Part shown: positions 1 to 36,937 of the stretch, in pieces
Numbering within the stretch: position 1 is the stretch's first letter
Layout: the number at the start of each line of letters is the position of its first letter
From: Nitrospirota bacterium
GTDB lineage: Bacteria; Nitrospirota; Nitrospiria; Nitrospirales; Nitrospiraceae
Assembly: GCA_023248295.1 (NCBI GenBank)
Contig: JAHFEU010000005.1
Location: 1-36,937, forward strand
Length of the DNA: 36,937 bases
Direction: 5' to 3'
Translations under genes and position numbers: made by a program
The notes under the pieces: generated by a model
Databases searched by the model: none
What the model was told of the DNA's origin: nothing
Seen by the model: only the letters and a program-made list of their open reading frames with translations

Positions 1-40
1 TTGCCTGACTCCCGTTGACCAACCTTTTTGAGGAGGGTAG

Positions 41-392
41 GATGGCAACCATGGATGACCCAACCCGCAGTCCATCTTCCTCGGCGGAAGTGGTCTTTTT
101 GAGAGGACTGAATCGGCTGGCTCGGCCCGACACCGGCGGGTCCTCCCCGTTCCACCGAACACGATCTCCCTTCATCCGTCTGCAGGACGTGCTGGCGGGG
201 GTCCGGTCCGACCGTTCCCCGGTGCATCCGTCCTCCTGCCAGGACCTGACGTGCGGCCAGCCGCTGACGGAGCGTTACTACCGTCGCGCCGATGGATTGA
301 CCTTGTGCGGGGCATGCTTCGAACGCTGGCAAGAGGACGGGCGGGCGAGAGAGGCCACTGAGGCGGGATCACCCCTCATCGAGGAACCCTGA
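41..392 (+). CDS. hypothetical protein with C-terminal Cys-rich (CxxxxCG...CGAC) zinc-finger-like segment
   Basis: ORF track 15..392; internal ATG at 41 preceded by gaggagggtagg; CQDLTCG...LCGACFERW motif. Confidence 0.55.
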
Positions 393-482
393 GTTGCATT
401 GCCGAACTTCTTGCAGTAGGCTGGTGCAAGGGTTGGGGCGACGCCAAACATGGCTGTGAGGTCCGGGACGCGGAGGTGCTCT

Positions 483-1154
483 ATGAACCATGGCACTCAT
501 TGCGCGCGCGGCGTTCGTGTGGATGTGATCGCCGGCCTTGTTGTGCTGCTTGTGGGCGTGGCGCCGGGCTTGCCGGGGGAGGCGCAGGCGCGGGAATTGT
601 TGGCGCCGAAGGAGCAGGCGATCACGGAGTTCGACCCGACCAAGACTCCTTCGCTCGACCAGCAGAAGCAGGGCGTCCCGCAATCGATCTTCGTCTGGAT
701 CAAGATGGCGCGGGGATACGAAGTTGAATGGGACACGTTCGGGCGGAAGGGTTGGTATACCCAGGATCCGCGGCTCAAGCCGATCGATCCCGGGACCACA
801 GTCTTCGCCCCGGATACCTCGGCCGTCTATATCGTCTTCGAGGTTGCCCCGCTGGAGGATCCGGCCCAATTCAGCGCGAAGTGGTTCTTGGAGGATGAGA
901 ACGGCAACGTCGGCGACAAGCCTGTAGGGCAGGATACGCTGGCTGTGCCCGGCCATGAACGGTATGGCTTCTTGGAGCTGACGAAGACGCCCGGAGGCTG
1001 GACCAAGGGAAATTATTTGGTTCAGATTTATGTGACCCCTCAGGGCCAGCAGGCGTTCCATGAGGTCAACCAGGTCGGCACGATGCGGTTTAAAATTGCC
1101 GACCAGATATCCCCAACCGGCGTTTCTGCAACCGGCGCTTCCGCTTCGAAATAA
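483..1154 (+). CDS. hypothetical exported protein
   Basis: ORF 450..1154; ATG at 483 followed by hydrophobic signal-like N-terminus (VDVIAGLVVLLVGVAPG). Confidence 0.6.
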   Translation: MNHGTHCARGVRVDVIAGLVVLLVGVAPGLPGEAQARELLAPKEQAITEFDPTKTPSLDQQKQGVPQSIFVWIKMARGYEVEWDTFGRKGWYTQDPRLKPIDPGTTVFAPDTSAVYIVFEVAPLEDPAQFSAKWFLEDENGNVGDKPVGQDTLAVPGHERYGFLELTKTPGGWTKGNYLVQIYVTPQGQQAFHEVNQVGTMRFKIADQISPTGVSATGASASK

Positions 1155-1275
1155 ACTTGCCTCAGGCCCGCAGCACTCAATCTCGCCGCTCACTGTCAGG
1201 GCATGGCGCTCCGTCCGGGATAGGGGGGGCATGTCCGGCAAGGATCGTTCGTATCCTGGCGACTGGAGGACGGGA

Positions 1276-1548
1276 ATGAAGGAGACCGATCCCGAAAAAC
1301 TCGCGCTCCTCTATGAGCGCTTTAAGGACGTGTGTCTGGTCGAGAAAGAGGTCTGGTACGAAATTTTTATGCCGCGGGACGTGGGGAAAGGGATGGTTTT
1401 GACCAACCGGCAGGACCGGTACGAAGTGGTGATTGACGACAAAGAGGTTGAGGCGACCCTCGAAGCCAACATCCCGCTGGGCGGCAAGGCGTTAGCCGCA
1501 GCGATTCAGCAGTATCGGGATCATATCAGCTTCGTGAAGAAGAGCTAG
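1276..1548 (+). CDS. conserved hypothetical protein (90 aa)
   Basis: ORF 1060..1548, internal ATG at 1276 behind GGAGGACGGGA. Confidence 0.55.
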   Translation: MKETDPEKLALLYERFKDVCLVEKEVWYEIFMPRDVGKGMVLTNRQDRYEVVIDDKEVEATLEANIPLGGKALAAAIQQYRDHISFVKKS

Positions 1549-1581
1549 GAAGGCTTCACCGGCCTCGGTTTGGGAATGGGG

Positions 1582-1787
1582 GGGTGGCCAGGCTAATCCC
1601 CCGTGCTCGCGCATCGCGCACAGGTCCGCGCATTCCCCTCACCTTCTCCTCTCCCCGGCCACCCGTTGCTCCGGGTGCCCGTCGCTCTCTCCGATGCAAC
1701 GGGCGAGTGCAACGGGTGATGGGGAGAGGGGGCTCCCGTGAAGCGTATCTCGTCAGATTCTTCACGAGATACGAGATACACACGACG
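1582..1787 (+). repeat. composite dispersed repeat, copy 1 (modules at 1584-1632 and 1738-1787)
   Basis: shares gtgctcgcgcRtcgYgcac and gtgaagcgtatctcgtcRga..cttcacgagatacgagataca with copies at about 3516-3630 and 35051-35262. Confidence 0.8.
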
Positions 1788-1832
1788 CTTTGTCAGACCG
1801 CGACCCTGCCACGCGCGACTTTGGACCGGCCC

Positions 1833-2435
1833 TTAGTTGGTGGCGAGCGTGTGCTCCACGTCCTGCACGACCTCGTCGGAGAGCGGTTTCGTCCGGTGAT
1901 GGTAGCGGGCGATGATGTGGCCCGTTCGGTCCACCAGGTATTTCTGGAAGTTCCACTCCACCTCACCGGGGAACGGACTCCGTTCGGTCAGGTAACGGTA
2001 GAGAGGGTGCTTGTCGTCCCCCTTCACGCTGATCTTGCTGAATAGCGGGAACGTCAAGCTGTATTTGGTGTAGCAGAATTTCTTGATCTCTTCGTTGGTC
2101 CCGGGTTCCTGCTGGCCGAAATTATTGGCCGGGAACGCCAGGATCTCTAATCCCCGCGCTTCATACCGCTCGTACATGGTTTGCAGTTGTTCATATTGCG
2201 GGGTGTTCCCGCAGAAGCTTGCGGTATTCACCAAGAGCAGCACCTTCCCGCGGAACTGGCTCAGCGGCAAGGGCTTTCCGTCGACATCATTCAACGTGAA
2301 GTCGTAGACGCTTCCGGAGTGTGTGGCCGGACCACCGGATTCGCCTGCGAGCGTATAGCCAGGATTACATCCGGCGACCATGCCAAGCGCGAGCGCGAGT
2401 GTGACGATGTATTCCTTGCGAAGGATCCAAGTCAT
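1833..2435 (-). CDS. glutathione peroxidase family protein (Cys type), probable lipoprotein/exported
   Basis: VNTASFCGNTPQYEQL, FPANNFGQQEPGTNEEI, WNFQKYLVDRTG motifs; lipobox-like VAGC near N-terminus. Confidence 0.9.
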   Translation of the reverse strand: MTWILRKEYIVTLALALGMVAGCNPGYTLAGESGGPATHSGSVYDFTLNDVDGKPLPLSQFRGKVLLLVNTASFCGNTPQYEQLQTMYERYEARGLEILAFPANNFGQQEPGTNEEIKKFCYTKYSLTFPLFSKISVKGDDKHPLYRYLTERSPFPGEVEWNFQKYLVDRTGHIIARYHHRTKPLSDEVVQDVEHTLATN

Positions 2436-2452
2436 CTCGTTCCTTTCCCCCG

Positions 2453-3337
2453 TTACAGCTTCCGGAGCGCCGCCACCCGCTCCTCGATCGGCGGGTGCGT
2501 GGCAAACAGATGGAGAAAGCCACTGGACTTGCCGGAGATTTTCATCGTGGCGAGGGCGTCCTGCGTGCTGTACTCGATCTTGGCACGATTGATCCAGCGG
2601 TCGAGGGCCTGCAACGCCGAGATCATGGCGTCCCGGCCATACACCCGAGCCGAGAACGCATCGGCTGCGAACTCCCGGCGGCGCGAGAACCAGCTGATCG
2701 GGATCATGGCCAGGAACGACAGCACCATCTGGAGAAAGATATAGACGCCGAAGGCCACCGCCTCGTTCCGCTCCGCCAGATGCCGATAGACCCAGCGGCT
2801 GATGAAGTACACGAACGTGTTCATCAGGCCGGCCAGGACCGTGGTGGTGAACATGTCGCCATTATAGACATGGCCCATCTCGTGCGCCAGGACCGCCCGC
2901 ACTTCCTGCTCATTGAGGTTGTTCAGCAGGCCCGTGGAGGCGGCCACCATCGAGTTGTTCTTGCTCGGCCCGGTGGCAAAGGCGTTAGGGTCCTCAGACT
3001 CGTAGACCCAGACCTCCGGCATCTTGATGTGCAGGCGCTGGGCGATTTCCTGAACGGCCCCGTAAATCACCTGCTCCGCGGGCGAGCGGGGTTGGGTGAT
3101 CTGAGTGCAGCTCAGCATGGAGCGGGCAAACTGCTTGGAAAACGCCAAGCTGAGGAAGGCGCCGCCGAATCCGATCACGAGCGCCCAGACCAGGTCCTCC
3201 TGGCTCACCGCACCTCTGACATCGATGCCGAATGCGGGCAGGATGAGATTAACCAGCACATGGAAGGTAATTGAAAGGGTGACGAAGATCAGCACGTTGG
3301 CGATCAGCAGCAACCCAATACCTTTGAGCCACTTCAT
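2453..3337 (-). CDS. htpX: zinc metalloprotease HtpX
   Basis: VLAHEMGHVYNGD zinc motif, N-terminal TM segments, SRRREFAADAFSA. Confidence 0.92.
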   Translation of the reverse strand: MKWLKGIGLLLIANVLIFVTLSITFHVLVNLILPAFGIDVRGAVSQEDLVWALVIGFGGAFLSLAFSKQFARSMLSCTQITQPRSPAEQVIYGAVQEIAQRLHIKMPEVWVYESEDPNAFATGPSKNNSMVAASTGLLNNLNEQEVRAVLAHEMGHVYNGDMFTTTVLAGLMNTFVYFISRWVYRHLAERNEAVAFGVYIFLQMVLSFLAMIPISWFSRRREFAADAFSARVYGRDAMISALQALDRWINRAKIEYSTQDALATMKISGKSSGFLHLFATHPPIEERVAALRKL

Positions 3338-3515
3338 TGAACTCCTCCTTCAAATAGTAAGGCAGATCCGCAGAGCATCGAAACGACGTGTGCGTCTGAG
3401 CGACTTGGGCGCATTATACAACTGCGCGGGCGGAAAATCATCCAGGCCCCCAGCCGCTCCTCTCAATGCGGGACAGATAATCTTACTTTGGCCTTCGTCA
3501 AGGTGGGGAGTGGAC

Positions 3516-3630
3516 GGGGTGGCCCGGCTAATCCCCCGTGCTCGCGCATCGTGCACATGTGGCCGCGTCATTTGTCGTTCGTGAAGCGTATCTCGTCGGA
3601 CGCTTCACGAGATACGAGATACAAACGACG
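3516..3630 (+). repeat. composite dispersed repeat, copy 2
   Basis: ggggtggcccggctaatcccccgtgctcgcgcatcgtgcac plus gtgaagcgtatctcgtcggacgcttcacgagatacgagatacaaacgacg. Confidence 0.8.
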
Positions 3631-3715
3631 TTTTTTGGCTCCGCATCGAGAGATTCAGTGGTGCGGAGCCTGGTAGTGGTTGACGGGTCTGATTGCTTCT
3701 GATAGAAGGGAGGCC

Positions 3716-4150
3716 ATGACAAGGGTCCGGTCTGGCTTTTCATCCGCCGCGTGTTGGCTCAGCGCTGTGCTGGTGGGCGGCCTGGTTCACGTCGCCGCGG
3801 CAGGCGCGGGCGAGCCCGTCGTGGCGCAGGTGGGGGCCGATGGCGTGCAGCATGCGACGATCACGTTAGACAGCTACTCGTACACCCCGGATTACCTGGT
3901 GGTCCAAGCCGGCAAGGCTGTCGAGTTGAAGCTGACCAGCGTCACCTTCATCACGCCCCATAACTTCCTTCTCACTGACCCCGCCGCCGGGTTCACGGTG
4001 GAGCAGGAAGTGAGGGCCGGCAAAACCCTGACGGTCCGTTTCACGCCTACTCAGACGGGCGTTTTCATTTATTACTGCGATAAGAAACTGCTGTTTATTG
4101 CGAGCCACCGGGAAAAGGGGATGGAAGGGCGGCTCGACGTCCGGCAGTGA
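3716..4150 (+). CDS. cupredoxin-like exported protein
   Basis: signal peptide; ITLDSYSYTPDYLVVQAGKAVELKLTS...PHNF...TGVFIYYCDK. Confidence 0.75.
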   Translation: MTRVRSGFSSAACWLSAVLVGGLVHVAAAGAGEPVVAQVGADGVQHATITLDSYSYTPDYLVVQAGKAVELKLTSVTFITPHNFLLTDPAAGFTVEQEVRAGKTLTVRFTPTQTGVFIYYCDKKLLFIASHREKGMEGRLDVRQ

Positions 4151-5199
4151 CCCTCTCTCCCCATAGGGCTTTGCTCAAGCGTAGGCTGCTGCGCGACCTC
4201 CTCAAACAAGTCTCCCGCTTGTTCTACACGACGCTGGTCGTCGTGCCACGATCGGTCCGGGATCAAGTCAGCTTGTCCTATCTCTTTGCCAGGGCGGCGG
4301 ACACGATTGCCGACACGGATCTGATCGACCGGCCGCAACGCCTGCAGTTCCTCCGTCAGTTCAAGGGCCAGTTCGCCGACGATCAGGTCGGCTGGGATGG
4401 AGTCCGCGCGATCCAGACTGTCCTGATTCCCTGCCAGACCAACTCGGCTGAGCGGATCCTGCTCGAACGCCTCGACGAGTGTTTCCGGCTCTACCTCGAC
4501 TTGTCGTCGGAGGATCGCGCGCGCGTGCGACGGCTGATGACGACGCTGACGAACGGCATGGAGATGGACCTCATGGTGTTCCCCATGGACTCGGGACGAC
4601 ACCTCACAGCCCTCAAGACGATGGCCGACCTCGACCAATACACCTATTTCGTCGCCGGCTGCGTCGGGGAGTTCTGGACCGATCTCATGTGCGGGCATCT
4701 GTCGTCACTCAAGCAGTGGAACGTCACAGAAATGGCGCGCATCGGGGTCCGGTTCGGGAAGGGCTTGCAACTCACGAACATTCTGAAAGACTTAGGGCGC
4801 GATCTGCAGCGGGGACGGTGTTATGTTCCGGAGGCGATGCTGCGGGAAGCGGGCCTCGCGCCCACCGATCTGCTGAAGAAAGACGTGCTGCCGGCATTCA
4901 GGCCGGTGTTGCAGCGGCTCGTCGCGATGGCACTGGACCACCTCGACCAGGGATGGCTGTATACCATGGCCATTCCCGGGCGAGAGACCCGTCTCCGCCT
5001 GGCCTGCATGTGGCCGATCTTGTTCGCCGGCGGTACCCTCCAGCTCGTATCCGCCTCACCGGATCTGTTGGATCCCACGGTGACGCTCAAGATTCCACGA
5101 GGGCAGGTCTATCGGATCATGGCCCTGACCACCCTCACCGGCGCCTGCAGTTCCCTCTGGACCGCCTACTGGGCCCGGCTACGGAAGCTGGTCGTCTGA
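4147..5199 (+). CDS. squalene/phytoene synthase family protein
   Basis: GTG start overlapping the upstream stop (GTGA); SRLFYTTLVVVPRSVRDQVSLSYLFARAADTIADT, ARIGVRFGKGLQLTNILKDLGRDLQRGRCYVP. Confidence 0.88.
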   Translation: MTLSPHRALLKRRLLRDLLKQVSRLFYTTLVVVPRSVRDQVSLSYLFARAADTIADTDLIDRPQRLQFLRQFKGQFADDQVGWDGVRAIQTVLIPCQTNSAERILLERLDECFRLYLDLSSEDRARVRRLMTTLTNGMEMDLMVFPMDSGRHLTALKTMADLDQYTYFVAGCVGEFWTDLMCGHLSSLKQWNVTEMARIGVRFGKGLQLTNILKDLGRDLQRGRCYVPEAMLREAGLAPTDLLKKDVLPAFRPVLQRLVAMALDHLDQGWLYTMAIPGRETRLRLACMWPILFAGGTLQLVSASPDLLDPTVTLKIPRGQVYRIMALTTLTGACSSLWTAYWARLRKLVV

Positions 5200-5233
5200 G
5201 AAGCATACCCTTGTGCCTCGCCTCAATAATAAT

Positions 5234-5925
5234 CAGGGTATGGCAGGGCTCATCGCTCCCGCACCTCTCGGAGGGACCCTTCCGGACTCATCACCCATTG
5301 CACGCAGCCCAGCAATGGGTACCCGGCGGAACCCTTCGGAAATTCCTTCGAAGACTCAGTCAGTTTCCGCCTTCCTTCCCGACAAACTCTCGGTGGGGTG
5401 CGCGACGCGAGGAATAACGAGCGTCACGTTTGCGCACGCCGGCGAGTTGGTGAGCCGGCCGGGTCTTTCCCCCCTCCTCCGGTTAAGTCCGCTTAGAGTC
5501 CTGCCATACCCTGAAGTTTCTCTCCCGAACCTTGCGTCCTTCGGGATGGTGGAGAGCGACTTTGCAGGCGAGCCCTGCCGATGTCAGCTATACTGCTGTC
5601 CCTTTTCCAAGCGAGCGGAACTGATTCGGGTGGCATCCGTCCCGGAGAGCACTTAGCCGGAGCAGACTTTTCATACGCCCTATCCAATGCCTTGGGTGGA
5701 AGAGATGGGCATCCTTCTACCCGATCGGGGTGGCGTGGTCGTGAGCGAACTTTACCGGAGGAGCGGGGCACCCACCGAGGCTTTAGCGAGAAGGAAAACT
5801 GGAACTGACCAAGGCACCGCGGTCAGCGACCGCGGCCGCGGGAATTCCAGAAGGTTGCCGCGAGCTAAAGCCCGGAAGGGTCGCTCCGGGAGGTACGGGA
5901 GCGAAAGACCACGCCACCCCGATCG
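5234..5925 (+). ncRNA. candidate large structured RNA region (multi-hairpin, unassigned family)
   Basis: 18-bp stem 5234-5251/5496-5513 with one G-U; hairpins at 5293-5320, 5325-5371, 5398-5437, 5438-5459, 5523-5546, 5564-5578, 5694-5722; 19-bp perfect stem 5722-5740/5907-5925; no convincing CDS. Confidence 0.5.
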
Positions 5926-5948
5926 TGCCCTTCGTCGCCCAAGGCAAC

Positions 5949-6227
5949 TTACTTCTTTTGCGGCTCCAGTACCTTCTCCCCCTTCCGGAAGACCGCATAG
6001 ATGGCCTGGGAGGGACAGGCGTCGAGGCAGAGGCGGCAGGATTCCAAACAGCGTGACGCGTCAAACTTGTAGGGCGGAGTCGAGAGCCACGCGCCGGTGG
6101 GGCAGACCGGAATACACACCGCATTATGGGTGCAGCGGTCGGGATGACGGACCAGGTACTCTCGCTTCACCATCATAGGATGGACTCCTTCAAACAGCGC
6201 TTTCGAAAACATCTCCAGCATGTTCAC
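5949..6227 (-). CDS. 4Fe-4S ferredoxin-type protein
   Basis: RCTHNAVCIPVCPTGAW and RCLESCRLCLDACPSQAIY. Confidence 0.82.
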   Translation of the reverse strand: MNMLEMFSKALFEGVHPMMVKREYLVRHPDRCTHNAVCIPVCPTGAWLSTPPYKFDASRCLESCRLCLDACPSQAIYAVFRKGEKVLEPQKK

Positions 6228-6240
6228 GGCGAACCCACCC

Positions 6241-6654
6241 TCACTTCCATTCGTCCACCAGTCGGCGCAATCGGTCCTTCAGCTCGGGAATCTGTTCCAC
6301 GTTATTGTGAATGGCACCGAGGATTTTCTCGAGACGCGCGGCGCGCAACGCCTCCTTGTCCTGGCGGACTAATTGGTCGTATTGGGCGTAGGCCTCCGGG
6401 TGCTTGGGCTCCAAGTGGCGCCGCGCTGCCGCGAGCCCTTCCCCCAGCTCCCAGGGCTCCGGCGCCAGGGCGGGAGCCACCGCGAACGAGCCGTCCGAGA
6501 AGACAAGCACCGCGGCGCCGGGCTTCGCCGGCAGCGGGGCGACGGCCTCGACGGTCTTCCCTTGCGTGTGTGTCCAGGCCAGCGTCAGCCCGGGAAACTT
6601 CTTCATATAAGCCACCTTCTCCTGGTTGGCTTTCCATTTTTCCTCAACCGGCAT
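6241..6654 (-). CDS. conserved hypothetical protein
   Basis: ORF co-directional with flanking ferredoxin genes. Confidence 0.6.
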   Translation of the reverse strand: MPVEEKWKANQEKVAYMKKFPGLTLAWTHTQGKTVEAVAPLPAKPGAAVLVFSDGSFAVAPALAPEPWELGEGLAAARRHLEPKHPEAYAQYDQLVRQDKEALRAARLEKILGAIHNNVEQIPELKDRLRRLVDEWK

Positions 6655-6674
6655 GGCCTTCCTCTCCGAAGCCC

Positions 6675-6766
6675 AAGGTTAAGGTTGAGGTTTAGGTTGA
6701 GTAGAACTCGCGCTCTTATGATGAGTCCTCAGCCAGTCCCTCAGCCTTGACCTTGACCTCAACCTT
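6675..6766. repeat. imperfect inverted repeat built from aaggtt/gaggtt hexamers
   Basis: aaggttaaggttgaggtttaggttgag (6675-6701) vs ctcagccttgaccttgacctcaacctt (6740-6766). Confidence 0.65.
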
Positions 6767-7094
6767 TCTTCTCCTTCTCGTGTCCCGGCATCAACAGCCG
6801 CTCCACAATTTCGCCTTTGACGACGTGGCGTTCCATGATCTCCGTGACGTCGGCTTCCGAACCGACCCAGTACCAGACTCCTTCCGGGTAGATCACGACG
6901 CTGGGTCCGTACTCACAATGATCCAGACACCCGGCTTTATTCGCGCGCACGCTCCCCCTCAATCCCAGCCGCTCCACCTCTTTTTTAAAAAAAGCGTGCA
7001 GGCGCTCGGATCCGTTATCCGCGCAGCAGCCCCGCGGATCGCTCTTCGGCCGCTGGTTCTGGCAGACGAAAATGTGGTGCTTAAATGTGGTCAC
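6759..7094 (-). CDS. (2Fe-2S) ferredoxin, thioredoxin-like fold
   Basis: HHIFVCQNQRP...GCCADNGSERLH...VRANKAGCLDHCEYGPSVVIYPEGVWY; probable GTG start at 7094. Confidence 0.82.
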   Translation of the reverse strand: MTTFKHHIFVCQNQRPKSDPRGCCADNGSERLHAFFKKEVERLGLRGSVRANKAGCLDHCEYGPSVVIYPEGVWYWVGSEADVTEIMERHVVKGEIVERLLMPGHEKEKKG

Positions 7095-7113
7095 TATTCG
7101 GGTCTTCGGCGGG

Positions 7114-7527
7114 TTACCCTGGGACAGACGGGGAGGCCGGTTGCCCCTGTACTCGATGGATGAGGGCTTTGACGTCCGCCGGGTCGAGCAGACGGGATCC
7201 GGCCAGGTGTCCGTCGAGGATCGCCGAGATCTCACGAAGGCGCACGTGCGCTCGCTGCAATTGGTCGGCGCCTGTGATCTGGGACGGTTGGCCCGCGCTG
7301 AGTTTGTCGAACTCCGCGCGGATATCCCGGAAATCACGCTGAAGATTCTTGTGCATGGAACAGGTCTCGCAGTACCACTTGGGACTCTGATCCGATGCCG
7401 GCGACAGCCGGTCGTAGACCCGGCCGAAGAAATCTTTCCCCAGCGACAGCTTCAGCAGCGGTCCCTGCTCCATTCCGCACGCGTCGCATCGTCCAGGGGA
7501 AGATTCGGGTTTGGTGTCCGTGAGCAT
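7114..7527 (-). CDS. hypothetical protein with two CxxC/CxxxC motifs
   Basis: RCDACGMEQGPLL...WYCETCSMHKNLQRDF. Confidence 0.6.
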   Translation of the reverse strand: MLTDTKPESSPGRCDACGMEQGPLLKLSLGKDFFGRVYDRLSPASDQSPKWYCETCSMHKNLQRDFRDIRAEFDKLSAGQPSQITGADQLQRAHVRLREISAILDGHLAGSRLLDPADVKALIHRVQGQPASPSVPG

Positions 7528-7714
7528 GACTCCTGCCCTTTGCAGAAGCGGCCCAATCTTACACCATGGGTCCCCGGCTGTCCACCACAGCGTCCATCGA
7601 GTGCGGGGAGCGTGCGCGGATTCGGAATGAATTTTACGTTCGCAGGGAGAGTCGGGGTATAATCAACCCGGAAGTGAGAGACCCGGTGCATCCGTCCGGT
7701 CCGAGGGAAGGGAC

Positions 7715-8818
7715 ATGATCATCGGCGTGCCGAAAGAGGTCAAGGACCATGAGTTTCGCGTGAGCCTGACGCCGGACGGCGTCCAGGCGTTGTGCGCGGC
7801 CGGCCATGCCGTGTGGGTGGAGCCCACAGCGGGAGAGGGGAGCGGCTTTTCGGATGAGGATTATCGAAAAGCGGGGGCCCATCTGGCCGCCTCGAAGGCG
7901 CATCTGTTCCAGGAAGCAGAGCTGATCGTCAAGGTGAAAGAGCCGCTGCTCTCCGAATGCCCCTTGTTCCGCCCGAAGCAGGTGTTGTTTTCGTATCTCC
8001 ATCTTGCCGCCTTGCCGGAGATCACGCGGGCGCTGCTGGACGCGCGGGTGACGGCCATCGCGTACGAGACGACCGAGGGAGAGGGCCGGAGCCTCCCGAT
8101 GCTCTGGCCGATGAGCGAGATCGCCGGCCGCATGTCGGTGCAGGTGGGAGCCAGGTGTTTGGAGCGCTCGCTGGGAGGGCGCGGCGTGTTGCTCGGCGGG
8201 GTGCCGGGTGTTGCCCCGGCCAATGTGGTCATCCTGGGCGCGGGTGTGGTCGGCAGCGCAGCCGCCAAGATCGCGGTGGGGATGGGCGCGAAGGTCACGG
8301 TGTTCAACCAGGATCTGGAACGCCTGCGGTATCTGGATGCGCTGTATCAGAATCGCGTGGGGACGCTGGCAGCGACCCAGCCCTTGATCAACCGCGCGGT
8401 CGAGGAGGCCGATTTGGTGATCGGGGCGGTGATGGTGCGCGGCGCCAGGACGCCTCGGCTGGTCTCCCGTTCCATCGTGTCCCGTATGAAGCCGGGCGCA
8501 GTGATCGTGGATGTGTCCGTGGATCAGGGAGGGTGCGTTGAAACGTCCCGTCCTACCAGCCATTCGGACCCGGTCTATCAGGTGGACGGCGTGCTGCACT
8601 ATTGCGTCCCCAACATGCCGGGGATCGTGCCGCGCACAGCCACTTTAGCCTTGACCAATGCGACGCTTCCTTTTATAGTCCGAATAGCCTCGGCTGGCTT
8701 GGAACACGCGATCCGCTCCGATCCGGGTCTTGCTCAGGGCGTCAACGTGACAGACGGTCGAGTGACTTGCAAAGGCGTCGCTGAGGCGCACGGCATGCGA
8801 TGCGAGCCACTGAGGTGA
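7715..8818 (+). CDS. ald: alanine dehydrogenase
   Basis: [87 protein letters not shown]. Confidence 0.95.
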
Positions 8819-8842
8819 ACAGCAAGAGGCTTGTCGGAGGAT

Positions 8843-8921
<79 letters not shown>

Positions 8922-9067
8922 TCAAGCTTGCTCGTACCAACCGCCGCTCAGACCCAGTCATTCCGTTCCCGAACTCATGACCCGGCGTGAGGCCCTGTCA
9001 GAGAACCCCGGGCCGACGGGCGGAGGCAGCAGGGATGCAGGGCCGCCCGAGAGGCGCTGGGATCAGG

Positions 9068-9355
9068 ATGGCAGCCGAATCGTTGATCAGAGCGCGGGTC
9101 TGGGTCAGCGGACGCGTGCAGGGCGTCGCCTACCGAGCCTTCGCCCAGCAAGCTGCGGGGCGAAAGGGATTGTCCGGGGGGGTGCGGAATCTGGAGGACG
9201 GGCGCGTCGAGGTGGACGTCGAGGGGGAGAGACGCGCGGTTGAAGCGTTTGTCGAGTTGCTCAGGGCCGGGCCTCCGATGGCCCAGGTGGACGACCTCCG
9301 GGTGGAGTGGGAAACGCCGACCGGCCGGCAGACCGATTTCCGCATTTGGTACTGA
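9068..9355 (+). CDS. acyP: acylphosphatase
   Basis: [20 protein letters not shown]...[20 protein letters not shown]. Confidence 0.92.
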
Positions 9356-9384
9356 CGCCTCCTCGTTGGAGTCAGGAGTGTCTG

Positions 9385-10350
9385 ATGGGCCGTGATGACG
9401 ATGATCTAAACCAACCGAGCGAAGCCGACGACGAACAGGAGGACGACGTCGCGCTGAAGGAGTCTTCCGAGCCGGACGAGGCGCCCGAGAAGCAGTGGGA
9501 TCGGAAAGGGGAGCGATCCGAAGGGCTCGATGCCGTGAAGTGCTACCTCAGAGATATCCGCCACTCCACCCTGTTGACGTTTGAGCAGGAGCAGGAACTC
9601 GGGAAGCGCATGAGCGCGGGGGACTTTAGCGCCCGCGAGCAGATGATCGAGTCAAACCTTCGACTGGTCGTCAGCATCGGCAAGCGCTATATGAATCGGG
9701 GGCTGCCGTTCGCGGACATCGTCGAAGAAGGCAACCTTGGCCTGATTAAGGCCGTCGAAAAGTTCGACTATGCGCGCGGCTTCCGGTTCAGCACGTATGC
9801 CTCCTGGTGGATCCGCCAGTTCATCGAGCGGGCCATCATCAATCAAGCCAAGCTCATTCGGCTGCCGGTCCACGTCGTGGAACGCCTCAACCGCTACCTC
9901 TCGGAGGTCGAACAGCTGGTCCAGGAGCTGGGGAGGGAGCCGAGGGCCGACGAGACCGCCGACCGCATGCGGATTCCCCAACAGGAAGTGATCAACCTCA
10001 AGCTCTTGATCCGGACCACGTACTCTCTGGATAGTCCGATTACCGAGGGGACGGACACATTCTTGCGCGACGTGATCGAGGATCCGATGGCTGTCTCTCC
10101 CGCCACCAACGCCGAAGGGGTGCAGCGGCGTGAGGAAATCATGACCTGGATGCAGGATCTTCAAGAAAAGGAGAAGACGGTCATCGTGCTCAGGTTCGGA
10201 CTGGGCGGGGGCGAGGCCCAAACCTTGGAGGAGATCGGGCGCGATCTCGGGTTGACGCGCGAGCGCGTCCGGCAGATTGAAACTGCCGCCCTGCTGAAAC
10301 TGCGGGCCATCATCGAGAAAAAGACTCTCACGCAGGACGATCTGTTGTAA
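9385..10350 (+). CDS. RNA polymerase sigma factor, RpoD/RpoS (sigma-70 group 1/2-like) family
   Basis: region 2 [22 protein letters not shown], region 4 [27 protein letters not shown]; acidic N-terminus. Confidence 0.92.
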
Positions 10351-10363
10351 AACGGATCAAGAG

Positions 10364-10879
10364 ATGGACTACAAAGCGCTCATCCGCGAGGTGCCTGATT
10401 TTCCGAAGCCAGGCATCCTGTTTTATGACATTACGACCCTGCTCAAGGACGCGCGCGCCTTCCGCACCATGATGGACGAGCTCGCCCAACGGTACCGTGA
10501 CAAACAGCTCTCGAAGATTGTGGGCATTGAATCCAGAGGGTTTATTGTCGGCAGCCCGCTGGCCTACCGGCTGGGTGCTGGCTTCGTGCCGGTCAGGAAG
10601 CCCGGCAAGCTCCCGGCCGACAGCTTCGAGGTCAAGTACGATCTGGAGTACGGCTCGAATTCGCTCGCGATCCACCGCGACGCGATCTCGCCCGACGAAC
10701 GGGTCCTGATCGTGGATGACCTCCTAGCCACGGGTGGAACCGCTGCCGCGACCGTTCACCTGGTCCGGCAGCTCGGCGGCGACATCGTCGGTCTTGTCTT
10801 TCTTGTCGAACTCGTGGCCCTCAAAGGCCGCGACAAACTGGATGGCTGTGACGTGTATTCCATGATCAGCTATTCATAG
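10364..10879 (+). CDS. apt: adenine phosphoribosyltransferase
   Basis: IREVPDFPKPGILFYDITTLLKD, GIESRGFIVGSPLAYRLGAGFVPVRKPGKLP, VLIVDDLLATGGTAAA. Confidence 0.95.
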   Translation: MDYKALIREVPDFPKPGILFYDITTLLKDARAFRTMMDELAQRYRDKQLSKIVGIESRGFIVGSPLAYRLGAGFVPVRKPGKLPADSFEVKYDLEYGSNSLAIHRDAISPDERVLIVDDLLATGGTAAATVHLVRQLGGDIVGLVFLVELVALKGRDKLDGCDVYSMISYS

Positions 10880-11090
10880 CCCGGATTATTCATGGACGCT
10901 TCTGCTGCAATCGCCCATTCGCCGCTGCGACCAGCCTGCCCACGCTCTGGACAGCGGGCACGCGGGCGGGCTCGCCGCTTAGTCCCTCACCGTACTGGTT
11001 CCAGTACGCCTCGGTCCCTCGCGGCTCCGCGCGCCCGTCTCGCGACGCGACTGGGCGATTTCGCGACGAACCGCCATGAATAATCCGGGC
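10879..11090. repeat. 212-bp palindromic MITE-like element with 17-bp perfect terminal inverted repeats
   Basis: gcccggattattcatgg (10879-10895) / ccatgaataatccgggc (11074-11090); nested aatcgccca/tgggcgatt and gtactggttccagtac. Confidence 0.75.
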
Positions 11091-11237
11091 TTGTCCCTCT
11101 GATTGCTTCCCTCCCGAACGATCACCTCCCCACGAGCGCACAATTATTCCGGGGGGCTTGTCAAACCCGCGACGCCGTGTTATGAATACCCTCCTTTTTT
11201 GCGGTGAGGACCGCTGTGGAGGGAGGGAGAGTGGAGG

Positions 11238-11738
11238 ATGGCGAACAGAGAGAGGCTGAAGAAAAAGAAGACGGCGGCGAGCAGCAGGGTCTCAACGAAG
11301 GCGGTGCCCAGACATCAGCCCTCCGCACAGGGGAATGCGGCCGGTTCCGGGCGGACCAGTCGTCGCGAGGCCCTCTACCGTATGTTGACCACGAAGCGCC
11401 AGGAGGTCATGGGCCAGATCGGAGAGAGCATCGGGCAATCCCTGACGGCAGATCAGGAGCGTCGTCTCGAAGCGGCGATGGACGTGGGTGATCAGGCGTT
11501 GATGGATGTGGATCGGGAACTCGGGATCTCACTTCTGGAGATGCGGAATCGGAAGCGGCAGCTGATCGACGAGGCCCTCGCCAGACTGACTGATGGCACC
11601 TATGGCTTGTGCGCCGAGTGCGGGGTCGAGATCAGTGAGAAGCGGCTGGCGGTGGTCCCGTTCGCCAAGCTGTGCGTGGATTGTCAGTCTCGCCAGGAAC
11701 TTCTCGAGAAGATCGAGAAGGAAGAAGAACGCGATTAG
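11238..11738 (+). CDS. DksA/TraR-type zinc finger protein
   Basis: ALARLTDGTYGLCAECGVEISEKRLAVVPFAKLCVDCQSRQE. Confidence 0.9.
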   Translation: MANRERLKKKKTAASSRVSTKAVPRHQPSAQGNAAGSGRTSRREALYRMLTTKRQEVMGQIGESIGQSLTADQERRLEAAMDVGDQALMDVDRELGISLLEMRNRKRQLIDEALARLTDGTYGLCAECGVEISEKRLAVVPFAKLCVDCQSRQELLEKIEKEEERD

Positions 11739-11846
11739 CAGCCTGCGCGTTCTGACCTTCGCCGCGTTGCCCACCCGCGGCCCCCACCTCGCGATCCCTC
11801 CCGACATCTCCGTGGGCGGGGTCTTTCGGAAGCGTGGCGTGACCGT

Positions 11847-12530
11847 ATGAAGGCCGTAGTCCTGGCCAGCGGCGGGCTCGATTCCACCGTGACGGCGGCC
11901 GTCTCGAAGCGGGACGGGTGCCGGATCCATCTGCTCACGATTTCCTATGGGCAACGCCACCGGGTCGAGGTGGAACGGGCGAGGCAGATCGCCATGGCTC
12001 TCGGAGCGGCAGGCCACCTCGTCCTCGAGGTGGATCTGAGGCCGATCGGAGGGTCGGCTCTGACGGCGGATCAGCCGGTGCCGAAGGACCGGTCTGACGA
12101 CGAGCGGCGGGAGGGCATCCCGTCCACCTACGTCCCGGCCCGCAACACCATTTTTCTTTCCCTTGCGCTGGCGTATGCCGAGAGCCTGGAGGCGCCGCTG
12201 ATTTATATTGGAGCCAATGTTCTGGACTACTCGGGATACCCGGATTGCCGGCCTGACTACCTCCACGCCTTCGAGGAAGTCGCTCGACTGGGCACCCGCA
12301 CGGGAGTCCTGGGGAAAGGCATCGAGATCCGCGCGCCGCTGATGCACCTGACCAAAGCCCAGATCATTCGAATGGGTGCGTCGCTGGGCGTCCCCTTTCA
12401 TCTGACCCATAGCTGTTACGATCCCGCAGCCGATGGCAAGGCGTGCGGTCGCTGCGACAGCTGTCGAATCCGGCGCGAAGGGTTTCAGGCCGCGGGCCTG
12501 CTGGATCCCATCGCCTACGCGGAGGTGTGA
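11847..12530 (+). CDS. queC: 7-cyano-7-deazaguanine synthase
   Basis: VVLASGGLDSTVTAA, STYVPARNTIFLSLALAYAE, CGRCDSCRIRREGF. Confidence 0.95.
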   Translation: MKAVVLASGGLDSTVTAAVSKRDGCRIHLLTISYGQRHRVEVERARQIAMALGAAGHLVLEVDLRPIGGSALTADQPVPKDRSDDERREGIPSTYVPARNTIFLSLALAYAESLEAPLIYIGANVLDYSGYPDCRPDYLHAFEEVARLGTRTGVLGKGIEIRAPLMHLTKAQIIRMGASLGVPFHLTHSCYDPAADGKACGRCDSCRIRREGFQAAGLLDPIAYAEV

Positions 12531-12539
12531 ACCGATCGT

Positions 12540-12728
12540 ATGGCCGTCTCCCCGGAAGAGTTCTTCATGTATCTGACGATCGCCCTGATCGTCCTGATTC
12601 CCATTGCGGCGAGAGTCTACCGCTATGTCACTGCCAGACAGGTCAAACGAATGCTGCGCGAGCAGTTCGGCCAGAAAGAAGAGGCGAAGACGACAGAGGC
12701 TCACGAGAAGAGGGGATCGCCATGCTGA
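12540..12728 (+). CDS. small membrane protein (62 aa)
   Basis: one hydrophobic helix followed by basic/acidic tail; tightly spaced between queC and cytochrome gene. Confidence 0.55.
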   Translation: MAVSPEEFFMYLTIALIVLIPIAARVYRYVTARQVKRMLREQFGQKEEAKTTEAHEKRGSPC

Positions 12729-13123
12729 CCGTGCGCGGCGTGGACAGCATGCGGTGGATCAAGTGGGCGGGTCTGTTCGGTCTCCTGCCGGTCTGGGTGG
12801 CATGCGGACAGGGCGCGGCCACGCAGGAGGCCGCACCGGTGCCGGCGGAATTCCGGAGCGGCGAGGCCAAGTTCAACGCCCATTGCGCCCGCTGCCATGG
12901 AGAGCGCGCCGGCGGCACCGCGCAAGGTCCGCCGCTGGTGCACAAGATCTACGAGCCGAACCACCATGGGGACCCAGCGTTCCAGCGAGCGGCGGCCAAT
13001 GGAGTGCGCGCGCACCATTGGAAGTTCGGTGACATGCCAAAAATCGAGGGCGTGACTCCCGAAGATGTCCAGCAGATCATTCACTATGTTCGCTGGCTGC
13101 AGCGCCAGGCCGGTATCATGTAG
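12722..13123 (+). CDS. c-type cytochrome, probable lipoprotein
   Basis: FNAHCARCHGERAGGTAQGPPL haem motif; MPKIEGVTPEDVQQIIHYVRWLQ. Confidence 0.88.
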   Translation: MLTVRGVDSMRWIKWAGLFGLLPVWVACGQGAATQEAAPVPAEFRSGEAKFNAHCARCHGERAGGTAQGPPLVHKIYEPNHHGDPAFQRAAANGVRAHHWKFGDMPKIEGVTPEDVQQIIHYVRWLQRQAGIM

Positions 13124-13345
13124 CGCCGATGAGATCCTTTGAGGTTTCCTTTCCCGACGCCAGCATCTCGGCAATCCCGCAATCATTCTAAGCAGTTACG
13201 ACGACGGATTGACACCATGCACTTCTTCTTCATAAGCTGAAGAAAAGATCCGGTCTCATCTGCTGTGCGGCGTTCAACAAGAAGTTACCATCTGACAAGC
13301 GCCGGGACGGCCCCGACAGGGGACGCCCCCAACCGGGAGGGGATC

Positions 13346-14191
13346 ATGGCAAGCTCAGGAAGAGTATTTGCAGCGATGTTGGGTACGCTGTGTCTGCTAC
13401 TAGCGAGCTCGGGGTGTGTACTGGTGGCGGTTGAGGCCGGCCACGAAGGAGTGCTGGTCGCAAAACCCTTCTTCTTCGGCCACGGCGGGGTGGAGCCGGT
13501 TCCGGCCACGACCGGTCGCGTTGCTGTGGCCCCGACCACCGAGGTGATTGACGTGGATATCAGACCGCTCCAGTACTCTGAGCATTTTGACATCATCTCG
13601 GCGGAGAATGCGCCGATATCGTTTGAAGCGTACCTGATCGCTAATGTGGTTGAAGGCCGGACGCCGGAGCTGATCGCCCGGTTTGGTCCTAACTGGTACG
13701 TCAACAACGTCAAGGAGGCCTTCCGGACGTTCGTGCGCGACGAAGTGCAGAAGTACCCTCTGTTCGAGTTGACCACCAAGCCGGGCACCCGGGTCAAGCT
13801 TCAGGACACCATCGCGGAGGAGGTGCAGACCAAGATCATCGACAAACAGAGCATTGCGATCCGTCTGAACCGCATCGTGATCGGCAGCATCCTGCCGCCG
13901 AAAGAGGTCTTGCGGCAGACGGAGCAGACGATTGTCCAGGAGCAGCGGAAAATCACGATGATCGAGTTCCAGAAGGCGGAGGAGTCCCGCGAGAAGGCCG
14001 AGAAGCAGCGGGGCATGGCGGACCGGGCCTACCGGGAACATCTCGGACTGACCGCGCCCGAGTTTGTGGACCTCCGGCGGATCGAAGTCCAAAAGGAAAT
14101 CGTGTCGCACGCGCCCAATTCGAACTTGACGATCATCATGGGCATGGAAAAGGTAGGCATCAACCTCCCGCCGATCTCGGCGAGCCAGTAA
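13346..14191 (+). CDS. SPFH/band-7 domain protein, putative lipoprotein
   Basis: lipobox-like SSGC; RTFVRDEVQKY...IAEEVQTKI...RLNRIVIGSILPPKEVLRQTEQTIVQEQ. Confidence 0.75.
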   Translation: MASSGRVFAAMLGTLCLLLASSGCVLVAVEAGHEGVLVAKPFFFGHGGVEPVPATTGRVAVAPTTEVIDVDIRPLQYSEHFDIISAENAPISFEAYLIANVVEGRTPELIARFGPNWYVNNVKEAFRTFVRDEVQKYPLFELTTKPGTRVKLQDTIAEEVQTKIIDKQSIAIRLNRIVIGSILPPKEVLRQTEQTIVQEQRKITMIEFQKAEESREKAEKQRGMADRAYREHLGLTAPEFVDLRRIEVQKEIVSHAPNSNLTIIMGMEKVGINLPPISASQ

Positions 14192-14282
14192 GCGAGCTGC
14201 GCGATAGGGCAAGCAGGTCAAGACGAGTGCGGAGGCTTTGGGTTCACTCCAGACGCGGGGAACCCGGAGAGGGCCCCCTGCC

Positions 14283-14762
14283 TTAGAACTGTTGCAGGAC
14301 GGTTTGAAGCTGCTGCATCAATTCCTTGAGTCGGCGCTTGGCGTCCTCGGACTCGGCTTGGTGCTTGATCCGGGCTTCGGGTTCGACGTCTAGCGTCGGC
14401 TTCTCCATCTCCGGACGCGTCAGAAAGTCGCCCACTCGGATTTTGCGGCGCTGCTGCTCCCGCTCTATCTTGACTCTGAGCAGCTCATCCCGCGTCTCCC
14501 GCCAGTCCCGATCCGTGCGTTCCAGCTTCTCACGCGTGTCCCGGAGGGTCGCTTCGAGCCCTTCAATCTGCAGCTTCATCTGCTTGGCGGTGGTGGCGAG
14601 CTCCTGAGAGCGCCGTTGCTCATTCTGATAGAGCAGCTTGGCATTATAGGCGTTGCTCTTGGCCAGCTCATGCGTGCTGCTGCTCACGCATCCTGTCGAG
14701 ACTCCCAGAACCATCACGCCAAGGACCGCTAACACCTCACGTCGGACACTCCACGTTTTCAT
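14283..14762 (-). CDS. putative lipoprotein with coiled coil
   Basis: MVLGVSTGCVSSS lipobox; long Glu/Arg/Leu helical region. Confidence 0.65.
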   Translation of the reverse strand: MKTWSVRREVLAVLGVMVLGVSTGCVSSSTHELAKSNAYNAKLLYQNEQRRSQELATTAKQMKLQIEGLEATLRDTREKLERTDRDWRETRDELLRVKIEREQQRRKIRVGDFLTRPEMEKPTLDVEPEARIKHQAESEDAKRRLKELMQQLQTVLQQF

Positions 14763-14843
14763 GGCCGCACCTCCGGATGAACACGTCTAACCGGGAAGTC
14801 AATGTCGTTGACTAAAAAACATGCTACCACGCGGCTATGGCGG

Positions 14844-15758
14844 TCAGCAATCAGGGGTTGAGGCCGGTCCGGAAAGCCCGTCGGCAAGCGCCTGGATCGT
14901 CAACGGCGCGCTGCCTTCGGCGCGGTTGTTGACCAAGACGTAGATAGGCCGCTGCTCGCTAACGGCCTGCCGGATCAGGGCCAGGGTATCGGTCCGCATC
15001 TGGGGCATGGGCTGGACCAGCCGGTTGTACGGGGTGTAGCGCTTGACCGCCTCGGCGTAGGAAAGACCCAGGGGCGTCAGCAATCGGACCACGACGAACT
15101 CGGCGGTGAAGCTCCGTCCCAGCGACGCGTGTTGAGCAGCAAGCGGGGGCATGGCACTCCAGTGGTTGTACACATGCGTCGCCCCGTAGGCCTTGAGCAG
15201 GTCATGGTAACGGGCGCCCAGCACGGGTGGATTGCGCACCTCGACCGCGTACTGCGGACCCGCCGGGAGACGGGCGAAAAAGTTATCCAGGGCGGTGAGG
15301 AAGGGATCCGGCTCGAGGCCGGAGCGCTGGAATTCAAAAATGAAGGGGCCGAGGCATTGGCCCAGCCCTTCTCGAGAGGGACGGAGAACGAGCTCTTCGC
15401 ACAACCCCGCATCCAAGAACCGAGGATTCGTGGTTCCGGCCTTCGCGCCGTACCGGGCATGGCGGGCGAAGACCGGAACGGTCACCTCCTCCCAGACCTT
15501 CGAACAGATCCGGAACCCGGACGGCGACTGAGCCGCATACTGCGCGAGTTGCGTCACCGTGGGGGGGCGGTAAAATGTGTGATCCAGCCCGACGGTCCTG
15601 AACAGGCGGGCACCCCGGTACTCATAGGCGGCGTATTCAGCCAGGCTGTCCTTGGCGAACCGGCTCTTGGGGTAGGGATGTCGGTACACCAAGCCCTGCC
15701 AGCCTTCGTAAGCCCAGGAGCTGGTGCCGAACCGAATCTGCTCGGGCAGGGCTCCCAC
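14844..15758 (-). CDS. DUF72 family protein
   Basis: IRFGTSSWAYEGWQGLVYR; AVEVRNP; PIYVLVNNRAEGSAP. Confidence 0.85.
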   Translation of the reverse strand: MGALPEQIRFGTSSWAYEGWQGLVYRHPYPKSRFAKDSLAEYAAYEYRGARLFRTVGLDHTFYRPPTVTQLAQYAAQSPSGFRICSKVWEEVTVPVFARHARYGAKAGTTNPRFLDAGLCEELVLRPSREGLGQCLGPFIFEFQRSGLEPDPFLTALDNFFARLPAGPQYAVEVRNPPVLGARYHDLLKAYGATHVYNHWSAMPPLAAQHASLGRSFTAEFVVVRLLTPLGLSYAEAVKRYTPYNRLVQPMPQMRTDTLALIRQAVSEQRPIYVLVNNRAEGSAPLTIQALADGLSGPASTPDC

Positions 15759-15761
15759 AGC

Positions 15762-16124
15762 TTACCGGGTCCCGCTGTCCAATAGCAGCCCGGCCATCGC
15801 TGCAATGCCTCCCGCCACCGACAGGACGAAGCCGAGTCCGCCCAGCGCGAACCAGGGCCGGATGCGCGCAAATTCCTCGCTGGCCAGGTGCCGGTGCAAG
15901 TCCACCGGCGCCAGCCACCACCTGGCGGGAACAGTCATTTTGCGCGCGAGCACGCGGTACAGAACGACGTGATACCAGAAACCGGTGGGCACGCCGGTCA
16001 CCAGCCCGATCAGGAGCGTCCACAACCCCAGCTCGGTCATGAGGTGTGGGGTCACGATCGCCGCCATCACCCCGACAATTCCCACCGCGACGACGGCGGA
16101 GAGGACCAGCGTAATCTCGATCAT
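15762..16124 (-). CDS. hypothetical membrane protein
   Basis: several hydrophobic segments; 4 bp from downstream DUF72 gene. Confidence 0.6.
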   Translation of the reverse strand: MIEITLVLSAVVAVGIVGVMAAIVTPHLMTELGLWTLLIGLVTGVPTGFWYHVVLYRVLARKMTVPARWWLAPVDLHRHLASEEFARIRPWFALGGLGFVLSVAGGIAAMAGLLLDSGTR

Positions 16125-16218
16125 CGCCCTCCATTGTACCCGATCACGTCATACGCAACCATACGGAGGGAGGCACCTCGCCTTGACTTGAACGCGGTCT
16201 TATCTCACACTCACCTCC

Positions 16219-18480
16219 ATGAGCCAGCCGAACGAACAGGATCTGCTGCACGAGCTCACGGAGCGGTTCGGGATCGCGGCCGACTATGAGGACAATTGGG
16301 GCCGCCGGCATCCCACCTCTGACCGGACAAAACGAGCGATTCTGGCCGCGATGGGCGTGCGCGCCGAGACCGAGGACGAGGTACGACGCGAGTTGGCTGC
16401 GTCCGCGGATGCGCCGTGGCTGCACCCCTGCGATCCGGTGCTGGTCCTGCGGGTCGAAGAAAGCCCGCGGAGGTGGTCGTTTCGGATGCCGGCCGACGAG
16501 GGCGAAGATCAACAAGTCCGGATTCTCTGGGAAGCCTGGGACGAACAGGGCACTCTTCAGCAGCAAGGCGAGACCGGCCCGGGACTCGCGCCCGCCGAGA
16601 CCCGCAACGTCGGGGGGCGGCGCCACGTCCGCTTCGAGCTCCCGGTCCCGTCCGGGCTGGCGCTCGGCTACTACGACCTCAAGGCGTATGCCAAAACGTC
16701 CTCGTCGTCTGTGGAGGGCACCCTGCGCCTGATCATCGTGCCGCCCCACTGCTATGTGCCCTCCCAGTTCAGCGAGGGGCGTCGTACCTGGGGGCTGTCG
16801 CTCCAGTTGTACGCGATCCGATCGTCCAGAAATTGGGGTGTCGGGGATTTTGGAGATTTGGCCGAACTCCTGGAGTGGGCTGTCAAAGACCTGGGAACCG
16901 GGATCATCGGGTTGAACCCGCTGCATGCGCTCAAGAATTCACGACCCTCCCATATCAGTCCGTATTCCCCAATCAGCCGGCTGTACCTGAACGTGCTTTA
17001 CCTCGATGTGGAACGGATACCGGAATACCAGGAGTCGGAGCCGGCGCAACGGATGCTGGAGGACAGCGGATTCCGGTCCGGGCTGGAGGCTCTGCGCCAA
17101 AAAGAACTGGTCGATTACGATCAGGTCTATGCTGCGAAGCGCGCGGTTCTGGAGGCGCTGTTCGCGACCTTCCAGGAGCAGCGGGATCGCGGCGGCCAGG
17201 GGTGTACCCTGCAGCCCAAATCGGAGCGTGGGCTGGCCTTCGAACGATATGTCCGGCAAGAGGGCGAGGCGCTGGAAACATTCGCGCTGTTCCAGGCTCT
17301 TTCCGAAGAGCTCCGCCGCCTCTATCCGCTGGCCCGAGTGTGGCAGGAGTGGCCGGAACCGTACCGCCACCCCAAGTCGGCCGCGGTGGCCGCGTTCCGG
17401 GTCACGCACGAGCCGCAGGTCCGGTTCCACCAATACCTCCAGTGGGTGGCCAGCGAACAACTGGGAGAGGTGGCTGGACGAGCACGCGCGCTCGGCATGC
17501 CGATCGGGTTGTACCATGACCTTGCCCTTGGAAGTGATCGGAGCGGGAGCGACGCCTGGGTGTATCAGGACGTCTTGGCCTTGGGCGTGGATACTGGTTG
17601 TCCGCCGGACGTATTTGCGCCGGAGGGGCAGAACTGGGGACTCCCGCCCGTGAATCCCGAGCGCCTGCGCGCGAGCGGCTATCGGATGTTCATCGACCTG
17701 CTGAGCAACAATCTCAAACACGGCGGCGCGCTGAGGCTCGATCACGTCATGGGGCTGTTCCGCCTGTTCTGGATTCCGCGCGGGCTCCCGCCGTCCGAGG
17801 GCGCGTATGTGCGGTACCCGGCGGCGGATCTCCTCGGCATCCTGGCCCTGGAGAGCATGCGTCACCGCGCGGTGATCGTGGGGGAGGACCTCGGGACCGT
17901 CCCGGCCTGGATCCGCGAGCGGCTGGCCGACTCACGGGTGTTGTCGTACCGCGTGTTGTACTTCGAGCGAACGGATCAGGGCGAGTGGCAGGCGCCGGGC
18001 GCCTACCCGAAACAGGCCATGGCCGTCGTCGGCACCCATGACCTGCCGACCTTGTCGGGCTTCTGGGCGGCGCAGGACATCGAGGTCCGGTCTCAACTTG
18101 GATACTATCCCGATGAGGCGGCACGGCGGCGGTTGCTGGAAGACCGCCATCGGGACAAGGTGCGGGTGTTGCGCGCGTTGCGTGCCGAAGGGCTGCTGCC
18201 GCACGGATCGTCCGAAGAGTCCGCGGCAGGCCAGGACATGACCGCAGATCTCTGCCGAGCCATCCACGCGTATCTCGCGCGGACCCCGTCATGGGTGGTG
18301 CTGGCGAACCTCGAAGACGCGCTGGGAGAGGTGGCACAAGTCAATGTGCCCGGCACGGTCACCCAGTACCCCAACTGGTCACGAAAGATGTCGCTCTCAC
18401 TGGAAGAGCTTCGGCGTGATCCGAGGCTGAGACAGCTAGCGTCCGCGCTGCGAGCGGTCCGGCCTCCGACAGGAGGGTGA
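16219..18480 (+). CDS. malQ: 4-alpha-glucanotransferase
   Basis: RTWGLSLQLYAIRSSRNWGVGDFGDL, LRLDHVMGLFRLFWIP, VIVGEDLGTVPAWIRERL, VGTHDLPTLSGFW. Confidence 0.93.
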   Translation: MSQPNEQDLLHELTERFGIAADYEDNWGRRHPTSDRTKRAILAAMGVRAETEDEVRRELAASADAPWLHPCDPVLVLRVEESPRRWSFRMPADEGEDQQVRILWEAWDEQGTLQQQGETGPGLAPAETRNVGGRRHVRFELPVPSGLALGYYDLKAYAKTSSSSVEGTLRLIIVPPHCYVPSQFSEGRRTWGLSLQLYAIRSSRNWGVGDFGDLAELLEWAVKDLGTGIIGLNPLHALKNSRPSHISPYSPISRLYLNVLYLDVERIPEYQESEPAQRMLEDSGFRSGLEALRQKELVDYDQVYAAKRAVLEALFATFQEQRDRGGQGCTLQPKSERGLAFERYVRQEGEALETFALFQALSEELRRLYPLARVWQEWPEPYRHPKSAAVAAFRVTHEPQVRFHQYLQWVASEQLGEVAGRARALGMPIGLYHDLALGSDRSGSDAWVYQDVLALGVDTGCPPDVFAPEGQNWGLPPVNPERLRASGYRMFIDLLSNNLKHGGALRLDHVMGLFRLFWIPRGLPPSEGAYVRYPAADLLGILALESMRHRAVIVGEDLGTVPAWIRERLADSRVLSYRVLYFERTDQGEWQAPGAYPKQAMAVVGTHDLPTLSGFWAAQDIEVRSQLGYYPDEAARRRLLEDRHRDKVRVLRALRAEGLLPHGSSEESAAGQDMTADLCRAIHAYLARTPSWVVLANLEDALGEVAQVNVPGTVTQYPNWSRKMSLSLEELRRDPRLRQLASALRAVRPPTGG

Positions 18481-18487
18481 GCGGAGG

Positions 18488-19732
18488 GTGCTTGCGAGGC
18501 GGATGATTTTCCAGTATGGTCACAGGCCCGAGGCGACGCGCATGCCCCTGGTTCTGCGGCAGTTCAGGCTGATAGCTGGAGCGAACAAACACTCGCTGGT
18601 GCTCGGCGGGTCGGCGGCGCTGTTCCTGCTGATCGTCTCCGCGGAGATGGTGGCGCCGGCCAACATTGTCGGCGCCTACGGCTTCGTGCTCCCCATTTTG
18701 CTGGTGGCCACGGCCAGGAACCGCCGGCTGATGTTGTTGACCGTTGCGTTGTGCGTCGTGGCGACGTACATCGGGCTCCTCAGACCGACGAAGCCGGGCC
18801 GGTTCGTGTCCGCCGTCATCAACCGAACCGTCGTGGTCGGTGTGTTGATCGGGGTGGCGTATTTCGCGATGACGCGGGAGGAGCGCAAGGCCCGCGAGGA
18901 GGCGGCTCGGGCCGAGCTGTTGCGGGCCAACGCGCAGCTCGTCGAAGTGAAAGACGCCCTGAGCCGCTCAGAGCGGCTGGCCGCGTTGGGCTTCCTGGCG
19001 TCAGCGGTGGCGCACGAGGTGGGCACGCCGTTGCATTCGATCGCGTGGCAGGTGCAATCGCTGGGGGAAGAGCCGAGCGTGACGCAGGAGATGAGGGAGA
19101 AAATCGCCATCATTGATACGGAGCTGAGCCGGGTGGTGCGCATCATCACGGAGAAGCTGTCCTCGACCCGGCAACCCAAGCCGGCCCCCTCGCGATTGCA
19201 GTTGGAGCACCTCGTCCAGTCCGTGGTGGCCCTGATGGAGCCCTCCTTCGTGGGAAAAGCGGTGGGGCTCAGAATGGATCTGGGGGCCGAGACGGCCGTC
19301 GTCTGGGGTGACGTGGAGCAACTCCGCCAGGTGCTCGTGAATCTCTTGACGAATGCGCTGGCGGCGACGAAACCCGGGGATGAGGTGGTGATCGTGCTGG
19401 GGCGCCGGGCGGCCACGTTGACGGAATTGGAGGAGCGCCGACTGGCCGGCGAGCCGCCGATCGAGACGATGGTCACGCTGACGGTCCGCGATACGGGATG
19501 CGGCATTCCTGATGAGCATCTGCAACGGGCGTTCGAGCCGTTCTTCACCACGAAGGCCGTCGGAGATGGCACCGGCTTGGGGCTCTTTCTCAGCCGGGAG
19601 ATTGCGTTGGCCCATGGAGGGACCCTCTCGATCGAGAGCGTCGTCGGGAAAGGGACCCTGGTCATCATCGCCCTTCCAAGCTACACAGAACAGGCCGCCG
19701 GCGCGGCAGCGGGGAGCGATGGGAAACGCTGA
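18488..19732 (+). CDS. sensor histidine kinase
   Basis: TM N-terminus; LGFLASAVAHEVGTPLHSI; DTGCGIPDEHLQRAFEPFFTTKAVGDGTGLGLFLSREI. Confidence 0.9.
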   Translation: MLARRMIFQYGHRPEATRMPLVLRQFRLIAGANKHSLVLGGSAALFLLIVSAEMVAPANIVGAYGFVLPILLVATARNRRLMLLTVALCVVATYIGLLRPTKPGRFVSAVINRTVVVGVLIGVAYFAMTREERKAREEAARAELLRANAQLVEVKDALSRSERLAALGFLASAVAHEVGTPLHSIAWQVQSLGEEPSVTQEMREKIAIIDTELSRVVRIITEKLSSTRQPKPAPSRLQLEHLVQSVVALMEPSFVGKAVGLRMDLGAETAVVWGDVEQLRQVLVNLLTNALAATKPGDEVVIVLGRRAATLTELEERRLAGEPPIETMVTLTVRDTGCGIPDEHLQRAFEPFFTTKAVGDGTGLGLFLSREIALAHGGTLSIESVVGKGTLVIIALPSYTEQAAGAAAGSDGKR

Positions 19733-21119
19733 GGGAACCATCCTGGTGGTGGATGATGACGCGGTGGCGCGCGACCTCCTGGTAGAGGCGTTGCGGAAGG
19801 AAGGCTACGACGTGGAGGCGGCAGCCGACGGCACCGACGCGATCGCGCGGGGCCGCCAGAAGCGCTTCGACCTCGTCCTGACGGATTTCCGCATGGGCGC
19901 CGTGGATGGCATTGCGGTGCTGCGGGAATTCAAACAGTGCAGCCCGGACACCTCCATCGTGCTCCTGACGGCCTTCGGGTCCATGGAAGGAGCGATCGAG
20001 GCCATCAAGCAGGGCGCCTATGATTATCTGGCCAAGCCGTTCAAGAAGGAGGAGATCAAGCTCGTCGTCCGACGCAGCCTCGAACACAGCCGTCTGGTGC
20101 GCGAGAATGCCCGGTTCAAGGGGGAGTTGCGCGAACGACAGGAGATGTCGCAGCTCATCGGCAGCAGCCCGCCCATGCTGGAGGTGTATAAGCTGATCGC
20201 GCGCGTGTCGGTCGGCAAAAGTACGGTTCTCCTGGAGGGTGAAAGCGGGACCGGCAAGGAATTGGTCGCGCGCGCCATCCATTCGAACAGCCCGAGGCGA
20301 GACCGACCATTCGTGCCGGTCAACTGCGCCGCTCTGTCGGACACGCTCCTGGAATCCGAACTGTTCGGATACGAGAAAGGCGCGTTCACCGGCGCCATTG
20401 GCGTCAAGCAGGGGCTATTCGAAGCCGCCCATGAGGGCACCCTTTTTCTGGACGAGATCGGCGACATCGGCCCAGCGCTTCAGGTCAAGCTCCTGCGTGT
20501 GATTCAGGAACAGGAGGTCCGCCGTGTCGGAGGGACGTCCTCGATCAAGGTCGATGTCCGAGTCATCGCGGCCACGAACCGTGACCTGGCTGCCCTGGTC
20601 AAAGAAGGGCGATTCAGGGAAGATCTGTTCTATCGCTTGAACGTGGTGCGGATGGTGCTCCCTCCCCTGCGGGAGCGCCGTGAAGATATTCCGATGCTGG
20701 CCCAGCATTTTCTGCAGAAATTTTCTGCGGCGAACGCCCAGCCGATCAGAGGGTTCATTCCTGACACGATGGCCCTCCTCGAACGCTCTCCCTGGCCGGG
20801 GAACGTCAGAGAGCTGGAGAACGTCATCGAGCGAGCGGTTTCCCTGGCGCACGGTCCGCTGATCCTGCCGGAGGATCTGCCGGAGTTCATCCGGATGGCC
20901 GGGCCAGGTCCCTCGGGTGGCAGGGCTGGAAAGGAATCGGAGCGTGACGATGCGTTGTTCACGCTGGATGAGATGGCGAAACAGCATCTGATGAAAGTGC
21001 TAGGTGAAACGGGGGGCAACAAGGCTCGCGCTGCCAAGATTCTCGGAATCGACCGGCGGACGCTCTATCGTATGGCAGAACGGTACGGGGTGGACCTGGG
21101 GGAGGAGGGAGCTGAGTAA
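19719..21119 (+). CDS. sigma-54-dependent response regulator (receiver-AAA+-Fis)
   Basis: receiver [40 protein letters not shown]-terminal Fis-type HTH. Confidence 0.95.
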
Positions 21120-21165
21120 CAGGTCGGGGTTGTCAATCTTGATCAGACTTCCACACTCATGACTC

Positions 21166-21633
21166 TCATAGGAGGCCGAGCGTGTTCCTGACCAGGCGTA
21201 ACTGGTTCGCCGCGCTCGGTTGGAGCGGGGTCTCGTAGGGACGCCAGGAGGCGAACAGGCCGCCCTTGCTCTCATAGCTCACCTGAATGATGAGACGCGT
21301 GGCGGTCTCGTTCTCGGGTATGATGGTGGCGTGTACGCGGCTGCGGCTCACTCCAAAACGGCACACCAGAAGCCAATTCCAGGGGCTATCGATCTCCTGC
21401 CGATAGCCCGTGCTGAGAACACGGTCCGGTTGGTCTTCCCCGCCGACCTCATACCCGGCTTCTGTCAGAACCTCAACCACCGCGGCTCTGACCAGGTTCT
21501 GTGGTGCCACCAGCACGGCCTCCACGGAGTCCGGCCCTGCCGGGGTCTGTGTCGTGGCGCAACTGCTCATCAGCGCCGCGACGGCCAGCACCACTGTTCC
21601 GCGTGTCAAGGTGTTCTGTCTGCGCACCACCAC
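21166..21633 (-). CDS. hypothetical lipoprotein
   Basis: ALMSSCATTQTP lipobox. Confidence 0.6.
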   Translation of the reverse strand: MVVRRQNTLTRGTVVLAVAALMSSCATTQTPAGPDSVEAVLVAPQNLVRAAVVEVLTEAGYEVGGEDQPDRVLSTGYRQEIDSPWNWLLVCRFGVSRSRVHATIIPENETATRLIIQVSYESKGGLFASWRPYETPLQPSAANQLRLVRNTLGLL

Positions 21634-21651
21634 CTGCTCGGGACGAGTCCG

Positions 21652-21894
21652 CTAGCTTTTGAGCCGATAGACGAGATGGGTATCAGTCTGCGCGACGCCC
21701 TCGATCGAGTGGATCTTCGTCAACACCAGCGTGGTCAGGGCATCCTGGTCGAACACCTCCACCTGGGTGAAGATGTCCGGTTTCCCCCAACAGGGGTCAA
21801 TCGTTTTGATTTCCTTGATCTCCGATAACGCCCTGATGACGTTCGCGGTCTGTCCGGGCAGCACGTTGATCAGGACATACGCTCGATCAGGCAT
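21652..21894 (-). CDS. stand-alone Lrp/AsnC ligand-binding (RAM) domain protein
   Basis: AYVLINVLPGQTANVIRALSEIKEIKTIDPCWGKPDIFTQVEV, no HTH. Confidence 0.75.
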   Translation of the reverse strand: MPDRAYVLINVLPGQTANVIRALSEIKEIKTIDPCWGKPDIFTQVEVFDQDALTTLVLTKIHSIEGVAQTDTHLVYRLKS

Positions 21895-22050
21895 GGCACG
21901 CCCTCTGTCAGCCGGCTACGGGCCTTTGAAACAGCCAACGTGTGAGGACCGGCGACAGAAGGTAGCGGATACCCCAGGACAAGTCAACAGAAACCTGCGC
22001 CGCGTCAGATCGGCTGGTCACGATTCGGGCGGGTCTGCTTGGGCGCACGA

Positions 22051-22971
22051 CTATTTCGGGGCAATCAGAACCTCGATCGCGGGGTCGCCGCTGGTGCTCG
22101 TCAGATCGGCCTCAAGTCGCTGGGGGTCCCCGATGCGGCCCTCTGGATCGTAGACGAAGCAAAACAGCGTCTGGCAGTCTCGGTGGGCCGCGTAATGTTG
22201 GGAATCGGTGGTCAATTGATCGGCGACTTCTTTCGCCCCCAGTCCCGGCTTTGTCTTGATCACCACGATCACGATGCGCTCTCGTGGTAACACGAGATCC
22301 GTCCGCTTCGTGCTTCTGGCGTACCGAGGCGTCCATTCCTCAGTGCTGATACCTTCGAACTCCAGGGAGAGCAGGGAACTCAGGACATCCCGGACATCAT
22401 GCTCGTCTTCGACTTCAAGCGTCGGTCGGTCCTCGCGTCGTTGGCGGAGATGTCTGGCCACCTCATGAAAACGCATGCAGATTTTCCGAATCCGGCCTAA
22501 CGCATCCATGGGACTAGCCATGGCTGCCGCGCCACTCCTCAGTGCGCTCGCTTGGTGCTGCCCGGTGGGCCGCTCCCTTGCAACGACGGCGTTTCTTGTG
22601 ACCCCAGCAGGTGGACTGCCATGCGGTCGGGCAGCAGGGCGTTTACCGGCCAGCAACTCAAGTTTCTTATCTTCCAGATCGGTGATCAGTCCTTGGAGCA
22701 TCACGAGCGTTTCTGCAATTTCGGTTTTCGTGAGTGAGTAGATCCGATGATGCTCATGCTCCTGGAACTCCGGTGACTTCTCGCCGTAGATCTCCCGGAT
22801 CGTCTCCCTGATCTGAAACTCGGCCGTCACCCTCAAGGCGTCGCGGTAAGGGAGCCCGTCTTTCTTTAACTCCTCTACCTGGGCAATGCGTGCTCGCAGC
22901 TTCTCGATGGCCTCTTCAACCTCTTGGGGGGAGAGGAAAACCTTGTCACGGGTCGGCTTGCTCTTTGCCAT
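22051..22971 (-). CDS. protein with N-terminal helical region and C-terminal DpnII/MboI-like PD-(D/E)XK fold domain
   Basis: VRDVLSSLLSLEFEGISTEEWTPRYARSTKRTDLVLPRERIVIVVIKTKPGLGAKEVADQLTTDSQHYAAHRDCQTLFCFVYDPEGRI resembles DpnII/MboI-type nuclease domains. Confidence 0.65.
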   Translation of the reverse strand: MAKSKPTRDKVFLSPQEVEEAIEKLRARIAQVEELKKDGLPYRDALRVTAEFQIRETIREIYGEKSPEFQEHEHHRIYSLTKTEIAETLVMLQGLITDLEDKKLELLAGKRPAARPHGSPPAGVTRNAVVARERPTGQHQASALRSGAAAMASPMDALGRIRKICMRFHEVARHLRQRREDRPTLEVEDEHDVRDVLSSLLSLEFEGISTEEWTPRYARSTKRTDLVLPRERIVIVVIKTKPGLGAKEVADQLTTDSQHYAAHRDCQTLFCFVYDPEGRIGDPQRLEADLTSTSGDPAIEVLIAPK

Positions 22972-23129
22972 CGGAACTCCTCCGACTGCAGGGTGAATGA
23001 GTTCACCGGGGAATGTTCCCGGAATTCGACTGAACCCAGCCGGTGACGCGGGGGCCCCCGGGAATATGACCCAACAGGGCTCTATTCTATCTCACACAAG
23101 CCGGCGCCCGCAAAATGATATCAGAATTT

Positions 23130-23146
23130 TGAGTCATGATGACTCA
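23130..23146. other. perfect 17-bp palindrome tgagtcatGatgactca
   Basis: 8-bp arms around one central base. Confidence 0.6.
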
Positions 23147-23287
23147 CGTCATGTTGTTCGCATGCCGATACACCATCAAGGGGGAGACGGGGTTCCATCG
23201 AACATAATGCAGACGTCGGAAGGGTTCGGATGGGGGGCGCCGCCGTCCTTGAGGCGGGATGCGGTGTCGCGGCCGAGGTCGTGTCTT

Positions 23288-25384
23288 TTATCCGGCCGCC
23301 AACCGATGGTCTGGCGGACTTCCGCTATCGCTCGGAAACGAGTTGGCCCCGATCAGTTCGTCGATCATCTCCGGCGGCACGGCGCAAAGATCGGCCTCCT
23401 CCCCGATTCCCTTGAGCGTCATGACCTTGGTCGGCAGATTGTCCGGAAGCACACTCTCCCGCCGAGCCAGCGCGTACGTTCGTCGCGCGAGTAACAGACC
23501 GCCTGGTTGGGCGGCGCCTTCCAACCGTTGGGCCTTGTTCACCTCCGGACCGATCACCGTGTAGTCCCAGAGATACTCGGTCCCCAAATTCCCGATCGTG
23601 ACGATCCCGGTGTTGATCCCGATTCGAACCAGGTGTGTGTCCTGCCCCTGGCTCAGCCAGCGGAGATTGAGCTCGGCCATCTTTTTCTGCATCTGCAAAC
23701 CAGCCCGCACGGCGTTAGCCGCGTGGCGCCTCACCCGTTCTTCCTCGACGTCCTCCCCTCCGCCCTCCGGCTCAGCATCGCCGAAGAAAGCCATGACGCC
23801 GTCACCCATGTATTTATTGAGGGTCCCGCCGTACTCACGCAGGATGATGGTCATCGGTGTCAAGAAGTCGCGCAAGACCCGCTGGATCAGGAGAGGGTCG
23901 GCCCGTTTACAAAATGCCGAAAACCCCTGGATGTCCGCGAAAATCACGGTCAGCTCTCGATGGTGACCGGCGAGCAGATTGGGAATGCGCTCGGGGCTTT
24001 CTTTGATCAGCTGAATCGTTTGGGGTGGGAGACAGGCGCCCAACGCAATCTGAAACCGCGCCCGTTCCCTGTCAATGAGGAAGAGGCGCGCCATCAGAAG
24101 CAGGACGACACCGACCGTCAGCGAGACGATGGGCTGCGCAGCGGGAAGCAGGACCCCCCAGCGGTTCAGTCCGGTCTGCAACAAGAGAAGGTAGGAGCCC
24201 AGCACGACGGCAAAAGCGGGCATGATCATCCCGGGACCACCGGTGAGCGCCACCGCGGTCAACATGACGATCGGAATCCCGAGACACAGGGAGACCTCGA
24301 ACGCGGTCGGGTCGCGTAGAAACTGCTCGGTGAGGAGCATGTTGAGCAGGTGGAGATGGACTTCGCTGGTCGGGAAATCAGGGTCGAACGGGGTCGCCAC
24401 GCGGTCACCCAAGCCGGTCGTCAGGTTGGTGAGCAGAACCGACTTGTCCTTGAAGCTGTTGAGCAATTGGGCCTTGCCTTCGGCCGACTGCATCTGATCG
24501 AGCATCCAGCTGTAGGGATAGTGCAGGAAGCGCGCTCCCCATGGACCCGCGTAGTTGATCCAGGTACGCCCGTGAGCATCAATGGGGATTACCACCTCCC
24601 TGCCCGCACCGGTCTTGAAACGGATCGCCTGGCCGCGCTCGATCCGCACTGAGGTGGGGGGCACATCCAGACTGCGAAAGGCGGCGGCCAGGGACAGCGC
24701 AGGCACAAAGCCCCCCCTCGTGGAAAAGACCAGCGGCATTCGTCGCAGGACACCGCCTCGATCGGGCGTGCGAAAGATGTGGCCGAGCCCTGCCGCTGTT
24801 TCGATGAGAGCAGGGAGGGGCAGCGTCAGCTTACCCACCCCCGGGATTTCCCCCACGCCACGGACCTCAGCCTGGATCAGGTGCCGGGGCGCCGCGAGGC
24901 GAAAAGCCTCGGTGCTCTCCTGCTCCGGCGCGATGCTGAACACAGCGGGGTAGAGGACAAAGCCAGCGCGGCGGGTCGCGTCAGCCAGAGCCTCGTCTTG
25001 GTCCCGGGCGGGGGCCGCGTGGTCGAAGAGCATATCCACCATCAGGGTGTGCGCGCCGGCTGTTTTCAGGAATTTGAAGACTTGCGCGTGAACGCGCCGG
25101 TCCCAGGGCCATCGCCCGAGTCTATATTTGTGCGCGGCCAGGTCGTCGTAGTCGATCGCGACGAGGGTGTCGGATCGTTCTTGCAAGGGGTCACGCGAGA
25201 CGGGAAGCGGGGGACGATGCTGGAATCGGACATCCACCGTCCAGAGTTCAAGCGGTTCAATAAGCTCGGGCCAGGTCAGGGCCAGCAAGAGAGGGAGGAC
25301 GAGGGCGGCGACTGCGCAGCTCAACAGCATCGCGACGTGGGCCCGTTTCCAGTCGCGATGAAGGAATCGCCTCATCACGCTCAT
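23288..25384 (-). CDS. CHASE2 sensor + class III adenylate/guanylate cyclase
   Basis: CHASE2-like N-terminus (LWTVDVRFQHR...GRWPWDR), TM helices, TVIFADIQGFSAFC, NKYMGDGVMAFFGD, WDYTVIGPEVNKAQRLEG. Confidence 0.9.
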   Translation of the reverse strand: MSVMRRFLHRDWKRAHVAMLLSCAVAALVLPLLLALTWPELIEPLELWTVDVRFQHRPPLPVSRDPLQERSDTLVAIDYDDLAAHKYRLGRWPWDRRVHAQVFKFLKTAGAHTLMVDMLFDHAAPARDQDEALADATRRAGFVLYPAVFSIAPEQESTEAFRLAAPRHLIQAEVRGVGEIPGVGKLTLPLPALIETAAGLGHIFRTPDRGGVLRRMPLVFSTRGGFVPALSLAAAFRSLDVPPTSVRIERGQAIRFKTGAGREVVIPIDAHGRTWINYAGPWGARFLHYPYSWMLDQMQSAEGKAQLLNSFKDKSVLLTNLTTGLGDRVATPFDPDFPTSEVHLHLLNMLLTEQFLRDPTAFEVSLCLGIPIVMLTAVALTGGPGMIMPAFAVVLGSYLLLLQTGLNRWGVLLPAAQPIVSLTVGVVLLLMARLFLIDRERARFQIALGACLPPQTIQLIKESPERIPNLLAGHHRELTVIFADIQGFSAFCKRADPLLIQRVLRDFLTPMTIILREYGGTLNKYMGDGVMAFFGDAEPEGGGEDVEEERVRRHAANAVRAGLQMQKKMAELNLRWLSQGQDTHLVRIGINTGIVTIGNLGTEYLWDYTVIGPEVNKAQRLEGAAQPGGLLLARRTYALARRESVLPDNLPTKVMTLKGIGEEADLCAVPPEMIDELIGANSFPSDSGSPPDHRLAAG

Positions 25385-25420
25385 GAGCGTTCCGACATTG
25401 AGGAATGCCTTGACTGCGGG

Positions 25421-25735
25421 TTATCCGCCCGAGCCCCCGATGGCGGGCGGTTTTGTCGGGGTAGGCGGCAGGGATAAATCATCTTTGGGTTTCTGTCCAG
25501 AAGGCTGCTGCTTCTTGGCCCGGGTGCCGTCTTCGAGCGCCGGATTTCTTTCCTGTCCAACCGGACGCTGCAGCTGTCTGCTCTCTTGCGGGGGCGAGAC
25601 CCGCGTCTTTCCCGGAACCGAATCCTTGTGAGAGGCTGCGCCATAGCCCGGTCCGAGAGCGCACCCGACCATCAGCAACAGGATGAAACCTAGGGGAAGA
25701 AATCGCGAGATCCTTATTCTCGTGGAGCGGACCAT
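25421..25735 (-). CDS. putative lipoprotein ending LPPTPTKPPAIGGSGG
   Basis: LLLMVGCALG lipobox; shared C-terminal tail with adjacent gene. Confidence 0.6.
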   Translation of the reverse strand: MVRSTRIRISRFLPLGFILLLMVGCALGPGYGAASHKDSVPGKTRVSPPQESRQLQRPVGQERNPALEDGTRAKKQQPSGQKPKDDLSLPPTPTKPPAIGGSGG

Positions 25736-25746
25736 CCTGTTCCTTC

Positions 25747-26121
25747 TTAGCCACCCGATCCGCCCATGGGCGGCGGCTTCGCGGGCAGAGGAGGGAGCAG
25801 TGAACCCTCCGAGGGAGATCGTTGCTCCTTTGAGCGTGGTGGTCTATCAGTCACGATCCCGAACGCCTTCTCCGCTCGCGGCTGCTCCACTTGCGACCGC
25901 ACATCCGGTTGCTCCGGTCCTTTTACCTTTCGCTCGACGCTGGCTTTCGGTCGCATCTGCAGTGAACGCGTGTCCTTTTTCAGGGCAGGGCTCGAACCCG
26001 ATCCAAGCGCACACCCGATAAGCTGGAGGAACATGACTCCAAGGGGAAGATACGCGACTGAGTGGATAAGGGAACCCACTCTGCATTGCCACCAGGCATT
26101 GCGCCACCTGGGCCTACCCAT
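25747..26121 (-). CDS. putative lipoprotein ending LPPLPAKPPPMGGSGG
   Basis: FLQLIGCALG lipobox; paralogous to 25421..25735. Confidence 0.6.
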   Translation of the reverse strand: MGRPRWRNAWWQCRVGSLIHSVAYLPLGVMFLQLIGCALGSGSSPALKKDTRSLQMRPKASVERKVKGPEQPDVRSQVEQPRAEKAFGIVTDRPPRSKEQRSPSEGSLLPPLPAKPPPMGGSGG

Positions 26122-26418
26122 ATGACCCCGCTCCTATAATGAGGCTGTTGCACTGACCCCCCACTCTGGCCTGTCCATGCGAAACCGGCCGATTTTTGTG
26201 GCTCTCAACGAGTGAATGATACTGCAAAGGACGGAACCGCACAAGGAATTCCGACAACTTGCGACGTCTTCCGCGGGCCCGCACTGTGACTCTCTGATCT
26301 TCTGAACTGTGCCCAGCCTGCGTGCCGCGTGCGCCCACACGCGAAAGCAGAAATGAACTGAGGGGAAGGGACGAGATGGTGGGTAGAAGCCGGCCCTTTG
26401 GAAGAGCGTCTCGCGCGA

Positions 26419-26880
26419 TCATGGTGCCGGTGCCTCCAGCACGTCACGTACCTTCCGCGACAACGAGTCCGGGTCAAAAGGCTTCAGGAGGAAGGCTCCC
26501 CGGGGGTGACCGGCACGGTGAGGCTTCCAGGTCTCCCTCGGGTGGCCGGAGATGAAAATCACGCGTGTCTGAGGACGGAGAGCCACGACGCGTCGCGCCA
26601 GCTCTATTCCGTCCAACTCAGGTACGCCCGAAGGACTTCCTTTCAGTTCCAACTCCCTCTGTTTGGGCAACCCCACATCGGCGATCAGCAGGTGAATGGG
26701 GCCTGCGTGCTGCTGAAAGATCCCAAGGGCATCCTTGCCAAGCCCTGCCTCCAGCACCGTATACCCGTCCTCTCGAAGGCCCTGACTCAGGACTGCCCGT
26801 AGGATTGGTTCGTCCTCTACGAGGAGAATGGTCCGAGACCTGGACTGGATTTGGGGACTCAGAGGTTTGAGACTCGGCAT
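26419..26880 (-). CDS. single-domain response regulator (receiver only)
   Basis: ILLVEDEPILRAVLSQGL, LLIADVGLP, VIFISGHP, FLLKPFDPDSL. Confidence 0.85.
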   Translation of the reverse strand: MPSLKPLSPQIQSRSRTILLVEDEPILRAVLSQGLREDGYTVLEAGLGKDALGIFQQHAGPIHLLIADVGLPKQRELELKGSPSGVPELDGIELARRVVALRPQTRVIFISGHPRETWKPHRAGHPRGAFLLKPFDPDSLSRKVRDVLEAPAP

Positions 26881-27170
26881 AGTTTTTATCCAAGGTTATC
26901 CCATAAAGACAAGTCTAGCACTCGTATCAGTCTCGAGCGTAAGCCCATGTGGACAAAGTGGTTTTCCACATTCGAGGAGCTCGCCGGAAGCGTGCCCCAG
27001 GCCGGGATCTTGAAGAGGCAGGCTGACCGTGAGAATCGAGGGCTCCGGGCAGGAATTATGCGCCTACCCACTCGGTTCCAGGAGTGATTGCGTCGTCCAA
27101 CCCAAGCCTGCCTTGGCCACCAGGTAGGCTGAGAAGGTTTTAAACCGGGCGGAGAACGACGGCGAAGGGC

Positions 27171-28490
27171 TTACCGGCCGAGCTGCTCTTCTCCTGATTC
27201 GCCGATCAGCACACGATCCCCGCCCCCGGATTTTGCTCGCTTCGAGGCTGCCTCTGCAGCGCGCAGGACAGCCTCTCCATTCGAACCGTGGTCGGGGAAC
27301 AGCGATAGCCCGAGCGAGCAATGAAAAGGACCCGACGCAGGACCCTGGTGCTGCGCCCTCAGCTCTTTGAGAGTGGTCCATAGCTGTTCCGCTCGCTGAA
27401 GGGTCGCAGCGGAGGTGGTGTCCGGCATGATGATCGTGAATGCCTCGGCGCCGGTTCGACTGACGATGTCGCTCCCGCGCACCGCTTGTTGCAAGGTGCG
27501 GCCCGCCTCGCGTAGCCATGCATCGCCCGCGTCGCGGCCGAAGTGTTCGTTGAGGTACTGAAGACCGTCGAGATCGAGCACAATGATCCCCACCTTGCGT
27601 TGGTTCCGTGTGGCTCGATGCACCTCACGTTCCAGCGATTCTTCCATGTACCGCCGGTTGAAGAGTCCGGTGACTAGATCGCGAACGGACAGGGTATGCA
27701 GCTCTGCACGCAGTCTGAGATTCGCCATGGCCATGGCGATGCGCGCGGCCGCTGTGGCGGCAAGTTTCCGGTCGATCTTAGCGGAGAGCCTCCTGGGCGG
27801 ATGGCTCAAGTGGAGCATGCCGGTCGTTTCCCCCCGGGTGATCAAGGGAATGCAGATATAACTGGCAGGCAATGGAGTCGCGAGATGGTTGCAGAGCGGA
27901 CCTACCCGCATGTCTTCCACGAAATACGTCCGACCGCTGCGCAGCGCATAGCAGGCGGTTGTCGCGAATTCGTGGACCCCGGCATTCGCCGTTGGCCACT
28001 GGGCGACGGGTTCAACCATTTTTTGTGACGGGCGGATCGCCCAGAGCGAACCATCCTCCGCGGGGAACAGTCGTGGACCCACCCGGCCGATCACCTCACA
28101 GGCTTCTTCAGTCGTGAGGCAGGCCTGGAGCAGTTCATCGAGGTGGGTGAGCAACTCACCCATCTTCTCGCTCCGGCTGCGTTGCAGAGCCAGGATCGTA
28201 ACCGCCCATATCGCCACCACCGCAAGCGCACGGTTTGCGAGCGCAACCCGCATCGCGGTATCGGGAGATGAAAATGCGGAGCCAAGGCCCGTCAGGACCG
28301 TGCACGTGATGGCGGCAAGAAGGAGGTCCCACTGGTGGCGCGACCAGAGAGCAATCGGGACCACTGCGGCATAGAGGAGGGGGATGGCGACCCCCGTGGG
28401 AGTCACCCGATCCAGCAGGAAGACTCCGGCAACCATCACGACCATCGCCACACGCGGCCAGAGACTGGGCTGTTCCGTGAGCTCGGTCAT
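27171..28490 (-). CDS. membrane GAF-GGDEF-like protein with degenerate active-site motif
   Basis: TM N-terminus; DLVTGLFNRRYMEESLEREV; VLDLDGLQYLNEHFGRDAGD; SRTGAEAFTIIMP in place of RxGG(D/E)EF. Confidence 0.88.
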   Translation of the reverse strand: MTELTEQPSLWPRVAMVVMVAGVFLLDRVTPTGVAIPLLYAAVVPIALWSRHQWDLLLAAITCTVLTGLGSAFSSPDTAMRVALANRALAVVAIWAVTILALQRSRSEKMGELLTHLDELLQACLTTEEACEVIGRVGPRLFPAEDGSLWAIRPSQKMVEPVAQWPTANAGVHEFATTACYALRSGRTYFVEDMRVGPLCNHLATPLPASYICIPLITRGETTGMLHLSHPPRRLSAKIDRKLAATAAARIAMAMANLRLRAELHTLSVRDLVTGLFNRRYMEESLEREVHRATRNQRKVGIIVLDLDGLQYLNEHFGRDAGDAWLREAGRTLQQAVRGSDIVSRTGAEAFTIIMPDTTSAATLQRAEQLWTTLKELRAQHQGPASGPFHCSLGLSLFPDHGSNGEAVLRAAEAASKRAKSGGGDRVLIGESGEEQLGR

Positions 28491-28800
28491 GCGTCCACCC
28501 TTCTCAAAACGAGCGCTTGCAGTGAGAGACTGATGGGAGCGGGGGACCGGGGACGGGAGACGGGAGTGTCTCGCTCAGCCGGGGATTCATTACCGTCTTC
28601 TCCATCGAAGCCTGGGGAGGATCGCCGCTGCCACCCGTACGGTCCGAGCACCATGGGGGGATCAAGGCGCCTGGCGTCCTGCATCATCGGGCATGATTCC
28701 GAGCGCCATCGGATCCAGACGATTGAGCGAAGGTACTGGAACTCTGGAAGAGGGTGGCGTGATCTCCGGAATCAGCGGCCGCTGAGTACGGGCCAGCCGT

Positions 28801-29631
28801 TCATCCAGCAGGACAGGCCTTGGAAGGGGGCCAGTGCAAGAGAACATGGGCATACCGCCTTGGATCCATATTCGCCTTGGCGCGCTGAAAGTACACCCCC
28901 CAGAAGTTGCTGATGCGGTGGGCCATTTCGGCTGAGTCCGCGGAGGCCCCCGACACATAGAGGCACACACCGGACAGGTCGGGAATGAGCCCGTGCGCGT
29001 CCAGCTCGCCCAGAAGTTTTTCGACTGTGTCCGGACCCCATTTAAGGTTGTAGAAGTTATACGGCTGAGAATCTTCCACCATGTCCGACATGAGAACCAA
29101 CACCTTGGCTTTCCCCTCATCGCTGAAGAGTTTTTGGGCGAGAACGACCGCGTTGAAAATATCGGTGCGCGGGCTGGCAAAATGTTGTTTGAACATGCCC
29201 GCTGCCTGCGCGACAAGCTCTTCCTTGAGACGGGCGACCTCGGCTTCGACCTCCTTCACCTGGCGGTTGTATGTCATCGCATTTTGCATGAACCCGTTGA
29301 ACGCGGGTTTGGCAGGAAAGTCTACCTCGATGAGAGGGCGGAAGTCCGTCAAGGTCTTTTCGGTGATGGGAGCGACCAGGATTCGATCGCCGGCCGAGAG
29401 AGAAGGGATCACTCGCTTTATCAGATCCTGTTCAAACGACTTCTTGTCCTCACTCCGGATGCTGCCGGAGAAGTCCACAAAGATAATGAGCTCCATGCCT
29501 GGATGCGTCGTGGCCAGTGAGGAGGATGAGGGATATCCCGTCGGCAGCAGCACTCCCCCCATGATGAGGAAGAGAATCCAGGCGGTGATGCGGCGAGGGA
29601 AGGACGGGTCAACCAGCATGAGGACGACCAT
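28801..29631 (-). CDS. von Willebrand factor A (VWA) domain protein, membrane-anchored or exported
   Basis: ELIIFVDFSGSIRSEDK (MIDAS DxSxS), SPRTDIFNAV, VLVLMSDMVED; N-terminal hydrophobic segment. Confidence 0.78.
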   Translation of the reverse strand: MVVLMLVDPSFPRRITAWILFLIMGGVLLPTGYPSSSSLATTHPGMELIIFVDFSGSIRSEDKKSFEQDLIKRVIPSLSAGDRILVAPITEKTLTDFRPLIEVDFPAKPAFNGFMQNAMTYNRQVKEVEAEVARLKEELVAQAAGMFKQHFASPRTDIFNAVVLAQKLFSDEGKAKVLVLMSDMVEDSQPYNFYNLKWGPDTVEKLLGELDAHGLIPDLSGVCLYVSGASADSAEMAHRISNFWGVYFQRAKANMDPRRYAHVLLHWPPSKACPAG

Positions 29632-30637
29632 CGGAATTGCCCATGGACACTTCCCGCCACAATTTCAGCTCCGGATACTCAGGGCTTTTTCTAAAAGATG
29701 GCGGAGCCAACAGTTGACGGAACCGGGTGTTGGTCTGCCGGTACAAGGCGACCCGCTGATTGGTGAGGGCTCTGATTTCATCGATCTGGCTCTTGGCCCG
29801 CTTGATCTCCCCATTCATCTTGGTGCCGATCCGGAAGAGCGTGTTTCGAACGGAGTTTCTCTTCCGGTCTAAAAAGATGAGGGAGGAGTGGGAGGAGTCC
29901 AGCCTCTCGTCCGGGTCATGGGCGAAGAAGGAGCACACCATGGCGGCGAAGAACACCAGGGTATTGAGTGCGAACAAAGAATAGGCCAGTTGGTCTTGGG
30001 CTGACAGCGAGGGTGCGCCCGAGGGTCCTTGAGAGAAAATATACGCATTCCGGAGCACGCTGATCGAGAAGAGAGCCGCGCCGACGGCCACGGGGGTCAG
30101 GACCCCGACCAGAATGTTCCCGGCAGGTCGGGGAATTGAATGCCGCAGGTGGATGCCGATGAACAGCCCGAGGAGAGGGATGGTGATGGCGAGGGTGGAG
30201 GCCATCACGTAGGTCAGGTATTCCGCTTCGCCGAACAGCCGAAAGACGACGGTGTTCAAGGGAAATTCACCGATTCCAAGAAACAGAATGAGAGCAATAT
30301 GAAAGATGGACGGAAAAGGAATCGCGACATCCCGCCCTAACTCCTTTTTCCTGGCCTCGTAAATCTCGGAGATAGGCTTGAGCCGGGCTTCAATTTCTTC
30401 CAGTCGTCTCTGGCCGGCCTCGAATTCGGGTTGGAGCTTCGCAATCCGGAGTGACGCGGCCTTGTAGGTCCGCTGGACTTCTTGCTCTCCGTGAGCCATC
30501 AACGCCTGCTCAAACTGCGCAGGGGTATACGATCCCATCTCAGGGATATTTTTCTCCCCGTCTTTCTGGCCTTCGACCAGGATCCGGCTCTCATCCGTAA
30601 AGTGAGCGGGTCTCAGCTTCAACATGGATGCCCTCAC
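29609..30637 (-). CDS. multi-pass membrane protein flanked by coiled coils, unknown function
   Basis: hydrophobic segments plus charged helical N- and C-termini; overlaps downstream VWA gene by 23 nt; GTG start 30637 or ATG 30625. Confidence 0.7.
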   Translation of the reverse strand: MRASMLKLRPAHFTDESRILVEGQKDGEKNIPEMGSYTPAQFEQALMAHGEQEVQRTYKAASLRIAKLQPEFEAGQRRLEEIEARLKPISEIYEARKKELGRDVAIPFPSIFHIALILFLGIGEFPLNTVVFRLFGEAEYLTYVMASTLAITIPLLGLFIGIHLRHSIPRPAGNILVGVLTPVAVGAALFSISVLRNAYIFSQGPSGAPSLSAQDQLAYSLFALNTLVFFAAMVCSFFAHDPDERLDSSHSSLIFLDRKRNSVRNTLFRIGTKMNGEIKRAKSQIDEIRALTNQRVALYRQTNTRFRQLLAPPSFRKSPEYPELKLWREVSMGNSDGRPHAG

Positions 30638-30655
30638 CGATCCTCGGGAGGAGTG

Positions 30656-30973
30656 TTAGATCGCCACATCGTGTTTCTTAAGAAGGGATGACAGCTCGTC
30701 GACCAGGAACTTCACGTTGTCCAACACCGTGTCCTCCGTTGAGGAGAGATCCGTCATGCTCTTCATAATGGCTTGGTAGTCGACTTTCAACTGCGACATC
30801 GTTTGGTGAATCTTGTCCACGTTATTTCGAAGTCCGTCCCGTTCCTGTTTCAGCGCATTCCAGCGTTTCTGGAGCGAATCCAACTGGTCCCGCATTTCGC
30901 TGGATTGCTGGACCAGCTCCCTGTACTCCGTGATGGCCTCAATGATTCGTTTGACTTCGGTGTCATTCAGCAT
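30656..30973 (-). CDS. small coiled-coil protein (105 aa)
   Basis: MLNDTEVKRIIEAITEYRELVQQSSEMRDQLDSLQKRWNAL; start overlaps upstream RHH gene. Confidence 0.7.
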   Translation of the reverse strand: MLNDTEVKRIIEAITEYRELVQQSSEMRDQLDSLQKRWNALKQERDGLRNNVDKIHQTMSQLKVDYQAIMKSMTDLSSTEDTVLDNVKFLVDELSSLLKKHDVAI

Positions 30974-31130
30974 AGTCCGACTCCTTCTTAGATGGGTTGG
31001 ACTTATCGGGTCCGACCGTTTGTTTGAGGAGATACACAATTTCTCCGTGCAGGGAGCGGTTTTCCTGTACGGAGAGCTGTTTGAGTGCGGTATGAAGATT
31101 CTCGCTTAACCGCAGGGTGAGTCTTTTCAT
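30963..31130 (-). CDS. ribbon-helix-helix (Arc-like) DNA-binding protein, 55 aa
   Basis: manual translation MKRLTLRLSENLHTALKQLSVQENRSLHGEIVYLLKQTVGPDKSNPSKKESDYAE; not in supplied ORF track, probably for length. Confidence 0.8.
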   Translation of the reverse strand: MKRLTLRLSENLHTALKQLSVQENRSLHGEIVYLLKQTVGPDKSNPSKKESDYAE

Positions 31131-31165
31131 AGTCCTCAATTGTGGGCGTGCTGCGTAATGGTGTT

Positions 31166-31193
31166 ACCGTAGCACTTTCTTGGTGTTCGTCAA
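31166..31193 (-). promoter_or_regulatory. sigma70-like promoter (TTGACG-N16-TACGGT) upstream of RHH operon
   Basis: complement of accgta 31166-31171 and cgtcaa 31188-31193; 28-36 bp upstream of the ATG. Confidence 0.45.
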
Positions 31194-31455
31194 GTGACGG
31201 TGTCACAATGCCACCACTCTGATGGCAGATGGTGATGCCAGAGTCCGATCTTTCGCTGTGTTGACTCATAGTTAGATGACGACCGGAAGGGAAAAGATTG
31301 CGGGCGCGGGGAAGTCCTGCAGGGGGTAGGACAACGAGGTGACCGAACGCGACGGATCACGCGAAGCGAGGTATGGAGGAATCTCAGCCTACTGGAGGCA
31401 AAGGAACTATCCGCCCGCAGTTGATCGAAGCGGGCGGGTCACACGAAGTGTGGTA

Positions 31456-31532
31456 TGGTGCCCCCGACACGAATTGAACGTGCGACGCGCGGTTTAGGAA
31501 ACCGCTGCTCTATCCGACTGAGCTACGGGGGC
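31456..31532 (-). tRNA. tRNA-Arg (anticodon CCT)
   Basis: RC gcccccgtagctcagtcggatagagcagcggtttCCTaaaccgcgcgtcgcacgttcaattcgtgtcgggggcacca; cloverleaf and CCA. Confidence 0.95.
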
Positions 31533-31646
31533 ACGGGCGTTACGATACCGAATGGGTTGGGGAAAGTCCAGAAGACCGCCACGGGCTTGGAGCAATTTGT
31601 CCGAGCCCTCGCTGGTGGAGAGCGGCCAAGGACACCTCACGATGAT

Positions 31647-31946
31647 TCACCGACCGCCGGGCACGATGTCGATCTCTTTCCGGTCTGCCTGATCCCGCTC
31701 GCAACTTCGCTCCGCGATGAGACGCTGGCCGGCGCTCGCGTCCTTGGGAATCCGACTCAGGCAGGCCTGCAACGTGTCCCCTTGGGTGCCGGATGCGGCG
31801 GCCCCGACCCCTCTAGCCGGGGCGGAAAGGGCCTCAGTTGACGCAGCGCCAGGTACGGAAGACTCGGTGTCCGGTGTGGCGCATGCGCCCGTGAAGGCGG
31901 CTGATGCCGCGAACAGAAGCACGGCTCCAATTCGAACGATCGTCAT
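31647..31946 (-). CDS. hypothetical lipoprotein
   Basis: MTIVRIGAVLLFAASAAFTGACATPD lipobox. Confidence 0.65.
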   Translation of the reverse strand: MTIVRIGAVLLFAASAAFTGACATPDTESSVPGAASTEALSAPARGVGAAASGTQGDTLQACLSRIPKDASAGQRLIAERSCERDQADRKEIDIVPGGR

Positions 31947-32011
31947 GACCCTGTCCCTCCTTGTGAACGGAACCGTCACTCTTACATGAGATGGTCGGCT
32001 CAATGCAAGGC

Positions 32012-33421
32012 TCAAGGCTTGGTGCTGCTCGCCTGGCCAGGCTTAGCCGGCAGGTCCCGCTTGGCGGGAACCTGTGTGAGGATATCGGAGCGGGCCTGAT
32101 AGATGCCGGGGAGGCCTTGCCCGATCGCATACACCAATCCCCCCACGCGCGTGCCCAGGACCAGCCGCCCGCGCACCTGTCCGTCCTTCCCTGTCGCGGT
32201 GAACTCAGCGGCCGGGGACGCTAATCCGTAGGGCGCCAGCGGTCCAGCCTGCTTGACGACCCGCAGCTCGGCCGGCAGGCCCGCGACTCGGGTGATAAAG
32301 AGATCCACCGTCTGCTGGTCCAGCTTCTGATGCGGCTCATCCTCGAGCACCCAGCCGGTCTTCTGCCCGTCGCGCGGCCCCGCGCTCTGATTGACCAGCA
32401 CGTACTGGTCCTCCCGGGTTTTCACGGCCAGCCTGACAATCTCGTCCCTCTCGATCCCCAGGAGGCGCTTGTCTTGGAGCGCGAACAATTCCTTTGTCAG
32501 GTCCTTGATCGCGATGGGGTTGATCCGGTAAATCGGGGAATCAGGAGTCGTGACCGCGTACGCCTCCCCGCTGGTCGGGTCGGGATGGAACAGCGTGATG
32601 GTCTGCTCCCCGCCGCCCGTATAGACGGTGACCTTGACCATCGGTTTGGACAATCTCTTGGTGAGAGTGGCGTGCTCCGGTCCCGGATCGATGAACCCGA
32701 GGGCTGTGAGGTCTTCCAGCTTCAGGAGCAGCACACGGACCGCCGTTTGGTCAGCCTCCGCTTCGATCGGGAATCGAATCTTCCACTTGTTGTCCTTCCC
32801 GGCGATCCCATTCTGGCGGTACAGCACGATCTGGGTCCGGGGGTAGGTCAACCGCAGCCGTTCGGCTTGGGACTGGTCGAGGCGCAGCACATCCTTCTTT
32901 CTGAAGGTTGTGACGGTCTTGTTGAGGAAATCCTTGGGGGCGAGGTCGGTCAGGAGGATTTTCCGGTCCGAAGCCCGTGTCGCGTACAGGGTAGAGGAGA
33001 TGGGCCCGCTGTCCCCCAGCGACAAGGTCTCCCGGCGAGGGCCCGCCGTCACGATCAGGACCACGGAGGGCTTCTCGAGGCCGAACGGCGCGAGCGCGGT
33101 CGCCTGCTCCTCGACCACGCGCGTCACCGTGCCCAACGCCAACGCTCTGAGCAGGGATTCGACCGCTCTGGAATCTGCCTCGGTTTGAATCGGCGCGACA
33201 ATCTTCCAGGTTCGATTGTCTCCGAGAGCCAGGACGACCTCGCCGGCCTCCGAGCGCAGCGTCAGACCATTGATGTCCCGCTCCTCGAATGGCAGGATCC
33301 TCTGTGTCTCCGCTTCGATGAGGGTCTGAGCCCGCTCTGCGGGAAGTTCAACGAAATAGACATAGGTTGCCAGGCCGGCCAGCACCAGGGCCATCAGGAT
33401 GGTCAACCAGTATCGGCTCAT
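32012..33421 (-). CDS. DUF4340 domain protein
   Basis: N-terminal TM; repeated GDNRTWKIVAPIQTEADSRAVESLLRAL-type units; located downstream of GldG-like gene. Confidence 0.82.
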   Translation of the reverse strand: MSRYWLTILMALVLAGLATYVYFVELPAERAQTLIEAETQRILPFEERDINGLTLRSEAGEVVLALGDNRTWKIVAPIQTEADSRAVESLLRALALGTVTRVVEEQATALAPFGLEKPSVVLIVTAGPRRETLSLGDSGPISSTLYATRASDRKILLTDLAPKDFLNKTVTTFRKKDVLRLDQSQAERLRLTYPRTQIVLYRQNGIAGKDNKWKIRFPIEAEADQTAVRVLLLKLEDLTALGFIDPGPEHATLTKRLSKPMVKVTVYTGGGEQTITLFHPDPTSGEAYAVTTPDSPIYRINPIAIKDLTKELFALQDKRLLGIERDEIVRLAVKTREDQYVLVNQSAGPRDGQKTGWVLEDEPHQKLDQQTVDLFITRVAGLPAELRVVKQAGPLAPYGLASPAAEFTATGKDGQVRGRLVLGTRVGGLVYAIGQGLPGIYQARSDILTQVPAKRDLPAKPGQASSTKP

Positions 33422-33474
33422 GGTTCAAGAGTTATGAGTGTTGAGATCTGAAAGGGCAGCACTCGTCACTGGGA

Positions 33475-34998
33475 TCAGAGTCGCCGCCGTCTGCTCCAAA
33501 CTGTCATGCCCCAGAGGAACGTCAACACAGGGAGGAAGAAGACCTGGACGTACAGCAGGGTTCGTTCCTGGGTCGGGTTGGGGATGAAGGGTCGAAACGC
33601 GGGGTCTTTCGGGGTGATCGAGATCAGTTCCCGTTCCTCGGCCAACCACCCCAGCGCGTGCAACAGAAAATCCGTGTTACCGGGAAAGTTGACGTACGCG
33701 TTGCTGGCGAAAGCGGAGTTGCCGACCACCACGATCGCCGCGCGGGGCTTGCCTTCCTCGGGAGCCTTCTTAGGGGTGAGGGCAGCGGCTAACGGCAGCG
33801 GGCCTTGCACGTCCTCCTTAGGGCTGAAGCTGACGACCCGTCCTTGGAGGTTCGTCTCGGCCCAACTCCGGGCCGAGGTGCGGGCCAGGGGGACGAACTC
33901 CCAATCCTTCCCGGCATCGTCGTGGAAGACGAGATGCCGCGAGACTGGGAACAGTACCGCGAAGGTGAAGTCCTGGGTGATCTCGTGTTCGGTGAACGTC
34001 CGAACCATCAGCGCCGTCAGATCGCCTTGCGCGAGCCGGTCCTGCAAATCCACTAGCACGCCCTGTCCGGCTTCGAGGCCCCACCGCCGAAGGAGGTCAT
34101 CCAATTCCGCTTTCGAGTCGGGGTCCAGCAGAATCAGCAGACGACCGCCGTCGGCCACATAGCGGCCGATCCGGTCCTTCTCCTCGCGAGTCACCAGGCG
34201 CTGGGGGCCGGGCAGCACCAGGACGGAGGTGTCCTTCGGAACCGCGTGCTCTTGGAGCAACACCACCGTGCCCACGTCGTAACCCTGTTTGACGAGCGCC
34301 TCCTTCGCGGTCGAAAGGCCTCCGGGTTCCTTGTCCGAGAGGCCGCGCTCGCCGTGGCCTTCGAGAAACAGCACGCGCTTCTTCGTATCCTTGGAAATTC
34401 GGATCAGCGCCCCGGTCAACTCGGCCTCAGACGGCGCGGTGACGCGGGTCGATTGAGTCCCGCTCTCGAACACGGCGGTATCGGTTCGAGAGATGCCGTA
34501 CTGGCGGGCGACTCCGGGTCGCCGTTCCGGGTCCACAAACTCCACCTTGAGCTGGTCGCTGGCCTGGCGGTAGCTATCGAGCAGATCACGATATGTGTTG
34601 AAGGCCTGGCCCCGCTCTTGCGTAAACACCGTGATTTTGACCTCGCGGTTTAAGCCGCGGAGGACCCGGTGGGTTTGCGGGGCCAGCGTGAAGTGCTGAG
34701 TCTCAGAGAAGTCCCATCGTAGCGAATGGCGTGCTGCGAGGAAGTTGACGATCACCAGAATAGCCGTGAACAGGAGCACCATCAACAGGCTGTGGACGCC
34801 CAGGCGGGTGGAGCGTCTGGCCGAGAAGGCTTTGAGGGTTCCGACATGCGCCACAAAGAACGCGACCAAACAGATGAGCGCGATCCCCTCGCAGAGGGTG
34901 ACCAGCCACAGCTGGCCGGGAGCGACACTATAAACGATAAGGCCGGCCACGCCCAACGCGCCGCCGATCATCCCGAGAAGTCTTGGCACCTGGTGCAT
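33475..34998 (-). CDS. GldG-like ABC-type transport auxiliary protein
   Basis: SETQHFTLAPQTHRVLRGLNREVKITVFTQE, FLEGHGERGLSDKEPGGLS, C-terminal TM WGMTVWSRRRRL. Confidence 0.88.
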   Translation of the reverse strand: MHQVPRLLGMIGGALGVAGLIVYSVAPGQLWLVTLCEGIALICLVAFFVAHVGTLKAFSARRSTRLGVHSLLMVLLFTAILVIVNFLAARHSLRWDFSETQHFTLAPQTHRVLRGLNREVKITVFTQERGQAFNTYRDLLDSYRQASDQLKVEFVDPERRPGVARQYGISRTDTAVFESGTQSTRVTAPSEAELTGALIRISKDTKKRVLFLEGHGERGLSDKEPGGLSTAKEALVKQGYDVGTVVLLQEHAVPKDTSVLVLPGPQRLVTREEKDRIGRYVADGGRLLILLDPDSKAELDDLLRRWGLEAGQGVLVDLQDRLAQGDLTALMVRTFTEHEITQDFTFAVLFPVSRHLVFHDDAGKDWEFVPLARTSARSWAETNLQGRVVSFSPKEDVQGPLPLAAALTPKKAPEEGKPRAAIVVVGNSAFASNAYVNFPGNTDFLLHALGWLAEERELISITPKDPAFRPFIPNPTQERTLLYVQVFFLPVLTFLWGMTVWSRRRRL

Positions 34999-35050
34999 AC
35001 TAGCGTCCCTTCAAAAACGCCGTTCCTGAAGCGTGAAGCGTCCTAAGAAA

Positions 35051-35262
35051 ACGTAACTCGTATCTCGTATCTGGTATCTCGCGTGAAGGATCTGACGAGA
35101 TACGCTTCACGAGCGACGAAGCATGCTTCGGTGAGTCCGCGTGTCCAACTCAATTTCTTTCTATTCGCACAGAGGGTGGCCGGGCCGGACTCGACTGCGC
35201 GCGTCCGGCGAGCACAGCCATATCGTGCGCGACGCGCGAGCACTGAGTCCGGCCCCGCCACC
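35051..35262 (-). repeat. composite dispersed repeat, copy 3 (reverse orientation)
   Basis: RC contains agtgctcgcgcgtcgcgcac ... gtgaagcgtatctcgtcagatccttcacgcgagataccagatacgagatac; also 22-bp inverted repeat agagggtggcSgggccggactc. Confidence 0.75.
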
Positions 35263-35273
35263 CTCTGCCCCCC

Positions 35274-36044
35274 TCACTTCCATCGCTGCGTCTCCACCAC
35301 GCGGTCAGCCAGAAACAGCATCAGGATCATCCCTGACAGGTAGTAAATCAGATCTTTCGTGTCCACCAGGCCGCGAACGAGCCGGTCATAGTGCTCGATG
35401 AAGGAGAGGTAGGAGATGGTATTGCCGATCGGGTTGTCACCGAGCACTGATCCCAGCGCGCCGAGCAGCCAGACCAGGATCAGCAGGCCGAAGCTGAGGA
35501 ACGCGGCTACGATCTGATTTTCGGTCAGGGCGGAGGCAAACAGGCCAGTGGCCAAAAAGAGTGCACCCATCAGCGCCAGTCCCAGGTAGCCGGTCAGCAC
35601 CGGCCGCCAGTCGAAGCTGCTGTAAACCGACAGGATCAGGGGCACGATACCCGTCAACGCCAGCAAGCCAAAGAAAATCAGGCAGACACCCAGAAATTTT
35701 CCGATGACAACTTCGTTGAGCCCGATCGGAGAGGTCATGAGCAGCTCGAAGGTGCGAAGCTTCCGTTCTTCTGCGAACAGGCGCATGGTCAGGATCGGAA
35801 GCACTAATAGGATCACAATCGCCGCGCTGTAGAACGTCGGCCGGAACACCAGGTCGTTCAGGTTGAGCTGGGCCGCCGCCCCCTGGATCTGCATCATTCT
35901 GACCGCCTGGTTGCCCGCGTTCACGACGGCCAGGTACGACAGCACCCCGAAGATCGAAAGGAAGACCGCGCTCACCACGTAGACGACGGGCGAGACGAAG
36001 TACGAGCGCAGTTCCTTCGCCAGGATGGCGTTCACCGAGGTCAT
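35274..36044 (-). CDS. ABC-2 type transporter permease
   Basis: ILAKELRSYFVSPVVYVVSAVFLSIFG, RLFAEERKLRTFELLMTSPIGLNEVVIGKFLG. Confidence 0.92.
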   Translation of the reverse strand: MTSVNAILAKELRSYFVSPVVYVVSAVFLSIFGVLSYLAVVNAGNQAVRMMQIQGAAAQLNLNDLVFRPTFYSAAIVILLVLPILTMRLFAEERKLRTFELLMTSPIGLNEVVIGKFLGVCLIFFGLLALTGIVPLILSVYSSFDWRPVLTGYLGLALMGALFLATGLFASALTENQIVAAFLSFGLLILVWLLGALGSVLGDNPIGNTISYLSFIEHYDRLVRGLVDTKDLIYYLSGMILMLFLADRVVETQRWK

Positions 36045-36937
36045 TCCAGCCCTTCTTCGTGCTGGGTCAGGCGGAGAAACACGTCTTCCAGCGTCATCGA
36101 GACGGTCTTTAACTCGAGCAACCCCCAGCCGTTTTGGACCACGAACCGAGCCAGTTCATCCCGCCGATCCTGGCCCAGTTCGTATTCCAGCAGAAAGGCG
36201 CCGGACTCCGTCGGCTCGAAGACGCTCAAGACGCCCGGCAACGCGCGAAACCGGTTCGCCAGGTCGGCAGGGGGCCCCTTGACCGTGACGCGAATCTTCT
36301 CCGATTGGCGCAGCCGCGCCGAGAGCCCCTCCGGACTATCCACCGCAACGATCCGGCCGTTGTTGATGATGACGACTCGCTGGCAGACCGCGGTGGCTTC
36401 TGGCAAAATGTGCGTGCTGAGAATCACGGTGTGTGAGCCGGCCAGGCTCTTGATCAGCTCGCGGATCTCGATGATCTGTTTCGGGTCCAACCCCAAGGTC
36501 GGCTCATCCAGGATCAACACCGGCGGATCGTGGAGCAGCGCTTGAGCCAGTCCGACCCGCTGCTGGTACCCTCGCGAGAGATTGGCGATCAGGCGATGGC
36601 GCACGTCGCCCAGCGCCAGGCGCTCCATCACGCGATCCAATCCGTTGCGCAGGTCCTCTGCACCCATGCGTTTGATCCGGCCCACGAACGTCAAGTATTC
36701 CGTGACCGTCAACTCCTGGTAGAGCGGCGGATGCTCGGGTAAATAGCCGATGCGCCGCTTGACCTCGAGGGGCTGGTCAAAGCAGTCGAACCCGGCCACC
36801 CTGGCCACGCCTTCGGTGGCCGGCATGAAGCAGGTCAGGATCCGCATCGTGGTGGTTTTTCCGGCTCCGTTGGGGCCCAGAAATGCCAGCACCTCTCCCT
36901 TGTCCACCGTGAAGGTGACCCGGTCGATGGCCGTGAA
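36041..36937 (-). CDS. ABC transporter ATP-binding protein (5' end beyond window)
   Basis: FLGPNGAGKTTTMRIL Walker A, LSRGYQQRVGLAQALLHDPPVLILDEPTLGLDP; frame open to window edge. Confidence 0.95.
   Translation of the reverse strand, partial: FTAIDRVTFTVDKGEVLAFLGPNGAGKTTTMRILTCFMPATEGVARVAGFDCFDQPLEVKRRIGYLPEHPPLYQELTVTEYLTFVGRIKRMGAEDLRNGLDRVMERLALGDVRHRLIANLSRGYQQRVGLAQALLHDPPVLILDEPTLGLDPKQIIEIRELIKSLAGSHTVILSTHILPEATAVCQRVVIINNGRIVAVDSPEGLSARLRQSEKIRVTVKGPPADLANRFRALPGVLSVFEPTESGAFLLEYELGQDRRDELARFVVQNGWGLLELKTVSMTLEDVFLRLTQHEEGLE

Follow-up and report, generated by a model that had tools for sequence, protein, structure and literature searches.

The palindrome at positions 5233–5514 of the window (the whole 36,937-nucleotide stretch of DNA that was analysed, from contig JAHFEU010000005.1 of a Nitrospirota bacterium) probably belongs to a new family of palindromic elements, short, mobile and non-autonomous, and two repeats nested within this copy have enlarged it. 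Most likely, these elements have an RNA-like fold that is under selection, spread as DNA in trans, and survive past stop codons. The copy at 5233–5514, here called copy A, is a 282-nt palindrome in a gap of approximately 750 nt between two convergent genes, and the other side of the same gap is filled by a second palindrome, copy B (5722–5925). A search of the window's own genome with 5200–5960 gave partial matches at 64 places, and this query also matches most genomes of the window's own taxonomic family, showing that 5200–5960 is repeat DNA. Furthermore, 5253–5288, 5359–5397 and 5469–5493 are each the near reverse complement of parts of 5744–5904. Copies A and B are one dispersed element in opposite orientations. 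The long A–B pairing obtained when 5200–5960 was folded as one RNA is accounted for by the two being inverted copies. The features of the region are as follows.

4147..5199, plus strand: squalene/phytoene synthase family gene, 3′ end towards copy A (Pfam SQS_PSY, 1.2e-52).
5233..5514, minus strand (sense strand): copy A, enlarged by two nested repeats (minus-strand homology to copy B and more than 40 other copies; inverted-repeat pairs).
5233..5251, minus strand: 3′ arm, in sense orientation, of outer stem P1 of copy A (19-nt arm, partner 5496–5514).
5288..5327, unstranded: nested repeat 1, a hairpin of about 33–40 nt, acccattgc...gcaatgggt (separate own-genome matches to query 89–128).
5328..5392, minus strand: conserved module in the interior of copy A, reading GGAAGGCGGAAACTGACTGA..GGAATTTCCGAAGGGTTCC on that strand (family alignment; columns mostly invariant).
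5393..5467, unstranded: nested repeat 2, a double hairpin of about 75 nt, gtgcgcgacgc.. and gccggc..gccggc (separate own-genome matches to query 194–268).
5496..5514, minus strand: 5′ arm, in sense orientation, of outer stem P1 of copy A (partner 5233–5251).
5688..5696, plus strand: candidate extra outer arm, TGCCTTGGG, in copy B (partner 5938–5946, CCCAAGGCA, in the predicted fold of the B region).
5722..5925, plus strand: copy B, without nested repeats (match to model R1 at 5732–5915, 197.5 bits).
5722..5740, plus strand: 5′ arm of the P1 outer stem in copy B (19 perfect pairs with 5907–5925).
5949..6227, minus strand: small ferredoxin-like gene, 3′ end towards copy B (translation with Cys motifs).

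The name "ferredoxin-like" is taken from the cysteine pattern of the translation rather than from a family search. The candidate outer arm of copy B at 5938–5946 lies 3 nt from the stop codon of this gene.

An earlier sequence-only reading had proposed that 5234–5251 pairs with 5496–5513 in an 18-bp stem. That stem is present and is extended by one T-A pair, giving a 19-bp outer stem (5233–5251 with 5496–5514) that is 95% complementary. It is non-random: the predicted fold of 5225–5520 has an energy of −139.6 kcal/mol, compared to −100.9 ± 5.5 kcal/mol for dinucleotide shuffles (z = −7.1), and none of 200 shuffles folded as low. The inner arms listed in the same reading (acccattgc/gcaatgggt at 5293–5301/5312–5320, ggcggaa/ttccgcc, gtgcgcgacgc/gcgtc..gcgcac and gccggc/gccggc) are likewise all found. 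Only the outer stem and ggcggaa/ttccgcc belong to the element, and the acccattgc, gtgcgcgacgc and gccggc hairpins are the nested repeats. Both are inserts in copy A relative to copy B and more than 40 other copies, and they may be separate mobile families. Nested repeat 1 occurs alone elsewhere, and its insertion point varies among other copies of the element (L040, L050, L060). Nested repeat 2, which is missing from copy B, is dispersed by itself and reaches 99% identity in relatives (a 75-nt match in one). Two more short repeats, each with about 20 own-genome matches, were seen in the window at 3507–3556 and 3579–3630; the second is a 23-nt hairpin, and variants of the first were also found 3′ of the ferredoxin-like gene in other Nitrospira.

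The element is approximately 165–190 nt long and folds as a single rod without branches, in which 59 pairs are interrupted by invariant internal loops. Among 27 aligned insert-free copies, two-sided changes were present in 41 of the 59 pairs. A covariance model recovered 92 matches in 81 stretches. In the alignment of these 92 copies, which was fitted to the structure model and in which many of the covarying copies share ancestry, 93.0% of cells were paired compared to 72.8% when shuffled, and 49 of the 59 pairs showed two-sided changes. The covariation score was 0.493, compared to 0.160 ± 0.005 for shuffled alignments and at most 0.073 with partners slid. Because this alignment was fitted to the structure, the key test was repeated with 139 copies aligned by MAFFT without reference to structure. 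On one strand, G-U pairs outnumbered A-C mismatches by 156 to 46, with 21 of 25 informative pairs in agreement, although the nominal p-value of this test is too strong since the copies are related by descent. The excess of G-U over A-C indicates that the folding strand is plus for copy B and minus for copy A. Copy A had previously been read as a plus-strand RNA, and the single G-U pair in its stem does point that way; this is one pair in one copy, and the family evidence instead places the folding strand of copy A on the minus strand.

The sequence-only reading also saw no likeness to the conserved cores of tmRNA, RNase P RNA, SRP RNA or 6S RNA. A search of Rfam with the segment returned no match above threshold and nothing credible up to E = 10, and the element family has no match in Rfam 15. 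Conservation beyond one strain and covariation were both found on the family alignments. A conserved, covarying, RNA-like structure that is absent from Rfam is therefore supported. Hammerhead-like and group II intron-like readings of the CUGA and GGAA motifs were considered and rejected, as they had no Rfam support and the window's own genome (89% complete) contains no reverse transcriptase RVT_1.

The fold is maintained by compensatory change, including at one locus common to three species. This locus (L082, L044 and L098, of which L044 is from the window's own genome) has flanks that can be aligned on both sides. Comparisons of the three copies gave 3, 6 and 7 double changes, compared to 0.4–1.5 expected, and all of these positions still pair. 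In L098, the outer stem has been largely rewritten with pairing retained. The outer stem is the fastest-changing part of the element, yet it remains paired, and the internal loops are the most invariant parts, with the inner module flanked by freely varying tip and base helices. A further set of copies (L196–L229, from G105 and G068) has near-identical cores and very different outer stems, in which pairing is almost perfect.

Covariance model R1 gave at least 22 hits in the window's own genome. In a sample of 118 genomes of the phylum, the model had hits in 16, and these represent two families. In a degenerate pattern scan of species-level genomes, nearly all of the matches listed were in Nitrospira-type records, and the matching records, among those listed, were mostly labelled Nitrospira, Nitrospiraceae or Nitrospirae. 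The true outliers were two Patescibacteria genomes with 3 and 5 copies, which have A+T-rich outer helices and the same inner loops; 4 of 288 genomes sampled from one Patescibacteria phylum were positive. A Pyrinomonadaceae MAG holds one Nitrospira-like copy (L161), on a short contig. This is the sole copy in the 7.4-Mb genome and probably reflects a misplaced contig or binning error. At the sensitivity used, viral contigs gave no match to the core pattern, and plasmid and phage records gave no match to copy B. No description of the element family was found in the open-licence literature.

Evidence for movement comes from a sister family (G105 and G068; another family of the same phylum), as no target duplications were found in the window's own family. 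In several sister-family copies, the cores are much alike and the long outer stems end in GTAAY...RTTAC. Direct repeats of 8 bp border copies at L227 (ggagaaaa/ggagaaaa), L223 (ctttacgg/ctttacgg) and L222 (gtcctggt/gtcttggt), with weaker cases at L217, L221, L225 and L228; this count is approximate, as the repeats of L223, L225 and, in part, L228 come from reading by eye, and an automatic scan put some ends elsewhere. These 8-bp target duplications at GTAAY...RTTAC ends suggest that some sister-family copies moved as DNA. The element itself would be moved by a transposase encoded elsewhere. IS66 and Y1 searches did not find a partner transposase with matching ends: the IS66 transposase domain is absent from the window's own genome and from four of five relatives, with interrupted fragments in one sister genome only, and neither the element nor its nested repeats flank the two Y1_Tnp genes of the window's own genome.

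The main rival to this interpretation is a purely selfish DNA element, in which the palindrome serves transposition only and the arms are matched by template switching during replication. The sister-family target duplications are as expected for such an element, and an outer stem that changes fast and stays paired could be a product of arm-to-arm correction. However, this correction is strand-symmetric, so it cannot yield a 156:46 excess of G-U on one strand. Correction would also erase the internal loops, the very parts that vary least. The strand bias and the intact loops argue against a DNA-only element, which we regard as a doubtful explanation.

Placement of the element beside genes is clearly one-sided. 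In element orientation, 84 of 103 right-hand neighbours are convergent (p = 6e-11, an optimistic value given that some copies are related and that a simple script based on codon usage called the genes), and no orientation bias is seen for the left-hand neighbour. The stop codon of the convergent neighbour is mostly about 0–60 nt from the end of the element. Copies A and B both conform, each lying antisense to its gene and just past the stop codon. Insertions directly past a stop codon may survive best because they would do least harm there.

The same genes carry the element in other species. At seven other Nitrospira loci, the element lies directly 3′ of the orthologous ferredoxin-like gene, and most other genomes examined have no element at this site. 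Since the seven copies are of two forms, either an old insertion has diverged or the site has been hit repeatedly. Two candidate ortholog pairs, L181/L056 and L009/L179, were dropped, as each places different element forms at one site. Different long palindromes were also observed where another species carries the element (L145:620–860 and L108:6290–6540). Several unrelated palindromic families are attracted to, or tolerated at, element sites, and site conservation alone is therefore no proof of a single old insertion.

The proximity to stop codons raises the possibility that the element is a 3′-untranslated hairpin in the mRNA of the preceding gene, stabilising the message or slowing translation termination in the manner of REP sequences. 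Most copies do begin within this short distance of a stop codon, and REPs located no more than 15 nt from the stop codon have been reported to stall ribosomes (PMC12306157). However, the mRNA in question holds the opposite strand to the one that wobble tolerance marks as the folding strand, and we consider this explanation unlikely.

Returning to the mobile element with a selected fold, what it does in the cell we infer from its strand and placement: after insertion, it would be retained, as a structured hairpin, within transcripts that head towards the 3′ end of the gene. As a tentative guess at mechanism, the folded sense RNA could act as a structural barrier, or as a double-strand-specific processing site, that separates converging transcription. 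A bolder and rather improbable suggestion concerns the inner module, GGAAAnCnGrAACUGAC..GGAAUUyCnGAAGGnUUCC, which might be a new RNA fold or protein-binding motif common to Nitrospirota and certain Patescibacteria. In that case, the repeats would form a multi-copy family of rod RNAs that have a function, lie antisense to the 3′ ends of genes, spread as a mobile element and are used by their hosts.

Several known repeats resemble the element. ERIC (IRU) sequences of enterobacteria are dispersed, intergenic and non-coding, each being a single long imperfect palindrome of 100–200 bp whose way of moving is unknown. The likeness is in general build, by description and not by sequence, and the host groups differ; in contrast to ERIC, the element described here has strong covariation, invariant internal loops and one-sided placement at stop codons. 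BOX and RUP of pneumococcus are short repeats predicted as RNA stem-loops with modular inserts. BOX is made of repeated modules, whereas our element is a single rod in which foreign repeats are occasionally nested, and again the hosts differ. IS66-type MITEs have GTAA ends and 8-bp target duplications, which the ends and duplications of the sister family resemble, but IS66 was found only as fragments in one of six genomes searched. The many dispersed, non-coding copies typical of MITEs are present here (22 model hits and 64 partial matches in the window's own genome). The best reading is that bacterial interspersed palindromic elements, a known kind that includes ERIC, BOX and REP, gain a new family here; the likeness to these three is by description.

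REP, ERIC and BOX have been known for decades, with no agreement on whether their folds matter after insertion. The present family shows signs of constraint in covariation at the three-species locus, a strand-specific wobble bias, and loops invariant across two phyla. These signs make a post-insertion role of the fold directly testable in nitrifying bacteria.

REP, BIME and REPIN sequences, which are associated with RAYT transposases, are palindromic, extragenic and multi-copy, and are enriched just after stop codons (PMC6006769, PMC12306157). They share this placement with our element (84/103). It is conceivable that the element is of the REP/RAYT type, a single-stranded-DNA element whose folded strand is recognised by an HUH (Y1) transposase. 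A strand-specific fold that tolerates G-T/G-U wobble and REP-like siting near stop codons (PMC12306157) would both fit. However, at 165–190 nt the element is 5–10 times longer than REP hairpins, the sister family carries duplications of the DNA type, and neither a GTAG/GTGG 5′ guide with a nearby RAYT gene nor any copy at the Y1_Tnp loci was found. We consider this origin very unlikely.

Lastly, the sequence-only reading treated copy A as domain A of one large, multi-domain, plus-strand structured RNA; the two palindromes do share a single gap of 750 nt, and the plus-strand fold is good, but we give this almost no credence because A and B are distinct copies, in inverted orientation, of a repeat that is found singly elsewhere, including lone copies beside the ferredoxin-like gene in other species and beside the squalene synthase gene in L076. 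What looks convincingly like a "large structured RNA" in a single genome may thus be several nested repeats.

The flanks of about 119 copies were also profiled. Both are pyrimidine-rich and G-poor on the sense strand, and A is preferred at the two positions that immediately precede the left arm. No fixed sense-strand promoter motif and no fixed tetranucleotide are visible in this profile. An outer inverted repeat common to different palindrome families seemed likely on inspection by eye but was rejected, as the motif count was only 8 of 163 right flanks and 0 left flanks. Immediately to the left of about 15 copies there is a second hairpin of the AAAGGCGACAGG..CCTGTCGCCTTT type with a T-rich end, as at L076:1960–2030, and similar hairpins occur in G005 and G024, which are of the same genus.
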